Part shown: positions 1 to 64,000 of the stretch, one piece after another
How the letters are laid out: every line of letters begins with the position of its first letter
Position numbering within the stretch: the stretch's first letter is position 1
Origin: Guyparkeria hydrothermalis
GTDB taxonomy: Bacteria; Pseudomonadota; Gammaproteobacteria; Halothiobacillales; Halothiobacillaceae
Length of the DNA stretch: 64,000 bases
Direction of reading: 5' to 3'
Assembly: GCF_023555375.1 (NCBI RefSeq)
Contig: NZ_JAJSEE010000002.1
Span: 62,001-126,000, forward strand
Made by a program: the position numbers and the translations under genes
Notes under the pieces: generated by a model
Told to the model about the DNA's origin: nothing
What the model saw: the letters and a program-made list of their open reading frames with translations, nothing else
Database searches by the model: none

Positions 1-208
1 GGAAGATGGTCTCGATCGGCCGGCCCCAGATCAGCGGCAACTCGGGTTCGAGGTCGCGCAGCAGCGCGTCGATGTACTCGGCCTCGGGTAGCTCGCGACC
101 CTTGAGCCCGTGCGAGTTGAAGTCGCAGTAAGGGCACTTCTCCACGCACCACGGCAGGTGGACGTAGAGCGAGAGCGGCGGGTTGTCGGTGAATTGCAGC
201 AGGCTCAT
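1..208 (-). CDS. hemW: HemW-like radical SAM protein, 5' part only
   Basis: The N-terminal 69 codons of a radical SAM protein; the rest lies beyond the window edge. Residues 21, 25 and 28 form the CxxxCxxC cluster that binds the [4Fe-4S] centre, within a stretch reading YVHLPWCVEKCPYCDFNSHG, which is typical of HemW (formerly YggW), a haem chaperone once annotated as an anaerobic coproporphyrinogen oxidase. The ATG at 208 is 8 nt downstream of the rdgB stop on the same strand, and the rdgB-hemW order is common in gammaproteobacteria, which supports the call. HemW and true HemN share the cluster; the early position of the cysteines and the context favour HemW. Confidence 0.88.
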   Translation of the reverse strand, partial: MSLLQFTDNPPLSLYVHLPWCVEKCPYCDFNSHGLKGRELPEAEYIDALLRDLEPELPLIWGRPIETIF

Positions 209-215
209 CGGTGGC

Positions 216-848
216 TCACGCGGAATGGATGTCGATCGAGGCGAGTTGCTCGATCAGTTGCTTCAAGGCGCGGGCGCGGTGGCTGACGCGGTGCTTCTCG
301 TCCGGATCCATCTCGCCGACGCTCATGCCGTGCTCCGGGGAGAAGAACAGCGGGTCGTAGCCGAATCCGCGCGTACCGCGAGGGGCATCGAGCACCTCGC
401 CTTCCCAGGTGCCCTCGACGACGATCGGCGCCTCGTCCCCGGCGTTCTGGACGAAGGCCAGGGCGCAGACGAAGCGCGCGCTGCGCGGGGCATCCGGGCG
501 ACGCGCCAGTTCGTCGACCAGCTTGGCGTTGTTCTCGGCATCGCTGGCGTCCTCGCCGGCAAAGCGCGAGGAGAAGATCCCCGGCCGGCCGTCGAGGGCA
601 TCGACCACCAGCCCGGAATCGTCGCCGATCGCCGGGTGGCCGGTGATCGCCGCGGTGTGTCGCGCCTTGATCAGGGCATTGCCGCGGAAGCTGTCGGCAT
701 CCTCGGTCGGGGAGGAGACGTTCCAGCCGCGCTGCGAGACGAAGCGCAGCCGCGTCAGCGTGGGGTGGCTTTCAGCCAGCACCCGGCGCATTTCCTCGAA
801 CTCGGCCATCTTGCCGTCGTTGTTGGTGGCGATCACGATGTCGGTCAT
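216..848 (-). CDS. rdgB: RdgB/HAM1 family dITP/XTP pyrophosphatase
   Basis: A 210-residue house-cleaning nucleotide pyrophosphatase that hydrolyses dITP, dXTP and ITP to monophosphates and keeps deaminated purines out of DNA. Family signatures are visible: TNNDGK at residues 8-13, GDDSGL around 75-80, GRPGIFSSRFAG at 87-98 and GFGYDPLF at 161-168. The ATG at 848 was chosen because homologues begin just before the TNN/TGN loop; a longer frame reaches 893 but adds 15 unconserved residues. The gene lies directly upstream of hemW on the same strand, a usual pairing. Length is typical for the family. Confidence 0.95.
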   Translation of the reverse strand: MTDIVIATNNDGKMAEFEEMRRVLAESHPTLTRLRFVSQRGWNVSSPTEDADSFRGNALIKARHTAAITGHPAIGDDSGLVVDALDGRPGIFSSRFAGEDASDAENNAKLVDELARRPDAPRSARFVCALAFVQNAGDEAPIVVEGTWEGEVLDAPRGTRGFGYDPLFFSPEHGMSVGEMDPDEKHRVSHRARALKQLIEQLASIDIHSA

Positions 849-939
849 TCGGGCGTCCCGGTCGGTTGATGCAGGCAGCGAGGATACCTGCAACCGGGCA
901 CTCCTGCAGTGCCCCGGGTCGCCTCGGGCAAGGCGGTGG

Positions 940-968
940 TTGCCAAAGCGGGCCGGATCGGCTATATT
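940..968 (+). promoter_or_regulatory. Sigma-70 promoter of the L36 gene
   Basis: TTGCCA at 940-945 and TATATT at 963-968 are separated by 17 bp, close to the sigma-70 consensus, and lie 45 bp upstream of the ATG at 1014. No other gene starts nearby on this strand, so the solitary ribosomal protein gene probably has its own strong promoter. Confidence 0.65.
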
Positions 969-1013
969 GCCGCGCTTTGTGTGGAACCGAGCGGATTAGC
1001 GAAAGGGGCGTCC

Positions 1014-1139
1014 ATGAAAATTCTGTCTTCTCTCAAGTCAGCCAAGAAGCGACACAAGGACTGCCAGGTCGTTCGTCGTCGCGGCAAGGTTTACGTCATC
1101 AACAAGACCAACCCGCGCTTCAAGGCCCGTCAGCGCTAA
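1014..1139 (+). CDS. rpmJ: 50S ribosomal protein L36, zinc-independent type B (YkgO-like)
   Basis: A 41-residue basic protein starting [16 protein letters not shown] and ending NPRFKARQR, characteristic of the alternative (C-minus, type B) L36 paralogue. It has only one cysteine (residue 17), so it lacks the zinc-ribbon CxxC...C...H set of ordinary L36. In other bacteria this form replaces the zinc-binding L36 when zinc is scarce, under Zur control; no Zur palindrome was recognised here. The gene stands alone between rdgB and hsp20 with its own promoter and a strong downstream hairpin, and not in the spc ribosomal operon. Start chosen from homology and the fit to the family's usual length. 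Confidence 0.95.
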
Positions 1140-1164
1140 GGCGACCGACGGACTGATGCGTGAC

Positions 1165-1192
1165 ACAAGGCCCCGCCTCGGCGGGGCCTTGT
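1165..1192 (+). terminator. Hairpin after rpmJ
   Basis: A perfect 12-bp stem (ACAAGGCCCCGC / GCGGGGCCTTGT) with a 4-nt loop starts 26 nt after the rpmJ stop. No U-run follows, so termination strength is uncertain, but position and stability fit a transcription terminator. Confidence 0.6.
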
Positions 1193-1203
1193 CGTGTCCG
1201 GGG

Positions 1204-1231
1204 CTTGAAAATTCCCGAGCTCGACCTACAT
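1204..1231 (+). promoter_or_regulatory. Candidate sigma-32 (heat-shock) promoter of hsp20
   Basis: CTTGAAA at 1204-1210 matches the RpoH -35 consensus exactly. About 13-14 bp downstream, CCTACAT at 1225-1231 is a partial match to the CCCCATNT -10. It lies 57 bp ahead of the small heat-shock protein start, where a heat-shock promoter would be expected. Confidence 0.5.
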
Positions 1232-1287
1232 CGAACGCATGAACAAGGCATTGGCCAGTCATTGAACATCGAGAGGAGGTGTTGAAC

Positions 1288-1752
1288 ATGGCTATCGTGC
1301 GTTACAAGCCGGAAGGTCAGACCCGCAACCACCCCTGGGGTATGCTGGATCAGCTCTATCGCGAGATGAACTCGCTGTTCGAGCCGAGCCTCAGCGAGGG
1401 GGGCGACGAGGGCAAGCTCGAGATCGCGGACTGGGCGCCGGCGGTCGACATCAAGGAAAACGAAAACGCCTACGAGTTGCACGTCGACCTGCCGGGCGTC
1501 GACCCGAAGAGCGTCGAGGTCACGGCCGACAACGGCGTGCTCGAGATCAAGGGCGAGCGCAACTCGGAGCTGAAGAAGTCCCAGGATGGCTACTCGCGCA
1601 TCGAGCGTCACTACGGGCGTTTCTATCGCCGCTTCACCCTGCCCGAGCAGGTGGATGCCGACGGCATCAAGGCGAGCTCCGAGCACGGGGTGCTCACCGT
1701 GACGATCCCCAAGGCGGAAAGCTCCAAGCCGCGGCGCATCGAGGTGAGCTGA
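1288..1752 (+). CDS. Hsp20 small heat-shock protein (alpha-crystallin domain)
   Basis: A 154-residue ATP-independent holdase that binds unfolding proteins in the cytoplasm. The alpha-crystallin domain runs from about residue 45 (WAPAVDIKENENAYELHVDLPGV) to the C-terminal segment with GVLTVTIPK, the canonical sHSP signature. It ends with a short RRIEVS tail rather than a clear IxI/V anchor plus extension. The ATG at 1288 has an excellent GAGGAGG ribosome site 8 nt upstream; a GTG at 1279 overlaps that site and was rejected. A sigma-32-like promoter lies upstream and a strong terminator downstream, so it is a single-gene heat-shock unit beside a DnaJ-type co-chaperone. Confidence 0.93.
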   Translation: MAIVRYKPEGQTRNHPWGMLDQLYREMNSLFEPSLSEGGDEGKLEIADWAPAVDIKENENAYELHVDLPGVDPKSVEVTADNGVLEIKGERNSELKKSQDGYSRIERHYGRFYRRFTLPEQVDADGIKASSEHGVLTVTIPKAESSKPRRIEVS

Positions 1753-1783
1753 TCCGCTCCGGCCGCCGGCCGCGGATGCACGC

Positions 1784-1810
1784 GAAAAGCCCGGCGGCCC
1801 CGGGCTTTTC
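1784..1810 (+). terminator. Terminator of hsp20
   Basis: An 11-bp perfect stem (GAAAAGCCCGG / CCGGGCTTTTC) with a 5-nt loop, followed by a T-rich stretch. It starts 31 nt after the hsp20 stop and is a good intrinsic terminator. Confidence 0.75.
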
Positions 1811-1932
1811 CTCTTTGGGCTTTTCTTTAATTTCCGGCGTGCCGAAAGCCCGACCCAACCCCGACGGCCCGGGGCGGGTTTTCGAGACGCCGGCCAGACG
1901 GCAAACCGAACATCACTCGGAGGAGTGCAGGC

Positions 1933-2835
1933 GTGAAATATCACGACTACTACGCAACCCTGGGCGTGGCGCGTAATGCCTCGCAGGACGAGATCAAGCG
2001 GGCCTACCGCAAGCTCGCGCAGAAATACCACCCGGACCGCAACAAGAGCGCCGAGGCCGAGGACAAGTTCAAGGAGATCAACGAGGCCTACGAGGTGCTC
2101 GGCGATCAGCAGAAACGGGCGCGCTACGACGCCCTCGGTTCGGGCTATCACCACGGCGACGAGTTCGGTGCCGGCCCCGGCGGCCCCGGTGGATTCGGGG
2201 GCGGCTTCGGCGGTGACGACTTCGGCGCCGGCGGCTTTTCCGATTTCTTCTCCCAGTTCTTCGGCGGCGGCTTCGGTGGCCCGGGTGGTCCGGGTGGCGG
2301 CCAGGGCCGCAGCGTACGCGGCCAGGATGTCGAGGCCGAGGCGCCGGTGCCGCTGGAGCTGCTGGTCACCGGCGGGGCACACACCATCCGGGTCTCCGAT
2401 GGTCGTGGCGGCGCCCGCTCGCTGAAGGTCAACGTGCCGGCCGGCTCCGCGCCGGGGCGGCGTATCCGGCTGTCCGGCCAGGGCCAGCCGAGCCCGATGG
2501 GCGGGCCGGCGGGTGATCTCTACCTGGTGCTGACCCTGCGCGAGGAGGATCGCGACCGGGTCGATGGCAACCACATCATCCAGGAACTGCCGATCACGCC
2601 CTGGGAGGCGGCGCTGGGCGCCAAGGTGCCGGTCACCCTGCCCGACGGCAAGCGCATCAACATGAGCGTGCCCGCCGGGTCGCAATCCGGTCGCAAGCTG
2701 CGCATCCCCAAGCGCGGCTTTGCCGGTGGCGATCTCTTCCTCGAGCTGATGATCCACACCCCGCCGGCCAAGACCGACGAGGCGCGCGAGTTCTACGAGG
2801 AAATGCGCGCCTCGATGCCCTACGATCCGCGATAA
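1933..2835 (+). CDS. cbpA: CbpA/DjlA-type DnaJ co-chaperone (type II J protein)
   Basis: A 300-residue J-domain protein. The J domain (residues 1-68) has the catalytic HPD loop (YHPDRNKS) that stimulates DnaK ATPase. A long Gly/Phe-rich linker (about 75-125) follows, then two beta-sandwich substrate-binding domains ending near residue 285. The DnaJ zinc finger is absent, so it is a CbpA-like type II co-chaperone rather than DnaJ itself. It starts with GTG at 1933, 7 nt after GGAGGAG. It follows hsp20, giving a small protein-folding cluster. E. coli CbpA also binds DNA; no CbpM partner is present here. The symbol is given for the family. Confidence 0.88.
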
Positions 2836-2932
2836 GGGCACGTGGGCGGCGCCTGAGCGTCTAAGCTCCGGGTAGGGGCGCCGCCGCGGTGCCTCGTCCG
2901 TGTCACGCGCCAGCAACCGGGAGGGGTCGCCG

Positions 2933-4030
2933 ATGACCGCGCATGCCTTGAGCCAGCTCCACCAATCGCAGGGCCAGAGCCTCTGGCTGGACAACCTGTC
3001 GCGGGCCCTGTTGACCGACGAGGGCCTGCCGCGGCTGATCCGCGATTACGGCATCCGCGGCGTGACCTCAAATCCGTCGATCTTCAAGAAGGCGATCGTC
3101 GGCAGCGACCTCTACAGCGAGGACATCGCCGCCGGCAAGCGCCGGTATTCGGACGTCGAGTCGGTCTACGAGCACCTGGTGGTCACCGATATCCAGCGCG
3201 CCTGCGACCTGCTGCGCCCGGTCTGGGACCAGTCGCACGGCGAGGACGGCTGGGTCTCCTGGGAGGAATCGCCCGGCATCGCCCACGACGCCGAGGCCTC
3301 GGTGCGCGCCGCCCACCGCCTGCGCGAACTGGTCGGTCGGCCCAACGTCCTGATCAAGGTGCCGGGCACGGTCGAGGGCATCGAGGCCTTCGAGCGCCTG
3401 ATCGGCGACGGGGTGAGCGTCAACGTCACCCTCTTGTTCTCCCTCGATCAGGTCCGGCGGGTGTTCGCCGCCTATCGACGCGGCATCGAGCAGCTGGAGA
3501 AGAACGGCGGCAAGGTCGCGGAGGTGCGCGCGGTGGCCAGCCTGTTCATGAGCCGGGTCGACACCCTGGTCGACAAGCAGCTCGAGGCCATCGGCGGCGA
3601 GCGCGCCGAGGCGCTCAAGGGGCGTGCGGCGCTGGCCCTGGCCGGCATGGCCTACGCGCATTTCCGCGAGGTGTTCGAGGACGAGTCGTTCGACCGCTTC
3701 GAGCAGGGAGGCGCCTGGCCGCAGTACCTGCTCTGGGCGAGCACCGGCACCAAGAACCCGGCCTACTCGGACCTGCTCTACGTCGAGAACCTGATCGCGC
3801 CGCGCACCATCAACACGCTGCCGGACGCGACCCTCGAGGCGTTCGCCGACCATGGCCGGATCGCCTCCCTGTTGAAGCCGCGCCTCGACGAGGATCGCGA
3901 GGTCTGGGCCGAGCTGGCCGATCTGGGCATCGACATGGACGGCGCGGTGCGCGACCAGCTGCTCGACGAGGGGCTCGAGCAGTTCCAGACGGCCTTCGAC
4001 GAGTTGCTCGCCGCCATCGACCAGGCCTGA
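2933..4030 (+). CDS. tal: Transaldolase
   Basis: A 365-residue enzyme of the non-oxidative pentose phosphate pathway, which transfers a dihydroxyacetone unit from sedoheptulose-7-phosphate to glyceraldehyde-3-phosphate. Signatures are GVTSNPSIFKKAI near residues 43-55 and the Schiff-base lysine in NVLIKVPGT. Length and sequence fit the long transaldolase class often found in cyanobacteria and sulfur bacteria. The ATG at 2933 follows a GGGAGGGG ribosome site; an upstream in-frame extension to 2900 is not conserved-looking. It is monocistronic and convergent with the thioredoxin-like gene. In an autotroph it could feed Calvin-cycle intermediates, but nothing nearby shows that. Confidence 0.93.
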   Translation: MTAHALSQLHQSQGQSLWLDNLSRALLTDEGLPRLIRDYGIRGVTSNPSIFKKAIVGSDLYSEDIAAGKRRYSDVESVYEHLVVTDIQRACDLLRPVWDQSHGEDGWVSWEESPGIAHDAEASVRAAHRLRELVGRPNVLIKVPGTVEGIEAFERLIGDGVSVNVTLLFSLDQVRRVFAAYRRGIEQLEKNGGKVAEVRAVASLFMSRVDTLVDKQLEAIGGERAEALKGRAALALAGMAYAHFREVFEDESFDRFEQGGAWPQYLLWASTGTKNPAYSDLLYVENLIAPRTINTLPDATLEAFADHGRIASLLKPRLDEDREVWAELADLGIDMDGAVRDQLLDEGLEQFQTAFDELLAAIDQA

Positions 4031-4062
4031 TCGATTCCTGGTGAATCAGGTCGAGACGCGCC

Positions 4063-4644
4063 TCACTCGGCGGCGCGGTTCATCCACCACATCCGCAGGC
4101 GCACGCCCCAGGGGCTGGTCAGGCCGGTGGTCGAATGGGCCACCCGGCCGGTCTGATCGAAGAACAGGAAGGTGGGCGTGACGTTCACGCCCAGGCTCGA
4201 GGCGATCTGTCCGTCGGGGTCGTTGATCACCGGCAGCTTTTCGAGATCGTTTTCCCGCATGTGGGCGCGCACCGTGGCCGCATCGCCCGACTGCATCGCC
4301 ACGGTGATCACGCGGTGGTCGTCGACCAGATCGACCAGCCAAGGCATCTCCAGGTCGCAGTAACCGCACCAGGTAGCCCAGAAGACCACCACGGTGGGCT
4401 CGTCCGCCGGCCCGCCCAGGGTGAGTTGCTCGCCCTCGATGGTTTCCACGGCCATGCCGGGGATCTCGCCATCGGGCAGGTCCGGGCCCATCCAGGCCTG
4501 CACGGCCAGCAGCGCGGCGACGAACACCAGGCCCTCCAGCGTCCAGCGTGCCCAGCGCGGCAGGCGGCGCTTGGGTTTCGGCGGCGGGGTGTCACCGGGA
4601 TCACTGTCCGGCTTGTTGGCCTTGTTGCCTGGGTCGTCTGACAT
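4063..4644 (-). CDS. Membrane-anchored TlpA/ScsD-like thioredoxin
   Basis: A 193-residue protein with a polar, proline-rich cytoplasmic N-terminus, one membrane segment (about residues 36-52, LEGLVFVAALLAVQAW) and a periplasmic thioredoxin fold. The active site WCGYC sits in VVFWATWCGYC, followed by the cis-Pro region TPTFLFF. The family (TlpA, DsbE, ScsD) reduces or oxidises periplasmic cysteines, for example in cytochrome c maturation or copper tolerance. No ccm or scs genes adjoin it, so the substrate is unknown. The start at 4644 gives MSDDPGN; the longer frame to 4689 has no extra support. It is divergent from coaBC across 118 bp. Confidence 0.85.
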   Translation of the reverse strand: MSDDPGNKANKPDSDPGDTPPPKPKRRLPRWARWTLEGLVFVAALLAVQAWMGPDLPDGEIPGMAVETIEGEQLTLGGPADEPTVVVFWATWCGYCDLEMPWLVDLVDDHRVITVAMQSGDAATVRAHMRENDLEKLPVINDPDGQIASSLGVNVTPTFLFFDQTGRVAHSTTGLTSPWGVRLRMWWMNRAAE

Positions 4645-4762
4645 ACGTTGTCTCGAAGGTATCCGATTAAAGATTGTGGATGATGGCACTGGCGCGCCGC
4701 TTCATGACGCGCTCGGATAGTGGTATCGGCTGCCTGCCGGTCTTCCCTGATAAACTGCGCCC

Positions 4763-5977
4763 ATGAACGCCCCGTCATCCAACGAGCCATCCCGACAGCG
4801 CATCCTCGTCGGCGTCTCCGGCGGCATCGCGGCCTACAAGGCCGTGGCGCTGGTGCGTCGCCTGGTCGAGGCCGGTGCGGAGGTGCGCGTGGTGATGACC
4901 GAGGCGGCCACCCGGTTTGTCACGCCGCTCACCTTTCAGGCGGTCAGCGGTCATCCGGTGCGCACCACGCTGCTGGATGCCGAGGCCGAGTCGGGCATGG
5001 ATCATATCGCGTTGGCCCGCTGGGCCGATGCCGTGGTGATCGCCCCGGCCAGCGCCGACCTGATGGCGCGGCTGGCCGCCGGCATGGCCGACGATCTGCT
5101 GACCACCCTTTGTCTCGCCACGGAGGCGCCGGTTCAGCTGGCCCCGGCCATGAACCGGCAGATGTGGGCCCATCCGGCGACCCGGGCCAACCGCGACACC
5201 CTGCTCGCGCGCGGCGTGACCCTGCTGGGGCCGGCGGCCGGCGCGCAGGCCTGCGGCGAGACCGGCGAGGGACGGATGCTCGAGCCGGAGGCCATCGCGG
5301 GGGGCATCCTCGAGGCCCTGCCGCGCCAGGGCGGTCGGGACCTGGCGGGACAACGGGTGGTGGTCACCGCGGCCGGCACCCGCGAGCCGATCGATCCGGT
5401 GCGCTTCATTGCCAATCGCTCGTCCGGGCGCATGGGGTTCGCCATCGCCGCCGAGGCCGCCCGCCGCGGCGCGACCGTGACGCTGATCGCCGGCCCGTCG
5501 ACCCTGGCCACCCCATCGGGCGTGACACGGGTCGACGTCGAGACGGCCGCCGACATGCAGGCGGCGGTCGAGGCGATCGAGTCGATGGATATTTTCGTCG
5601 GCGCCGCCGCGGTGGCCGACTACCGCGTCGCGGCACCCGCCGACCACAAGCTCAAGAAGGACGGCGAGCCGTTGCGCCTGGAGCTGGTGCCCAACCCCGA
5701 CATCATCCGTGGCGTGGCCGCGCGCGCCGACCGGCCGTTCGTCATCGGGTTTGCCGCCGAGACCGAGCATGTGCGCGAGCATGCGGCCACCAAGCGCGTG
5801 GCCAAGGGCATGGATCTCATCTGTGCCAACGAGGTGGGCGAGGGCCGGGGCTTCGACCGGCCGGACAATGCCTTGCTGCTCCTGTGGGAGGGTGGTGAGC
5901 GCGACTTGGCGCAGGCGGACAAACGCCACCTTGCCGGCGAGATATTCGACACCTATCACCAGATAAAACAGGATTGA
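4763..5977 (+). CDS. coaBC: Bifunctional phosphopantothenoylcysteine synthetase/decarboxylase
   Basis: A 404-residue two-domain enzyme of coenzyme A synthesis. The N-terminal FMN-dependent CoaC domain (residues about 10-185) decarboxylates 4'-phosphopantothenoylcysteine; visible motifs are [11 protein letters not shown], the HIALARWAD segment with the catalytic histidine, and PAMNRQMW. The CoaB domain (about 195-400) ligates cysteine to phosphopantothenate using CTP, with AGGTREPID-type (here AAGTREPID) and NRSSGRMG signatures and KLKKDG. It is separated from dut by only 4 bp, the usual coaBC-dut arrangement. Confidence 0.97.
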
Positions 5978-5981
5978 GACG

Positions 5982-7423
<1,442 letters not shown>

Positions 7424-7459
7424 CCCGGCGAACCTCGCGGCCAGCGTGTTCGGTTGGCA

Positions 7460-8053
7460 TTAGCCGTTCGACCGGAGCTCGCGCAGGCGCTTGAGGTCGG
7501 CCTCGAACTCTTCCGCCAGTGCCTCGCGCTCCGCGCGCACCTCGATCACCGCCTGTTTCATCCGTTCGAGATCACGTGCATACCCCGGGTCGTCGTGCCC
7601 GGCATCGATGTTCGCCTGCATCCGCTGGATCGAGCCTTCCATCTGCGCAATGCGTGCGTCCATCCGCTCGAGGCGCTGATCGCGTGCCTGCTTCAGGTCC
7701 GCCTCGCTGCTGTACAGCGACAGCAGGATGCGGTCGCGCTCCGCCTGGGCGCGGGCCTCGCGCTCGGCGCGCTCCGCGGCCTCTCTTGCCGCCGCCTCGC
7801 GTGCCTTCTCTTCGGCCGTCTTGCGCGGCGCGACCTCGCGGACGACCGCGCCGGTATGCGGGTCGATCACCTGGTAACCGTTGGCGGCCGCGCCGGAGGG
7901 CAGGGTGTCGCTGAATTGCAGATTGCCGTCGCCGTTCACCCAGCGATAGGTGACGTCGGCGGCCCCGGCAACTTGCTGGGCCGCCTGCAAGGCAAGGCCC
8001 GAAAGCAGGGTGAGAGCGAGACCGGCCAGAATGGCGCGATGGCGGACCTGCAT
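7460..8053 (-). CDS. Secreted DUF4124 coiled-coil protein
   Basis: A 197-residue protein with a Sec signal peptide (residues 1-32, cleavage near AGA|ADV). A DUF4124 motif follows (VTYRWVNGDGNLQFSDTLPSG, residues 34-54), then a long charged, alanine-rich coiled coil to the C-terminus (about 78-195, rich in E, R and A). DUF4124 modules occur in periplasmic or envelope proteins of proteobacteria; biochemical function is not established. The gene is convergent with argB with a 36-bp gap and stands alone. It could be a cell-envelope scaffold, which is inference from the architecture only. Confidence 0.75.
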   Translation of the reverse strand: MQVRHRAILAGLALTLLSGLALQAAQQVAGAADVTYRWVNGDGNLQFSDTLPSGAAANGYQVIDPHTGAVVREVAPRKTAEEKAREAAAREAAERAEREARAQAERDRILLSLYSSEADLKQARDQRLERMDARIAQMEGSIQRMQANIDAGHDDPGYARDLERMKQAVIEVRAEREALAEEFEADLKRLRELRSNG

Positions 8054-8233
8054 GCTGATCTCCTTGTGTCCAAGATGGCTACGACCTGCCTGGTCGCAGG
8101 GTCAGAAAGTGACAATACGCCCTGCCCCGGGTCGGGGGTGGGCGTTCACTTGGACAGTTCTGCAAGCACGATGCCAGTTGGCCAGCGCGGTGGGCCTGGC
8201 TGGCCGGACGCCTGGATGCCCTCGGGTCGGACG

Positions 8234-9499
8234 TCAGTCGTCCTGGCCGCGCGGCGCGAGCCCCAGCGCCACCCACAGTCCGGACAGCGCCATGCTCAGC
8301 CCGACGAACCAGAAGCCCGCCTCGATGCCGCCGGTGAGCGTCGCCACCAGCCCCAGCGCCAGCGCGCCCACGGCATAGCCGAAGTCGCGCCAGAAGCGGT
8401 ACACGCCCAGGATGCCGGCGCGCTCGACCGGCTCGCAGTGGTCGGCCACCGCCGCCCCCAGGGTGGGGTAGAGCATCGCCATCCCCACGCCGGTCACTGC
8501 CAGCGCCACCGCCCAGGCCCAGGCCGAGTGGGTCAGGACGATCGCGATGATCCCCGCCCCGCAGAGCCACATGCCCCAGGTGATCAGGCCGCGGCGGCCG
8601 AGCTTGTCCGAGGCCGGCCCGGTGATCAGCTGGCCGGCGCCCCAGACCACGCCGTAGATACCCACCAGGAAACCGGTCGTCACCAGATCCGCGCCGCGGG
8701 CGACCAAGAGGATGGGCACGAACAGCCAGATGATGGTGTCGGTGAACTTCTCGACCAGGCCCGCCTGGTTGATCGCTAGCAGGCTGCGATTGCCCCAGGT
8801 GGCATGCAGGAAGAAGCCCAGCCCGGAGCGGCGTGCCGGGGCGTTGCCGTTGCCCCGGGTCCGTTGCTGGGCCTTCTGCTGGGCGTGCGCCCAGGGCAGG
8901 GTGTCGCGCGCCATCCAGAGGGCCAGGGCCAGGGCCAGGATGATCACAGCCAGGCCGAACCAGAACAGGCCCTCGCGTGCGCCGAGCTGTTCGGCGGCAA
9001 TCGCGGCGAGATAGCCCGCCACCGCCACGCCGCCGTAGCCGGCGAACTCGTTGGCGCCGTTGACCAGCCCGCGCTGGTGGGCGTGGGTGAGATCGAGCTT
9101 GCTGTTGAGCGCCATCGACCACGCCAGCCCCTGGTTGATGCCCAGGAACACCGTGGCCAGCAGCACCCAGCCCCAGGAATCGGCGATCAGCAGCAGGAAC
9201 GGCACGGGAATCGCGAATAGCCAGCCGGCGATCAGCACGCGCTTGCGCCCGTAGCGGTCGGAAAAACGCCCGGCGAGCAGGTTGAGGGTGGCCTTGATCA
9301 CGCCGAAGATCACCACGAAGCTCGCCAACGTGGTGAACGCCCCCGCGGCCAGGCCGAAATCGGATTCGGACAGGACCGGCAGCACCGTACGGGTCATGCC
9401 CACCAGGGCACCGACGAAGAAAACTTGCAGCAGAAACTGGACGAACTGGCCGCGGTTGGCGGCTATGCCGTGAGTGAGATCCCGGTGAGTGATATCCAT
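8234..9499 (-). CDS. MFS transporter, 12 TM
   Basis: A 421-residue major facilitator with about 12 hydrophobic helices and the MFS loop signatures GRFSDRYGRKRVLIAG (between TM2 and TM3) and DKLGRRG (between TM8 and TM9). The substrate cannot be read from sequence. It lies 131 bp downstream of the rhodanese and MBL genes on the same strand, with a hairpin in between, so read-through from the sulfur promoter is possible but not certain. Related MFS proteins near rhodanese/MBL genes may export a sulfur compound; this is inference from position. Confidence 0.85.
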   Translation of the reverse strand: MDITHRDLTHGIAANRGQFVQFLLQVFFVGALVGMTRTVLPVLSESDFGLAAGAFTTLASFVVIFGVIKATLNLLAGRFSDRYGRKRVLIAGWLFAIPVPFLLLIADSWGWVLLATVFLGINQGLAWSMALNSKLDLTHAHQRGLVNGANEFAGYGGVAVAGYLAAIAAEQLGAREGLFWFGLAVIILALALALWMARDTLPWAHAQQKAQQRTRGNGNAPARRSGLGFFLHATWGNRSLLAINQAGLVEKFTDTIIWLFVPILLVARGADLVTTGFLVGIYGVVWGAGQLITGPASDKLGRRGLITWGMWLCGAGIIAIVLTHSAWAWAVALAVTGVGMAMLYPTLGAAVADHCEPVERAGILGVYRFWRDFGYAVGALALGLVATLTGGIEAGFWFVGLSMALSGLWVALGLAPRGQDD

Positions 9500-9596
9500 G
9501 GGTTACCTCTTGTCCCTTGGGGTGACTTGGTCCCGTATCGGGGTGTTACACGCCTTGCCGGATGCGGTCCGAGCGAGCGGGCCGAATCGGGCAAGG

Positions 9597-9618
9597 CGCC
9601 CCGCGCCAGGGCGGGGCG
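9597..9618 (-). terminator. Hairpin after the rhodanese gene
   Basis: An 8-bp GC stem (CGCCCCGC / GCGGGGCG) with a 6-nt loop, embedded in a wider inverted repeat (CGCCTTGCC at 9551-9559 pairing with GGCAAGGCG at 9590-9598). It lies 13 nt beyond the rhodanese stop. No U-run, so it may only attenuate transcription into the MFS gene. Confidence 0.45.
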
Positions 9619-9630
9619 TGGTGCGACGGG

Positions 9631-10119
9631 TTACTCGGCTTCTTCCTGGCTTTCTTCTTGGGCCCGGGCATTCGCCTCGAAGCCGCCGGCCGCTTTGAAG
9701 CCGGTAAAGCCGTCCTGGAGGGTGCGCACGTTGTCCATCCCCGCCAGGCGCAGCATCAGGCCGGCCTGCGCCGACAACGTGCCGGTGTTGCAGTAGACCA
9801 AGACCATCTCGTCGCGCGGGAGCTTGTCGCGGCGCTCGAGGATCTGGCGCCACTCGATGTTGATGGCGCCGGGGATGTGGTCTTCCTCGTACTGGCCCGC
9901 GTCGCGGGTGTCGACGACGGTCATCTGTTCCCACTGTTCCGCCGGGATCTGCTCGGGCCGGATGGTTGCGCCCTGGTAGTCGGCGAACATCACGTAGCCC
10001 TCCATCGCATCGATGAGCGCCTCGTTTTCCGCCATGACGGGTGAGGTGGCGCCGAGGATCAGGCCGCAGGCTATCGCGCCGGCGATCAGGCCGGACTTGT
10101 GTGTCGGTGTGATTTTCAT
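9631..10119 (-). CDS. Periplasmic single-domain rhodanese
   Basis: A 162-residue sulfurtransferase with a signal peptide (residues 1-30, cleavage around VMA|EN) and one rhodanese domain (about 45-150). The substrate-side motif VVDTRDAGQYEEDHIPGAINI is present, and the catalytic loop is YCNTGTLSAQAG, whose cysteine would carry the persulfide. The C-terminal tail is acidic. It lies 25 bp downstream of the MBL gene on the same strand and faces the divergent sulfur transporter genes, so a role in moving sulfane sulfur in the periplasm fits. The sulfur donor and acceptor cannot be deduced. Confidence 0.9.
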   Translation of the reverse strand: MKITPTHKSGLIAGAIACGLILGATSPVMAENEALIDAMEGYVMFADYQGATIRPEQIPAEQWEQMTVVDTRDAGQYEEDHIPGAINIEWRQILERRDKLPRDEMVLVYCNTGTLSAQAGLMLRLAGMDNVRTLQDGFTGFKAAGGFEANARAQEESQEEAE

Positions 10120-10144
10120 GCTGTGTCCCTGTTCCGGTGCGGCA

Positions 10145-10870
10145 TCAGTTGCCGGTGTTGAAGGTGTAGAACGCCTTGATTTCCTCGACCGGCGGCAGCT
10201 CGATCGAGGCGATGGTCTCGACGAAATTGCCGCGCTCGCGGATCAGCCCGTTGTTGTGACGCTTCTCGAAGCCCAGCGTGGACATGGGCTTGCCGCTGAT
10301 GCCGCCACCGCAGACGCTGCCGGCCTGCGCGCCGGCGAGGATCTCGATGTGATCCGGCAGGGAGAGGATCGGGCCGTACAGCGAGTCGTAGAGCTTTTCC
10401 GCCATTTCGCGTTCGCGCCCGTGCAGGTCGGGGCGGCCGACGCCGCCGGGAAAGAGCGTGTGTCCGGTGATCAGGAACCACGGCTCGTCGGTGCGCGAGT
10501 GGTCGGTCACCAAGAGGCAGATGCTGTCGTCGGTATGTCCCGGGGTGTGCAGCACCTGCGCGCTGACGTTGCCCAGTTCCAGGCGCTCGCCGTGCGCCAC
10601 GCCGCGGAACGGGTGCTTCACCGGCGCGGATTCATGCAGCACGTATTCCGCGCCGGTGCGCTTGGCCAGCTCCGGGCCGCCCGTCTTGTGATCCGCGTGG
10701 ACGTGGGTGTCGACCACGAAGGTGATGTCCACGCCCTTCTCCTCGGCCATCTCGACGAAGCGGTCGACGTCATCGAGATGCACGTCGACGGCCATGGCCC
10801 GGCCCTTGCCGGTGCAGCCGAACAGATAGGCGAGTGAGCTGAATTCGCAGGGGTGCTGGATCAGGAACAT
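10145..10870 (-). CDS. MBL-fold protein related to persulfide dioxygenases, altered metal site
   Basis: A 241-residue cytoplasmic metallo-beta-lactamase-fold protein resembling the N-terminal part of ETHE1/CstB-type persulfide dioxygenases. The first metal motif THVHADH (residues 55-61) and HTPGH (108-112) are intact. Two usual ligands differ: the bridging Asp of the GD motif is His137 (ITGHTLFPGG), and the last His (PGHGAGS in the CstB-like paralogue at 49.2-50.6 kb) is Ala181 (AGAQAGS). I believe related proteins share this pattern, so it may mark a subfamily rather than decay. The start at 10870 has GGAGGG upstream; a longer frame reaches 10903. First gene of the leftward sulfur transcript. 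Confidence 0.8.
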   Translation of the reverse strand: MFLIQHPCEFSSLAYLFGCTGKGRAMAVDVHLDDVDRFVEMAEEKGVDITFVVDTHVHADHKTGGPELAKRTGAEYVLHESAPVKHPFRGVAHGERLELGNVSAQVLHTPGHTDDSICLLVTDHSRTDEPWFLITGHTLFPGGVGRPDLHGREREMAEKLYDSLYGPILSLPDHIEILAGAQAGSVCGGGISGKPMSTLGFEKRHNNGLIRERGNFVETIASIELPPVEEIKAFYTFNTGN

Positions 10871-10901
10871 GGGTTGCCCTCCACTGGTGTGTACGGGCAT
10901 C

Positions 10902-10930
10902 ATTCAATTACTCAATTGAATTAAAGTCAA
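10902..10930 (-). promoter_or_regulatory. Leftward promoter with palindromic operator O1
   Basis: On the minus strand TTGACT (10930-10925), a 17-bp spacer and TTGAAT (10907-10902) form a promoter for the MBL-rhodanese genes. The -10 and spacer coincide with a perfect 8+4+8 inverted repeat, ATTCAATTACTCAATTGAAT (10902-10921). A repressor bound there would block polymerase. The likely ligand is the ArsR-rhodanese protein encoded at 12248-12949; that assignment is inference. Confidence 0.6.
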
Positions 10931-10945
10931 GCGAGGTCGCGCTGC

Positions 10946-10975
10946 TTGACAGAAGAATCAATTGACTGATTGAAT
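10946..10975 (+). promoter_or_regulatory. Rightward promoter with operator O2
   Basis: TTGACA (10946-10951), an 18-bp spacer and TTGAAT (10970-10975) face the YeeE/YedE gene. The second operator copy, AATCAATTGACTGATTGAAT (10956-10975), covers the spacer and -10. In reverse orientation it closely resembles O1, and the centres of the two sites are 54 bp apart, about five helical turns. This symmetric design suggests one repressor controlling both directions. Confidence 0.6.
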
Positions 10976-11117
10976 CATTGCCGGCTGTCTTGCCGGCTTG
11001 CGGTGGCCGCGGTCGAGTGGGCGGTTCTTGCCACGCGTCGCGAGGCGGGATGGCAATGGATCAATGGCCGGTCGGCGTGGCGCGGATCGGCGTGTCAACG
11101 AAGAAGAGGGCTCGGGT

Positions 11118-12227
11118 ATGGATCCGGCGATTTCCCAGTACCTGCTGTACGTCCTGGTGCTGTCCGTGGTGTTCGGGGCCGCGGCACAATTCACGCGCTT
11201 CTGCCTGCTTGGCGGCATGAGCGCCTACATGGGCGAGCGCGACGGCGGACGCATGGCCGTCTACCTGGGTGCGATCGGCGTGGCCATCGTGGTGACCACG
11301 CTGGTGCAGTGGTTCGCCGCCATCGATCTCGACCAGACCCGGCCGCCGTATCGCACCGCCGACTTCGCCTGGGGGCGCTACCTGATCGGCGGGTTGCTGT
11401 TCGGCGCGGGCATGGTGCTCGCCAGGGGCTGCCCGGTGCGCAGCCTGGTGCGGACCTCGCAGGGCAGCCTGCAGGCACTGGTCGCCATCGTGGTAATGGC
11501 GGTGGCGGCCTACGCCATGACGCGCACCAGCCTGTTCCAGACGGCCTTCCTGCCCTGGGTGGGCGCCCTGAGCGTCGATCTCACGGCCATCGGCATCCCG
11601 CACCAGGACCTGGCCGCCCTGGTCGGTGGAGGCCCCCTCGTCTACGGCCTGATCGCCGCCGCGCTGGCCGCGTTGTTGCTGGCGGTGAGCTGGCGCTGGC
11701 TGCCGCTGGGCGGCAACGGTCTTGCCTGGTTCGGCGTGCTGCTGTTGGGCACGGCGGTCGGGCTGGGGTTCTGGGTCACCGGCGGGGCGCCCGGCCAGGC
11801 CGCGGACATGGCCTCGATGATGCAGACGATGCCGCAGGAGGGCCTGGGCACCCAGTCGTTCACCTTCAGCGCGCCGCTGGGTGACGTGGTGTATTTCCTG
11901 CAGAATGTCGACAACACCTCCACCATTACCTTCGGCGTGGTGGCGGTGGTCGGCGTGTTCCTTGGCAGCCTCGTCAGTGCCCTGGTGCGGCGCGATGTGC
12001 AGTTCGCGGCCCCGCGGGCCATTGGGGAATGGCTGCGCACGGTGATCGGCGCGGCGATGGTCGGGGTCGGCGCCGTGCTGGCGATGGGCTGCACGGTCGG
12101 TCACGGCCTGACCGGGCTGTCGACCTTGGCACTGGGCTCGATGCTGTCGATCGCGTCGATCATGCTGGGCGCGTGGATTACGCTTCGTATCCAGCGCCGC
12201 CGCGCCGATGCCGGCTGCGCCGGGTGA
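11118..12227 (+). CDS. YeeE/YedE (TsuA-like) thiosulfate/sulfur-compound transporter
   Basis: A 369-residue inner-membrane protein with about ten helices and the duplicated YeeE/YedE signature, each half carrying a conserved cysteine: ARGCPVRSL near residue 98 and AMGCTVGHGLTG near 322. In TsuA such cysteines relay thiosulfate through the membrane. The start at 11118 (MDPAIS) follows GAGGG; an open frame further upstream runs through the operator region and is not used. It is followed 20 bp later by the ArsR-rhodanese regulator. The likely role is import of thiosulfate or another sulfane-sulfur compound; the exact substrate is unproven. Confidence 0.88.
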   Translation: MDPAISQYLLYVLVLSVVFGAAAQFTRFCLLGGMSAYMGERDGGRMAVYLGAIGVAIVVTTLVQWFAAIDLDQTRPPYRTADFAWGRYLIGGLLFGAGMVLARGCPVRSLVRTSQGSLQALVAIVVMAVAAYAMTRTSLFQTAFLPWVGALSVDLTAIGIPHQDLAALVGGGPLVYGLIAAALAALLLAVSWRWLPLGGNGLAWFGVLLLGTAVGLGFWVTGGAPGQAADMASMMQTMPQEGLGTQSFTFSAPLGDVVYFLQNVDNTSTITFGVVAVVGVFLGSLVSALVRRDVQFAAPRAIGEWLRTVIGAAMVGVGAVLAMGCTVGHGLTGLSTLALGSMLSIASIMLGAWITLRIQRRRADAGCAG

Positions 12228-12247
12228 CCACCCCGAGAGAGGATCAG

Positions 12248-12949
12248 GTGACGACGCAACGATTCAAGCAGGATCTCAACGACCAGTTCGCCCGGCTGGG
12301 CAAGGTGCTCTCCAACGGGCGCCGGCTGGAGCTGCTCGAGCACCTGGCGCAGGGCGAGCGCTCGGTCGATGGGCTGGCGCGGGTCGCGGGCCTGTCCGTG
12401 GCGAACACCTCCCAGCACCTGCAGCGCATGCAGCAGGCGGGTTTGGTGACCGCCCGCCGCGAGGGCAAGCAGGTGATCTATGCCATCGCCGCCGATGACG
12501 TGGTCGAACTGCTGGACGTGTTTCGACGCGTCGGCGAGCGGCATCTCGCCGAGGTGCGCCAGATGGTCGACGCCCACCTGCACCAGAAGGACGCGCTCGA
12601 GCCAGTTTCCGCCGAAGAGCTGATCGAGCGCTGCCGCAAGGGGCTGGTCACGTTGATCGACGTGCGCCCGGAAGAGGAGTACGAGGCGGGTCACATCCCC
12701 GGGGCGATCAACGTCTCGGTCAAGGACCTCGAGCGGCGCATGGCCGAGCTCGATCCCGAGCGCGAGGTGATCGCCTACTGCCGCGGCCCTTACTGCACCT
12801 TTTCCTTCGAGGCGGTCGCCCGCCTGCGCGAGGCGGGGTTCCAGACCCGGAGGCTGGAATCGGGCTTCCCGGAGTGGAAGCTCGCCGGCCTGCCCACCAG
12901 CATTGACGACACCGAAACCGAACCGCGGACAAGCCGAGTCGAGCCATGA
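12248..12949 (+). CDS. ArsR-family regulator fused to a rhodanese domain
   Basis: A 233-residue fusion: a winged-helix ArsR DNA-binding domain (about residues 10-95, with SVANTSQHLQRMQQAGLV as recognition region) and a rhodanese domain (about 118-225) with active-site cysteine 178 in YCRGPYC and a second cysteine at 183. Such fusions probably sense sulfane sulfur through the rhodanese cysteine and release DNA. GTG start at 12248, 5 nt after GAGAGG. It is co-transcribed with the transporter and overlaps the moxR start by 4 nt (ATGA). The paired palindromes at 10902-10975 are its most likely targets. Confidence 0.9.
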   Translation: MTTQRFKQDLNDQFARLGKVLSNGRRLELLEHLAQGERSVDGLARVAGLSVANTSQHLQRMQQAGLVTARREGKQVIYAIAADDVVELLDVFRRVGERHLAEVRQMVDAHLHQKDALEPVSAEELIERCRKGLVTLIDVRPEEEYEAGHIPGAINVSVKDLERRMAELDPEREVIAYCRGPYCTFSFEAVARLREAGFQTRRLESGFPEWKLAGLPTSIDDTETEPRTSRVEP

Positions 12950-13908
12950 CCGAACAGATGCCCCTCCAGAACCTCCGCGCCCACCTCGGGCACTACATCG
13001 TCGGCCAGACCGAGCTGGTCGACCGGCTGCTGATCGGCCTGTTGACCGGCGGTCACCTGCTGGTCGAGGGCCTGCCGGGGCTGGCCAAGACCACCGCGAT
13101 CAAGGCGCTGGCCGAGGGCGTGCACGCCAATTTCAAGCGCATCCAGTTCACCCCGGACCTCCTGCCGGCCGACCTGCTCGGCAACGAGGTCTACCACCCC
13201 GAGACCCGCGAATTCACCTTCGAGCCGGGTCCGCTGTTCAACGAGATCGTGCTCGCCGACGAGATCAACCGGGCGCCGGCCAAGGTCCAGTCGGCCCTGC
13301 TCGAGGCGATGGCCGAGCGCCAGGTCACGGTCGCCGGCCACAGCCGCGACCTGCCCGAGCTGTTTCTGGTCATGGCCACGCAGAACCCGCTGGAACAGTC
13401 GGGCACCTATCCGCTGCCCGAGGCGCAGATGGACCGCTTCATGCTCCACGTGGCCCTCGACTACCCCGAGCGCGAGGACGAGTACGACATCCTCAAGCGC
13501 ACCCTCGACGGCACGCTTGGGACCAACCCGGTGGGCGAGGCGAAGAACATCACCGTCGACCAGGTGCTCGCCGCGCGCGAGACCGTGCGCCAGGTGCGCT
13601 GCGACGAGGCCCTGCAGCACTGGGTGGTCGACGTGGTCGCCGGCACCCGCAAGGTGGGCGAGCTCGACCCGGCCCTCGCCGACCAGGTGCTGGTGGGCGC
13701 CTCGCCGCGCGGGGCGCTCGCCTGGGTGCAGGCCGCCCGCGCCGCGGCCTTCCTCGACGGACGTGACTACATCGTCCCCGACGACCTGATCGGGCTGGCC
13801 AGGGACGCCCTGCGTCACCGCATCATCCTCGGTCCGCGCGCGATGGTCAGCGGCCTGACCCGCGACGCGGTGATCGACCGACTGCTCGAGCTGATCCCGG
13901 CGCCGTGA
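12946..13908 (+). CDS. MoxR-family AAA+ ATPase
   Basis: A 320-residue MoxR ATPase with Walker A EGLPGLAKT, Walker B VLADEINRAP and sensor residues in MATQNPLEQSGTYPLPEAQMDRF. MoxR proteins act as chaperone-like ATPases with VWA-domain partners encoded beside them, in metal-cofactor insertion or envelope stress. Start overlaps the ArsR-rhodanese stop (ATGA), and the next gene overlaps by 4 nt, so all six genes from here to 19662 form one coupled operon. Confidence 0.95.
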   Translation: MTEQMPLQNLRAHLGHYIVGQTELVDRLLIGLLTGGHLLVEGLPGLAKTTAIKALAEGVHANFKRIQFTPDLLPADLLGNEVYHPETREFTFEPGPLFNEIVLADEINRAPAKVQSALLEAMAERQVTVAGHSRDLPELFLVMATQNPLEQSGTYPLPEAQMDRFMLHVALDYPEREDEYDILKRTLDGTLGTNPVGEAKNITVDQVLAARETVRQVRCDEALQHWVVDVVAGTRKVGELDPALADQVLVGASPRGALAWVQAARAAAFLDGRDYIVPDDLIGLARDALRHRIILGPRAMVSGLTRDAVIDRLLELIPAP

Positions 13909-14981
13909 GCCCTCGCGGCCTCGACAGCCTGTCCCGTCGTGCCGCCCCCGGTCGTGGCCGCGGGTGGCTCGGCCGGCTCGTGGGCGCGCTCGCCGGTCGC
14001 GACAATGACCGGGCGCGATCCGCCGGCGAGACGACGGCGCGCGCCACGATCGCGCCGTCGACCGACGAGATCGCGATGGCCTGGGCGGGCGGCGAGCGCC
14101 TGCCGGCCCTGGTGCAGGAAAGCTTTCCCACCGCCACTCGGCTGTCGGGCGACCAGCTGGCCCGCCGCCTCGGCGAGGGGCTGGACTTCGAACAGTTGCG
14201 CGCCTACCAGCCCGGCGAGTCGGCCGCGCGCATCGACTGGCGCATCTCGGCGCGCGCCAACGAGCCGGTGGTGCGCGAGCACCGCGAACCGGCCCAGCGC
14301 CAGGCGCACCTGGTCATCGACGGCGGCGCGGCCATGCGCTTCGGCACCCGTCGCCGACTCAAGCTCACCCAAGGGTTGCTCGCCGCCCACGCCTTCGCCG
14401 CCGGCGCGCTGCGCCAGAACCTGGCCGTGGAGATCCACGGCATCGGCGAATCGCTCTGTCCCGGGCACCACGCCGCCGGCCCCGTCACCGGGCAGGCGGC
14501 CATCCTGCAACGCCTCGCCGAGCTGGCCGAGGCCGCCGGCGAGACCTGCGAGGAGACCCAGCCGGTCGACTGGCCCGGCCTGCGCCAACGCCTGTTGCAG
14601 CGCCTGCCCGCCGGGTCGGTGGTGGTCGTGCTCTCCGACTGCCTCTCGGATACCGGGCCCGGCCGGCCGATGGACTGGGCGCCGCTGGCCGCCGCCCATC
14701 ACCTGATCTTCGTCTCGGTCGCCGACCGGGTCGAGCTGGACATGCCCGATCTCGGGCTGGTCGCCTTCGAGGCCGGCCACGGCGCGCGCTGGCTGGATAC
14801 CGGCAGCCGCCGCTGGCGCGAGGCCTTCTCGACTCGCCAACACGAGCGACTCGAGGCCTGGCGGCAATCGGCCGAGGCCCTGGGCGCCGCCTTTCTCGCC
14901 CTGCCCGCCGAGGCCGAGCCGGCCGACTGGCTCGCCGAGGCGCCGGTCGCCCTGGCGCGTGCCGCGGGGACGGCCTCATGA
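13905..14981 (+). CDS. DUF58 (VWA-like) protein of the MoxR operon
   Basis: A 358-residue protein with the DUF58 signature: the segment around residues 105-145 reads YQPGESAARIDWRISARAN and then REPAQRQAHLVIDGG, where the degenerate DxSxS of a VWA fold begins. GTG start at 13905 inside the moxR stop region. DUF58 proteins regularly sit between MoxR and the Bat/VWA genes and are thought to be adaptors; no reaction is known. Not membrane-anchored in the usual way: the first 60 residues are Arg/Gly-rich with no clear helix. Confidence 0.88.
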   Translation: MSPRGLDSLSRRAAPGRGRGWLGRLVGALAGRDNDRARSAGETTARATIAPSTDEIAMAWAGGERLPALVQESFPTATRLSGDQLARRLGEGLDFEQLRAYQPGESAARIDWRISARANEPVVREHREPAQRQAHLVIDGGAAMRFGTRRRLKLTQGLLAAHAFAAGALRQNLAVEIHGIGESLCPGHHAAGPVTGQAAILQRLAELAEAAGETCEETQPVDWPGLRQRLLQRLPAGSVVVVLSDCLSDTGPGRPMDWAPLAAAHHLIFVSVADRVELDMPDLGLVAFEAGHGARWLDTGSRRWREAFSTRQHERLEAWRQSAEALGAAFLALPAEAEPADWLAEAPVALARAAGTAS

Positions 14982-15481
14982 CGGACGGGTACCGTGACTG
15001 GCACCACCCCGACGGCGGCCTGCCCGAGCAGGCGCCCGAGGGGCTGGTCGATATCTACACCGCCCCCTGGCTGGTCCAGCGTGCCGGCGAGACGGCGGTG
15101 GCCACGAACGACGGCTCGTCGGCCTGGGTGGTGGGCGTGACGGTCGCCGTGGTGGCCCTGCTCGCGCTGGCGGGCTGGTGGGCCTGGCGCCATCGCGCCG
15201 CGTTGCGACTGTGGGCGATCCTGCGCCGATTGGAGCGGCGGGCGTCGGCCGAGATGGATGCGGGTGCCCGGCGCGAGTTGCTCGACGAGCTGGTCGCCGC
15301 GATCGGTGCCTGGCAGCACGGCGGTCGGGCCCCGTGGCGCGACCGACTCGCCGAGCCCTGGGCGGCCTGGGTGCGCGAGATCGACCATGGCCGCTTTGGC
15401 GGGGCGGATGAGCCCCGGGAGACGCTGGTCGAGCGACTGCGGACGATGCGCCGGGAAGTCTGGCGGGGGCAGGCGACATGA
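14978..15481 (+). CDS. DUF4381 single-pass membrane protein
   Basis: A 167-residue protein with a short N-terminal region (QAPEGLVDIYTAPW), one transmembrane helix (about residues 48-68, SAWVVGVTVAVVALLALAGWW) and a basic, Arg/Ala-rich helical cytoplasmic domain. The DUF4381 family occurs in exactly this position, between DUF58 and the first VWA gene. It overlaps both neighbours by 4 nt. The function is unknown; it probably anchors or assembles the MoxR-VWA complex. Confidence 0.82.
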   Translation: MTDGYRDWHHPDGGLPEQAPEGLVDIYTAPWLVQRAGETAVATNDGSSAWVVGVTVAVVALLALAGWWAWRHRAALRLWAILRRLERRASAEMDAGARRELLDELVAAIGAWQHGGRAPWRDRLAEPWAAWVREIDHGRFGGADEPRETLVERLRTMRREVWRGQAT

Positions 15482-16434
15482 TCGGTTTCGATTCCCCCTG
15501 GGTGCTGCTGTTGCTGGTGGGCCTGCCGCTGGTCTACCCGGCGTGGTCGCGTCGCGTGCGCGACCGGCCGCCCGCGCGGCTGTTGCGTCACCCGGCGCTG
15601 GGCCGCGACACGGACGGCGATGGTCCGCGCGGGGGGCAGCGCTGGCTGCTGGCCGCCCTGCTGCTCGCGCTGGCGGCCCTGATCGTCGCGCTGGCGCGAC
15701 CGGTCTGGGTGGGCGAGTCGGTGGATCGCCAGGCCCCGGCCCGCTCGATCGTGCTGCTGGTCGATGCCAGCCCCAGCATGTCGACGCGCGATTTCCGCGA
15801 CGCCGAGGACCAGCCGGTCTCGCGCATGGCGGTGATGCGCGAGGCGCTGGAGGCGTTTATCGATGCGCACCCGGAGGATCGCTTTTCCCTGATGGTGGTC
15901 ACCGACTCGGCCGGCACCCTGGTGCCGGAGACGGACGACCACGGCGCGCTGCGCTTCTGGATCGACCAGCTCGAACCGGGACTCGACGGCAGTGCCACCG
16001 CGCTCGGCGACGGGCTGGCGGTGGCGATGGAGTCGATCGCCGACCGGCGCGAACGGGGCGAGGCCCCGCCGCAGTTGCTGGTCTGGACCGACGGGGTCAA
16101 CACCGGCGGTGAGATGAGCCCGGCCGAGGCGCTGACGCTGGCGCGCGCGGAGAACATCGAGCTGTTCACCATCAACCTCGCCCCGGGAGATGCCGGGCCG
16201 GCCGGTGGCGATCCCACGCTGGAGGATCTGGCACGGCTGTCCGGCGGGGAGGCGATCGCCGCCGGCGACCGCGAGGCCCTGCTCGCGGTGACCGACGTGA
16301 TCGAGCGCCACCAGCCCGAGAGCGACGCGCCCGATACCCGGCGCGAGCGTCACCCGCTGATCGCCTGGTTCCTCGCGCTGGGGCTGGCGGCCTTGCTGGT
16401 CGCCCAATTCCTGAAAGTGCGGCTGACGGCCTGA
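15478..16434 (+). CDS. BatA-like VWA membrane protein
   Basis: A 318-residue protein with two N-terminal membrane segments (about 8-22 and 58-76), a von Willebrand A domain (about 88-285) and a C-terminal helix (about 296-315). The metal-ion-dependent adhesion site begins LLVDASPSMSTRD (DxSxS), followed by the second-site threonine region GSATALGDG and the WTDGVN motif. BatA proteins bind partners on the periplasmic or cytoplasmic face and work with MoxR. The start overlaps the previous gene by 4 nt. Confidence 0.92.
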   Translation: MIGFDSPWVLLLLVGLPLVYPAWSRRVRDRPPARLLRHPALGRDTDGDGPRGGQRWLLAALLLALAALIVALARPVWVGESVDRQAPARSIVLLVDASPSMSTRDFRDAEDQPVSRMAVMREALEAFIDAHPEDRFSLMVVTDSAGTLVPETDDHGALRFWIDQLEPGLDGSATALGDGLAVAMESIADRRERGEAPPQLLVWTDGVNTGGEMSPAEALTLARAENIELFTINLAPGDAGPAGGDPTLEDLARLSGGEAIAAGDREALLAVTDVIERHQPESDAPDTRRERHPLIAWFLALGLAALLVAQFLKVRLTA

Positions 16435-16441
16435 GGTGAGC

Positions 16442-18271
16442 ATGAACGCATCCGTCGACAGCCTGATCGATCTCTGGGGGCAGTTGCTGGGCACCGATAC
16501 CTGGCCCGTGCTGGCCCGCCCCGAGGCGCTGTGGCTGCTTGTTCTGCCCCTGGGGCTGGCCCTGTGGCGTCGTCAACGCCGCGCGCGGCTGGATGCCTAC
16601 GCCGACCCCGAATTGCACGACTGGGCCTTTGCGGGCACGACCGGCAGGCAACGGCGGCGGGGGCTGCCGTGGGTCGGCCGGTTGCTGTGGGCCCTTTTCT
16701 GGCTGTTTGCCGTGCTGGCCCTGGCCGATCCGCGCGTGCCCGAGGAAAGCCAATCGCCGCAGGAATCGCGTGCGCCGCTGCTGTTCGTCGTCGATGGTTC
16801 GTCGGCCATGAGCGGCCGGGACGTCGAGCCGAATCGGATCGAACGCGCGGTGATGCTGATCGAGCTGCTGGGCGAGTCGATCTCCGCCCACCCGACGGGC
16901 CTGCTGCGCTCGGTGGATACCGCCGGGTTGATGCTGCCACCGAGCCCGGACGGCAATCTCTTGGCCTTCTACGCGCAACACCTGCCGGGGCTGGTCAGCG
17001 ATCACCTGGTCGCCCGCCCGGACCGCGCCTTCGAGTTGGCCGCCGAGATGTCGGCCATGGACGGGGGCGCGGTGATCTGGCTGACCGCGGCCGACGGCCG
17101 GCAGTTTGCCGGCGAGCGCGGCAGCCGGTTGCTCGCGGCGGCCGAGCGGCTCGCCGAGCGGGACATTCCCCTGTTCGCCGTGGCCATGGCACGCGAGCGC
17201 ACGCCGCTGTTCCGGGACGGCCAGCCGCGGCGCAACGACGACAACGAGGTGATCGTCTCCGAGCCCGACGTCACGCGCGTCGCGGAGCTTGCCTCGCTCA
17301 CCGATGGCGTGGCACGCCAGACCGGCGTGCTGGCCGAGGACGCCGCCTTCCTGCGCGAGCGCATCGACGCGCTGCCGGCCCCGTCGCGCTCGCTCGAGAG
17401 CGTCGAGGGTTACCGCTCGCTGGCGGTGCTCGCCCTGTGGGTGGCGATGGTCGCGCTGGTGATCCACCTGGTGCTCGACTGGGGGCTGCCGAGTGCCCGC
17501 CGCTGGCGTCTGGCCGCGATCGTGCTGGTCGCCGTGCTCGCCCCGGTGGTCTTCACCGTCGCCGGGGCGGCCCCGCTGGTCGACGAGGTCGAGCGCGAGG
17601 CCCACCTCGATCAGGCCTGGCAGGCCTTCGAGGCCGGCGAGTTCGCCCGCGCGCAGATCGAATTCGACCGTGCCGCCGGCTTCAACGCCCGGCTGGGCAG
17701 CGGGCTGGCGGCGTTTCGCCGCGCCGACTACCCGCACGCGGTGGAACGGCTGCAGGCCGCCACCTGGCTGGCCGAAACCGACGAGCAGCGGCTGCTCGCG
17801 CTGTTCAATCTAGGCAACGCGCTGACCCTGGCGCGGCGGTATCGCGGCGCGGTGGACGCCTTCGAGGCCGCGTTGCGGATCGACCCGGAATTCGAGGACG
17901 CCCGGACCAACCGCGACCTGGTCGAGGCGTTGCGCGGTGGGGCCCAGGAGGAATCACTCGAGCCGACGCCCGAGTTCCAGGGCTACGAGTCGATCCTGCG
18001 CCGCGAGATCGTCGAGGACGACGGCGCCGAGATGGCCGAGGAGATGCTCGAGAGCGAGGGCAGCGGCCAGGGTGGTGCCGTGGCCGAGCAGCCGCCGGGC
18101 GACGGCGAGTCGTTCGTGCTCGACGAGAATCTGCTCGGCGGGGCGCGCAAGAAGCTCGAGCGGATCGAGGACCGGCCGGTGCCGCCGCTCGACGGCCTGC
18201 TGCGCCAGCAGCCCTACAAGTCGACCGTCCGCCAGGGGCTGGTCGACCGCGAGCCGGGGGGCGACGAATGA
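16442..18271 (+). CDS. BatB-BatC fusion: VWA domain plus TPR domain
   Basis: A 609-residue protein. N-terminal membrane segments (about 29-45 and 78-95) precede a VWA domain (about 105-305, MIDAS reading FVVDGSSAMSGRD). Two more helices follow (about 325-348 and 358-378), then TPR repeats (about 385-490) and an acidic tail. In Bacteroides-type operons BatB and BatC are separate; here both are in one chain, as in many gammaproteobacteria. The ATG at 16442 has GAGGTGAG just upstream; a GTG at 16436 overlaps that site. The tail ends KSTVRQGLVDREPGGDE. Confidence 0.9.
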   Translation: MNASVDSLIDLWGQLLGTDTWPVLARPEALWLLVLPLGLALWRRQRRARLDAYADPELHDWAFAGTTGRQRRRGLPWVGRLLWALFWLFAVLALADPRVPEESQSPQESRAPLLFVVDGSSAMSGRDVEPNRIERAVMLIELLGESISAHPTGLLRSVDTAGLMLPPSPDGNLLAFYAQHLPGLVSDHLVARPDRAFELAAEMSAMDGGAVIWLTAADGRQFAGERGSRLLAAAERLAERDIPLFAVAMARERTPLFRDGQPRRNDDNEVIVSEPDVTRVAELASLTDGVARQTGVLAEDAAFLRERIDALPAPSRSLESVEGYRSLAVLALWVAMVALVIHLVLDWGLPSARRWRLAAIVLVAVLAPVVFTVAGAAPLVDEVEREAHLDQAWQAFEAGEFARAQIEFDRAAGFNARLGSGLAAFRRADYPHAVERLQAATWLAETDEQRLLALFNLGNALTLARRYRGAVDAFEAALRIDPEFEDARTNRDLVEALRGGAQEESLEPTPEFQGYESILRREIVEDDGAEMAEEMLESEGSGQGGAVAEQPPGDGESFVLDENLLGGARKKLERIEDRPVPPLDGLLRQQPYKSTVRQGLVDREPGGDE

Positions 18272-19662
18272 TGGCGACACGATTGCTCAACGGGCGGCCG
18301 ACCAGCCGGGTCGCGGCGATCGCGCTGCTCCTGGCCGCAAGCGTCCCGGCGCTCGCGGATATCCCGCGCCCCGATCGGGATCGCGATAGTGGCGGTCTGG
18401 CCGAGCGTATCGAGCTCGGGCCGATCGAGCCGCTGCCTGCCGTTGCCGAGCCGATCAGCCGCGATGGCGCCGGGCGCCTGCCCAGGGGCGTGATCGTCGA
18501 GACCGAGGTGGCGGCCATCGACCCGGTGCAGCGTGAAACCATCCTGGTCACCCAGACCATCCTCGACCCGGCCCGCCAGTTGCGCGGTGTCGAGGTCCAC
18601 CGTCCCGCCGGCAAGGGCATCGATACGCAGGTGCTGGAGGCCAGCCAGGACACGGTCGAGATCGATGGCCGGCGCGTGAACCGCCGCCACTATCGCTGGG
18701 CAGTCCAGGCGCTGCGTCCCGGCGAGGTGACCCTGGAATTCCAGCGTATCGAGTTCGACGTGGTCGGCCGCGCCCAGAGCGAGTACGCCTGGCTGCCGGT
18801 CGCCCGCCGTCTCGAGGTGACGCGTCTGCCGGCCCACTGGCCGGAGTACCTGCCGGTCACGCCGGCGCTGACGTTCGGCGAGGAGCAGGTAAGCGACCTG
18901 GTCGCCGGCGAGCCCGGGGAATGGCGATTCAACCTCGTCGGCGAGGGGCTGTCGGCCAAGGCGATCGAGCAGTTGCTGCGCGCCCAGTTGACCGCGCCGC
19001 CCGGCCTGCGCATCGACGAGCCGTCGATCCGTCTCGCCCCGGAGCAGGCACCCGCCGAGGCGATGGGGCCGCTGGCGGAGGCCTGGGAGGTGCGCCTCTC
19101 CCTCCTGCCGGCGGTCGAGGGAGGCGGCGATGGAACACGCGAGGCGCGACTGCCCGCCCTGACGCTGCCCTTCGTCGACCCGCGCCGCCTCGAGGCGAGC
19201 GCCAACCTGGCCGAGGTGGCGCTCGACTACGCCCGTCGCGATGCCCGCACGGTGGCCTGGCAGGCCGAGCCGGCCGAACGTCGCTGGGCGACCATCCGCG
19301 CCGCGCTGCCCTGGGTGATCGGCGGGGCGCTGGCGCTGCTGGTGATCGTCACCCTGGGGCGGTTCGGCTGGCGGCGCTGGCGTGCCCATCACGCCTGGCG
19401 TCAGGCCCAGCGCGACCTGCGCGCGGCACCGGATGCGCGCGCCCTGCGCGACCGGCTCAACCATCAGCTCGCCGGGCTGCCCCGCCCGATGCCCAGCCCC
19501 TCGCGCGGTGAGCTGGCCACCCGTGGCGCCCCCGACGATTGGCTGGCAGCCCGCGCGGGCCTCGATCGACTCTGCTTTGCCGGCGTGGCGGGCGAGGACG
19601 AGGCCTTCCGCCGCGTGCGCGCCACGTTGGCCGGTGCCCTGCCGGCACGGTGGTTCCGGTAG
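18268..19662 (+). CDS. BatD-like periplasmic protein
   Basis: A 464-residue protein with a signal peptide (residues 1-30, cleavage after ALA in SVPALADIP), a large beta-rich periplasmic region, one membrane helix (about 348-370, WVIGGALALLVIVTLGRFGW) and a short basic cytoplasmic domain. This is the BatD layout. It overlaps the preceding gene by ATGA and is the last member of the MoxR operon. Its role is probably to present or bind substrates for the VWA proteins; no catalytic motif is visible. The open frame continues far upstream, but that part is antisense-free shadow of the VWA-TPR gene. Confidence 0.85.
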   Translation: MMATRLLNGRPTSRVAAIALLLAASVPALADIPRPDRDRDSGGLAERIELGPIEPLPAVAEPISRDGAGRLPRGVIVETEVAAIDPVQRETILVTQTILDPARQLRGVEVHRPAGKGIDTQVLEASQDTVEIDGRRVNRRHYRWAVQALRPGEVTLEFQRIEFDVVGRAQSEYAWLPVARRLEVTRLPAHWPEYLPVTPALTFGEEQVSDLVAGEPGEWRFNLVGEGLSAKAIEQLLRAQLTAPPGLRIDEPSIRLAPEQAPAEAMGPLAEAWEVRLSLLPAVEGGGDGTREARLPALTLPFVDPRRLEASANLAEVALDYARRDARTVAWQAEPAERRWATIRAALPWVIGGALALLVIVTLGRFGWRRWRAHHAWRQAQRDLRAAPDARALRDRLNHQLAGLPRPMPSPSRGELATRGAPDDWLAARAGLDRLCFAGVAGEDEAFRRVRATLAGALPARWFR

Positions 19663-19736
19663 TTCGCTATGGAACCTTGGTGTAAGGTTGGCGGCGGCCC
19701 GCGATGGCCGCGATCCCACCCCAGCCGAGCGAGACG

Positions 19737-20720
19737 ATGAGCATGCAGTTGAACGAGATCCGCGCACTGATGGCCGACGACATGCAGGCCGTCGACCGCG
19801 TGATCCTGCATCGGCTCGGTTCGGACGTCGCCCTGATCAACCAGCTGGGCAGCTACATCGTCCACTCCGGCGGCAAGCGCTTTCGGCCGTTGCTGCTGAT
19901 GCTCGCCAGCCGGGCGCTGCGCGGCGAGCAGACGGATGTGGCCGGCTCGGCGCAGCTGGCCGCCGTGGTGGAGTTCATCCACACGGCCACCCTGCTGCAC
20001 GACGACGTGGTCGACGAGTCCACGCTGCGCCGCGGCCGCGACACCGCCAATGCCCGCTTCGGCAACGCCGCCTCGGTGCTCACCGGCGATTTCCTCTACT
20101 CGCGCGCCTTCCAGATGATGGTCGAGGTCGAGCGCCCGCGTGTGATGTCGATCCTCGCCGATGCCACCAACCGCATTGCCGAGGGCGAGGTGATGCAGTT
20201 GATGAACATCGGCGATGCCGGGGTGTCCGAGGCGCGCTACATGGACGTGATCGGCCGCAAGACCGCCACCCTGTTCGAGGCCGCCTGCCGGCTGGCCGCG
20301 GTGCTCAATGATCGCGACGAGGCCACCGAGCGCGCGCTGGGCGACTACGGCTACCGGCTGGGCGTGGCCTTCCAGCTGATCGATGACGTGCTCGACTACC
20401 GCGGCGACGAGGCGCAGACCGGCAAGCACGTCGGTGACGACCTCGCCGAGGGCAAGCCGACCTTGCCCCTGATCATCGCCATGGCGCGCGCGGATGCGGC
20501 CGGTGCGGAGCTCGTGCGCGAGGCGCTCGAGTCGCAGTCGGCCGATCGGATCGACGAGGTGCTCGAAGTAGTTGAACGGACCGACGCACTCTCGTATACT
20601 TCGGCGCTCGCTGAACGCGAGGCCGATGCGGCCAAGCAGGCACTGGGGGTTCTGCCCGACAGTGACCATTCCCGAGCGATGGCCGCCCTGGCGGACATCA
20701 GCGTTCAGCGCGACCACTGA
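19737..20720 (+). CDS. ispB: Octaprenyl diphosphate synthase
   Basis: A 327-residue trans-polyprenyl synthase that makes the ubiquinone side chain. Both aspartate-rich motifs are present: HDDVVDES in the first and LIDDVLDY in the second, plus GGKRFRPLLL near residue 45 and GKHVGDDLAEGKPTLPL. It aligns along its whole length with E. coli IspB, so chain length C8 is likely but could differ. The ATG at 19737 was chosen from this alignment; an alternative ATG lies 6 nt downstream. tRNA-Pro follows after 23 bp. Confidence 0.95.
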   Translation: MSMQLNEIRALMADDMQAVDRVILHRLGSDVALINQLGSYIVHSGGKRFRPLLLMLASRALRGEQTDVAGSAQLAAVVEFIHTATLLHDDVVDESTLRRGRDTANARFGNAASVLTGDFLYSRAFQMMVEVERPRVMSILADATNRIAEGEVMQLMNIGDAGVSEARYMDVIGRKTATLFEAACRLAAVLNDRDEATERALGDYGYRLGVAFQLIDDVLDYRGDEAQTGKHVGDDLAEGKPTLPLIIAMARADAAGAELVREALESQSADRIDEVLEVVERTDALSYTSALAEREADAAKQALGVLPDSDHSRAMAALADISVQRDH

Positions 20721-20743
20721 CGTTTCAGGCGTCGACGGTCTTT

Positions 20744-20820
20744 CGGAGTGTAGCTCAGCCTGGTAGAGCACTACGTTCGGGACGTAGGGGTCGTAGGTTC
20801 GAATCCTGCCACTCCGACCA
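20744..20820 (+). tRNA. tRNA-Pro (anticodon CGG)
   Basis: A 77-nt cloverleaf: acceptor CGGAGTG/CACTCCG, D arm GCTC/GAGC, anticodon stem CTACG/CGTAG with loop TTCGGGA (anticodon CGG, reading CCG), T arm GTAGG-TTCGAAT-CCTGC, discriminator A and encoded CCA. It decodes a codon that is frequent in this GC-rich genome. It lies 23 bp after ispB and is followed by a strong terminator. Confidence 0.97.
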
Positions 20821-20828
20821 AATTCCCC

Positions 20829-20862
20829 GGCCGGGGCCCCGTTTGGGGTCCCGGCCTTTTTG
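20829..20862 (+). terminator. Terminator of tRNA-Pro / ispB
   Basis: A 12-bp stem (GGCCGGGGCCCC / GGGGTCCCGGCC, one G-U pair) with a 4-nt loop, immediately followed by TTTTT. Classic intrinsic terminator starting 8 nt after the tRNA 3' end. Confidence 0.9.
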
Positions 20863-20921
20863 GTTTTGGGCACGACGTTTTGTGGGTCGGGTCGATGACT
20901 TGATCTACCGAGGCGAATCGA

Positions 20922-21154
20922 AGGGACAGAGCCCCTTGGCGTCTTGCCTCGCGAGTTGCAGGTGGCCGGGGCGGAGCGACAGGGAAGTCGCTCCGAGGTT
21001 CGCCGCGACAGGATGTCGCGTCGAACCGTACCCGAAAAGCCACCTGCGGCTCGCGAGCCCGGGAGTCTCGCTCTCGAGACTCCCGGGCCCGAAGGGCCAA
21101 GGCGCGGGGTGTCCTTCTTTTCGCCCCTTTTCTTGGACAAGCAAGAAAAGGGGC
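20922..21154 (+). repeat. Structured intergenic repeat, copy A
   Basis: About 233 bp with four successive stem-loops: 20972-20995 (CGGAGCGAC/GTCGCTCCG), 20997-21027 (GGTTCG...CGAACC), 21057-21088 (14-bp stem GCCCGGGAGTCTCG) and 21123-21154 (13-bp stem GCCCCTTTTCTTG around the loop GACAAG). Three further copies occur in the window (B at 21333, C at 57764, D at 58256). Between copies the loops and the core GGTTCG...CGAACC stem are conserved, while other stems change on both sides and keep pairing. Spurious reading frames through it are shadows; I see no gene. Confidence 0.8.
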
Positions 21155-21332
21155 TCGCGCGCCCGGCACCGGGCGGTGAGTCGGTCGTCAAGCTCCAGGA
21201 GGCGTGCGAAAACGATCCACGCTGGCTTGATCGTGTGATTAAAAGTCCTGGTCTCGCATGGACGATGCGGCTGGTTTTCGCGCGACCCGCCGAATCGGTG
21301 ACTCATTCGCGGCGGTGTCGATGGTCGCGCGA

Positions 21333-21558
21333 GTCGATTTTCTTGCTTGTCCAAGAAAACCGACGAAAAGAAGACACCCCGGTGCCTTGGCCCCTGCGGG
21401 CCTGATCGCCGCGGATTGCATCCGCGACGATCAGCCTCGCGAACGAGGGATTGCGGACGGGTCGGTTCGACGCGACATCCTGTCGCGGCGAACCTCTGGC
21501 CGGCGTCCCTGCCGGCCAGACCCTGCAACCCCTCGCTCGCGAGGCAAGGCACAAGGGG
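21333..21558 (-). repeat. Structured intergenic repeat, copy B (inverted to A)
   Basis: Same element as copy A in opposite orientation. Terminal stem 21333-21364 (one A-C mismatch), stem 21402-21434 (CTGATCGCCGCGGAT / ATCCGCGACGATCAG), core stem 21464-21494 and stem 21496-21519 (CTGGCCGGC/GCCGGCCAG). The last stem differs from copy A at most positions, yet is fully paired. A and B face each other across about 180 bp with no gene. The rest of 20863-21676 is non-coding. Confidence 0.78.
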
Positions 21559-21676
21559 AACCCGACCTCCGTTGTCTCGCTGAGGCGCCTGAAAGGGTTC
21601 GCGCTCTCGGCGCCCCTTGCCATGCTCATTTCCGACGCTGCAAATCCTTACGGCGTCAATTCCGATTGGAGACCAC

Positions 21677-23593
<1,917 letters not shown>

Positions 23594-23612
23594 TCGATCG
23601 GGGTGCCGGGCG

Positions 23613-23642
23613 TTTCCGGGCGGCCGATGCCGGGTCTATACT
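23613..23642 (+). promoter_or_regulatory. Possible promoter of the PP2C gene
   Basis: TATACT at 23637-23642 is a good -10; the -35 (TTTCCG, 23613-23618, 18-bp spacing) is weak. It lies about 94 bp before the phosphatase start. Confidence 0.35.
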
Positions 23643-23735
23643 GCCTCGATAATTGATTGAGGTGATGTCGATTGCGGCCGGTGGTGGATTGCCGGCTGGA
23701 CACACGGGACAGGCGAACCAGGAGCGCTCGCAGGC

Positions 23736-24554
23736 ATGAACAGGGACGGCCAGTTCGATATCCGCGTGGCCCCCGGGGTGGCCCCGGGGATCGCCTGTGG
23801 GCGCGCGCTCGGCGGTCGGCCGTCACAGCAGGATGACCTGATCTGCCTGCACGACGCGCGCGAGGCGACCTCCCTGATGGTGCTGGCCGACGGCATGGGC
23901 GGCGACGGTGCCGGCGAGCTCGCCTCGGGCGGGGTCATCCACGCCGCCCGCGAGTTGTGGGACGAGCGGGCCTGGCGCGACCAACCCGGCGCGTTGTTCC
24001 TCGAGACCCTCTGCCAGGCCGCGCACGACGAGATACGCCGGCGCAATGCCTGGGTGGCCGCCGAGCCGCACTCGACCATCGTCGCGCTCCTGCTGCGCGA
24101 CGGGCAGGCCTACTGGGCCCACGTCGGCGACAGCCGCCTCTACCACTTTCGAGGTCGGCGCTGCCTGAGCGTCACCCGGGACCACAGCCTGGCCCGCCTG
24201 AAGCTCGAGCGTGGCGAGATCCGCGAGGTCGACCTGGCCCATGACCCAGACCAGCACGTGCTCTTGCGCGGGCTGGGCGGCAGCGAGCCGCCCGAGGTCG
24301 AACACGGCTACGCGGCGCCCCGGCCCGGCGACGGCTTTGCCCTGTGCAGCGACGGCATCTGGGAGACCCTGAGCCGCGCCGAGCTCGCCGGGTTGCTGCG
24401 CGCCCCGGACCTGTCCGCCGCGCTGCACGACGGGCTTGCCCTGGGTGCCGAACGCGGTGGCGAGGCGGGAGACAACCTCGGCCTGATCCTGGCGCGCTCC
24501 GATCGCCCCACCTCGTGGCTGGGTCGCCTGGCCGGGCGACTGTCGCTCACCTGA
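23736..24554 (+). CDS. PP2C-type serine/threonine phosphatase
   Basis: A 272-residue metal-dependent phosphatase with the expected aspartates: SQQDD (30-34), VLADGMGG (49-56), HVGDSRLY (about 129-136), CSDGIWE and GDNLGL near residue 247. It would remove phosphates placed by the membrane Ser/Thr kinase encoded 1.1 kb away on the opposite strand. With that kinase and the FHA protein it forms a phospho-signalling set like the PppA-PpkA-Fha trio of type VI secretion, but no secretion genes are present here. Soluble, cytoplasmic. Confidence 0.92.
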   Translation: MNRDGQFDIRVAPGVAPGIACGRALGGRPSQQDDLICLHDAREATSLMVLADGMGGDGAGELASGGVIHAARELWDERAWRDQPGALFLETLCQAAHDEIRRRNAWVAAEPHSTIVALLLRDGQAYWAHVGDSRLYHFRGRRCLSVTRDHSLARLKLERGEIREVDLAHDPDQHVLLRGLGGSEPPEVEHGYAAPRPGDGFALCSDGIWETLSRAELAGLLRAPDLSAALHDGLALGAERGGEAGDNLGLILARSDRPTSWLGRLAGRLSLT

Positions 24555-24584
24555 ACCCATTTCTCGACTCACGGCAACCGAACC

Positions 24585-25613
24585 ATGAAGATTTTCGGTG
24601 GACGCTCCGATTCCGTAGGGAACCTAATCCGACTCGTCGCGCTCTTGGCGGGGGCGGCAGTACTGGGCGGCTGTGCCCAGCTCAGCGAGCTCGATGCCCG
24701 CCTGCAGGGGTTGGCCGACGGTGACGGCAAGGCGGCCGAGTCCCGGCCGGTCGAGGAATCGACCGTCGCCCCGCCGGCCGATCGCCGTTCGCTGGACGCG
24801 ATCCTCGAGGACCTCCAGCGCGGTGGCTACCCGCGCGGCCGCCGGGATCTGGCCCGGTACCTGGAACGCCACCCCGACGACATGGTGGCCCGGGCCGTGA
24901 TGCGCCAGCTGACCGCCGACCCCGAGGAGGTGCTCGGTCGTCAGTCGCATTCGTACACGGTGCGCCCGGGCGACTCCTACAGCGCCCTGGCCGCCCGTCA
25001 CCTCGGCGATGCCGGGTTGTTCCTGATCCTCGCTCGCTACAACGGCTCGGAAAATCCCTCCGACCTGCGCGTCGGCGAAACCCTGCGCCTGCCGGGACCG
25101 GCGCGCTCCACCCGGGCCGAGCCGACGGCGTCGGCGGACGACGGCCAGCCGGCACGCCGGCAGCTCGACCGCGCCCCGATGCCGTCACGCCAGACGGCCG
25201 CGGCACTGGCCTTGCCGGACGCCCCCTTGCCGTCGTTCCAGTCGAGCGGTGTGGGACGTGACGCGAACGCGTCGGCCGCGTCGTCCGAGGAGGGGGACAG
25301 CCGTGCCGAACGGCTGCAGGACGAGGGGCTTGCCCTGCTCGCCGACGATCGGCCCGAGGCCGCGCTCGAACGGTTCGAGGCCGCGCTGGCCGAACAGGAG
25401 GGCATCGAGCCGGCCGCCAGCCGGGCGCCCGCGTTGCGCGAACGGCTGGTGGACGAGTACCACGAGCGGGCCATCCTGCGCTATCGCAACCAGCAACTCG
25501 ACGAGGCGATCGCGCTGTGGGATCGGGTGCTGGCGATCGATCCGACCTTCGAGCCGGCCCGCACCTACCGGGCGCGTGCCCGCGAGCTGCAGCGGCGCGT
25601 CGACCAGTTGTAA
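24585..25613 (+). CDS. LysM-domain lipoprotein with C-terminal TPR
   Basis: A 342-residue lipoprotein: lipobox VLGGC with the lipidated Cys30, a LysM peptidoglycan-binding module (about residues 123-170, SYTVRPGDSYSALAARHLG...LRLPG), a Ser/Ala/Pro-rich low-complexity linker, and TPR-like helices at 250-340 (RLQDEGLALLADDRPEAALERFEAAL...AIDPTFEPARTYRARA). It starts 30 bp after the PP2C gene and is probably co-transcribed. It could report on the cell wall to the nearby kinase, whose periplasmic domain faces the same compartment; that link is inference. Confidence 0.85.
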   Translation: MKIFGGRSDSVGNLIRLVALLAGAAVLGGCAQLSELDARLQGLADGDGKAAESRPVEESTVAPPADRRSLDAILEDLQRGGYPRGRRDLARYLERHPDDMVARAVMRQLTADPEEVLGRQSHSYTVRPGDSYSALAARHLGDAGLFLILARYNGSENPSDLRVGETLRLPGPARSTRAEPTASADDGQPARRQLDRAPMPSRQTAAALALPDAPLPSFQSSGVGRDANASAASSEEGDSRAERLQDEGLALLADDRPEAALERFEAALAEQEGIEPAASRAPALRERLVDEYHERAILRYRNQQLDEAIALWDRVLAIDPTFEPARTYRARARELQRRVDQL

Positions 25614-25640
25614 CGACGCGCCCCGGGGTTGTTGCGGGGG

Positions 25641-27338
25641 TTACCGCGGGGCGTCGGTCGGCGCCTCGCCCGAGGTATCACTCGGCTCGATCACGCGCGT
25701 CGGGTCGGTGTCGGTGGGCGGTGTCGGCGGGTCGGTCGACGCGGCGGGCTCGCGCCGGGAGAGCGATTCGCTCATCAGGTTGAAGGCCGTGAACAGGCGG
25801 CCGAACTCGTCGCGCCGCACCAGCCGGATGCGATGACCGGTCTCGCCGCGGGCCACCCGCATCAGCGCATCGCGCAGCACGTCGAGCGGGGCGAGCAGGC
25901 GGCGGAACAGCCACCACGCCGCGCCCAGGACCACCACCAGCGTCGCCAGCAGGGCGGTGATCATCGCCATCAATGTCGTCTGGTTCGCCGCCTCGAGGGG
26001 GTGGCTGTCCACCCCCAGGCGCAGCGTGCCGATCGGGTGCGCCTGGTAGCGGATGGGTACGTCGAACAGGAGCAGGGACTCGTCGGTTTCGCTCGAGGCC
26101 AGCGTGCCGTGGTGGCTCGCGATGCCGTCGTCGAGATGGCGTTGCCCGGCCTCGGGGAAGGCGGGCAGTCTCGCGCCCACTTCCTCGCCGCGGGCGCTTG
26201 CGATCACCTGACCTTCGCGGTTGGCAACGGCCAGATAGCGGATCTGGTCGTTGCGACGCATGTCCTCGACCAGCGCGCGCACGGCAACCCGGTCGTTGAG
26301 CAGCAGGTCCTCGGCGGTTTCCTGGGCGATGGTGCGCCCCAACGAGGCGCCGAAGTCCAGAGCCAGGCCGGTGAGTGCCTGGTCCTGCTTGACGTAGACC
26401 GAGCCCAGGCCGGTGAGCAGCGTGACGGCGAGGATGCCGCCGAGGATCGCGGCCCAGCGCACCCGCATCGGCAGGATGCGGGTGGCGATCGGGTCGGCCC
26501 GCAGGCGCTCGAGCTCGCGCCGGGCGTGGCGCAGGTCGTCGATCACCTCGTGGGCGTGCTGGTAGCGCTGGTTGGCATCCGATTGGAGCAGGCTGCGGGT
26601 GATCTCCAGCAGCACCTCGGGCGTCCCCGGCTCGCGCGGGATCAGCGCGGGCTGGGGGTTGTCGTGGCGCTCGGCCATCAGCCGGTCGATCTCCGACTCC
26701 CGCCACGGCTTGTCCCCGGTCAGGAGCCAGAACAGCAGCACGCCCAGGGAAAACAGGTCGCTGCGCCCGTCGGTGGCCGCGCCGCGCAGTTGCTCGGGCG
26801 ACATGTAGGCCGGGGTGCCGGCGACCATGCCGTCATGGTGCTCGTCGCCCTCGGGCAGGCGCGCCACGCCGAAATCGTTGACCTTGGCGTGGGTCCAGCC
26901 CTCGACCAGGATGATGTTGTCGGGCTTGATGTCCTGGTGGACCACGCCGTGCCGGTGGGCGAATTCCAGGGCGGCGGCGATCTGTCCGACCAGGTCGATG
27001 ACCACCGGTATCGAGGGGAAGCCCTCTGCGGCAACCCGGTCGGCCAGCGTGTCGCCGCGCAGGCGTTCCATGGCGATGTAGGGTCGACCGTCCGCCTCGC
27101 CGACGTCGTAGATGGTGACGATATTGGGGTGCGTGAGCGTGCCGGCGGCGCGCGCCTCGGTGAGAAAGCGGCGCCGGTAGGCGTCGTCGCGTGCCACCTC
27201 GTCCTTGAGGCACTTGATCGCCAGGTGGCGATTGATGCTGGGGTCGAAGCCGGCGTAGATGATCGACATCGCGCCCTCCCCGAGGACTCCCTCGATGCGA
27301 TAGCGGCCGATGGTCGTCGGGGTCTCGCGGGCCGTCAC
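25641..27338 (-). CDS. Membrane Ser/Thr protein kinase with periplasmic sensor and HAMP-like domain
   Basis: A 565-residue bacterial eukaryotic-like kinase. The kinase domain (about 12-270) has the glycine loop LGEGAMSIIY, the ATP lysine K42 (AIKCLK), catalytic HQDIKPDN at 134-141, NDFGVAR at 154-160 and GTPAYMSPEQL. Two membrane helices (about 294-314 and 455-478) bracket a periplasmic domain of about 140 residues; a HAMP-like segment (RRDEFGRLFTAFNLM) and a Pro/Thr-rich tail follow. The HQD in place of HRD is a non-RD-type variant seen in some bacterial kinases. It is followed on the same strand by nothing; upstream by 7 bp lies the FHA gene. Confidence 0.92.
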   Translation of the reverse strand: MTARETPTTIGRYRIEGVLGEGAMSIIYAGFDPSINRHLAIKCLKDEVARDDAYRRRFLTEARAAGTLTHPNIVTIYDVGEADGRPYIAMERLRGDTLADRVAAEGFPSIPVVIDLVGQIAAALEFAHRHGVVHQDIKPDNIILVEGWTHAKVNDFGVARLPEGDEHHDGMVAGTPAYMSPEQLRGAATDGRSDLFSLGVLLFWLLTGDKPWRESEIDRLMAERHDNPQPALIPREPGTPEVLLEITRSLLQSDANQRYQHAHEVIDDLRHARRELERLRADPIATRILPMRVRWAAILGGILAVTLLTGLGSVYVKQDQALTGLALDFGASLGRTIAQETAEDLLLNDRVAVRALVEDMRRNDQIRYLAVANREGQVIASARGEEVGARLPAFPEAGQRHLDDGIASHHGTLASSETDESLLLFDVPIRYQAHPIGTLRLGVDSHPLEAANQTTLMAMITALLATLVVVLGAAWWLFRRLLAPLDVLRDALMRVARGETGHRIRLVRRDEFGRLFTAFNLMSESLSRREPAASTDPPTPPTDTDPTRVIEPSDTSGEAPTDAPR

Positions 27339-27345
27339 GGCCGAC

Positions 27346-27882
27346 TCAGTTCCAGATCAGGGAGAAGGCGAGCGCCATGGCGGCGAGCAGCAGGGCGCCG
27401 ACCAGCCAGTGGCGCGGTCCGATGCGGCCCTCGCCGGCCTCACGGGTGAGGAACACGAACGCCGCCTGGCCGAGGCGCACGCGATCGCCGTGCTTGAGGG
27501 TCGCCTCGTGCACCCGCTGGTCGTTGACGAAGGTGCCGTTGGTGGACAGCATGTTCATGATCACGTGGTGGCCCTGCTGGTTGAGGATCCACGCGTGCGA
27601 GGAGGAGACACTGGGCTCGTCGAGGACGATGTCGTTGTCCTCGCGCCGGCCGATGGTCTGCCGCCCGGCCCGCAGGGTGAACCGTCGCCCCTCGATCCCC
27701 TCGCTCGTGCCCTCGAGGATCGGTTCGGCCACCGACGCACGCTCGTTGCCCTGCGGCTGGGCGGCCTCGGCCTTCTGGCGCATCTCGTCGGCCTGGAAGA
27801 GCATGGTGCCCTGCGGGCCGGCCGATCGGTTCGGGCGGTGATGGGGAGTGGAGCGGGCATCCTGCGCGTCGCGGCCTTCCAT
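27346..27882 (-). CDS. FHA-domain protein with C-terminal membrane anchor
   Basis: A 178-residue protein with a forkhead-associated domain (about residues 60-150). The phosphothreonine-binding signature is clear: TIGRREDNDIVLDEPSVSSSHA, then NGTFVNDQRV and LKHGDRVRLG. A single C-terminal helix (WLVGALLLAAMALAFSLIW) anchors it. It would bind a phosphorylated partner of the downstream kinase. The ATG at 27882 is preceded by GAGGAGA; the frame is open to 28032 but lacks a better site. The kinase starts 7 nt after this stop, so the two are translated together. Confidence 0.88.
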   Translation of the reverse strand: MEGRDAQDARSTPHHRPNRSAGPQGTMLFQADEMRQKAEAAQPQGNERASVAEPILEGTSEGIEGRRFTLRAGRQTIGRREDNDIVLDEPSVSSSHAWILNQQGHHVIMNMLSTNGTFVNDQRVHEATLKHGDRVRLGQAAFVFLTREAGEGRIGPRHWLVGALLLAAMALAFSLIWN

Positions 27883-28158
27883 GTCGTCTCCTCGCAAAGT
27901 GAGTTGGGCCACCATCATAGCCCAGAGCACCGTGGTTGCCAGATGCGCGCCGCTTGGGAAATCCTGCACGAATGCCATGCCGCTCGGGCTCGGCGACTCG
28001 TTCGTGATCAAGGCACGCAAGCGGTATGGCATTGGGGCAGAGTGTCCCTTGTGAACCTCCCCGCCGGATCACGGTCCATCTCCCGTCAGTCACATTGTCA
28101 TAATCCGGTAGCCTGACGGGTTCAGCATGCCGCTACCGATAACCCGCGAGACCCGATC

Positions 28159-28665
28159 ATGGACCTGTTGCTCATTCGACACGCCGCCGCGCAGGATCGC
28201 GAGGCCTTTGCCCGCGAGGGGCACCCCGACATCGAGCGCCCGCTGACCAAGCGCGGCATCGAGCGCATGCAGATGGCGGCGCGCGGCCTGACCACCATGG
28301 CCCTGCCGATCGAACGGTTGGTGACCAGCCCGGCGGTGCGCGCCGTGCAGACCGCCGAGATCGTCGCGCCCGGCCTCGAGCAGCGCCGGGTCGAGCAGGA
28401 GGGGGTGTTCGCCCCCGACGCGCCGATCGGTGCGGCGGTCGAATGGCTGCGCAAGCAACCCCGCGTCGACGGGATGGCCGTGGTCGGCCACGAACCGAGC
28501 CTCGGTCAGTTGGCCGAATGCCTGATCGCCGGCCGCCCGTCGGGCAACCTGCCGATGAAAAAGGGCGGCATGATCCTGATCCGCTTCGACAACGCGGTCG
28601 GTTACGGCAACGGCAAGCTCGTCTGGGCCCTGCCGCCGGCGGTGTTGCGGGCGTTGGCGGACTGA
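28159..28665 (+). CDS. sixA: SixA-type phosphohistidine phosphatase
   Basis: A 168-residue histidine phosphatase of the phosphoglycerate mutase superfamily. The catalytic histidine is in the N-terminal RHAAA; the second arginine region is TSPAVRAVQTAEIV and the second histidine is in VVGHEPSLG. E. coli SixA dephosphorylates histidines of phosphorelay proteins, chiefly NPr of the nitrogen PTS. It is monocistronic, divergent from the FHA-kinase pair. The start at 28159 puts the RHG-type motif at residues 7-8 as in the family. Confidence 0.9.
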   Translation: MDLLLIRHAAAQDREAFAREGHPDIERPLTKRGIERMQMAARGLTTMALPIERLVTSPAVRAVQTAEIVAPGLEQRRVEQEGVFAPDAPIGAAVEWLRKQPRVDGMAVVGHEPSLGQLAECLIAGRPSGNLPMKKGGMILIRFDNAVGYGNGKLVWALPPAVLRALAD

Positions 28666-28741
28666 CGCAAGAAATCAGAATTGAGCGTTGAGAGGTTAGC
28701 GGCTGCCTTTCTGACTTCTGACCTCTCCATTTCTGCCCTCT

Positions 28742-30100
28742 CTATTCGACACCCCACTTCTGCAACCGGTAACGCAGCTGGCGCAGGGTCATGCCCAGCT
28801 GGCGGGCGGCCTCGCTGCGGTTCCAACGGGTCTGCTGCAGGGCGGTGAGCACGTTGCGCTGCTCGTCGGTCTCCGGGATGAAGCCGGGGCAAGCGGCCAG
28901 CGCCGAGGCGGGTTCCTCCTCGCCGGTCATCATCGGGTGCGGCGCGACGGCCTCCTCGGTGATCCGATCGCCGTCGGTCAGGGCCATGGCCCGTTCGAGC
29001 AGGTTCTCCAGTTCGCGCACGTTGCCCGGGAACGGTTGCGCCGCCAGTGTTTGAAAGACCGCCGGGTCGATCGACGGCACCGGGCGCGCGTCGCGCGCGG
29101 CCAGCCGGGCGACGATCGTCGTGGACAGCGCCGGCAGGTCGTCGAGGCGTTCGCGCAGCGGCGGCACGCGCAGGCCGATCACGTTGAGACGGAAGAACAG
29201 GTCCTGGCGAAAGCGTCCCGCCTCCACCGCCTGGTGAAGGTCCTGGTGCGAGGCCGAGACGATGCGCACGTCCACCGGCACCTCCTCGGTGCCGCCCACC
29301 GGCCGCACCCGGCGCTCCTGCAGTACCCGCAGCAGGGAGACCTGCAGCGGCAGCGGCAGCTCGGCGATCTCGTCGAGAAACAGCGTGCCGCCCTCGGCGG
29401 CGCGAAACAGGCCCGGTTTGTCGCGGGTCGCGCCGGTGAACGAGCCCTTGTGGTGGCCGAACAGCTCGGATTCGATCAGTTCGCCGGGGATCGCGCCGCA
29501 GTTGACCGGCACGAACGGCCCGCCCGCGCGGCTGCTGTGCGCGTGGATCTCGCGGGCGACCAGCTCCTTGCCGGTGCCGGACTCGCCCTGGATGAAGATT
29601 GGCGCCTGCGAACGGGCCAGCCGGCCGATCATCTCGCGCAATTGGCGCATGGCGCGTGACTGGCCGATCAGGGACGAGTCACTGCCATCCGTCTCGGCGG
29701 CGGGTGTCGTCGAGGGCCGGGCGGGCTGCAGGTTGCGTGCATCGCGCAGCAGGCGCCGCAGGGTGTCCTGCTCGATCGGCTTGTTGATGAAGTCGAAGGC
29801 GCCGGCCTTGAGTGCGCGCACCGCGGCCTCCACCTGGCCATGCGCGGTGATCACCGCCACCGGCAGGTCGGGGCGCTGGCGGCGGATCTCGTCGACCAGG
29901 TCCAGCCCGTTGCCGTCGGGTAGACGCATGTCGGCCAGACACAGGTCGATCGCCTCGCCCTGCCGGTCGAGCTGCTCGCGGGCCTCGGCCAGGTCGGCGG
30001 CCTCCAGCGTGGGCACACCCTCGCGTTTCATGAACAGGGCGACCAGCGTGCGGATGTCCGGCTCGTCGTCCACGATCAGGCAATACGCCATCGGTCTCAT
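28742..30100 (-). CDS. pilR: PilR-type sigma-54 response regulator
   Basis: A 452-residue NtrC-family activator of type IV pilus genes. The receiver domain (1-120) has the phospho-aspartate in LADMRLPDGNGLD. The AAA+ domain (about 140-380) has Walker A GESGTGKE, the sigma-54 contact loop GSFTGA (the Ser variant common in PilR), Walker B GGTLFLDE. The Fis-type helix-turn-helix is at the C-terminus (RSEAARQLGMTLRQLRYRLQKW). The start at 30100 overlaps the pilS stop (ATGA), supporting coupling; an internal ATG at 30091 is an alternative. pilin genes are not in the window. Confidence 0.9.
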   Translation of the reverse strand: MRPMAYCLIVDDEPDIRTLVALFMKREGVPTLEAADLAEAREQLDRQGEAIDLCLADMRLPDGNGLDLVDEIRRQRPDLPVAVITAHGQVEAAVRALKAGAFDFINKPIEQDTLRRLLRDARNLQPARPSTTPAAETDGSDSSLIGQSRAMRQLREMIGRLARSQAPIFIQGESGTGKELVAREIHAHSSRAGGPFVPVNCGAIPGELIESELFGHHKGSFTGATRDKPGLFRAAEGGTLFLDEIAELPLPLQVSLLRVLQERRVRPVGGTEEVPVDVRIVSASHQDLHQAVEAGRFRQDLFFRLNVIGLRVPPLRERLDDLPALSTTIVARLAARDARPVPSIDPAVFQTLAAQPFPGNVRELENLLERAMALTDGDRITEEAVAPHPMMTGEEEPASALAACPGFIPETDEQRNVLTALQQTRWNRSEAARQLGMTLRQLRYRLQKWGVE

Positions 30101-31767
30101 TCCCTTGCTTGTGTCGTTGCCGGCTCGCTCGGCCCGGTCTCGTCCGCCCGGGCTTCGTCTCCCCACGCTCCTTCTGCCCCGGCCCCATCCGCCATGGGCA
30201 GGCACAGCCGGAAGCAGTTGCCCGCGGTGTCGGCGGTGGGTTCGACCAGGGTCAGCTCGCCCCGGTTGGCCAGGGCCAGTTCGCGCGAGACGAACAGGCC
30301 CAGCCCGGTGCCCTGCGAGTGCGTGGTGTAGAACGGCTCGAACAGGGCATCGCGCTCGGCGGCCGGGATGCGCGGGCCGTTGTCGCAGAGCTGGACCTGC
30401 CAGCGCCCGTGGGCCGCGGTCACCCGCAGCCGGATCGCCAGTTGCCCGTCCGCGGGGCGTCCGTGGCGTTCGGCATTGTCACAGAGATTGTCCATCACCT
30501 GCCACAGGTGGGTCGTGTCGACCTGGGCCGGGGCGCGCTCGACATCGGCATCCAGTTGGATCGTGAACGCTTCGCCGGCGGCCCGCCAGGCCTCGCGACG
30601 TCGCTCGGCGAAGCGCGCCAGCCAGTCGACCAGGTCGACGTCCTGCGTGTGGACCACCGGGGCGCGGGCCGCGCCCAGCACGTCCTCGACCAGTCGATTG
30701 ATGCGGTCGCTGTGGCGCGTGATCATCCCGGTCAGCTGCTCGCGTTCCTCCGCGGTATCGGATTCCGGCAACAGCTCGGCGGCCTGCCGGATCGAGGAGA
30801 GCGGGTTTCTCACCTCGTGGGCGATCGAGGCGATCAGCCGGCCCAGCGCGGCGAGCTTGTCGCGCCGCACGCGCTCGTCCTCGGCGGAGAGGTCCAGTAG
30901 CACGATCAGGGCACGCGGGCCCAGCGCGGTCTCGATGCGGTGGAACTGCGCGCGCAGGCGGCGCGGCTGGTCGAAGTCCTGCTGTTGGCCGCCGTGGCCG
31001 GCGTGCCAGGCCCGCAGGGCATCGCAGACACCGGGGTGCAGGTCCGGCAGGCGGTGGTCGTTGGCCAGGTCGGCCGCGCCGCGCTCGCCGAGCATCTGGC
31101 GCGCGGCGGCGTTGATGTACTCGATCCGCCCGTCCGGGTCGGAGACGATGATGCCGTTGTCGGTCTGCTCGATGACCCGCAGGGCCAGTTCCGAGAGATA
31201 GCGCACCTCGCGCTCGCGGGCGTGGCTCTGGTGCTCCCAGAGCGCGGCGCGGCGCTCGAAGGCGATCACCAGCACGGTGATCAGCAGCAGCGCCGCGCCC
31301 AGAAAGCCGGAGTTGGTCAGGTGGTTGGCGTCCGTCTGCGTCCACGAGGCGTAGATCGCCTCGCCGAGGACCAGCAGCACGCCGACCGCCGCGTAGCCGA
31401 TCGCCGCCCGCCCGCCGTGCAGCACCGCCGCGATGCCGATGGCGATCACCAGGGCGAGCGCGATCGGGCCCTCCGGCCCGCCCGAGGCGTGGGCGATCAG
31501 CATCAGGCAGGCGAGATCGCCGGCGGTGTGTAGGTGGGCCTGCGGGCGGAACGGCAGGATGCGCAGTTCCAGCAGCCACTCGAAGGCCATGGCCAGGAAC
31601 AGGTAGGCCCAGGCGGTGACCATGAACAGCGAGGCATCCGCCTGGCCGAAGACGGCCGGGCCGCGACCAGTCAGGGCCGCGGCGGTCAGGGCCAGGGCGA
31701 GCAGCAGGCGATAGGCGTTGGCGAGCCGCAGCCCGCGCCAGTTCTCCGTGCCGGCCGGCTGGATCAT
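30097..31767 (-). CDS. pilS: PilS-type sensor histidine kinase
   Basis: A 556-residue sensor with six hydrophobic helices in the first 180 residues, a PAS domain (about 195-300, containing GIIVSDPDGRIEYINAAARQML) and a kinase core. H-box: ASIAHEVRNPLSSIRQA; N-box: DNLCDNAERHG; G-box: FEPFYTTHSQGTGLGLF. PilS phosphorylates PilR and represses or activates pilin transcription in response to pilin in the membrane. It overlaps pilR by ATGA downstream, and the PP0621-like gene upstream, so three genes form one transcript. Confidence 0.9.
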   Translation of the reverse strand: MIQPAGTENWRGLRLANAYRLLLALALTAAALTGRGPAVFGQADASLFMVTAWAYLFLAMAFEWLLELRILPFRPQAHLHTAGDLACLMLIAHASGGPEGPIALALVIAIGIAAVLHGGRAAIGYAAVGVLLVLGEAIYASWTQTDANHLTNSGFLGAALLLITVLVIAFERRAALWEHQSHAREREVRYLSELALRVIEQTDNGIIVSDPDGRIEYINAAARQMLGERGAADLANDHRLPDLHPGVCDALRAWHAGHGGQQQDFDQPRRLRAQFHRIETALGPRALIVLLDLSAEDERVRRDKLAALGRLIASIAHEVRNPLSSIRQAAELLPESDTAEEREQLTGMITRHSDRINRLVEDVLGAARAPVVHTQDVDLVDWLARFAERRREAWRAAGEAFTIQLDADVERAPAQVDTTHLWQVMDNLCDNAERHGRPADGQLAIRLRVTAAHGRWQVQLCDNGPRIPAAERDALFEPFYTTHSQGTGLGLFVSRELALANRGELTLVEPTADTAGNCFRLCLPMADGAGAEGAWGDEARADETGPSEPATTQARE

Positions 31768-32042
31768 TCCGACTCCCGCCGCCCTGGCTTGCGACCTGAT
31801 TCGGCCCGCGCGTCGGCCCAGGCCTGGGCGTGCTCCCAGCTGCAGAAGTCATGGCCCTCGCGGCGCACCGCCTTGTCCTCGGGCACGAACACGCCGCAGT
31901 GGGCGCAGCGCACCGATTCCAGCGAGCGGGTCTCGGTCGACTCGTCGGCCTGTTGTTCGGCCCGCAGGCGGTTGGCCTGGCGGATGGCGAAGAACAGGCC
32001 GATGACGAGCGCGACGATGAGCCAGAACAGCAGCTTGAGCAT
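31764..32042 (-). CDS. PP0621-like small zinc-ribbon membrane protein
   Basis: A 92-residue protein with one N-terminal helix (residues 3-21, KLLFWLIVALVIGLFFAIR), then a C-terminal domain with cysteines in CAHCGVFVPEDKA and HDFCSWEH, probably one zinc site. This PP0621 family regularly precedes pilS in gammaproteobacteria and its function is unknown. The ATG at 32042 begins the hydrophobic helix; a longer frame to 32105 adds a Pro/Arg-rich non-homologous stretch. The stop overlaps pilS by ATGA. Confidence 0.8.
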   Translation of the reverse strand: MLKLLFWLIVALVIGLFFAIRQANRLRAEQQADESTETRSLESVRCAHCGVFVPEDKAVRREGHDFCSWEHAQAWADARAESGRKPGRRESE

Positions 32043-32165
32043 TGGGGCGGACCGGGACGGATGAACAGGGAATAATCGGGCGGGTGACGGCCGAGAGTAT
32101 CGCATGCCGTCGACCGCCCCGGCGGAGCGGACCCCCGGCGCGGGACGGTCGCCGTCACGACTGGG

Positions 32166-34241
32166 TCAGGCCTTGCCCAAGTCGCTGATCAGCGACTGCT
32201 GGGCATTGAACGGCTTCTCGCCCTTGGCCGGCGTGATGCGGCGATAGTCGCCCGCCGCGGTCAACTCCCAGGCGCCGGTGTTGTCGGCGAGATAGCGGTC
32301 GAAGGCCTCGTCGATCACCCGGGCGCGGATTTCCGGGGTGTCGACCGGGAAGGCGGTCTCCACCCGGGCGAAGAAGTTGCGCGGCATCCAGTCGGCACTC
32401 GAGAGGAACAGCTCCTCGTCGCCGTCGTTGTGGAAGTAGAACACCCGCGGGTGCTCGAGGAACCGGCCCATCACCGAGCGCACGTGGATGTTCTCGGACA
32501 CGCCCGGGATGCCCGGCTTGAGGCAGCAGACCCCGCGGACGACCAGCTCGATGGTCACCCCGGCCTGCGAGGCCTCGTAGAGCGCCTCGATCACGCGCTT
32601 CTCGATCAGCGCGTTCATCTTGGCGCGGATGCGCGCCGGCCGGCCGTTGCGGGCGTGTGCCGTCTCGCGGCGGATGCGTTCGAGCATGCCGTCGTGCAGG
32701 GTGAACGGCGATTGCAGCAGGCGCTTTAAGTGGATGCCGCGGCCCAGGCCCGTCAGCTGCATGAACAGCTTGTTGACGTCCTCGCCGACGAACCGGTCGT
32801 CGGTCATCAGGCCGAAGTCGGTGTACAGCCGCGCGGTGCCCGGGTGGTAGTTGCCGGTCCCGAGATGCACGAAGCGCTTGAGGCGGTTGCCGTCGCGGCG
32901 GACCACCAGCGCCATCTTGGCGTGGGTCTTGTAGCCGACGATGCCGTAGGCGACGTAAGCGCCGGCCTTCTGCAGCCTTGTCGTGATGTTGATGTTGGCC
33001 TCTTCGTCGAAACGCGCGCGCAACTCGACCACCGCGGTGACCTCTTTGCCGGCGCGCGCCGCGCTCTCGAGCGCGTCGACGATGGCCGAGTCCTTGCCGG
33101 TGCGGTAAAGCGTCATCTTGATCGCCACCACCCGCGGGTCGGTGGCCGCCTGGCGGATGAACTCCACCACCGGCATGAACGACTGGTAGGGGTGATGCAG
33201 CAGCACGCTGCCCTGCTGCTCGATGGTCTCGAAGATATTGCGGTCCGGATCGAAGTCCGCCTCGAGGCGCGGCGTGAACGGCGGGTCCTTGAGCTCGGGG
33301 CGGTCGATCAGGCCCGGCAGGGCCATCAGTCGGTGCAGATTGACCGGACCGTGGACCTGGAACACCTGGCGTTCCTCCAGCGCGAAGCGCTCGCAGAGGA
33401 ACTCGATCATGTCCGCCGGGCAGTTGTCGGCCACCTCGAGGCGCAGGGCATCGCCGTAGTTGCGCTCGAACAGCCCACCCTGCAGGGTCTGCAGCAGGTC
33501 GTCATCGTCGTCGACGTCCACGGACAGGTCGCTGTTGCGGGTGACACGGAACTGGTAGCAGCCGGTGACGGTCATCCCGGGGAACAGCTCGTGGACGTGG
33601 GCGTGGATCACCGAGCTCAGGAACACGAAGCCGGCCGGTCCGCCGGCGGCGTCCTCGTCCATCTGGATGATGCGCGGCAGGGCGCGCGGTGCCTGCACGA
33701 TCGCCAGCCACGCCTCGCGGCCGAAGTCGTCGTTGCCTTCCAGCGAGACGATGAAGTTGAGCGACTTGTTGAGAATCCGCGGGAAGGGATGCGACGGGTC
33801 CAGGCCCAGCGGGGTCAGCAGCGGCAGCAGCTCGCGGCGGAAGTACTGCTTGACCCACAGCGCCTGCGCCTCGGTCCAGTGCGTACGGCGCAGGAAGTGG
33901 ATGTTCTCCTTGGCCAGCGCCGGGATGATCTCGCGGTTGAGCGTCTCGTACTGGTCGTGGACCAGGGCATGCGCCTGTTCGAGCACGAGGTCGAGCTGGG
34001 TCTGCGGCGAGAGCCCGGCGTCGTCCGGGCGGCTGATGCCGGCGCGGATCTGCTGGGTGAGCGTGCCGACGCGCACCTCGAAGAACTCGTCGAGGTTCGA
34101 CGAGGAGATGCAGAGAAACTTGAGCCGCTCGAGCAGCGGCACGTTACGGTCCTGCGCCAGCTCGAGCACGCGGCGGTTGAAGCCGAGCAGGCTCAGTTCG
34201 CGGTTGATGAACGGCAGGGCTTTCTCGTCGGTGGTTGTCAT
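32166..34241 (-). CDS. ppk1: Polyphosphate kinase 1
   Basis: A 691-residue enzyme that reversibly polymerises the terminal phosphate of ATP into polyphosphate at the inner membrane. All four PPK1 domains are recognisable: N-terminal helices (FINRELSLLGFNRRVLELA), the head domain, and the C1/C2 catalytic domains with RFDEEANINITTRLQ and the phospho-histidine in VGYKTHAKMALV. The product ends SLISDLGKA. It is divergent from phoU; a Pho-box-like sequence overlaps its start region. Length is normal. Confidence 0.97.
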   Translation of the reverse strand: MTTTDEKALPFINRELSLLGFNRRVLELAQDRNVPLLERLKFLCISSSNLDEFFEVRVGTLTQQIRAGISRPDDAGLSPQTQLDLVLEQAHALVHDQYETLNREIIPALAKENIHFLRRTHWTEAQALWVKQYFRRELLPLLTPLGLDPSHPFPRILNKSLNFIVSLEGNDDFGREAWLAIVQAPRALPRIIQMDEDAAGGPAGFVFLSSVIHAHVHELFPGMTVTGCYQFRVTRNSDLSVDVDDDDDLLQTLQGGLFERNYGDALRLEVADNCPADMIEFLCERFALEERQVFQVHGPVNLHRLMALPGLIDRPELKDPPFTPRLEADFDPDRNIFETIEQQGSVLLHHPYQSFMPVVEFIRQAATDPRVVAIKMTLYRTGKDSAIVDALESAARAGKEVTAVVELRARFDEEANINITTRLQKAGAYVAYGIVGYKTHAKMALVVRRDGNRLKRFVHLGTGNYHPGTARLYTDFGLMTDDRFVGEDVNKLFMQLTGLGRGIHLKRLLQSPFTLHDGMLERIRRETAHARNGRPARIRAKMNALIEKRVIEALYEASQAGVTIELVVRGVCCLKPGIPGVSENIHVRSVMGRFLEHPRVFYFHNDGDEELFLSSADWMPRNFFARVETAFPVDTPEIRARVIDEAFDRYLADNTGAWELTAAGDYRRITPAKGEKPFNAQQSLISDLGKA

Positions 34242-34269
34242 TATTCTGCAACGTAAAGTCGGTTAGAGT
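34235..34269 (+). promoter_or_regulatory. Pho-box-like site and -10 in front of phoU
   Basis: TTGTCATTATTCTGCAAC (34235-34252) resembles the PhoB consensus of two CTGTCAT-like half sites 11 bp apart. After 11 bp comes TAGAGT (34264-34269), a plausible -10, the spacing PhoB-dependent promoters use. The site overlaps the ppk1 start codon on the other strand, so PhoB binding could affect both genes. Confidence 0.45.
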
Positions 34270-34426
34270 ATGCGCATTTGGGCAGCCAGTCCTTGCGTCT
34301 GGCGGTCGCCCAGTCTGCCCGGTGGGCATGACAGGGCCGTTACGGCCTTGACGACCGGCCACCCCTGCCACGAGTAAACCCTAGCAACCGGGTCGAGACA
34401 AGCCGCTTCAAGGAGATCCCGAGCAA

Positions 34427-35149
34427 ATGAGCGAGAAAGACACGCCCAACCTGACGCCGCACACCCTGACCCGTTACGACGACGATCTCGGCGCGCTGCG
34501 GTCGCTGTTGATGAACATGGGCGGGGTAGCCGAGCAGCATTTCGACGACGCGCTCGCCTACCTGCTCGACGGGGACGCCGAGCGCGGCCGCGTGGCCATG
34601 GAGCAGGACTACGAGATCGACCGTCTCGAGACCTCCATCGACGAACTGGCCATCCACATCATCGCCCGCTACGCGCCCACCGCCAGCGACCTGCGCGCGA
34701 TCATGGCAATCGTCAAGGCGATCACCGACCTCGAGCGCATCGGCGACAAGTCCGAGAAGCTCGCGCGCATCGCCGAGGAAGTCGGGCCGACCCTGCAGCA
34801 GACGGCCTTCTCCACCCATTTCCGCGTGATGGGGCGGATCGTCAAGGGCATGCTGCACGACGCGCTCGACGCCTTCGTCCGCCAGGATTGCGTCGCCGCC
34901 GAGGAGATCATCCGCCGCGACACGCACGTCAACCACGAGTACAACGCCGTCCACGAGGTGCTGCTCGAGTACATGGCAAACAACCCGCAGAATGTCGACC
35001 TGAGCCTGCGGATGCTCTACTGCATGCGCGCGATCGAGCGCATCGGCGACCACTGCGCCAACATCGCCGAGTACGTCATCTTCCAGCAGCGCGGCGTGGG
35101 CGTCTGCCGCCAGAGCCGTGTCGACGACAAGGAACGCACCCAGATCTGA
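34427..35149 (+). CDS. phoU: PhoU phosphate-signalling regulator
   Basis: A 240-residue all-helical protein with two PhoU repeats: one about residues 23-110 (RSLLMNMGGVAEQHFDDAL...ADLRAIMAIVKAITDLERIGDKSEK) and one about 125-215 (GMLHDALDAFVRQD...LYCMRAIERIGDHCANIAEYVIF), each carrying the E/D-rich metal-cluster motif. PhoU couples Pst transport to the PhoR-PhoB system and represses the Pho regulon when phosphate is ample. No pst genes lie beside it; it pairs with ppk1 and psiE, both phosphate functions. Confidence 0.96.
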   Translation: MSEKDTPNLTPHTLTRYDDDLGALRSLLMNMGGVAEQHFDDALAYLLDGDAERGRVAMEQDYEIDRLETSIDELAIHIIARYAPTASDLRAIMAIVKAITDLERIGDKSEKLARIAEEVGPTLQQTAFSTHFRVMGRIVKGMLHDALDAFVRQDCVAAEEIIRRDTHVNHEYNAVHEVLLEYMANNPQNVDLSLRMLYCMRAIERIGDHCANIAEYVIFQQRGVGVCRQSRVDDKERTQI

Positions 35150-35183
35150 GGGCGTGCCAGCCCGGTCGACGGGCGGGAACGAG

Positions 35184-35211
35184 ACGGGCCGGCATCATGC
35201 CGGCCCGTTTT
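35184..35211 (+). terminator. Terminator of phoU
   Basis: An 11-bp perfect stem (ACGGGCCGGCA / TGCCGGCCCGT) with a 3-nt loop, followed by TTTT. It sits between the convergent phoU and psiE genes. Confidence 0.85.
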
Positions 35212-35215
35212 GCGT

Positions 35216-35680
35216 TCAGCTGCCGTCATGCTCGACGCCCTGCCGTCGTCTCGAATCGTCGACGTCGCCGGTGATGGTCTCGGCCTCGTTCTCCGGGTAG
35301 GGCAGCTTGAGGTGCCCGTAGCGCAACAAGAGCACCGTGCCGGCCAGGATCAGCATGGTCGCGCCGACCGCCATCATCTTCCAGGCCTCGAGGTCCTTCA
35401 CCTCCAGCACCAGGTAGCGCGCCAGCGCGATGATGCCGATGTAGATCGGGAAGCGGATCGGCAGCCGTCCGGTCTGCAGGTAGGCGCCGATCATCGCCAG
35501 CACCTCGAGGTACAGGAACAGCAGCAACAGGTCGGCGAGCGTGACGCGCCGCGCCTCGATCATCTCGGCGATGTCTTGGCCGGCGGCGATGAAGGTGGCG
35601 ATCAGGATCACCACCAGGCCGACGAGCTCCAGCCCCCTGACCACGCGGTGAACCGGTGGCCCCAGACGAAATTGCTGCAT
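35216..35680 (-). CDS. psiE: PsiE-family membrane protein
   Basis: A 154-residue protein with four hydrophobic helices (about 14-33, 45-64, 75-95 and 103-122) that matches the phosphate-starvation-inducible PsiE family in its helices and central YLEVLAMIGAYLQTGRLPIRFP and IYIGIIALARYLVL segments. E. coli psiE is induced by PhoB; the molecular role is unknown. It is convergent with phoU. The C-terminal tail (residues 125-154) is hydrophilic. Confidence 0.85.
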   Translation of the reverse strand: MQQFRLGPPVHRVVRGLELVGLVVILIATFIAAGQDIAEMIEARRVTLADLLLLFLYLEVLAMIGAYLQTGRLPIRFPIYIGIIALARYLVLEVKDLEAWKMMAVGATMLILAGTVLLLRYGHLKLPYPENEAETITGDVDDSRRRQGVEHDGS

Positions 35681-35816
35681 GCTAGCCTCTCCTCGTGTGT
35701 CGGCGGCCCAGCCTGGTTCGGCCAGGCCCGGGCCGTCCGTTCCGTTGCGCCAACTGTAACCGCTTGGCGCGCGAACATTGATGATATCCGCTCACGACTC
35801 GACAACGAGCTTGCCC

Positions 35817-36800
35817 ATGCCGCGAACCCGTCTCACCCTCCCGCAACCACGCATTGGTCTGGGGCTCGCCGCCCTGGGTCGTCCCGGCTACATCAACCTC
35901 GGCCACGGCGAGGACATGCCCGACGGTCGGGACGTCGAGGCCATGCGCGCGCACTGCCACGCCATGCTCGAGACCGCCTGGCGGCATGGCATCCGCTACG
36001 TCGATGCCGCGCGTTCCTACGGTCGGGCCGAGGCGTTCCTGGGCGACTGGCTGGCCGGTCGACCGGCCGACGAGCGTCCCGTGGTGGGCTCGAAGTGGGG
36101 CTACACCTACACGGCCGGCTGGCAGGTGGATGCCGACGTTCACGAGGTCAAGGAGCACAGTCGCGAGGTGCTCGACCGCCAGTGGGGCGAGACCCTGGAG
36201 GCACTCGGCTTCCCGCCGGCGCTCTACCAGATCCACTCGGCCACGCTCGACTCGGGCGTGCTGGACAACGCCGCCGTGCTCGACCGCCTGGGCGAGCTGC
36301 GCGATCAGGGCGTGGCCATCGGTCTGACCACCAGCGGTCCGGCACAAGCCGAGACCCTGGCTCGGGCGATGGCGGTCGAGATCGACGGTCGCCCCCTGTT
36401 CGACGCCGTGCAGGCGACCGCCAACCTGTTCGAGCCTTCGGTGCTAGGTCAACTCGAGCAGGCGTCCCAAGCCGGCATGGCCGTGATCATCAAGGAGGCG
36501 GTGGCCAACGGTCGGCTGACCGCGCGCAACGACCGGGCCGGGGACGCATCGGCCCTGCAGACCCTGGATGCGGTGGCCGGGCGGCATGGCGTGGGCCGGG
36601 ATGCGCTGGCGATCGGCTGGCTGCTGGACCACCCGTTCGTCGACATGGTGCTGTCCGGCGCCGGCAGCGAGGCGCAGCTGGCCGCCAACCTCCGGGCGTT
36701 GGACGTTACCCTCGCGCCGGCGGACCGCGAAGCGCTGGCCGGGCTGGCGGAGCGCCCCCAGGACTACTGGCGGACCCGCGGCGGGTTGGACTGGAACTAA
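35817..36800 (+). CDS. Aldo/keto reductase family oxidoreductase
   Basis: A 327-residue TIM-barrel protein of the aldo/keto reductase superfamily. The catalytic tetrad can be placed: Asp and Tyr in YVDAARSYGRAE, Lys in VVGSKWGYTY and His in LYQIHSATLD. NADPH-binding residues are expected in the C-terminal GAGSEAQLAANL region. Substrate unknown. The ATG at 35817 (MPRTRLT) is preferred on length and homology; the frame is open to 35778. It reads toward the secreted MBL gene and ends 4 bp before operator O3. Confidence 0.85.
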   Translation: MPRTRLTLPQPRIGLGLAALGRPGYINLGHGEDMPDGRDVEAMRAHCHAMLETAWRHGIRYVDAARSYGRAEAFLGDWLAGRPADERPVVGSKWGYTYTAGWQVDADVHEVKEHSREVLDRQWGETLEALGFPPALYQIHSATLDSGVLDNAAVLDRLGELRDQGVAIGLTTSGPAQAETLARAMAVEIDGRPLFDAVQATANLFEPSVLGQLEQASQAGMAVIIKEAVANGRLTARNDRAGDASALQTLDAVAGRHGVGRDALAIGWLLDHPFVDMVLSGAGSEAQLAANLRALDVTLAPADREALAGLAERPQDYWRTRGGLDWN

Positions 36801-36803
36801 CAC

Positions 36804-36823
36804 GATCAACTGGTTGGTTGAAT
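36804..36823 (-). promoter_or_regulatory. Operator O3, third copy of the sulfur-locus palindrome
   Basis: Read on the minus strand, ATTCAACCAACCAGTTGATC matches O2 (ATTCAATCAGTCAATTGATT) at 15 of 20 positions, every difference being a transition, and keeps the same half-site spacing. It lies 145 bp before the secreted MBL gene at 36968. It suggests that the ArsR-rhodanese regulator also controls this gene. Confidence 0.45.
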
Positions 36824-36967
36824 GATGATTAGCGCATGTTCTTTGGAATCAAAAACCTGAATGGATCCGGGGGTTGTTTTCCGAGGGCAACGGCGAGATG
36901 GTTAGCTCGCTAATAAATAAACCCAAAATGCTTATGGGTTCTCCGCCCAAGCAAGGAGTGGACTCGT

Positions 36968-37966
36968 ATGTTGACCGAATGGATGAGAGACACGCGCAAC
37001 CTGGCCGGCAGCGCGCTGCTGGCGATGGCGACCACCGGGCTGATCGCCGGCCCGGCGATGGCCGAGGACGACAATCCGCCCGACAAGGCGCCGGACTCGA
37101 TGCTCTACGACATGCCGCAGAAGGTCGCCGATGACGTCTGGTCGGCGATCGGCGCGACCCAGCCCTACACCTACGAGAACTCGCTGCACAACAACAACCT
37201 CTCGTTCGTAATCGGCGAGGACGCGGTGCTGGTCATGAACGCCGGCGCCTCCTACCAGCTCGCCGAGGCGCTGCACGAGGAGATCAAGAAGCGCACCGAC
37301 GTGCCGGTCAAGTACGTGGTCAACGAGAACGGCCAGCTGCACGCGGCCATGGCCACCGGCTACTGGATCGACCAGGGCGCCGAGGTGATCGCGCACGTCG
37401 ATGCCGCCGAGTACTACGACAACCACAAGGCCGATTACCTCGACACGCTCCAGCGCATCGCCGAGGAAAAGGCCGAAGGCACCGACGAGGCGGTCTCCGT
37501 CAGCCGGACCTTCGAGGACCGCATCGAGCTCGACCTGGGTGGCATGACCGCCGAGGTGATCTACTTCGGCGAGGCGCACTCCCCGGGCGATATCTCGGTG
37601 GTCATCCCCGAGCGCGACGTCGTGATTGCCGGCGACATGGCCTTCAACATCCGCATGCTGCCGATCTTCGAGTACACCGACACGGCCGCCTGGCTGGAGA
37701 CCTGGCCGAAGTTCGCCGAGGTCGCCGAGGGCAAGACCATCATCCCGGGCCACGGCGGGCCGACCGACCTGGAGACGGTCGAGCATTACACCAAGGACTA
37801 CCTGACCTTCCTGCGCACCGAGATTGGCCGGCTCATCGACGAGGGCGGCACGCTGCAGGATGCCTACGAGCTTGATCAGAGCCAGTTCTCGCACTGGCAC
37901 ACCTTCGACGAGCTCGCCGGCCAGAACGCCGGGCGCGTCTTCCAGAAGATGGAATTCGAGTTCTGA
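36968..37966 (+). CDS. Secreted MBL-fold protein (SoxH-like) with divergent metal motif
   Basis: A 332-residue periplasmic protein: signal peptide to about residue 32 (GPAMA|ED), then an MBL fold. Later ligands remain (HSPGD near 205, AGDMAF, PGHGGP). The first motif, normally HxHxDH, reads NENGQLHAAMA at 119-129, with only one histidine. It resembles SoxH/quinoprotein-relay hydrolases in layout. Function unknown; operator O3 upstream and the sulfur context suggest a sulfur role. ATG follows AAGGAG. Confidence 0.8.
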   Translation: MLTEWMRDTRNLAGSALLAMATTGLIAGPAMAEDDNPPDKAPDSMLYDMPQKVADDVWSAIGATQPYTYENSLHNNNLSFVIGEDAVLVMNAGASYQLAEALHEEIKKRTDVPVKYVVNENGQLHAAMATGYWIDQGAEVIAHVDAAEYYDNHKADYLDTLQRIAEEKAEGTDEAVSVSRTFEDRIELDLGGMTAEVIYFGEAHSPGDISVVIPERDVVIAGDMAFNIRMLPIFEYTDTAAWLETWPKFAEVAEGKTIIPGHGGPTDLETVEHYTKDYLTFLRTEIGRLIDEGGTLQDAYELDQSQFSHWHTFDELAGQNAGRVFQKMEFEF

Positions 37967-37994
37967 TCGACCGACGAGCCGTCGATCCGTCGAG

Positions 37995-38029
37995 GCCGCC
38001 CCGGGGGTACCCGCGGGCGGCTTTCTTTT
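37995..38029 (+). terminator. Terminator of the secreted MBL gene
   Basis: GCCGCCC pairs with GGGCGGC, with a partly paired GC-rich interior, followed by TTTCTTTT. It lies 29 nt after the stop. Confidence 0.75.
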
Positions 38030-38069
38030 GCCCGCCCGCTTGGAACCGTGATGTCGATGGGCTTTACTG

Positions 38070-38343
38070 TTAAGGAAACTTTGCACGATTCGGTAGCGTC
38101 TCTGCGGGACCGCCAAGGGCCCAGTTGCAAGGCGCAGTCCGCCGTGAATGGCGGATGTCCTTTACAAGGACTGCAACGCCGCAAATGGGTCCTTGGCGGC
38201 CCGCCCGGATGGGGCTTGCGGGTTTGCCCGCACTCGGCGTTGCCGCCCCTCGCCGGGCAACGAGCCCGCCTTCGGCACGGCGCCTTGATTACGAACAAAC
38301 CCGCAAGCCAGAGGCGCCATCGAATCGTGCAAAGTTTCCTTAA
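38070..38343. repeat. MITE-like element, copy 1
   Basis: A 274-bp non-coding element bounded by TTAAGGAAAC and GTTTCCTTAA, with terminal inverted repeats of about 32 bp (AAGGAAACTTTGCACGATTC at the left; its complement at the right). Internal inverted repeats are also present (GGACCGCCAAGG... / ...CCTTGGCGG, and GCTTGCGGGTTTG / CAAACCCGCAAGC). A second copy in opposite orientation is at 43021-43290. It ends 33 bp upstream of the DsrE-like start, where it could supply promoter sequence. Confidence 0.82.
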
Positions 38344-38376
38344 AGGTCTGCCATCGCGCTCAAGGGGGAAACGACC

Positions 38377-38874
38377 ATGCGCCGATTGATGCTGGGTCTG
38401 TTGTTCGTGCTGCTGCCGGGGCTGGCGGCCGCCACCGACGTGCCGCGTCCGGACGATTCACGATCGCTGCAGGGCCTGGAGGAGGCACGCATCCTCTGGG
38501 ACGTGACGGCCGCCGAACCCGACACGTTGCTCGCGCGCCTGGGCGTGATCGAGCAGACCTGGCGCGATCTCGAACGCCAGGGCGTGACGCCGCGCATGGT
38601 GTTCGGCTTTCGTGGCGGCTCGGTCCGGCTGCTGACCCGCGATGCCGCCGAGCGCGACATCGAGCATGCCCAGACCATCCTGCAGATCCAGTCGAAGCTG
38701 GCCGAGCTGGCTCGGCTCGATGGCGTGGAGCGCATGGAGGTCTGCTCGATCGCCAGTCGCCGCTCGGGCATCACCCAGGCCGATCTGGTCGAGCCGCTGG
38801 TCGAGGTCGGCAACACCTTCGTCACCGCCGCGGCCTACGCCCAGCGGGGCTACACCAAGATCAAGATCGACTGA
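38377..38874 (+). CDS. Secreted DsrE-like protein
   Basis: A 165-residue protein with a signal peptide (residues 1-19, cleavage after AAA) and a DsrE/DsrF-type fold. The characteristic segments are VTPRMVFGFRGGSVRLLT (strand 3 region) and MEVCSIASRRSGITQADL with a cysteine in the position used for sulfur binding, then VEVGNTFVTAAAYAQRGYTKIK. DsrE-type proteins bind or relay sulfane sulfur; secreted members are common in sulfur bacteria but uncharacterised. Its start lies 34 bp after the MITE-like element. Confidence 0.7.
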   Translation: MRRLMLGLLFVLLPGLAAATDVPRPDDSRSLQGLEEARILWDVTAAEPDTLLARLGVIEQTWRDLERQGVTPRMVFGFRGGSVRLLTRDAAERDIEHAQTILQIQSKLAELARLDGVERMEVCSIASRRSGITQADLVEPLVEVGNTFVTAAAYAQRGYTKIKID

Positions 38875-38880
38875 CCGCCC

Positions 38881-39231
38881 GTGGATGACGCCCTGCGCGA
38901 GGCACTCCGCGCCCAGTTGCTTGAGAGGCGCGAGGCGTTGCGAGAACGGCTGAGCGGCAGTGACGAATCCACCGAGCGGGTGGAAATCGACAGCGCGTGC
39001 CAGAGCAAGGAGAGTCAGCTGTCGCGCACCGAGTCAGCGCAGGTGCGGGAAATGGCTCGGGCGCTCCGCGCCCGTTGGAAACGCGAACTCGGCCGCGTCG
39101 ACGGCGCCTTGCGACGGATAGAAAACGAGGAGTACGGCAACTGCTTCGTCTGCGGGGAACCCATTCCCGCCCGTCGACTCCAAAACGATCCCAGCGTGAC
39201 GCGCTGCGTCGAATGCGCTGAAGACGAATAG
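38881..39231 (+). CDS. DksA/TraR-type C4 zinc-finger protein
   Basis: A 116-residue protein with a coiled-coil N-terminal half and a C-terminal C4 zinc finger (NCFVCGEPIPARRLQNDPSVTRCVEC pattern; two CxxC pairs). This is the DksA/TraR family, which enters the RNA polymerase secondary channel and tunes promoters. The conserved DxxDxA tip of DksA is replaced by a sequence around VEIDSACQSKESQ, so it is a DksA2- or TraR-like paralogue. GTG start at 38881, 6 bp after the DsrE-like gene, with no strong ribosome site. Confidence 0.82.
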   Translation: MDDALREALRAQLLERREALRERLSGSDESTERVEIDSACQSKESQLSRTESAQVREMARALRARWKRELGRVDGALRRIENEEYGNCFVCGEPIPARRLQNDPSVTRCVECAEDE

Positions 39232-39252
39232 CCACCGATCAGGAGAGATTCG

Positions 39253-39795
39253 ATGAAACGCACGCATACCCTGTTGGCCAGTGCCATGGCCGTGACCCTG
39301 TGCCAGCCCGTGCTGGCGGAAACGGCGCCGGAGGGGCTGTATTCCATGGATGCCCTGATCGGCGCCGACGTCTTTCTGGCCACCGATCGCAACCGCGAGG
39401 TAGGCGAGGTCGAGGACGTGCTCGTGGCCGAGAACATGAAGGTCCACGGGCTGGTGGTCGAGCTGGACGACGACCTCGATGGCGTCGGCAATGACGACTA
39501 CCGCTTCGTCGAGGTGCGGCAGTTCTCGGTGGCGACGCGCTCCGGCGACCGGCTCGATCGCGTCTCCTACGCCGTGTTCCTCAACGAGGACCTCGACCAG
39601 GTGCGCGACTACCCGCGCGTCGACAACGACTGGTGGGCCCAGACCAAGGAGGCCGCGGCCAACATCTGGTCGAATACCAAGTCCGGCGCCTCCAGCGCTT
39701 GGCAGGCGACCAAGGACACCACCTCCAACGTCATCGACAAGACCAAGGAAACCACCCGCGACGTGCTCGAGAGCCTGCAGCGCACGCTCGAGTAA
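39253..39795 (+). CDS. Secreted PRC-barrel protein with helical repeats
   Basis: A 180-residue protein: signal peptide (cleavage near LAE|TA, residue 22), a PRC-barrel domain (about 30-120, with LIGADVFLATDRNREVGEVEDVLVAENMKVHGLVVEL) and a tail of repeating Lys/Thr/Asp helices (TKEAAANIWSNTKSGASSAW, TKDTTSNVIDKTKETTRDVL) like stress proteins of the LEA type. Such proteins are often envelope stress proteins in proteobacteria. It lies 21 bp after the DksA-like gene. Function unknown. Confidence 0.8.
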   Translation: MKRTHTLLASAMAVTLCQPVLAETAPEGLYSMDALIGADVFLATDRNREVGEVEDVLVAENMKVHGLVVELDDDLDGVGNDDYRFVEVRQFSVATRSGDRLDRVSYAVFLNEDLDQVRDYPRVDNDWWAQTKEAAANIWSNTKSGASSAWQATKDTTSNVIDKTKETTRDVLESLQRTLE

Positions 39796-39800
39796 TCCCC

Positions 39801-39938
39801 GTGGGAGCGAGCCTCGCTCGCGAAACGCGCCGTGGGCGCGTGTCCCGGCGTGGGTGGTCTCGCCCGAATTGATTCGCCGGCATGCCGTTTGGCGGGACAG
39901 CCGCTGAGGCGGCTTTCGCGGGCAAGGCCCGCTCCCAC
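39801..39938. repeat. REP doublet (REPIN)
   Basis: Two REP units in inverted orientation, GTGGGAGCG... at 39801 and ...CGCTCCCAC at 39938, each with an inner stem (GAGCGAG/CTCGCTC type on the left, GCGGGCC/GGCCCGC type on the right) and a second GC stem. The two units differ in stem sequence but keep pairing. A RAYT transposase (Y1_Tnp) would mobilise such units; none is in this window. Confidence 0.75.
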
Positions 39939-39970
39939 AATCGGATGCCCCGGGGCACATGCCCCTTAAG

Positions 39971-40006
39971 GTCGGGCTTCAGCCCGACGTCGGCCACCGG
40001 GCCGAC
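39971..40006. terminator. Tandem hairpins between PRC-barrel gene and uvrA
   Basis: Two adjacent perfect stems, GTCGGGCTTCAGCCCGAC (39971-39988) and GTCGGCCACCGGGCCGAC (39989-40006), lie 15-50 nt beyond the uvrA stop. They probably terminate uvrA transcription on the minus strand and block read-through from the left. Confidence 0.5.
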
Positions 40007-40021
40007 TTCCCCTCGGGGTGG

Positions 40022-42853
<2,832 letters not shown>

Positions 42854-43020
42854 GGTGTGCGATTGTCGCTCGATTGAATGGACGTCGCTCGCGGCGAAGA
42901 GGCGTGCTCCCCGCCGCGAACGGAACCGGTCATTGTAGTCGAAAGGGGGGAGATCTCATTGACCTGCCAGGCGGTTAGATGAATCGCGCCGGTGAGTGGT
43001 CCCCCTCTTCCCGGATGCTC

Positions 43021-43290
43021 AAGGAAACGCTGCACGATTCGATGGCGTCTCTGGCTCGCGGGTTTGTTCGCAAGCAAGGCGCCGGGCCGAAGACGGGCTT
43101 GTTGCCCGTCGAGGGATGGCAACGCCGAGTGCGGACAAACCCGCAAGCCCCATGTGGGCGGGCCGCCAAGGACCCATTTGCCGCGTTGCAGTCCTTGTAA
43201 AGGACATCCGCCATTCACGGCGGACTGCGCCTTGCAACTGGGCCCTTGGCGGTCCCGCAGAGGCGCTATCGAATCGTGCAGCGTTTCCTT
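43021..43290. repeat. MITE-like element, copy 2 (inverted to copy 1)
   Basis: A 270-bp element with the same internal order as copy 1, inverted. Its terminal repeats (AAGGAAACGCTGCACGATTC) differ from copy 1 at an internal dinucleotide (GC in place of TT), and both ends of this copy carry the same change. A TATAGT -10-like hexamer starts directly after its right end (43291-43296), 55 bp before ssb, so the element may contribute to ssb transcription. The remaining parts of 42854-43350 show no gene and no SOS box. Confidence 0.82.
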
Positions 43291-43350
43291 TATAGTGACG
43301 GTTTGGCCGACGACGCGACCGGTCGGCAGGAACCAGTAAGGAGTGTGAAT

Positions 43351-43920
43351 ATGGCGAGCCGCGGTGTGAACAAGGCAATCATCATCGGCAACCTCGGGGT
43401 TGATCCGGACGTGCGCTACCTGCCGTCCGGCGGCCAGGTCACCAACATCCGCGTGGCCACCTCCGAGCAGTGGCGCGACAAGACCACCGGTGAGAACCGC
43501 GAGAACACCGAGTGGCACCGCATCGTCTTCTTCGGCAAGCTCGCCGAGATCGCCGGCGAGTACCTGAAGAAGGGCAGCCAGGTCTACATCGAAGGTCGCC
43601 TGCAGACCCGCAAGTGGCAGGGCCAGGACGGCCAGGACCGCTACACCACCGAGATCGTCGCCAACGAGATGCAGATGCTCGGCGGCCGTCCGGGTGCCGG
43701 TGGCGGCCAGGGCGGCGGCTACGGCGGCGGTCAGGCCAGCCAAGGTGGCCAGGGTGGCTACGGTGGTGGCGGTTACGGCGGTGGTGCCGCGGCCGGTGCC
43801 GGCGCGGGCTACGCTGGCGGCCAGTCCGACTACGGCGCGCCGCCCCCGCCGCCGAGCCAGGACCAGCGCCCGGCCAAGTCGATCGACGACGGCTTCGGCG
43901 AGGACGATATTCCGTTTTAG
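43351..43920 (+). CDS. ssb: Single-stranded DNA-binding protein
   Basis: A 189-residue SSB: OB fold (about residues 1-112, starting [22 protein letters not shown]), a long Gly/Gln/Tyr-rich linker (113-165) and the acidic tip EDDIPF that recruits repair and replication enzymes. ATG at 43351 with GGAG upstream. It is the usual divergent neighbour of uvrA. A strong terminator follows, then the restriction-type island, which marks the probable insertion boundary. Confidence 0.97.
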
Positions 43921-43960
43921 CGGGTGGCCGCTATAAATGGAAACATTGCAAATCGAACTG

Positions 43961-43986
43961 AAGCCAGCGGGACCGCTGGCTTTTTT
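43961..43986 (+). terminator. Terminator of ssb
   Basis: AAGCCAGC pairs with GCTGGCTT around a 6-nt loop, followed by a run of Ts (TTTTTT). It closes the ssb unit just before base composition drops. Confidence 0.9.
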
Positions 43987-44028
43987 CAATACTAGTTTGT
44001 TTCGCTGGCTATTCTAAGGGATTTCTTT

Positions 44029-45387
44029 ATGGATGAAGTTAAATCGCACGCTCACGCATATCCGACGAAAAAGTTCTTCGTGAGGATGATTACGCGAGAC
44101 ATAGATCTAAAGGACTGCATACTCGATCTCATTGACAACAGTGTAGATAACGCATGGGCCGAGAAGGGCGGCCACATCATGAGTTTGCGTGATACAACTG
44201 ATCTCTCGGACTTTGAAATTCATATAAATATTACGAACGACTGTTTCTCGATCAGGGATAATTGCGGTGGAATGACGCTTGATAGTGCTGTCGACCACGC
44301 TTTCAATTTTGGGCGAAAAGAGTTCAGCCCGAATGACAATTATAGTATTGGTGTCTACGGCATTGGGATGAAACGAGCTGTATTCAAAATAGGTAGAGAA
44401 GCCGAAGTAAGGAGCACGTACGATGAGGGTGGGGAAAGGTCGTCGTTTAAAGTCCCCATTAATGTTGACGAGTGGGTTCACGATGATGCACCCCCTTGGG
44501 ATTTCGACATAGAAGAGTCCTCGGATTTGGGTGAAAATGGCGTCGAAATAGTAATCCAAGAACTGACTGAGGAGGCTGAGTCGGAATTTTCCTCACCAGA
44601 GTTTTTGGCTGACCTCAGGTGGGTTATTGAGCGTGACTACACGCTGCACCTGCACAAGGGATTGAATATATTTTTGAACGGTAAGAGGCTGACTGGGTGG
44701 CGGGTCGAGCTTCGCCAGAGCGAAAATTTCCGTCCTATGCGTGCCGAGTACAACGACATCAGTCGCGATAACGAAGTCGTTGTTGAGATGGTGGGGGGCA
44801 TGGTTGCACCTCCTCCGGAGAGCGTGGATCCGGATGAAGATTCGAAAGGGGACCGGTTGTCAGGCTGGTATGTAGCCTGCAATGGACGAATCGTGTTGGC
44901 GGCAGATAAAACCGAGACAACAGGGTGGGGTGCTGAGGGCTTTCCAAGTTGGCACAAACAGTATTCCGGCTTCATCGGTATCGTTTTGTTCTCCGCACAG
45001 AATGCCGCCGCCCTACCACTGACAACGACAAAGAGGAACGTTAATTCGTCCGCAGACCTTTACCGAAGAGCCCGAGCCCGGATGCAAGAAGTTAGCCGGG
45101 CGTGGATTGATTACACGAACCAGCGCAAGCGGGATACCGAATCGGCGCGGCATAATGAAGAGGCCTCAAGAGCCGTTTCGATATACGATATTGCCCCACG
45201 TGAGCAGGTGCAGCTACCAGAGATAGAGAAAAAGCCCGTTGTGCCAATGGCAAATGTCAGCTACTCAGTCCCGAAAACAAAACTAAAAAAGTTGGCTAGG
45301 GAGATGGGCAACGTGACGATGTCCTACCGAGACGTTGGGCAGAAATCATTTGAGTATGCCTATGAAGATTATGTCGGAGAAGATTAA
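44029..45387 (+). CDS. GHKL (MORC/MutL-like) ATPase of a restriction-type island
   Basis: A 452-residue protein with an HSP90/histidine-kinase-type ATPase domain: N-box LIDNSVDNAW (34-43), DNCGGM (77-82), GVYGIGMKRAVFK (108-120) and a probable sensor lysine in TTTKRNVN. Predicted MORC/MutL-like ATPases accompany DNA methylases in prokaryotic defence loci (Iyer, Abhiman and Aravind, 2008). The rest has no familiar domain; the C-terminus (SFEYAYEDYVGED) is acidic. Base composition is much more AT-rich than neighbours, suggesting transfer. The stop shares one base with the next start (TAATG). Confidence 0.82.
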   Translation: MDEVKSHAHAYPTKKFFVRMITRDIDLKDCILDLIDNSVDNAWAEKGGHIMSLRDTTDLSDFEIHINITNDCFSIRDNCGGMTLDSAVDHAFNFGRKEFSPNDNYSIGVYGIGMKRAVFKIGREAEVRSTYDEGGERSSFKVPINVDEWVHDDAPPWDFDIEESSDLGENGVEIVIQELTEEAESEFSSPEFLADLRWVIERDYTLHLHKGLNIFLNGKRLTGWRVELRQSENFRPMRAEYNDISRDNEVVVEMVGGMVAPPPESVDPDEDSKGDRLSGWYVACNGRIVLAADKTETTGWGAEGFPSWHKQYSGFIGIVLFSAQNAAALPLTTTKRNVNSSADLYRRARARMQEVSRAWIDYTNQRKRDTESARHNEEASRAVSIYDIAPREQVQLPEIEKKPVVPMANVSYSVPKTKLKKLAREMGNVTMSYRDVGQKSFEYAYEDYVGED

Positions 45388-46340
45388 TGCCTTCTTTCGA
45401 AAAAGTTAACTATAGTTTGCGACCCAGCAAGTCAATCCAGAGGGGGTTGGTGTTCGAGGGGCTTCGCGCAATAAAAGAACGCCTTGCTTTGGCTGACCCT
45501 GTTTATATTGGGCTTGGTTCGGTTTGGTTCTCTGATTTCCTTATGGCTCACTCGGCTCTCGATGTTTGGGATATGGTGTCCATTGAGTCTGACGAAATCG
45601 GGTTTGAGCGTGCGAAGTTTAACTGCCCTTTTGCGACTGTAAAGGTTAAAAAAGGTGAGGCCGGGGTTGTGATCCAGGATCTAAAAAATGGGGCTGAGTA
45701 CAGCCAAAGGCCGTGGATGGTGTGGTTGGATTATGACTCCGAGTTGGATGAGAGCGTTTGCCAAGACCTGGCCTATCTCAATCGAAATGCGCCGGAAAAT
45801 AGTGTGATTATTTTTACCTTCAATGCTCATGAAGGTAATTATGGAAAGCCAGCTGCTCAGAGGCGCTCCCGGGTAATTGAGCTCCTCGGTCGGGTCGTCT
45901 CGGAGGATGAGCCGCCAGCAAGCTTCAAAAATAAGTACGGTGCTTTTGAGAAAAGGCTTGCAAAAGCTGTTATCGATCACATGATTTCCGACGCGGTTAA
46001 GTGTGGTCGTGAGGGTGGTGCCGTTCCTGCGTTCAATTTAAGATATAAAGATGGCTCCCCTATGGTGACCGTCGGTGGGATTTTGCCGAGCAAGCAGAAT
46101 AGGGCAGCCGCCGAGGAGCTCGTGAAAAGCGAGCATTGGGACTATATTTCCGAGGCACTAATTGCAGCTCCGAACTTGACGTTGCTGGAAGTGGCGCACC
46201 TACAGAAGCTTCTTCCCTCAAGTGCTCCGATCACGAGGCAGGAGGTCCAAACCCTGGGCTTTGATCTTAGTGATGAGCAAGTGCAATCATTCCAGAAGTA
46301 CTACAAATACTTCCCGTTGTTCGCGCAGATTTCCGCATGA
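45387..46340 (+). CDS. Rossmann/methyltransferase-like protein of the island
   Basis: A 317-residue protein I cannot assign to a named family. The N-terminal half looks like a class I methyltransferase core: YIGLGS (40-45) where motif I would be, an acidic SIESDE (65-70) at the end of strand 2 and WLDYDSEL (113-120) near motif IV. The remainder is helical. It might methylate DNA or protein, or bind SAM as a sensor. It is translationally coupled to the ATPase before and the cytosine methyltransferase after (ATGA overlap), so it is an integral part of the system. AT-rich codons. Confidence 0.6.
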   Translation: MPSFEKVNYSLRPSKSIQRGLVFEGLRAIKERLALADPVYIGLGSVWFSDFLMAHSALDVWDMVSIESDEIGFERAKFNCPFATVKVKKGEAGVVIQDLKNGAEYSQRPWMVWLDYDSELDESVCQDLAYLNRNAPENSVIIFTFNAHEGNYGKPAAQRRSRVIELLGRVVSEDEPPASFKNKYGAFEKRLAKAVIDHMISDAVKCGREGGAVPAFNLRYKDGSPMVTVGGILPSKQNRAAAEELVKSEHWDYISEALIAAPNLTLLEVAHLQKLLPSSAPITRQEVQTLGFDLSDEQVQSFQKYYKYFPLFAQISA

Positions 46341-47422
46341 CCGGACCAGCTCTTCCTCCGCTGATCGAGTTGTTTTCAGGGACCGGCGGGTTTTCGTTAG
46401 GTGCTCATAAGGCTGGATTTAGGGTCGCCGCGGCTTTCGACAATGACCCGGTTCTTACCTCTTCGTATCGGCGCAACTTCCCTGACACGCAGTTTTTCTT
46501 GGAGGATGTGTCGTCCTTGACCGCCGCTGCCCTTAGGGAGTCCGTTGGCGGTTCACGTTTCGGTCTTTTTGGCGGGCCTCCTTGTCAAGGATTTAGTGAT
46601 ATTGGCAAGCGAGACCCAAACGACCCTCGTCGAGACTTGCTCGTCCATTTCTTCCGTTTGGTTTCCGAGGCTCGGCCAGTCTTCTTTGTAATGGAAAACG
46701 TGCGAGGTTTGGGAAACGCTGATTCCATAGAGGTGCTCGAATCTGCGATGGGTCTTGTTTCTGATCGGTACGCGCTACACGGGCCGGTCATTTTGGACGC
46801 GTCCGATTTCGGTGCAGCAACCAAGAGACCGAGGCTCTTTGTGATAGGGGTTCACAGAGACTTCGGGGACGCGGTGACCGCAGAAGATATAGAGTCTCAA
46901 AAAAGGCCATCAAAGACTGTTCGGGACGCAATTGCCGACCTCGTCGGTGCCGAGCGCGTGGAGGATTGTGGGGGCTTCGATGTTTGGGAGGTTCCGGAGG
47001 TTGTTGCTCGGTCGGAATATGCGAGTTCGTTGTCGCGCTTGGATAGACGATTCACGGGGCACCTTAGGACGAGGCACACTAGTGCGGTTGTCGACCGGTT
47101 CAAAGCCCTTTCTCAAGGTGAGCTTGACAAGGTGGGCAGACATCCTCGGCTTGCTTGGAGCGGATTGTGTCCAACGTTGAGAGCGGGTACCGGGGCTGAT
47201 CGCGGGTCCTATCAATCCGTAAGGCCTATTCACCCGGAAGAGCCGAGGGTGATTACGGTGCGCGAGGCGGCGCGGCTGCAAGGTTTTCCGGACGCACACC
47301 TGTTCCACCCTACGATTTGGCATTCTTTTCGAATGATCGGGAACAGCGTATCTCCGCTTATGTCCGAGGCAATCTTTAGGGCGGTTGCCTCGAAGCTGCA
47401 AGACTACGCTGAGGCGTCATGA
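46337..47422 (+). CDS. Cytosine-5 DNA methyltransferase
   Basis: A 361-residue Dcm-type enzyme. Motif I LFSGTGGFS (12-20), motif IV GGPPCQGFS with catalytic Cys83, motif VI ENVRG (Glu120), motif VIII-type KRPRLFVIG and motif X GNSVSP are present. The target-recognition region (about 215-290) is short and specificity cannot be read. It lies downstream of the ATPase and Rossmann genes and 12 bp before a Vsr nuclease gene. Whether it protects the host from a cognate nuclease in the island is not known: no classical endonuclease gene is present. Confidence 0.93.
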   Translation: MTGPALPPLIELFSGTGGFSLGAHKAGFRVAAAFDNDPVLTSSYRRNFPDTQFFLEDVSSLTAAALRESVGGSRFGLFGGPPCQGFSDIGKRDPNDPRRDLLVHFFRLVSEARPVFFVMENVRGLGNADSIEVLESAMGLVSDRYALHGPVILDASDFGAATKRPRLFVIGVHRDFGDAVTAEDIESQKRPSKTVRDAIADLVGAERVEDCGGFDVWEVPEVVARSEYASSLSRLDRRFTGHLRTRHTSAVVDRFKALSQGELDKVGRHPRLAWSGLCPTLRAGTGADRGSYQSVRPIHPEEPRVITVREAARLQGFPDAHLFHPTIWHSFRMIGNSVSPLMSEAIFRAVASKLQDYAEAS

Positions 47423-47434
47423 GGGCGGCGGAGC

Positions 47435-47845
47435 TTGGACCGGCTAACACCTGATCGACGCTCGTGGCTGATGTCCCGTGTGCCGTCCACGAATACGTCT
47501 GCCGAGATTCGGGTCAGAAAGGCGGCTCATTCGTTGGGCTTGCGCTTCCGGTTGCATCGCAAAGATCTGCCCGGCTCGCCGGATTTGGTCTTTCCGAAGC
47601 ATCATGTGGTGCTTTTTGTGCACGGTTGCTTTTGGCACAGGCATCCGGGATGCGGGAAGACCAGCACGCCGAAGTCCCGGGTGGAATACTGGAAGGAAAA
47701 ATTCCGTTCGAACGTGGAGCGTGATCGCCGCGTCGCGGGAGAGTTAGAGAGCTTGGGTTGGCGAGTCGAGGTTGTCTGGGAGTGCGAAACTAAGGATCGA
47801 GCTGTTTTGCTCGCAAAATTGCGTGACATTTTTGGCTTGAGGTGA
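47435..47845 (+). CDS. vsr: Vsr-type very-short-patch mismatch endonuclease
   Basis: A 136-residue Vsr nuclease. Key segments are LPGSPDLVFPKH (the catalytic Asp50 region), FVHGCFWHRHPGC with zinc/active-site histidines, NVERDRRVAGELESLGWRV and VWECE. Vsr normally nicks T:G mismatches arising from deaminated 5-methylcytosine and is paired with a cytosine methylase, as here. In this setting it could also supply the only cutting activity of the island. TTG start at 47435, after GGCGGAG; a 136-residue product fits the family. Confidence 0.9.
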   Translation: MDRLTPDRRSWLMSRVPSTNTSAEIRVRKAAHSLGLRFRLHRKDLPGSPDLVFPKHHVVLFVHGCFWHRHPGCGKTSTPKSRVEYWKEKFRSNVERDRRVAGELESLGWRVEVVWECETKDRAVLLAKLRDIFGLR

Positions 47846-47936
47846 ATTTTGCGATTTAGTCGACGAGGATCTTTGAATAGCCCCGACTTTCTTAGACACC
47901 TCAAGAGCCTCACACTGAGGGTTCCGAGGAGGTGCC

Positions 47937-48215
47937 ATGAGCAGTCGACGTTATCCAGACGAATTCAAGGTCGAGGCGGTCAAGCAGGTGACCGAACGAG
48001 GCCGCCGGGTGAAGGAGGTGGCCGAGCATCTCGGCGTCTCCCAGCACAGTCTTTATGCATGGATCCGGCGTTATCAGCAGCCGGATGAAGAAAGGCAGAA
48101 GCAGCAGGCCCAAGCCGACGAGATCCGCCGCCTGAATGCGCAACTCCGGGAAGTCACCGAGGAGCGCGACATATTAAAAAAAGCGGCCGCGTACTTCGCC
48201 AAGCAGTCCGGGTGA
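47937..48215 (+). CDS. IS3-family OrfA (helix-turn-helix)
   Basis: A 92-residue transposase N-terminal protein with a helix-turn-helix (YPDEFKVEAVKQVTERGRRVKEVAEHLGVS) and a leucine-zipper-like coiled coil (residues 55-85). It ends with ...DILKKAAAYFAKQSG. Seven A residues at 48176-48182 form a slippery site; a -1 shift there would join OrfA to OrfB, the usual way IS3 elements make the fused transposase. Confidence 0.95.
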   Translation: MSSRRYPDEFKVEAVKQVTERGRRVKEVAEHLGVSQHSLYAWIRRYQQPDEERQKQQAQADEIRRLNAQLREVTEERDILKKAAAYFAKQSG

Positions 48216-49087
48216 GGTACGCGTTCATCAAGGACCATGAACGCGCCCATCCGGTGCGCCGCCTTTGCCGTTTGATGGATGTCCATCCGAGTGGTTACTA
48301 CGCCTGGAAGCGGCAGCCGGATTCCCGGCGACAGCGGGAAGACCGACGGCTGCTGGGCGTGATCAAGCAATCCTGGCTGGAGAGCGGTGGCGTCTACGGC
48401 TATCGCAAGATCCACCACGACCTGCGGGACCTGGGCGAGCGTTGCGGTAAGCACCGTGTGGCCCGGCTGATGCGTGGAGAAGGATTGAAGTCACAGACCG
48501 GCTACCGGCGCCGCCCCGGTTTTCGTGGTGGACGCCCTGCCGTCGTGGCGCCGAATCACTTGCAGCAGCAGTTCGACGTTTCCGCCCCCAACCAGGCCTG
48601 GGTGACGGACATCACCTACATCCGCACCCACGAGGGATGGCTGTACCTGTCGGTGGTCCTGGACCTGTTCTCCCGGCAAGTCATCGGCTGGTCCATGCGC
48701 CCACGCATGGACCGGGAGCTGGCCATGAATGCGTTAATGATGGCCGTGTGGCGACGCCAGCCTGATGGCCCGGTCGTCGTCCACTCCGACCAGGGAAGCC
48801 AATTCAGCAGTCACGACTGGCAGGACTTCCTCAAGGCCCACGGTCTCGTGGGCAGCATGAGCCGGCGGGGCAACTGTCACGACAACGCCGTGGCGGAGAG
48901 CTTCTTCCAGTTGCTCAAGCGTGAGCGAATCCGACGCCGGATCTATCCGGACCGGGAAGAAGCCCGTCGAGACGTGTTCGATTACATCGAGCTCTTCTAC
49001 AACGCCCGCCGCCGTCATGGCTACATCGGCGGGCTGTCTCCGGTCGAGTTCGAGAAGCGCTATTTCAACCGGCTCGCGAGTGTCTAG
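48212..49087 (+). CDS. IS3-family OrfB transposase (DDE integrase core)
   Basis: A 291-residue rve-type integrase. The catalytic triad is present: Asp in VTDITYI, Asp in VVHSDQGSQFSS, Glu in AVAESFFQLLKRE. Its frame is -1 relative to OrfA and overlaps it by 4 bp. Together with OrfA it mobilises the IS; the product ends at 49087, 18 bp before the right terminal repeat closes. Confidence 0.96.
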   Translation: MRYAFIKDHERAHPVRRLCRLMDVHPSGYYAWKRQPDSRRQREDRRLLGVIKQSWLESGGVYGYRKIHHDLRDLGERCGKHRVARLMRGEGLKSQTGYRRRPGFRGGRPAVVAPNHLQQQFDVSAPNQAWVTDITYIRTHEGWLYLSVVLDLFSRQVIGWSMRPRMDRELAMNALMMAVWRRQPDGPVVVHSDQGSQFSSHDWQDFLKAHGLVGSMSRRGNCHDNAVAESFFQLLKRERIRRRIYPDREEARRDVFDYIELFYNARRRHGYIGGLSPVEFEKRYFNRLASV

Positions 49088-49150
49088 AAAACCGGGGGCG
49101 ATTCACTTGTCTCGATGGGCGAGGCGGGGACTGTTGTTAAAGGTCGCACG

Positions 49151-49180
49151 AAAACCCCGCTCGTTTTGAGCGGGGTTTTT
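49151..49180. terminator. Bidirectional terminator before the CstB-like gene
   Basis: A 12-bp stem (AAAACCCCGCTC / GAGCGGGGTTTT) with a 5-nt loop, T-runs on the right and, on the other strand, on the left. It serves the CstB-like gene from the right and anything arriving from the left. Confidence 0.88.
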
Positions 49181-49202
49181 CGTTTTGGGCCGAGCGGTGT
49201 GA

Positions 49203-50630
49203 TCAGTCCTTGGCGACCACCGGCAGGCCGGCCTCTTCCCAGGCGTCCATACCGCCCATCAGGTTGGCGACGTTGGTGTAGCCGACGCGTCGCAGCAGGC
49301 TCGCGGCGACGGTCGAGCGCATGCCCGAGCCGCAGACCAGCGTGACCGGCTCGTCCTTGCCCACGCCGTCGAGCCCGTCGCGGGCATCGTGGGCCGGGGT
49401 GTGGCGCGCGCCGAGCGCGTGGCCCTCGTTCCATTCGCTGGTCTCGCGCACGTCCCACAGCGCGCGGCGGTCGTGGTCGAGGTCGGTCTTGGCGGTCTCG
49501 GCATCGACCAGCGGGAGGTTGTCGAACGCCTCGCCGGCCTTGAGCCAGGCATCGAAGCCACCGTCAAGGAAACCGACCACGTTGTCCTGGCCGACGCGTA
49601 CCAGTGCGCGAATGGCATCGCTGATCAGCTCGTCGTCGCCGTCGTGGTCGACCAGGATCAGCGGCTGGTCCGCCGGGGCGATCCAGCCGGCCCAGGTGCT
49701 GAGGTTGTCACCGAACTCGATGCCCAGCGAGCCCTTGATGTGTGCGGCGTTGAAGGCCAGTCGGTCGCGGATGTCGATCACCACCGCGCCGTTGGCCATC
49801 TGGGCCTTGAGGTCGTCGATGTCGAACACCTCGATCTCCTCGGCAATCAGGTCGACCATGCCCTGCACCGGCTTGGGCCCCTCGGAGTTGGTGACCTTGT
49901 TGCGCGGGTAGAAGTCCGGCGCCGGCGGCAGGTTGCCGAGCAGCGTGTCGATGAACTCGTCTTCCGTGAGCGACGGGTCGAGCAGCGGGTTGGCGGCGCG
50001 CTCGTAACCCAGCGTCGAGACGGTGCGCCCGGACATGCCGGCGCCGCAGGCCGAGCCCGCGCCGTGCCCCGGGCGGATCTCCAGGCCGTCGGGCAGGCCG
50101 TGGAGCTTCTCGCGCACGCTGTGGAATGCCTGCTTGGCCAGCCCGCGGGTGGCCTCCTCGCCCAGGAGGTCCGGGCGGCCGAGGCTGCCGACGAACAGGA
50201 AGTCGCCGGTCAGGGCGACGGCCGGGACGTCCGTCGAGCGCGCGCCGTCATAGACCAGGAAGGTGAGGTGCTCCGGGGTGTGCCCCGGCGTATGTAACGC
50301 CTCGATGCGGACGTTGCCCATCTGCACCGAGTCGCCTTCCTGCATCGGCAGGTGGTCGAAGCCCACCTCGAAGACCTCGTTGTCGTCGTAGGCGGACAGG
50401 TGCAGCTTGGCGCCGGTCACCTCGGCCAGCTCGCGTGCGCCGGAGGCGTAATCCGCGTGGATGTGGGTGTCCAGCACGTGGCGGATGACGTAGCCCTCCT
50501 GTTCGGCGAAATCGAGATAGAGGTCGATGTCGCGGCGCGGATCGACGATCGCCAGCTCCTTGCTTTGCTGGCAGCCGACGGCATAGCTCAGTTGGGAAAG
50601 GCCGGATTCTTCGAACGCTTCGAACAGCAT
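49203..50630 (-). CDS. CstB-like persulfide dioxygenase fused to two rhodanese domains
   Basis: A 475-residue three-domain protein. MBL domain (about 1-250): THIHADY at 55-61, HTPGHTPEHL, LTGDFLFVGSLGRPD and PGHGAGSACG, close to CstB. A first rhodanese-like domain without catalytic cysteine (about 265-360) is followed by an active one with VCGSGMRS (about 375-470). CstB oxidises persulfides and hands on thiosulfate. Residue 61 is Tyr where a fourth ligand His or, in CstB, Phe sits. GAGGGAG precedes the ATG at 50630; longer frames upstream are shadow. Confidence 0.9.
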   Translation of the reverse strand: MLFEAFEESGLSQLSYAVGCQQSKELAIVDPRRDIDLYLDFAEQEGYVIRHVLDTHIHADYASGARELAEVTGAKLHLSAYDDNEVFEVGFDHLPMQEGDSVQMGNVRIEALHTPGHTPEHLTFLVYDGARSTDVPAVALTGDFLFVGSLGRPDLLGEEATRGLAKQAFHSVREKLHGLPDGLEIRPGHGAGSACGAGMSGRTVSTLGYERAANPLLDPSLTEDEFIDTLLGNLPPAPDFYPRNKVTNSEGPKPVQGMVDLIAEEIEVFDIDDLKAQMANGAVVIDIRDRLAFNAAHIKGSLGIEFGDNLSTWAGWIAPADQPLILVDHDGDDELISDAIRALVRVGQDNVVGFLDGGFDAWLKAGEAFDNLPLVDAETAKTDLDHDRRALWDVRETSEWNEGHALGARHTPAHDARDGLDGVGKDEPVTLVCGSGMRSTVAASLLRRVGYTNVANLMGGMDAWEEAGLPVVAKD

Positions 50631-50967
50631 GCGTACTCCCTCGGAGATGAATAAGCGTGGGTATGAATAAGTCTGACTTGGGAATCTATCAGATAAATTG
50701 TTGACTGACTGTCCGACCTTGGGATGGGCCACGAGTTTCTCAACCCTCGGCCGGCGATCGGGCGGGTCGGGATGGACGAGTTGAGGGCGGGCGTGGCGTC
50801 GGCGCCACAGTGCGGCAAGGTGGTTGTTGCGCCCGCGCCGACACCTGTGCTTAGCTCGAAGTCGACGGGCCGCCCACGCGCCGCTCCCTGCGCGGCGGTT
50901 GCGGCCCGTCGATCCGCCTGAAACCACCTGCGACCGGTCTCGCGCCGGTCGCCGACAGGAGGCCCCG
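50631..50967. other. Divergent intergenic region, CstB-like gene / ectoine operon
   Basis: No gene. An AT-richer part (50640-50705) lies next to the CstB-like gene and holds the 11-bp palindrome AAGTCTGACTT (50669-50679), a possible operator unrelated to O1-O3. The GC-rich remainder precedes the ectoine genes; I see no convincing promoter there. Confidence 0.4.
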
Positions 50968-52137
50968 GTGCCCTCGATCTGGACCGACATCGCCACCCAG
51001 GCCACCGCCTTTCGTCGCCGGCTGCACCAGGCGCCGGAATTGACCTGGCAGGAACACGCCACCGCCGGCGTGATTCGCACCGAGCTCGATCACCTCGGCA
51101 TCCCCTGGCGCGCCTGCGCCGGCACCGGCACCGTCGGGACGCTGGCCCCCGAAGCCACCGGGCGGCACATCGCCCTGCGCGCGGACATCGACGCCCTGCC
51201 CATCGACGAGATCACCGGCGCCGAGTGGGCCTCGGGCACGCCCGGGATCATGCACGCCTGCGGCCACGACGGGCACACCGCCACGCTGCTGGCGGTCGCC
51301 CGCTGGCTCAAGACCTGCGAGGACCACCTGCCCGGCCCGGTCACCCTGCTGTTCCAGCCCGCCGAGGAAGGCGGGCACGGCGCACGCGAGATGATCCGCG
51401 ACGGCGCGCTCGAGGGCGTGGACTGGGTGTTCGGTTGGCACAACTGGCCGGCGATCCCCTTCGGCCAGGCCGTTTGCCCGGACGGCCCGGTGATGGGCGC
51501 GAACGGCACCTTCGAGATCCGGCTGACCGGCAGCGGCGGGCACGCCAGCCAGCCTGAGGCCTGCCGCGACCCGCTACTCGCCGGCGCCGCGCTGGTGCAA
51601 TCCATCCAGCAGATCGTCTCGCGCCGACTGGCCCCGCAGACCGCCGCGGTGGTCAGCGTGACCACCTTCGAGGCCGGCGGCGCGATCACCGCCATCCCCG
51701 ACACCGCCCGTCTGGCCGGTTCCGTGCGCGTCGAGCGCACCGACCAGCGCGACGCGGTGGCCGAGCATCTCGAACAGATCGCTCACGATACCGCGGCGGC
51801 CTACGGGGTCGAGGCGCGCGTGACGTTCACCCCCCGCTACCACGCCACCGTCAACCACCCGGAGGCTGCGGCGCACTACCGCGGCGCCCTGGCGCGCGCC
51901 CTGGGTGCCGGCTGGCGCGATACCTCCCTGCCGGTGCCGATCATGGCGTCGGAGGATTTCAGCTACTACCTTCGGGAAGTCCCCGGCGCCTTTGCCCTGA
52001 TCGGCGCCGACGACGGGCAGGGCCACCACGAGCCCTGTCACAGCCCGCGCTACGACTTCAACGACCGGCTGATCGACCCGGTGGGGCGCATCTTCGCCGA
52101 CATCGTCGGCGCGCCGATCGAGGTCGCGACGGACTGA
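50968..52137 (+). CDS. doeB2: M20 amidohydrolase, probable N-acetyl-diaminobutyrate deacetylase (DoeB2-type)
   Basis: A 389-residue metallopeptidase-family amidohydrolase (M20D). Metal ligands are in HACGHDGH, the EEGGHG segment with the catalytic glutamate, the FGWHNWP histidine and the C-terminal SPRYDFND area. In this operon it should release acetate from N-alpha-acetyl-diaminobutyrate, the product of DoeA, as the M20-type alternative to DoeB. GTG start at 50968 after ACAGGAGG. Substrate is inferred from neighbours; amidohydrolases of this family have varied substrates. Confidence 0.78.
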   Translation: MPSIWTDIATQATAFRRRLHQAPELTWQEHATAGVIRTELDHLGIPWRACAGTGTVGTLAPEATGRHIALRADIDALPIDEITGAEWASGTPGIMHACGHDGHTATLLAVARWLKTCEDHLPGPVTLLFQPAEEGGHGAREMIRDGALEGVDWVFGWHNWPAIPFGQAVCPDGPVMGANGTFEIRLTGSGGHASQPEACRDPLLAGAALVQSIQQIVSRRLAPQTAAVVSVTTFEAGGAITAIPDTARLAGSVRVERTDQRDAVAEHLEQIAHDTAAAYGVEARVTFTPRYHATVNHPEAAAHYRGALARALGAGWRDTSLPVPIMASEDFSYYLREVPGAFALIGADDGQGHHEPCHSPRYDFNDRLIDPVGRIFADIVGAPIEVATD

Positions 52138-52250
52138 ACTGTCGACAGGCCCGGCCTGTCGACCGAGAGGCTTGCCGGACGAACCGGCCTTTTGGCCCGC
52201 CGCGCGGTGGCGGGCCCGTTCACACCCGAAACGAAGGGGAGAAAGCGCCA

Positions 52251-53525
52251 ATGCACATGCAGGTGTTCGAGCAGTGGGAATCCGAGATCCGCGCGTACTG
52301 TCGCGCCGCGCCCACGGTCTTTCATTCGGCGAGCAACGCCCGCCAGACCGACGAGCAGGGGCGAAGTTACATCGATTTCTACGCCGGCGCCGGGGTGCTC
52401 AACTTCGGGCACAACGACCCGAAGATGAAGGACGCGATCATCGACTACATCCAGAACGATGGCGTCGCGCACAGCCTGGACATGTACACCAGCGCCAAGC
52501 GCGCCTTCATCACCAAGTTCGTCGACACGATCCTCAAACCGCGTGACATGGACTACCGGCTGCAGTTCGTCGGCCCGACCGGCACCAACGCCGTCGAGGC
52601 GGCACTCAAGCTCGCCCGCCGCGTCACCGGCCGCCAGCAGGTGGTCTCCTTCCACCACGCCTTCCACGGGATGACGCTGGGCGCGCTGGCGGCGACCACC
52701 AACGCCCACTTCCGCAACGCCGCCGGCGTGCCGCTGGACAACGTCACGCACCAGGCCTTCGGCTGCGAGAGCCCGTGCCCGAACTGCCAGCTCGGTTGCG
52801 GCATGCCCTCGCTCGAGCGCCTGCGCGACATCTACGCCGATCCGTCCTCGGGCTTCCCGAAGCCGGCGGCGTTCCTGGTCGAGACCATCCAGGCCGAGGG
52901 CGGCGTGCGGGTGGCCTCCGAGGAATGGCTCAAGGGCATCCAGGACCTCGCCCGCGAACTGGGCGCGCTGTTCATCGTCGACGACATCCAGGTCGGCTGC
53001 GGCCGCACCGGGCCGTACTTCTCATTCGACGAGATGGACCTCGACCCGGACATCATCACGCTGGCCAAGGGTATCGGCGGCTTCGGCACGCCCATGGCGA
53101 TGAACCTCAACAAGCCCGAGCACGACAAGCACTGGCTGCCCGGCGAGCACACCGGCACCTTCCGCGGCCAGGACCTGTCGTTCATCGCCGGCACCGTGGC
53201 GCTGGGCTACTTCGACGACCCGGCGTTCATGGACGAGACCCGCCGCAAGGGCGAGGTGATCCGAAAGCGCCTGGAGAAAATCGCCGGCAAATACCCGCGC
53301 TTCGCCGTGCGCGGCCGCGGCATGATGCAGGCGCTGGACTTCATCGACGGCGATCTCTCCAAGCGCATCGCCCGCGAATGCTTCGATCGCGGCCTGCTGG
53401 CGGCGGTCTGTGGTTCGAAGGGGCAGGTGATCAAGCTGATCCCGCCGCTGACCATTCCCGACGACGACCTCGAGGAAGGACTGAACCTCTTCGAGCAGGC
53501 CGTCGATGCACAGGTGGAGGGCTGA
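52251..53525 (+). CDS. doeD: Diaminobutyrate aminotransferase (DoeD-type) with four-cysteine cluster
   Basis: A 424-residue class III PLP aminotransferase, probably converting diaminobutyrate to aspartate semialdehyde. The PLP lysine is K273 in LAKGIGG, and IVDDIQVG carries the ring-contact Asp. It resembles EctB but lacks ectA and ectC neighbours; context favours the catabolic DoeD. Odd feature: residues 172-183 read CESPCPNCQLGC, a Cx3Cx2Cx3C cluster where related enzymes, as far as I recall, have none. ATG at 52251 after a GGGGAGAAAG site. Confidence 0.82.
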   Translation: MHMQVFEQWESEIRAYCRAAPTVFHSASNARQTDEQGRSYIDFYAGAGVLNFGHNDPKMKDAIIDYIQNDGVAHSLDMYTSAKRAFITKFVDTILKPRDMDYRLQFVGPTGTNAVEAALKLARRVTGRQQVVSFHHAFHGMTLGALAATTNAHFRNAAGVPLDNVTHQAFGCESPCPNCQLGCGMPSLERLRDIYADPSSGFPKPAAFLVETIQAEGGVRVASEEWLKGIQDLARELGALFIVDDIQVGCGRTGPYFSFDEMDLDPDIITLAKGIGGFGTPMAMNLNKPEHDKHWLPGEHTGTFRGQDLSFIAGTVALGYFDDPAFMDETRRKGEVIRKRLEKIAGKYPRFAVRGRGMMQALDFIDGDLSKRIARECFDRGLLAAVCGSKGQVIKLIPPLTIPDDDLEEGLNLFEQAVDAQVEG

Positions 53526-53528
53526 CCC

Positions 53529-54854
53529 ATGCGCCAACGCGACGACATGACCTTCCCGATGGAGGAATACGAGCGCCGGCTCGGCGAGTTGCGCATGCGC
53601 ATGGCCGAGCGGCTGCTCGACGCGGTGATCATCACCGACCCCGAGAACCTGATGTACCTCACCGACTACCAGACGACGGGGTACTCGTTCTTCCAGGCGC
53701 TGGTGGTGCCGCTGGATGACAAGCCGTTCATGATCACGCGGACGATGGAAGAGTCCAACGTCCACGCGCGGACCTGGGTGGAGATCACCCGGCCCTACCC
53801 GGACACCGGGGATGCCATCCAGATGCTGGTCTCCTCGCTGAAGGAATTCGGGCTGGCCAACAAGTACATCGGCTACGAGCGCAACAGCTACTTCTTCCCC
53901 GCCTACCAGCAGGACGCGCTGCACACCACGCTGACCGGCGCGAAGCTGCTCGATTGCTTCGGCATCGTCGAGTGCGGCCGGCGCACCAAGTCCAAGCACG
54001 AGATCGAGATCATGCGCCGCGCCGCCATCGCCACCGAGGCGGGCATGAAGGCGGGGCTGGAGGCCTGCAAGGCGGGCGTGACCGAGAACGAGATCGGCGC
54101 CGAGGTCTGCGCGGCGATGTTCCGCGCCGGCGGCGAACCGCCCGCCGTGTTGCCCTACGTCACCTCCGGCCCGCGCACCATGATCGGCCACGCCACCTGG
54201 GAGGGGCGCGTGGTCAAGCCGGGCGAGCACGTCTTCCTCGAGGTGGCCGGCTGCTACCGCCGTTACCACACCGCCATGATGCGCACCGCCGTGCTGGGCG
54301 AGCCCACCGAGCTGATGTGGAAGGCCCAGGAGCGCATGAAGGAGGCGCTCGAGCGGGTCAAGGCGCTGATCCGCCCGGGCGTCACCGTCTCGGACGCCGA
54401 CAACCTGGTCCGCTCGATCATGACCGTCGACGATGCCCACGGGAAGCTGATCACCCGTTCGGGTTACTCGATCGGCATCGCCTTCCCGCCCAGCTGGGAC
54501 GAGGGGTACATCCTCAGCCTGATGCACGGCGACAAGACCGTCCTGCGCGAGGGCATGACCTTCCACATCATCCCCTGGGCCTGGGGCGTGGACGGCGACA
54601 AGACCTGCGGCATCTCCGACACCATCTACATCACCAGTGACGGCTGCAAGTCGTTCTTCGACATGGAGCAGGACTTCACCGTCAAGCGCGAGGAGGCTAA
54701 GCGCGAGATCCCCGACGAGCCGGTGATCGAGCTGCTCGCCTCGCGCCACGATGACAAGTCGGATGCCAAGGCCAAGTCCGACCACAAGAAAGACCACAAG
54801 CATTCCCAGAAACAGTCGAACCAGAAGAACTCGAAGGAGTCGCGCGCCTCATGA
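53529..54854 (+). CDS. doeA: Ectoine hydrolase (DoeA-type, M24 fold)
   Basis: A 441-residue pita-bread-fold enzyme that opens the ectoine ring to N-alpha-acetyl-diaminobutyrate. The N-terminal creatinase-like part is followed by the M24 core with GHATWEGRVVKPGEHVFLE, YRRYH and FHIIPW. Residues from about 405 form a Lys/Ser/His/Asp-rich tail (HDDKSDAKAKSDHKKDHKHS...), absent from the enzymes I know. It starts 4 bp after doeD with GGAGG upstream and overlaps doeC by ATGA. Substrate specificity rests on similarity and context. Confidence 0.88.
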   Translation: MRQRDDMTFPMEEYERRLGELRMRMAERLLDAVIITDPENLMYLTDYQTTGYSFFQALVVPLDDKPFMITRTMEESNVHARTWVEITRPYPDTGDAIQMLVSSLKEFGLANKYIGYERNSYFFPAYQQDALHTTLTGAKLLDCFGIVECGRRTKSKHEIEIMRRAAIATEAGMKAGLEACKAGVTENEIGAEVCAAMFRAGGEPPAVLPYVTSGPRTMIGHATWEGRVVKPGEHVFLEVAGCYRRYHTAMMRTAVLGEPTELMWKAQERMKEALERVKALIRPGVTVSDADNLVRSIMTVDDAHGKLITRSGYSIGIAFPPSWDEGYILSLMHGDKTVLREGMTFHIIPWAWGVDGDKTCGISDTIYITSDGCKSFFDMEQDFTVKREEAKREIPDEPVIELLASRHDDKSDAKAKSDHKKDHKHSQKQSNQKNSKESRAS

Positions 54855-56227
54855 GCCAGACCGTCATCAACCCGACCACGGGCAAGACCCTGCACGACTT
54901 CCCGGTGATGGACCCGGCCCAGCGTGACGCGGTACTCGAGCGCAGTGACGTCGCCTATCGCGACTGGCGCAAGACCAGCTTTGCCGAGCGCGCCGACCTG
55001 CTGCGGCGCGTGGCACAGGTGATGCGCGAGGACCGCGAGCGCCTGGCGCTCTTGATGACCGACGAGATGGGCAAGCCGATTCGCGAGGCGCGCGGCGAGG
55101 TCGACAAGGCCGCCTGGTGCGCCGAGCACTACGCCGATCACGCCGAGGAATACCTGGCCAGCGAGATGCTCGGCTCGGACGCCACGGTCAGCTACGTGCA
55201 GTACCTGCCGATCGGCACCGTGCTGGGCATCCTGCCGTGGAACGCGCCGTTCTGGCTCGCCTTCCGCTTCGCCGCCCCGGCCCTGATGGCCGGCAACACC
55301 TGCGTGATGAAGCACGACGCCCACGTGCCGGCCTGCGCGGCGGGCATCGCCGAGAGCTTCGAAAAGGCCGGCTTCCCGCAGGGCGTGTTCCAGAACCTGC
55401 CGCTGGAAACCGAGGACATCCAGGGCGCGATCGAGACCGAGTGCGTACGCGCCGTCTCGTTCACCGGCTCCGACCGTGCCGGCTCGATCGTCGCGGCCAC
55501 GGCCGCCCGGCAGATCAAGCCGGCCGTGCTGGAGTTGGGCGGTTCCGACCCGGTGATCGTGCTGGCGGACGCCGATCTCGAGGCCGCCGCCGACACCGTG
55601 GTGCTCTCGCGGATCATCAACGCCGGGCAGTCCTGCATCGCGGCCAAGCGCATCATCATCGAGGAGTCCGTCTACGAGCGCTTCCTCGAGATGATGAAGG
55701 TGCGTCTCGAAAAGCTGACCATGGGCGATCCGCGCGAGGAATCCACCGACGTCGGACCCATCGCCCGCGCGGATCTGCGCGACGGGCTGCATCGGCAGGT
55801 GCGGGCCTCCGTCGAGGCCGGCGCGCGCTGCCTGATGGGCGGCGAGATGCCCGAGGGCGACGGGTTCTTCTACCCCGTCACCCTGTTGGCCGACGTCGAC
55901 GACACCATGGTCGCCTTCTGCGAGGAGACCTTCGGTCCCATCGCCGTGGCCATGTCCGCGCGCGACGCCGACCACGCCCTCGAGATTGCCAACAGCACCC
56001 AGTACGGCCTGGGCGCCGCCGTCTGGACGGCGGACACCGCCCGCGCCATCCACATGGCCCGCGACATCGAGGCCGGCCAGGTGTCGATCAACGGCATCGT
56101 CAAGACCGACCCGCGTCTGCCCAGCGGCGGCGTCAAGCGCTCCGGCTACGGCCGCGAACTCGGCCCGCATGGCATCAAGATGTTCGTCAATGCCCAGCAG
56201 GTCTGGGTGGGGCCGAAGCAAGGCTAA
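54851..56227 (+). CDS. doeC: Aspartate-semialdehyde dehydrogenase of ectoine degradation (DoeC-type)
   Basis: A 458-residue NAD(P)-dependent aldehyde dehydrogenase. Catalytic Cys is in NAGQSCIAAKR; the general-base Glu is in LELGGSDP; ILPWNAPFW is the N-terminal NAD-domain motif. It resembles succinate-semialdehyde dehydrogenases; its position after doeA suggests that it oxidises aspartate semialdehyde to aspartate, closing the ectoine route. The start overlaps doeA by 4 nt. A terminator follows. Confidence 0.85.
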   Translation: MSQTVINPTTGKTLHDFPVMDPAQRDAVLERSDVAYRDWRKTSFAERADLLRRVAQVMREDRERLALLMTDEMGKPIREARGEVDKAAWCAEHYADHAEEYLASEMLGSDATVSYVQYLPIGTVLGILPWNAPFWLAFRFAAPALMAGNTCVMKHDAHVPACAAGIAESFEKAGFPQGVFQNLPLETEDIQGAIETECVRAVSFTGSDRAGSIVAATAARQIKPAVLELGGSDPVIVLADADLEAAADTVVLSRIINAGQSCIAAKRIIIEESVYERFLEMMKVRLEKLTMGDPREESTDVGPIARADLRDGLHRQVRASVEAGARCLMGGEMPEGDGFFYPVTLLADVDDTMVAFCEETFGPIAVAMSARDADHALEIANSTQYGLGAAVWTADTARAIHMARDIEAGQVSINGIVKTDPRLPSGGVKRSGYGRELGPHGIKMFVNAQQVWVGPKQG

Positions 56228-56260
56228 CTCGAAGCGGACAGCTGGAAGCTGGAAGAGAGA

Positions 56261-56307
56261 GGCCAGCGTGCCGAGCGGGGAGACCCCCGCCGGGCGCTGG
56301 CCTTTTT
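56261..56307 (+). terminator. Terminator of the doe operon
   Basis: GGCCAGCG (56261-56268) pairs with CGCTGGCC (56295-56302) around a GC-rich inner stem, followed by TTTTT. It lies 34 nt after doeC. Confidence 0.85.
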
Positions 56308-56415
56308 GTTTGTGTGGCCGCCCGCGCCGGGTGCGCACCCGGCCTTTCAAACATGCGACCATGCGCATTCGGGCGCAATGCCCCACAGGGAATAACCACT
56401 GACCAAGGAGGTGTC

Positions 56416-56865
56416 ATGTCACCGCAAGCGAAAGTCATCGCCGGCCTCGGCCTGCTGCTCGGGCTGAGCGGCTGCTCCATCACCCAGACCGTTGACCCGG
56501 TCGCCGACAACGACATCGAGCGCATCTGCGTCGAACACAACCCCGACGTCCTGATGGACGGCTTCGAACCGGCCGTCTGCGAGCTGATCGAGGAGCAGGG
56601 ACTTTCTACCGAGGTGTACAAGGACGAACGACCGGTCGGCTGCTCCCATTACCTCGAGTACACCGCCAACTGGCGCTGGGACATGGCGATGTACCTGTCC
56701 TATGCCGATCTCAAGGTATTTGGCCAGGATGGGCTTGAGGGGCGTGCGACCTATGACGCCCGGAATGGGGGTGGTCGGATGGACAAGTTTGGGCCGACGC
56801 GTAGCAAGATTGAGCCATTGGTTGAGGAGTTGTTTGGTGGTGCGGATACCGAAGGTCAGGATTGA
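56416..56865 (+). CDS. Small lipoprotein of the Sbal_3080 type
   Basis: A 149-residue lipoprotein: signal peptide with lipobox LSGC (lipidated Cys20), then a conserved domain with paired cysteines in ERICVEHNPDVLMDGF, AVCELIEEQG and GCSHYLEYTANWRWDMAMYLSYA. This matches the Sbal_3080 family of uncharacterised lipoproteins. Excellent ribosome site (AAGGAGGTG) before the ATG. The gene is monocistronic and its end carries the first part of the repeat described next. Confidence 0.8.
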   Translation: MSPQAKVIAGLGLLLGLSGCSITQTVDPVADNDIERICVEHNPDVLMDGFEPAVCELIEEQGLSTEVYKDERPVGCSHYLEYTANWRWDMAMYLSYADLKVFGQDGLEGRATYDARNGGGRMDKFGPTRSKIEPLVEELFGGADTEGQD

Positions 56866-56875
56866 GGAAAGAGAT

Positions 56876-56895
56876 AAAGGGTTCTGACCCCTTTT
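56876..56895 (+). repeat. Direct repeat, left copy
   Basis: AAAGGGTTCTGACCCCTTTT, 11 bp after the lipoprotein stop. The identical 20-mer recurs at 57430-57449; a GGTCAGGAT heptamer-like lead sequence precedes both. It can fold into a small hairpin. The pair brackets a small AT-rich gene. Confidence 0.85.
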
Positions 56896-56904
56896 TCTCT
56901 TTCC

Positions 56905-57402
56905 ATGGCGCGTCATAACAATGTTGTTTTAAAAATGAAAACGGTTATTAAAAGAGATCAGGTTTACCACTTTTCTATTATGATGCCCGCCTTTGCATTC
57001 TCAATGGCAAGTTTTGCTCCTATATGGATGGTGGGGGTTTCGCCAACTTCGGTTGCTGTGGGCGTGCTGCTTTCGCCGTTGTCTGTTCTGTTTGCGTTCT
57101 TGACCTGGAAGCTTTTTCTGATTCGAAATAAGGTCATTGAACTTTCGGACGAGGGGATTCTGGTTGAGGGAAGAAAAGACATATTCTATCGATGGGATGA
57201 AATAAGAGACTTTACGTTTACTCGAAGATGGGTGGGGGTATTGCTAAAGGATAGAGAAGAGCGAGTGGGGTTTTGGAGAAGTTTGGCCAGAGGGTTGGCA
57301 GGTGGAGGCGAGCCGCTCGCTGACTTATGGCTTTACGAAGGAAAACCAGATGACATAAAAGCGATTTTGCGAGCAGCTCTCCGGGACAAAATGGATTTGT
57401 AG
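56905..57402 (+). CDS. Hypothetical membrane protein, AT-rich cassette
   Basis: A 165-residue protein with two adjacent hydrophobic helices (about residues 24-44 and 48-71) and a soluble C-terminal half (VIELSDEGILVEGRKDIFYRWDEIRDFTFTR...) reminiscent of a membrane PH-like (STM3941/YcxB) domain. Function unknown. Neither ATG 56905 nor ATG 56935 has a good ribosome site; the longer is given. Base composition is clearly lower in GC than neighbours, and identical 20-bp repeats lie on each side, so it is probably a small acquired cassette. Confidence 0.6.
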   Translation: MARHNNVVLKMKTVIKRDQVYHFSIMMPAFAFSMASFAPIWMVGVSPTSVAVGVLLSPLSVLFAFLTWKLFLIRNKVIELSDEGILVEGRKDIFYRWDEIRDFTFTRRWVGVLLKDREERVGFWRSLARGLAGGGEPLADLWLYEGKPDDIKAILRAALRDKMDL

Positions 57403-57429
57403 ATTTTTATAGAGAAATGGGTCAGGATG

Positions 57430-57449
57430 AAAGGGTTCTGACCCCTTTT
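57430..57449 (+). repeat. Direct repeat, right copy
   Basis: Exact copy of AAAGGGTTCTGACCCCTTTT, preceded as at the left copy by GGTCAGGAT. Spacing between the copies is 534 bp. This short hairpin may also terminate transcription of the enclosed gene. Confidence 0.85.
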
Positions 57450-57502
57450 GTTCAATTGATCTGAGGGGGCAGAGTAGATATTCATGAAGCCAAGGAGAGG
57501 CG

Positions 57503-57673
57503 ATGATCATTCTCAAAATTATTCAGTGGTTCCTTGGCATCGTGATGATCTTCTATCTTTACAAGGCGCTACTAGGCCACATCCATCATGGTGATGGGTG
57601 GCGTGCTGGCATGGTGGCTACTACTTGGCTACTGCTGGCGACTATAACCTCAGGGTTTCTCGAGCTTGGTTAG
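57503..57673 (+). CDS. 56-residue two-helix membrane protein
   Basis: A short reading frame not long enough for usual gene finders: MIILKIIQWFLGIVMIFYLY, a polar turn with KALLGHIHHGDGWRAG, then a second helix MVATTWLLLATITSGF and ELG. A strong AAGGAGAGG site lies just upstream of the ATG (57492-57500). The predicted helical hairpin and good initiation signals make it a plausible gene. Function unknown; the histidine-rich turn is notable. No recognised family. Confidence 0.55.
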   Translation: MIILKIIQWFLGIVMIFYLYKALLGHIHHGDGWRAGMVATTWLLLATITSGFLELG

Positions 57674-57763
57674 CGAAAGGGGGAAAACCTTTTTTGATCA
57701 ACTGGGTTTTCGCACGCTTGATCTGCTGTGCATCTTGAGCGGGCTCAGCTGCCAGGCGCGCGA

Positions 57764-57950
57764 GGCACTTTCTCTTGCTTGCCCAAGAGAAAGTGCCCAA
57801 AGAGAAGGGCACCCCTCGCCTTGGCCCTGCGGGCTTCCCTCCCGTCCGGGGTGCCGCGGACGGGTCGGTTCGACGCGACGTCCTGTCGCGGCGAACCTCA
57901 GCGCCACGGCCTTGTGGCGCTGACCCTGCGGCACCCCGGCCGCTCGGCAA
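57764..57950 (-). repeat. Structured intergenic repeat, copy C
   Basis: Same family as copies A and B, orientation as B. Terminal stem 57764-57797: perfect 14-bp GGCACTTTCTCTTG around CTTGCC. Stem 57842-57863 (CCGTCCG/CGGACGG), core stem 57867-57897 and stem 57899-57922 (CAGCGCCAC/GTGGCGCTG). Compared with A, stems differ but pair perfectly. Apparent reading frames through it are shadows. Confidence 0.78.
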
Positions 57951-57999
57951 GGGCGAAGGGGGGGTGGGTGGCTGATGATTCGTTGCTCCTGATGGAGAT

Positions 58000-58057
58000 T
58001 CGCGCCTGAAGGCGCTCCTACGGGGTGTGCATTGTGTAGGAGCGCCTTTAGGCGCGA
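58000..58057. repeat. REP doublet
   Basis: TCGCGCCTGAAGGCGCTCCTAC (58000-58021, two halves TCGCGCC and GGCGCTCCTAC) is the inverted partner of the unit beginning GTAGGAGCGCC at 58036. Classic REP motif of gammaproteobacteria with a GCGCCT/AGGCGC inner stem. Confidence 0.75.
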
Positions 58058-58086
58058 TGGATTGGTGAGGGATTGCTGGCGGGGCA

Positions 58087-58178
58087 CGCGCCGTTGGCGC
58101 GTTTCGCGAGCGGGGCTCGCTCACCGGGGATCGGGTGGTTGTGGGAGCGGCCCTTGGCCGCGAAAGCCGCGGTGCGGC
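58087..58178. repeat. REP doublet, GTGGGAGCG type
   Basis: A left unit (CGCGCCGTTGGCGCG then GCGAGC/GCTCGC) and a right unit starting GTGGGAGCGG at 58141, in inverted order. It is the same family as the doublet at 39801-39938. The 3' unit has the stem CGGCC/GGCCG and then GCCGC/GCGGC. Confidence 0.7.
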
Positions 58179-58255
58179 TGTCCTGCGTTCGGGCGGGCAG
58201 AAAAGGTAGTTTTTCAACGAGGGATTCTCGGCTGGCAATCCCCGGGGCCCCTGCG

Positions 58256-58445
58256 CCTTGCCTCGTTACCGCCGGGTTGCAGGGTCGGAGCGACATGGAC
58301 GTCGCTCCGAGGTTCTGCGCGACACGATGTCGCGTCGAACCGACCCGTCCGCTACCCGGTGGTGACGAGGGAAGCCCGAAGGGCCAAGGCGCCGGGGTGT
58401 CCTTGTCTTTGGGCACTTTCTATTGGACAAGCAATAGAAAGTGCC
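58256..58445 (+). repeat. Structured intergenic repeat, copy D
   Basis: Orientation as copy A. Stem 58286-58309 (CGGAGCGAC/GTCGCTCCG), core stem 58311-58341 and terminal stem 58412-58445: perfect 14-bp GGCACTTTCTATTG around GACAAG. Relative to copy C, the terminal stem has one base pair changed on both sides (C-G to A-T). Nothing coding is supported between 57674 and 58573 apart from these repeats. Confidence 0.8.
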
Positions 58446-58573
58446 TCGGGCGTTGGCAAGGCGGTGTGATCGAAACCTCCGGACGTGACAAACGCCCGAA
58501 ACCGTTCCGCCTCCGCGACAAGGCTCCCCGCAAAAAAGGTTAGGGCATTGCCGTGGCTTGAATCTCCGAACGA

Positions 58574-58864
58574 TCAGGAATCCTCAAGCAACACGTCGGG
58601 ACGCTTCTCGGCAATCGCGAGCAATCGCCTGGCCGGCCCCGTGGGATGACGTCTGCCTTGTTCCCATTGCTGGAGCGTGCGGACGGACACGCCGAGCAGT
58701 CGGGCGAACTGAGTTTGCGAGAGCCCCATGCGTGCCCGCAACGAGGCGACTGGAGTGAGTTCTACCTCGGTCACCCTCGTGGCCTCGCCTTTTTTCATCT
58801 GTTTTACCGATTCGAGCAGGTCGTTCTGGAACGTCTCCATCTCGGCATCATGCTTGGCGGTCAT
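58574..58864 (-). CDS. HigA-type antitoxin (helix-turn-helix)
   Basis: A 96-residue protein with a C-terminal Xre/Cro-type helix-turn-helix (RARMGLSQTQFARLLGVSVRTLQQWEQG) after a variable N-terminal region that would hold the toxin. It starts at ATG 58864, preceded by GAGGTGG, and overlaps the toxin stop by 4 nt. Toxin-first order is typical of HigBA. The product should repress its own promoter by binding the palindrome at 59180-59194. Confidence 0.88.
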   Translation of the reverse strand: MTAKHDAEMETFQNDLLESVKQMKKGEATRVTEVELTPVASLRARMGLSQTQFARLLGVSVRTLQQWEQGRRHPTGPARRLLAIAEKRPDVLLEDS

Positions 58865-59169
58865 GGTTCCACCTCGTTTTTCAGTTTCGCCAGAAACGAC
58901 GGTTCCAGGTTGTCGAATTTGGCCTTGGTATACGCGATGAGTAACCAGATCCGTCCGTCGGTTACGTTGAAGTAAATCACCCGGGCACCGCCACGTTTGC
59001 CCATCCCCGAGCGAGACCAGCGCACCTTGCGACAACCTCCCGAGCCCGGGATGACGTCACCGGCGCATGGGTTGGCGGCGATCCACTCGATGAAAGCCAT
59101 GCGTTCGTCTTCCGACCAGATTTCCTTGGCGTACTTCTGGAAGATGGGTGTTTCGGCCACCGTGTGCAT
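58861..59169 (-). CDS. HigB/RelE-type toxin
   Basis: A 102-residue RelE-superfamily protein (HigB-2-like): MHTVAETPIFQKYAKEIWSE...GDVIPGSGGCRKVRWSRSG and GGARVIYFN, with basic residues in place to contact mRNA on the ribosome. It is a likely ribosome-dependent mRNA endonuclease. The ATG at 59169 is preferred since the promoter -10 and operator lie just upstream; the frame is open to 59187, which would overlap the operator. Confidence 0.85.
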   Translation of the reverse strand: MHTVAETPIFQKYAKEIWSEDERMAFIEWIAANPCAGDVIPGSGGCRKVRWSRSGMGKRGGARVIYFNVTDGRIWLLIAYTKAKFDNLEPSFLAKLKNEVEP

Positions 59170-59174
59170 GGCAA

Positions 59175-59204
59175 AAATATACGCCAATGGCGTACTCTGG
59201 GCAA
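59175..59204 (-). promoter_or_regulatory. Promoter and operator of the toxin-antitoxin pair
   Basis: On the minus strand TTGCCC (59204-59199), 18 bp, TATATT (59180-59175). Between and touching the -10 is the palindrome TACGCCAATGGCGTA (59180-59194; 6-bp arms, 3-bp centre), ideally placed for autorepression by the antitoxin. Confidence 0.6.
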
Positions 59205-59335
59205 CTCGTGGAGAAGGGGCGGCACCTTACCCAGCCCGCGTACTGTTCGGATTCCGGCGATGGGGATTCTGTCCCGGATTCCCGCCCTGTTGAGGCTACA
59301 CTGGCAGCCACCTGACCTAGCCGAAGCCCGAAACC

Positions 59336-60190
59336 ATGCCCGTGGATATCGATGCGCTCTACCCGAAGCTGATCCACCTGATGATGGACGCGGTCTTCGT
59401 GGTCGACGCGGACAACCAGATCGTCTTCGTGAGCGATGCCTGCGAGGCGCTGCTTGGCTACCGCGCCGAGGAGCTGATTGGCACGCCGATCACCGACTAC
59501 ATGCATCCCGACGATCTGGAGGCGACACACGACTCGATTGGCCGGGTGATGAGCGGTCAGTCGCACAACGATTTCCACAACCGGTATATCCGCAAGGACG
59601 GCTCGGTCGTCGATATCCTCTGGTCGGCCCGCTGGTCCGAGGAGGACGGCGTGCGTATCGGCGTGGCGCGGGACGTGACGGCGCTCAGGCTGGCCGAGGA
59701 CAAGTTGCGCTTCCTTGCTCATCACGATCCGCTGACGGGGCTGACCAACCGATCGCTGTTCAACGACCGCCTGGACTCGGCCCTGCGTGCGGCCCATCGC
59801 CATCAGCGCAGGCTCGCCCTGCTGTTCCTGGACGTCAACGACTTCAAGTCGATCAATGACAGCCATGGCCACGCGATGGGGGATCGCATGCTCTGCACGA
59901 TCGCCCGGCGGCTGGAACGCTGCGTGCGCGAGACGGACACGGTGGCCCGCATGGGGGGTGATGAGTTCATTGTGCTGTTGACGGACATCCCGTCGGCGGA
60001 TGCCGTCGCCATGAAGGTCGACGAGATTGCCGCGGTCCTGGCCGAGCCGCTGGGCGCCGAGTTCGACGGGATGAAGACCGTCGCCTGCAGCATCGGCATG
60101 GCCTGTTATCCGGCGGACGGAGAGGATGCCCATACCCTGCTGAGCCATGCGGACGACGAAATGTACCGGCTGAAGGGGCGCCGATCGTAA
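59336..60190 (+). CDS. PAS-GGDEF diguanylate cyclase
   Basis: A 284-residue soluble cyclase: a PAS domain (about 10-118, DAVFVVDADNQIVFVSDACEALLGY) and a GGDEF domain (about 122-282). The active-site motif GGDEF (207-211) is intact, as is the inhibitory I-site RETD (198-201), 5 residues upstream. It should make cyclic di-GMP from GTP under the control of a small ligand or redox signal at PAS. No EAL domain. It is monocistronic. Confidence 0.93.
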   Translation: MPVDIDALYPKLIHLMMDAVFVVDADNQIVFVSDACEALLGYRAEELIGTPITDYMHPDDLEATHDSIGRVMSGQSHNDFHNRYIRKDGSVVDILWSARWSEEDGVRIGVARDVTALRLAEDKLRFLAHHDPLTGLTNRSLFNDRLDSALRAAHRHQRRLALLFLDVNDFKSINDSHGHAMGDRMLCTIARRLERCVRETDTVARMGGDEFIVLLTDIPSADAVAMKVDEIAAVLAEPLGAEFDGMKTVACSIGMACYPADGEDAHTLLSHADDEMYRLKGRRS

Positions 60191-60384
60191 ACCGGCTGAC
60201 GCGCTGACAAATTGCCGTCTTCGGCTGGTGGCGCGGCTGCCGACCGTTTCGGCCCGCGTGGGGGCGGACGCAGGCCGGCTTGAACCTGGCCCGGGAGAAT
60301 CCTAGGCTCTGAAGGTTCGGTTTGCGGCGTGCGACAAGGCCGCCGAGGACCACACTTTCTCGATGCGAGTCCGGCGGGGGTGAC

Positions 60385-61653
60385 ATGCAATTCCCTTCGA
60401 GCATGAGGTTCGCGCTGTTCGGTGCCGGCCTGATCGCCATCACCTACGGGCTCGCGCGCTTTGCCTTCGGCCTGTTTGTGCCGCCGATCCGCGCCGATCT
60501 GGGGCTGTCGCCGGACGTGGTCGGCGTGATCGGTGCCCTGCCGCTGATCAGCTTCATCCTCGCCTCGTTCGCCGCGCCAACGCTCGCCAAGCGGATGGGC
60601 GCCCGCTACACGGCGATGCTCTCGGGCACGCTCGCGGCCAGTGGGCTGCTGGTGATCAGCCAGTCGCCGGATGCGGTGTCGCTGGGCGTGGGGGTGTTTG
60701 CCTGCGGTGTCGCCACCGGCCTGATGATGCCGGCGCTGTCGGGGGCGATGCAGGCGGTGGTCGATCGCTCGATGCACGGGCGGGTGAGCTCGATCATGAA
60801 CGCGGGCACCAGCGTGGGTGTGGCGGTGGCCGTGCCGGCGGTGCTGTTGCTGGCCGACGCGTGGCGGATCGCCTACGGCTCGTTTGCCTTCCTGGCCGTC
60901 ATCGGGCTGGTGGCCACGTGGTTCGTCATTCCATCGGTGTCGCGGGTCACGCCGAGGGAGGCCGAGACCCCGCCGCCGATCACCTCGCTGCAGTGGTGGC
61001 GCCTCGGGCGGCTGTCGGTGTTCGCCTTCCTGATGGGCTTCGTCTCGGCGGCCTACTGGATCTTCGCGCCGGACCTCGTGGTCACGCTGGGTGATCTGCC
61101 GCCCGGTGCCACCGGCTGGCTGTGGCTGGCCGTCGGCATCGCCGGTCTCGGCGGGGCGGTGGTGGCGGATCTCGCCGACCGCAACAACCCGCCGATCACC
61201 CAGGCACTGATGCTGATGATGTTGTCGACCAGCCTGGCGTTGCTCGCCGCCAGCCCCGGCAACCTGTTCCTGGCGGCCTTCTCCGCCCTGGTCTTCGGCC
61301 TGGCCTACATGAGCCTGACGGGGCTCTACCTGATGACCGGCATCCGCCTGTTGCCCGGGCGCCTGTCGCTGGGGCCGGTGCTGCCCTTCGTGGCGGTCTC
61401 GCTCGGTCAGGCGGCGGGCTCACCGGTCGTGGGCGTGCTGGTCGAGCAGTTCGGTTACAACCAGGCGTTCGCCATGTTCGCCGCGATCGGCGTGGTGGTC
61501 GCCATGCTCTCGCCCCTGTACCCGCGCCCCCTCGGTGAAGCGGCGGCGGAAAACGAGAGGGAAACCGGCCTGCAGGCGGCCTACGACCATCAGCTCCTGG
61601 ACGGGGATGGCAAGCCGCTGGACCCCCACGCGAGCGAGGCGCGGGCCTCCTAG
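60385..61653 (+). CDS. MFS transporter (YbfB/YjiJ-like)
   Basis: A 422-residue, 12-helix major facilitator whose N-terminus (FGAGLIAITYGLARFAFGLFVPPI) resembles the MFS group of YbfB/YjiJ. Substrate unknown. The ATG at 60385 follows GGCGGGGGTG; the frame is open to 60322. The C-terminus is a soluble tail of about 40 residues. It is convergent with the two-sensor GGDEF gene (6-bp gap), so no functional pairing can be assumed. Confidence 0.85.
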   Translation: MQFPSSMRFALFGAGLIAITYGLARFAFGLFVPPIRADLGLSPDVVGVIGALPLISFILASFAAPTLAKRMGARYTAMLSGTLAASGLLVISQSPDAVSLGVGVFACGVATGLMMPALSGAMQAVVDRSMHGRVSSIMNAGTSVGVAVAVPAVLLLADAWRIAYGSFAFLAVIGLVATWFVIPSVSRVTPREAETPPPITSLQWWRLGRLSVFAFLMGFVSAAYWIFAPDLVVTLGDLPPGATGWLWLAVGIAGLGGAVVADLADRNNPPITQALMLMMLSTSLALLAASPGNLFLAAFSALVFGLAYMSLTGLYLMTGIRLLPGRLSLGPVLPFVAVSLGQAAGSPVVGVLVEQFGYNQAFAMFAAIGVVVAMLSPLYPRPLGEAAAENERETGLQAAYDHQLLDGDGKPLDPHASEARAS

Positions 61654-61659
61654 GCAGTC

Positions 61660-63837
61660 CTAGCGAAACGCGACGGTGTTCCGCCCTTGGCGCTTGGCGT
61701 CGTAGAGGGCGTCGTCGGCGCGCTTGACCAGCGTGTCGGGGGTGTCGCCCGGGCGGTAGAGGCTGGCGCCGATGCTGGTGGTCACGCGGCCGGCCTCGGT
61801 GAAGGGCGTGGTCTCGATCGCCTCGCGCAGCTTTTCGGTGAAGGCAACCAGGTTCGCCCTGTCGGCATGCGGGGCGATGATGAGGAATTCCTCGCCGCCC
61901 CAGCGGCCGAGCAGGTCGGTCTGGCGGCAGTTGCGACGCAGCACATCGACGAACTCGCGCAGCACGGCATCCCCGGCACGGTGACCGTAACGGTCGTTGA
62001 TCGCCTTGAAGTGGTCGATGTCGAGGATGATCACGCCGAAGCCCTCGCCGTAGCGCTCGGCCTGGCGCGTCTCCTCCCCCAGCGCCAGGTCGAGGCGGTG
62101 GCGGTTGAACACGCCGGTGAGCTTGTCGGTGACGGCCAGCCGCTCGGACTGCCGGTACGCGGCCTCGAGCTGGCGCTTGAGATTGGCCTGCTTCCAGTAG
62201 ATCAGCCCGCCGGCGACGATCAGCAGCACGAACACCGCGCTCACCTGCCAGAGCAGGGTGTAGTCGACGCGCTGGTCGTAGCGGATGGCGATCCACTTGT
62301 TGTTGATGTCCCGGCGCTGTTCCTCGGTGATGCTGGCGACGGCCTTCTGCATGATGCCGTGCAGGACCGGCCGGTCCTCGCGCACGGCCACGCCCATGTC
62401 CCAGGACTTGCCGGTGTCGCCGGTGATGCGCAGTTCGCCGGTGTACTCGGTCTGCAGCTTGTAGCCGATGGTGGCGAGCGTGCCGATGTAGCCGAACACC
62501 TCGCCGCGGCGCACCATCGCCAGGCCGGCGTCGATGTCGGTCACCTCGACCAGTTCGAGGTCGGGGAAGTCGTGGCGTAGCAGCTCGGCGAAGGCGTACA
62601 GCGCCGGGATCGCGATCTTGCGTCCCTTGAGGTCGTCGAGCCCGTCGATGAAGGCGACGTCCGCCTTGGTCGCGATCACCAGCGGGGTCCGGATGTAGCT
62701 GTCGGTGAACTCGGCATAGCTCTCGCGCTCGGGCGTGCGCATGGCGAGGCTGAACAGCTCGCAACGCCCGGCCTTGAGCGCTTCGACCGATTCCGACCAG
62801 GTCGCCACCGGCAGCGGGCGGAAATCCACGCCCAGCGCCTGCTCGAACAGGGCGAAGTAGTCGGCGCTGATGCCGTCGTGCTCGCCCTGCTCGTCGAAGC
62901 GCTCGAAGGGCATCCAGTTCGGATCGATGCAGATGTCGATGTGGCGTGCCCGATCCAGGTAGGCGCGCTCGGCCTCGGTCAGGTCGATGGCCGGCAACGC
63001 CCCCGGTGTGGCCGCGCCGCGCACATCCAGCCAGCGGGCGGTGAGGGCCTGCCACTCGGCCGGGGTGATGGCATCCAGGCCCTTCTGCATGATCGAGCGC
63101 AGCGCGGGCTTGTCCGGCGTGATGCCGAAGCGCAGGTCTTCCTCGTTCACCCCGGGCAGGTCCAGCTCGCCGGCGATGCGGATATTGGTGTAGGCGCGGC
63201 GCTTGATCACGGCGTTGATGTTGGTGAGGTTCTGGACCAGGGCGTCGATCTCGCCCAGCACCAGTGCACGGGTCATTTCCTGGTAGGTGCCGTAGCGCCG
63301 CAGCTCCATGCCGTCGACGGCCTCGAGGTCCTTGACGTAGAAGATGTCCTCGATCACCCCGACCCGTTTCCCCTCGAGGTCTTCCAGCCCGTCGTAGCTG
63401 CCGAAGTCGTCGCGCACGAAGACGAAGATCGGCAGCTCGTAGTACGGCTCGGTGTAGAGCGTGAAGGGGGTGCGGTCCTCGCGGTAGGAGATGCTCGAGA
63501 TCACGTCGACCTCGCCGTCGCGGAAGCGACGGAACGAATCGCCCCAGGCGCCGAAGGTCTTCTCGAACCTGAGCCCCGTCTTGGCGGCGATCAGGTGCAG
63601 GAGGTCGTGCTCGAAACCGTTGCCCGAGCCGTCGCCGAGGACGGTGAACGGCGGATGCTCGACCATCATGGCGATGCGGGCGGTCGGGTGGTCGTCGAGG
63701 AACGCCTTTTCGTCGGCACTGAGGGTCACGGCCGATGCGTCCTGGGTAGTCGCGCCCTGAGCCATGACTCCCTGGGTCATCACCGGGGCGATCAGCAGGA
63801 ACCAGGTCCCGAGGAGAGTAAGGCAGAGTCGCTTCAT
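61660..63837 (-). CDS. Two-sensor (SBP_bac_3 x2) membrane diguanylate cyclase
   Basis: A 725-residue receptor: signal peptide (about 1-28), two tandem periplasmic solute-binding domains (about 40-260 and 275-520, each starting VTLSADEKAFL or IDLTEAERAYL and holding PPF / PNWMPFE motifs), one membrane helix (about 540-560) and a cytoplasmic GGDEF domain (565-725). The active site is GGEEF, and an intact I-site RQTD lies 5 residues before it. It probably converts binding of an amino acid-like ligand into c-di-GMP. ATG at 63837 begins the signal peptide. Confidence 0.9.
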   Translation of the reverse strand: MKRLCLTLLGTWFLLIAPVMTQGVMAQGATTQDASAVTLSADEKAFLDDHPTARIAMMVEHPPFTVLGDGSGNGFEHDLLHLIAAKTGLRFEKTFGAWGDSFRRFRDGEVDVISSISYREDRTPFTLYTEPYYELPIFVFVRDDFGSYDGLEDLEGKRVGVIEDIFYVKDLEAVDGMELRRYGTYQEMTRALVLGEIDALVQNLTNINAVIKRRAYTNIRIAGELDLPGVNEEDLRFGITPDKPALRSIMQKGLDAITPAEWQALTARWLDVRGAATPGALPAIDLTEAERAYLDRARHIDICIDPNWMPFERFDEQGEHDGISADYFALFEQALGVDFRPLPVATWSESVEALKAGRCELFSLAMRTPERESYAEFTDSYIRTPLVIATKADVAFIDGLDDLKGRKIAIPALYAFAELLRHDFPDLELVEVTDIDAGLAMVRRGEVFGYIGTLATIGYKLQTEYTGELRITGDTGKSWDMGVAVREDRPVLHGIMQKAVASITEEQRRDINNKWIAIRYDQRVDYTLLWQVSAVFVLLIVAGGLIYWKQANLKRQLEAAYRQSERLAVTDKLTGVFNRHRLDLALGEETRQAERYGEGFGVIILDIDHFKAINDRYGHRAGDAVLREFVDVLRRNCRQTDLLGRWGGEEFLIIAPHADRANLVAFTEKLREAIETTPFTEAGRVTTSIGASLYRPGDTPDTLVKRADDALYDAKRQGRNTVAFR

Positions 63838-64000
63838 GGCCGGGGCGTGGTTCCGTCGGTGCCAGGGGTGCGTTCCGGCCGTGGGGCCGGTTGCGAGAGA
63901 GTCCTTGCGATCCGGCCGCCGCGGCATGCGGCTGCCCGGCGTGCCGGTTGGGTCGTGCCGGTTGGGTCGTGCCTGGATCGGGGTATAAGGAAAACTGTAT

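Follow-up and report, generated by a model that had tools for sequence, protein, structure and literature searches.

How could an island that resembles a restriction-modification (R-M) system act if it encodes no classical endonuclease? This question is raised by four genes at positions 44029–47845 of a 64,000-nt stretch of Guyparkeria hydrothermalis DNA (NZ_JAJSEE010000002.1, 62,001 to 126,000; here called the window). The sequence-only reading had described them as a GHKL ATPase, a Rossmann-like protein, a cytosine methyltransferase, and a Vsr nuclease, encoded by coupled genes. The coordinates and couplings were found to be exact (Table 1). The junction of the ATPase and PF20553 genes is TAATG, that of the PF20553 and methylase genes is ATGA, the methylase and Vsr genes are separated by a 12-bp gap, and the Vsr gene starts with TTG.

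Table 1. The island and its surroundings (positions in the window)
Feature	Position	Strand	Description
MORC-type GHKL ATPase gene	44029..45387	+	452 aa; GHKL domain, S5 domain, C-terminal extension of ~60 aa
Methyltransf_35 (PF20553) gene	45387..46340	+	317 aa; predicted class I SAM-methyltransferase fold
C5-cytosine DNA methyltransferase gene	46337..47422	+	361 aa; PF00145, TIGR00675
Vsr mismatch endonuclease gene	47435..47845	+	136 aa; TIGR00632, PF03852
Hairpin and T run trailing ssb, upstream boundary of the island	~43963..43986	+	read from sequence
Stretch missing in two congeners, IS included	43920..49150		congener comparison
IS3-type transposase orfA/orfB, outside the system	47937..49087	+	HTH_Tnp_1, rve; downstream neighbour

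The island had been noted to be richer in AT than its flanks, and the windowed GC content was indeed 0.49–0.57 within the four genes and 0.64–0.73 outside, with values of 0.58–0.66 for windows reaching over the IS. Its placement between the ssb terminator and an IS was likewise confirmed: ssb (PF00436) with its hairpin and T run lies on the 5′ side, and an IS3-type transposase pair, of which the genome has a second copy that is 94% identical, lies on the 3′ side. In the congeners G158 and G363 only 80 and 73 bp, respectively, connect the end of ssb (window 43916–43919) with window position 49151, and therefore 43920–49150, the IS included, is extra in this genome in comparison with these two. 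The third congener, G269, has a different insert at the same ssb site.

The ATPase matched HATPase_c_3 (PF13589) with 36.9 bits (Pfam cut-off 25). The best solved folds for its AlphaFold model (pLDDT 88.6) were MORC3 (Z 23.4, model residues 11–367) and MORC4 (Z 23.1, residues 11–387). The MORC-family motif of the S5 domain, GhXhhpXXRhl, is present as GWYVACNGRIV at residue 279. It was found in 35 of 36 short GHKL relatives, the window protein included (the exception is L072), and in all 10 members of a long class, versus 8 of 215 other ORFs of at least 350 aa in all six frames. In an alignment of the window protein with 35 of 53 deduplicated GHKL proteins (the 10 long ones, L092, L074, and six near-duplicates were left out), the ATP-site residues N37, D77–G81, G111–K115, and K335 were invariant or nearly so. 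The general-base position of motif I is an Asp in 36/36 short and 10/10 long proteins. The ATPase has both hallmarks of a prokaryotic MORC, namely the S5 motif and a GHKL domain that carries the ATP-site motifs and precedes an S5 domain. Pfam revealed no nuclease domain in it; its last ~50 residues lie outside the fold matches. The earlier view of a MORC-like protein tied to DNA methylases and Vsr was thus supported by the motif, the MORC3-like fold, the neighbourhood counts given below, and the accessible part of PMC2292703.

The second protein had been called unassigned, which turned out to be incorrect, as it belongs to Methyltransf_35 (PF20553; 294.1 bits, cut-off 27), a family named "putative O-methyltransferase" in Pfam. 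The proposed fold check yielded a model (pLDDT 92.2, pTM 0.91) with a predicted class I SAM-methyltransferase fold. The closest solved structure was the tRNA methyltransferase Trm1 (Z 16.2 over 221 residues), and Trm1 entries occupied the top of the ranking (16.2, 15.3, 14.9, and 14.9), followed by METTL16 (14.2) and others at 13.5 or below. Judged from the predicted model, the lead of Trm1 over generic methyltransferase folds appears to be modest (16.2 versus about 13). At the sequence level the window protein showed no match to the Trm1 family (TRM, PF02005) at E values up to 1, and a profile search against solved structures gave three unrelated matches (best E 0.14). Comparison with the PF01596 and RsmD profiles gave no signal, and the control pair, PF01596 versus RsmD, also lacked one. 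At the position that we take to correspond to the Trm1 motif DPFG, the protein has LDYD/LDYT. A scan with the Trm1 profile matched 30 of 299 genomes; these matches are probably generic methyltransferases because they covered only part of the profile and only 2 exceeded the cut-off. Viral predicted structures compared with the PF20553 protein were mostly methyltransferase folds and gave no pointer to a substrate. In the family alignment (the window and 43 of 45 deduplicated proteins, with the split frame of L042 and the truncated L080 left out), E67 was found in 40/44 proteins, with Asp in the other 4, and D115 in 43/44. The residues of the putative SAM site are conserved.

The assignments of the third and fourth proteins were clear. 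The methylase matched DNA_methylase (PF00145) with 179.7 bits (cut-off 22) and TIGR00675 (dcm) with 138.9 bits, above the cut-off, and is the only PF00145 match of the genome. By eye it contains PCQ, ENV, and GNSVSP, which we take to be the methylase motifs. The Vsr protein scored 140.8 bits with TIGR00632 (cut-off 97.85) and 98 with the Pfam family PF03852 (cut-off 27).

Next, the conservation of the gene order was analyzed, because rare co-occurrence would have spoken against a common system. The outcome spoke for the earlier interpretation, the association being more than a chance one. PF20553 lies directly downstream in 44 of 45 short-GHKL clusters, the remaining one being truncated where its contig ends; the sequence-only reading of this protein as a fixed partner was therefore correct. 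A C5-methylase is nearby in 39/45 clusters, and a Vsr gene occurs within 4.5 kb in only 12/45, a few clusters being cut by contig ends. PF20553 was found in none of the 10 long-GHKL clusters. With GHKL alone as the query, 69 of 80 loci in viral contigs had PF20553, 10 belonged to the long class, and one was cut (80 of 87 GHKL relatives were taken in). In 37 clusters with all three genes (L009, L011, L080, and L083 were left out), the divergence of GHKL correlated with that of PF20553 with an r of 0.892 and with that of the methylase with an r of 0.499, and the methylase is placed in four arrangements relative to the pair. Each of three alternatives to the C5-methylase was found at one locus: the pair inside DISARM (Microvirga L008), SNF2 together with an N6/N4 methylase, and DndD/PbeC-like genes. 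Taken together, the ATPase and PF20553 form a nearly inseparable pair that occurs mostly with C5-methylases and occasionally with other DNA-modification enzymes. A further locus, L119 in genome G798, which is outside the 45-cluster counts, has the methylase, GHKL, and PF20553 genes without Vsr.

PF20553 is rare: it was found in 3/369 and 5/398 genomes (the own genome in both), 3/91, and 2/299, the samples overlapping. When genome contigs were searched with the window protein alone, one relative was obtained; scans of viral contigs with alignments were far more productive. Many copies of the module were found in viral contigs, in a collection that holds only viruses and hence says little about function. 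In the E. coli strains EC77 and EC05, the module is flanked by the portal gene and the replication-endonuclease gene of P2, a position that also hosts four of the tested defence systems of PMC9519451. In EC77 the GHKL, PF20553, and methylase proteins are WP_021517196-8, encoded in a P2-like prophage. The module in these two strains thus occupies a known P2 defence hotspot.

The claim that the island lacks a classical endonuclease was also upheld. Besides Vsr, none was found among its four proteins with Pfam, PADLOC, and NCBIfam profiles. With regard to a type II R-M system, a DNA methyltransferase is present, but a gene for a dedicated restriction endonuclease is not. A hidden nuclease gene next door was rejected as an explanation, because no recurrent one was found among 422 neighbour ORFs (at least 80 aa, within 3.5 kb) of 54 loci, which were clustered and the clusters read by eye. 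Neighbour clusters present in at least 3 loci resembled phage genes when read by eye, apart from a few doubtful ORFs. Profile scans of neighbours (Pfam or PADLOC) covered L007, L010, L011, L012, L024, and L026; at L010 an HNH-nuclease gene (HNH_2) lies just upstream of the pair, which is a single case. Nucleases confined to individual loci elsewhere would escape this survey.

Could the cutter be Vsr itself, as had been suggested? An ordinary type II-like restriction by Vsr, alone or together with the ATPase, would be in line with the restriction-enzyme fold of Vsr and with the co-occurrence of MORC and Vsr genes described in the accessible part of PMC2292703. Nevertheless, a Vsr gene is missing within 4.5 kb in 33 of the 45 short clusters, a few of them being truncated at contig ends, and in 10 of 12 related loci having both genes Vsr adjoins the methylase on the same strand; in the other two it lies in front of the ATPase gene (L025) or behind it (L100, which belongs to the long class). 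The protein also scores as a canonical Vsr. Because of the patchy presence, the usual attachment to the methylase, and this score, mismatch repair would be the simpler role. Vsr was therefore rejected as the nuclease, and this reading is very improbable. The active half of the module is probably the ATPase together with the PF20553 protein.

Several known systems share some of these features. Iyer, Abhiman, and Aravind (2008, PMC2292703) described neighbourhoods of prokaryotic MORC relatives with DNA-modification genes and predicted a role in restriction. A MORC-motif GHKL ATPase, a C5-methylase, and Vsr are common to these neighbourhoods and the island; however, about 70% of them include an SF-II helicase, the island resembling the helicase-free minority, and the accessible part of the paper does not mention a PF20553 partner. 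The Pseudomonas filamentous phage PfAC20 (PP058144) has the same order of GHKL, PF20553, and C5-methylase genes, and no Vsr was found there with the profile model; in the accessible part of PMC11878078, only the methylase is counted, as part of an incomplete system. The HEF_HK/Response_reg_2 systems (PMC8011034, accessible part) also combine a GHKL protein, a Rossmann-like partner, a C5-methylase, and frequently Vsr, but the window proteins did not match PF19191 or PF19192 at E values up to 1. Response_reg_2 was found in 2 of 185 genomes, and a 408-aa protein of a congener did not match it in Pfam. The similarity of the ATPase to MzaB of the MZA system is weak and confined to the GHKL domain (E 0.0019 and 16.6 bits, far below the NF041932 cut-off of 850 in NCBIfam; E 4.1e-4 for the ATPase of L045). 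Other MZA genes, and drmA, drmB, and drmC of DISARM, are absent from the four genes of the island.

Three further comparisons concern possible effectors. PD-lambda-5 is a prophage-borne system described as a compacted "RM+Abi" system, which affected all phages of a panel but one (PMC9519451). The C-termini of the long sister ATPases matched the PADLOC profile PD-Lambda-5_A in 6/6 scanned cases (best E 1.3e-21), and in the long class this domain stands where the island has PF20553; these C-termini had no HEPN match in Pfam, and neither the window ATPase nor the PF20553 protein matched PD-Lambda-5_A at E values up to 1. ParaMORC-HEPN (Ymh) fusions, in which related ATPases carry a C-terminal HEPN RNase, occur in R-M loci (PMC3710099, accessible part) and share the logic of a GHKL switch and a suicidal effector beside a DNA methylase, but their effector is fused, whereas the one proposed here is a separate protein with a methyltransferase fold. 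VcSduA, an anti-phage protein of the paraMORC3 type (GHKL-Shedu) and the nearest GHKL defence protein that has been tested, is GHKL-gated, as proposed for the island; its GHKL domain is required for defence, the E27A mutant being inactive. In contrast to the island, VcSduA combines everything in one polypeptide, has a PD-(D/E)XK nuclease at its C-terminus, and lacks a methylase and PF20553, and it restricts directly through the nuclease domain and not by suicide (PMC12137116, accessible part).

No published description of the GHKL-PF20553 pair, "Methyltransf_35", or "PF20553" was found in literature that largely does not cover subscription journals, preprints, and the newest defence catalogues, and the literature searched yielded no MORC-motif protein that had been tested against phages. 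The pair, which recurs in many prophages, looks like an undescribed anti-phage system. We know of no phage test of this module.

We hypothesized that the island is an R-M-like immune module with the PF20553 protein as effector, to which we assign a probability of roughly 0.5; an anti-phage role in the broader sense is considerably more probable. The C5-methylase would mark host DNA as self. The ATPase would sense unmarked (phage) DNA and close on it as an ATP-driven clamp, and closure would activate the PF20553 protein. This effector might methylate RNA and stop the infected cell without DNA cutting, and Vsr would repair T:G mismatches arising from 5-methylcytosine. The idea of an RNA-methylating, cell-stopping effector was derived from Trm1 as the nearest solved fold and from the sister class with the domain shared with PD-Lambda-5_A, the latter argument being based on the "RM+Abi" nature of PD-lambda-5 and on the HEPN RNase domains on related ATPases. 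RNA as the target is nevertheless a tentative choice, and the direct restriction by the nuclease domain of VcSduA speaks for DNA. The complete scheme, in which a MORC clamp on unmarked DNA switches on a Trm1-like methyltransferase that poisons tRNA or other RNA and in which the self-marks are exchangeable (C5-methylation, DISARM, possibly phosphorothioation), is slightly more doubtful still.

Two other readings have to be considered. The PF20553 protein might be a DNA reader that binds or flips sites and reports their marking, with the MORC ATPase blocking or compacting foreign DNA without cutting. Methyltransferase folds are able to bind DNA bases, and the strict pairing with a DNA-handling ATPase as well as the lack of a recurrent nuclease beside the relatives would agree with such a role, as would the entrapment and condensation of DNA by a MORC protein (PMC8277788, accessible part). 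However, the kept SAM-site residues are more than a reader would need, and the single loci with other modification chemistries would be hard to reconcile with a site-specific reader, which makes this reading rather unlikely.

The module might also have no immune function and be an epigenetic or phage lysogeny-control cassette, in which gene expression or prophage DNA would be tuned by the ATPase together with the two methyltransferases. Methylases are common phage genes, and the many copies in viral contigs fit as well. In contrast, the copy in the window lies in the chromosome, with no phage genes at its site, another is inside DISARM, the sister class has a domain common to a tested defence system, and the E. 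coli copies occupy the P2 hotspot. A pure control function is thus improbable, though less so than cutting by Vsr.

In plants and animals, MORC ATPases act in gene silencing, and the module is a small, three-gene version that is present in E. coli and is readily testable. Should the PF20553 protein prove to be an RNA-methylating effector, it would represent a novel type of antiviral weapon; should it be a DNA reader, it would shed light on the sensing of methylation by MORC proteins. With this module, one can ask separately what the MORC engine drives: in the island the partner is a conserved protein with a predicted methyltransferase fold, and at the sister loci the engine is instead joined to a domain common to a tested defence system.

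The four consecutive genes of the island are coupled as the sequence-only reading had described, with the junctions TAATG, ATGA and a 12-bp gap in this order, and they are indeed AT-richer than both flanks (GC 0.49-0.57 within the island versus 0.64-0.73 around it in the window). The second protein had been called unassigned, but it belongs to PF20553 (see table). The island is preceded by ssb and followed by an IS3-type transposase pair; a second copy of this element, 94% identical, is present elsewhere in the same genome.

Coordinates of the island genes and of features in related loci (window positions for the first five rows, otherwise those of the named locus)
Feature	Positions	Strand	Remarks
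GHKL ATPase gene	44029-45387	+	HATPase_c_3
PF20553 gene	45387-46340	+	Methyltransf_35, 'putative O-methyltransferase', E 1.7e-87
C5-cytosine methylase gene	46337-47422	+	sole PF00145 match in own genome
Vsr endonuclease gene	47435-47845	+	score exceeds curated cut-off
IS3-type element	47880-49110
Second IS3-type copy	G000 C1:335147-336373		own genome
L118 (congener G269)	5005-9252		other gene set at ssb
L008 (Microvirga plasmid)	6576-8996		operon order drmD, MmeI-type, pair, drmA, DUF1998, drmC
L009 (S. meliloti KH46 psymA)	3671-8816		interrupted
L011	8212-14961		interrupted
L026	8780-16352
L010	8374-10800		HNH_2 nuclease gene
L024	6791-7573		260-aa gene
Long-class loci			L091, L093, L094, L096, L097, L098, L100, L103, L104, L106

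The island is an insertion. In two of the three congeners (G158 and G363) the end of ssb meets window position 49151 across 80 and 73 bp, respectively, and both lack the stretch 43920-49150. At this site the third congener, G269, has a different set, which encodes a HATPase_c_3 protein of 642 aa, a C5-methylase of 359 aa and a product of 408 aa that had no Pfam or PADLOC match. Therefore, the ssb site acquired GHKL-plus-methylase sets at least twice, and it behaves as a hotspot for such systems.

Relatives were drawn from species genomes, IMG/VR, and GenBank phages and plasmids, and models built for this analysis served to label their genes. The 99 GHKL genes (window counted) formed 55 clusters at 80% identity, 45 of them of the short class, with ATPases like that of the window. 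In 44 of the 45, a PF20553 gene follows in the same orientation, the exception (L092) being cut by a contig end, and the two genes overlapped or were at most 9 bases apart, except in L009 and L011, which have interrupted frames. Thus, the Rossmann-like protein is the fixed partner that had been claimed. Conserved co-occurrence also held for the C5-methylase (within 4.5 kb in 39 of the 45 short clusters), but not for Vsr (12 of 45). Among the six clusters without a methylase in this range, L074 and L092 are truncated where their contigs end, and L009 has one at a greater distance. In L009, about 3 kb of other ORFs separate the GHKL and PF20553 frames, and methylase and Vsr lie further along on the opposite strand. 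Other partners were seen at a single locus each. In L008 the pair lies within a DISARM operon, beside an MmeI-type enzyme and without a C5-methylase; in L026 it also lacks a C5-methylase and is faced by an SNF2 helicase gene and by genes for a NOV_C protein and an N6/N4 methylase; and in L011 DndD/PbeC-like pieces and the gene of a mad8/DndE-like ATPase precede a frame-broken pair.

A GHKL-only query, which limits circularity although its alignment was built from PF20553-linked loci, retrieved 80 loci, of which 69 carry PF20553, the others being 10 of the long class and one cut locus (34, 10 and 1 of 45 after clustering). In 37 clusters, GHKL distances correlated with those of PF20553 at r 0.892 and with those of the methylase at r 0.499. 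Both values exceeded 999 permutations (p 0.001), but relatedness alone yields some correlation, and hence the contrast is the meaningful point; for close pairs (n=260) the rank correlations were less far apart (0.729 and 0.639). Four methylase arrangements occurred, in 17, 10, 7 and 3 clusters. The pair is near-fixed, and its methylase partner varies.

The motif GhXhhpXXRhl, which defines MORC (PMC2292703), was present in 35 of 36 short and 10 of 10 long ATPases and in 8 of 215 other large ORFs. The ATPase model (pLDDT 88.6) matched MORC3 best (5ix2; Z 23.4, 3.3 A, 299 residues), followed by MORC4 (Z 23.1) and Hsp90 (Z 22.3). The Hsp90 value is so near that the fold hardly separates MORC from Hsp90, and it is the motif that establishes the kinship to MORC. 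The general-base position of motif I (residue 33 in the window), Glu in other GHKL ATPases, is Asp in all 36 short and 10 long proteins. An E27A mutant of VcSduA is reported to be dead (PMC12137116).

For the PF20553 protein, the suggested structure prediction yielded a class I methyltransferase fold (pLDDT 92.2, pTM 0.91). The top solved match was Trm1 (3axs; Z 16.2, 3.7 A, 221 residues; other entries Z 15.3, 14.9 and 14.9), also in Foldseek (E 3.2e-7), followed by METTL16 (Z 14.2) and many others at or below 13.5. Near-invariant are Y9, R12, K15, R19, the GxG loop, D50, E67, R75, N79, W113, D115, T144, Y220, D222, M226 and E268. The cofactor site thus appears intact, and the protein is probably an enzyme, for which 'O-methyltransferase' is only a name.

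In the long sister class (10 clusters, ATPases of 571-631 aa), all 10 have a C5-methylase and none has PF20553. In all six proteins scanned, the C-terminal part matched PADLOC PD-Lambda-5_A (best E 1.3e-21 in L103, weakest 4e-4 in L096). HEPN fusions at the C-termini of paraMORC ATPases have been described in R-M loci (PMC3710099); the long-class C-termini had no Pfam match to HEPN. The alternation of PF20553 with a PD-Lambda-5_A-like domain suggests a common role for the two, that of an effector.

The near-fixed pair, the variable methylase, the kept cofactor residues, the MORC kinship and the lack of a recurrent nuclease are observations; the mechanism is inferred and probably operates as follows. 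The C5-methylase would mark self, an ATP-driven MORC clamp would engage unmarked DNA, and this engagement would switch on the PF20553 protein, so that infection halts; the target may be RNA. VcSduA, a tested relative that joins GHKL to a Shedu nuclease domain, calls for caution, because it is reported to shield directly, without suicide (PMC12137116). Rival explanations are a DNA reader that does not cut, regulation instead of immunity, and restriction based on Vsr. The last matches the earlier proposal of Vsr as a possible cutter. However, besides being infrequent, Vsr adjoins the methylase on the same strand in 10 of the 12 loci with both, either overlapping it or lying no more than 32 bp away; it precedes the ATPase gene in L025 and follows it in L100 (long class). 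Most simply, Vsr is therefore a repair companion of 5-methylcytosine, outside the general make-up of the module.

Beyond the claimed lack of a classical endonuclease in the island, none recurs beside the relatives. The surroundings of the core (3.5 kb) in 54 representative loci held 422 ORFs, which were clustered and judged by eye, and no nuclease recurred in clusters seen in at least three loci; these resembled phage repressors, integrases, terminases, portals, capsid and tail genes, with a few doubtful ORFs. The sole neighbouring nuclease gene seen was that for HNH_2 in L010, which immediately precedes GHKL and is read in the same direction. In L024, the relative nearest by ATPase identity (59%), a 260-aa gene straight after Vsr has no counterpart in the window, and its product had no Pfam or PADLOC match.

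The combination of MORC, methylase and Vsr was already predicted as a restriction type in 2008 (PMC2292703); no description of the pair with PF20553 was found in the literature searched. PADLOC 2.0 had no model match for the PF20553 proteins of the window, L041 and L024, the three that were scanned, and none or weak ones for five short GHKLs (best E 4.1e-4, MzaB), and PHROGs annotates both core families as of unknown function. The filamentous Pseudomonas phage PfAC20 carries GHKL, PF20553 and methylase, of which the authors' passage on the locus names the methylase alone, as a piece of a system that is not complete (PMC11878078). Since IMG/VR comprises viruses alone, finding the module in its prophages adds no independent evidence. 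In E. coli EC77 and EC05 the module (WP_021517196, WP_021517197 and WP_021517198, in the order GHKL, PF20553, methylase) lies between P2-family portal and replication endonuclease genes; megablast, which diverged versions could escape, found it in 2 of 5426 genomes. PF20553 is rare, occurring in 3/369 and 5/398 (own genome counted in both), 3/91 and 2/299 genomes of overlapping samples.
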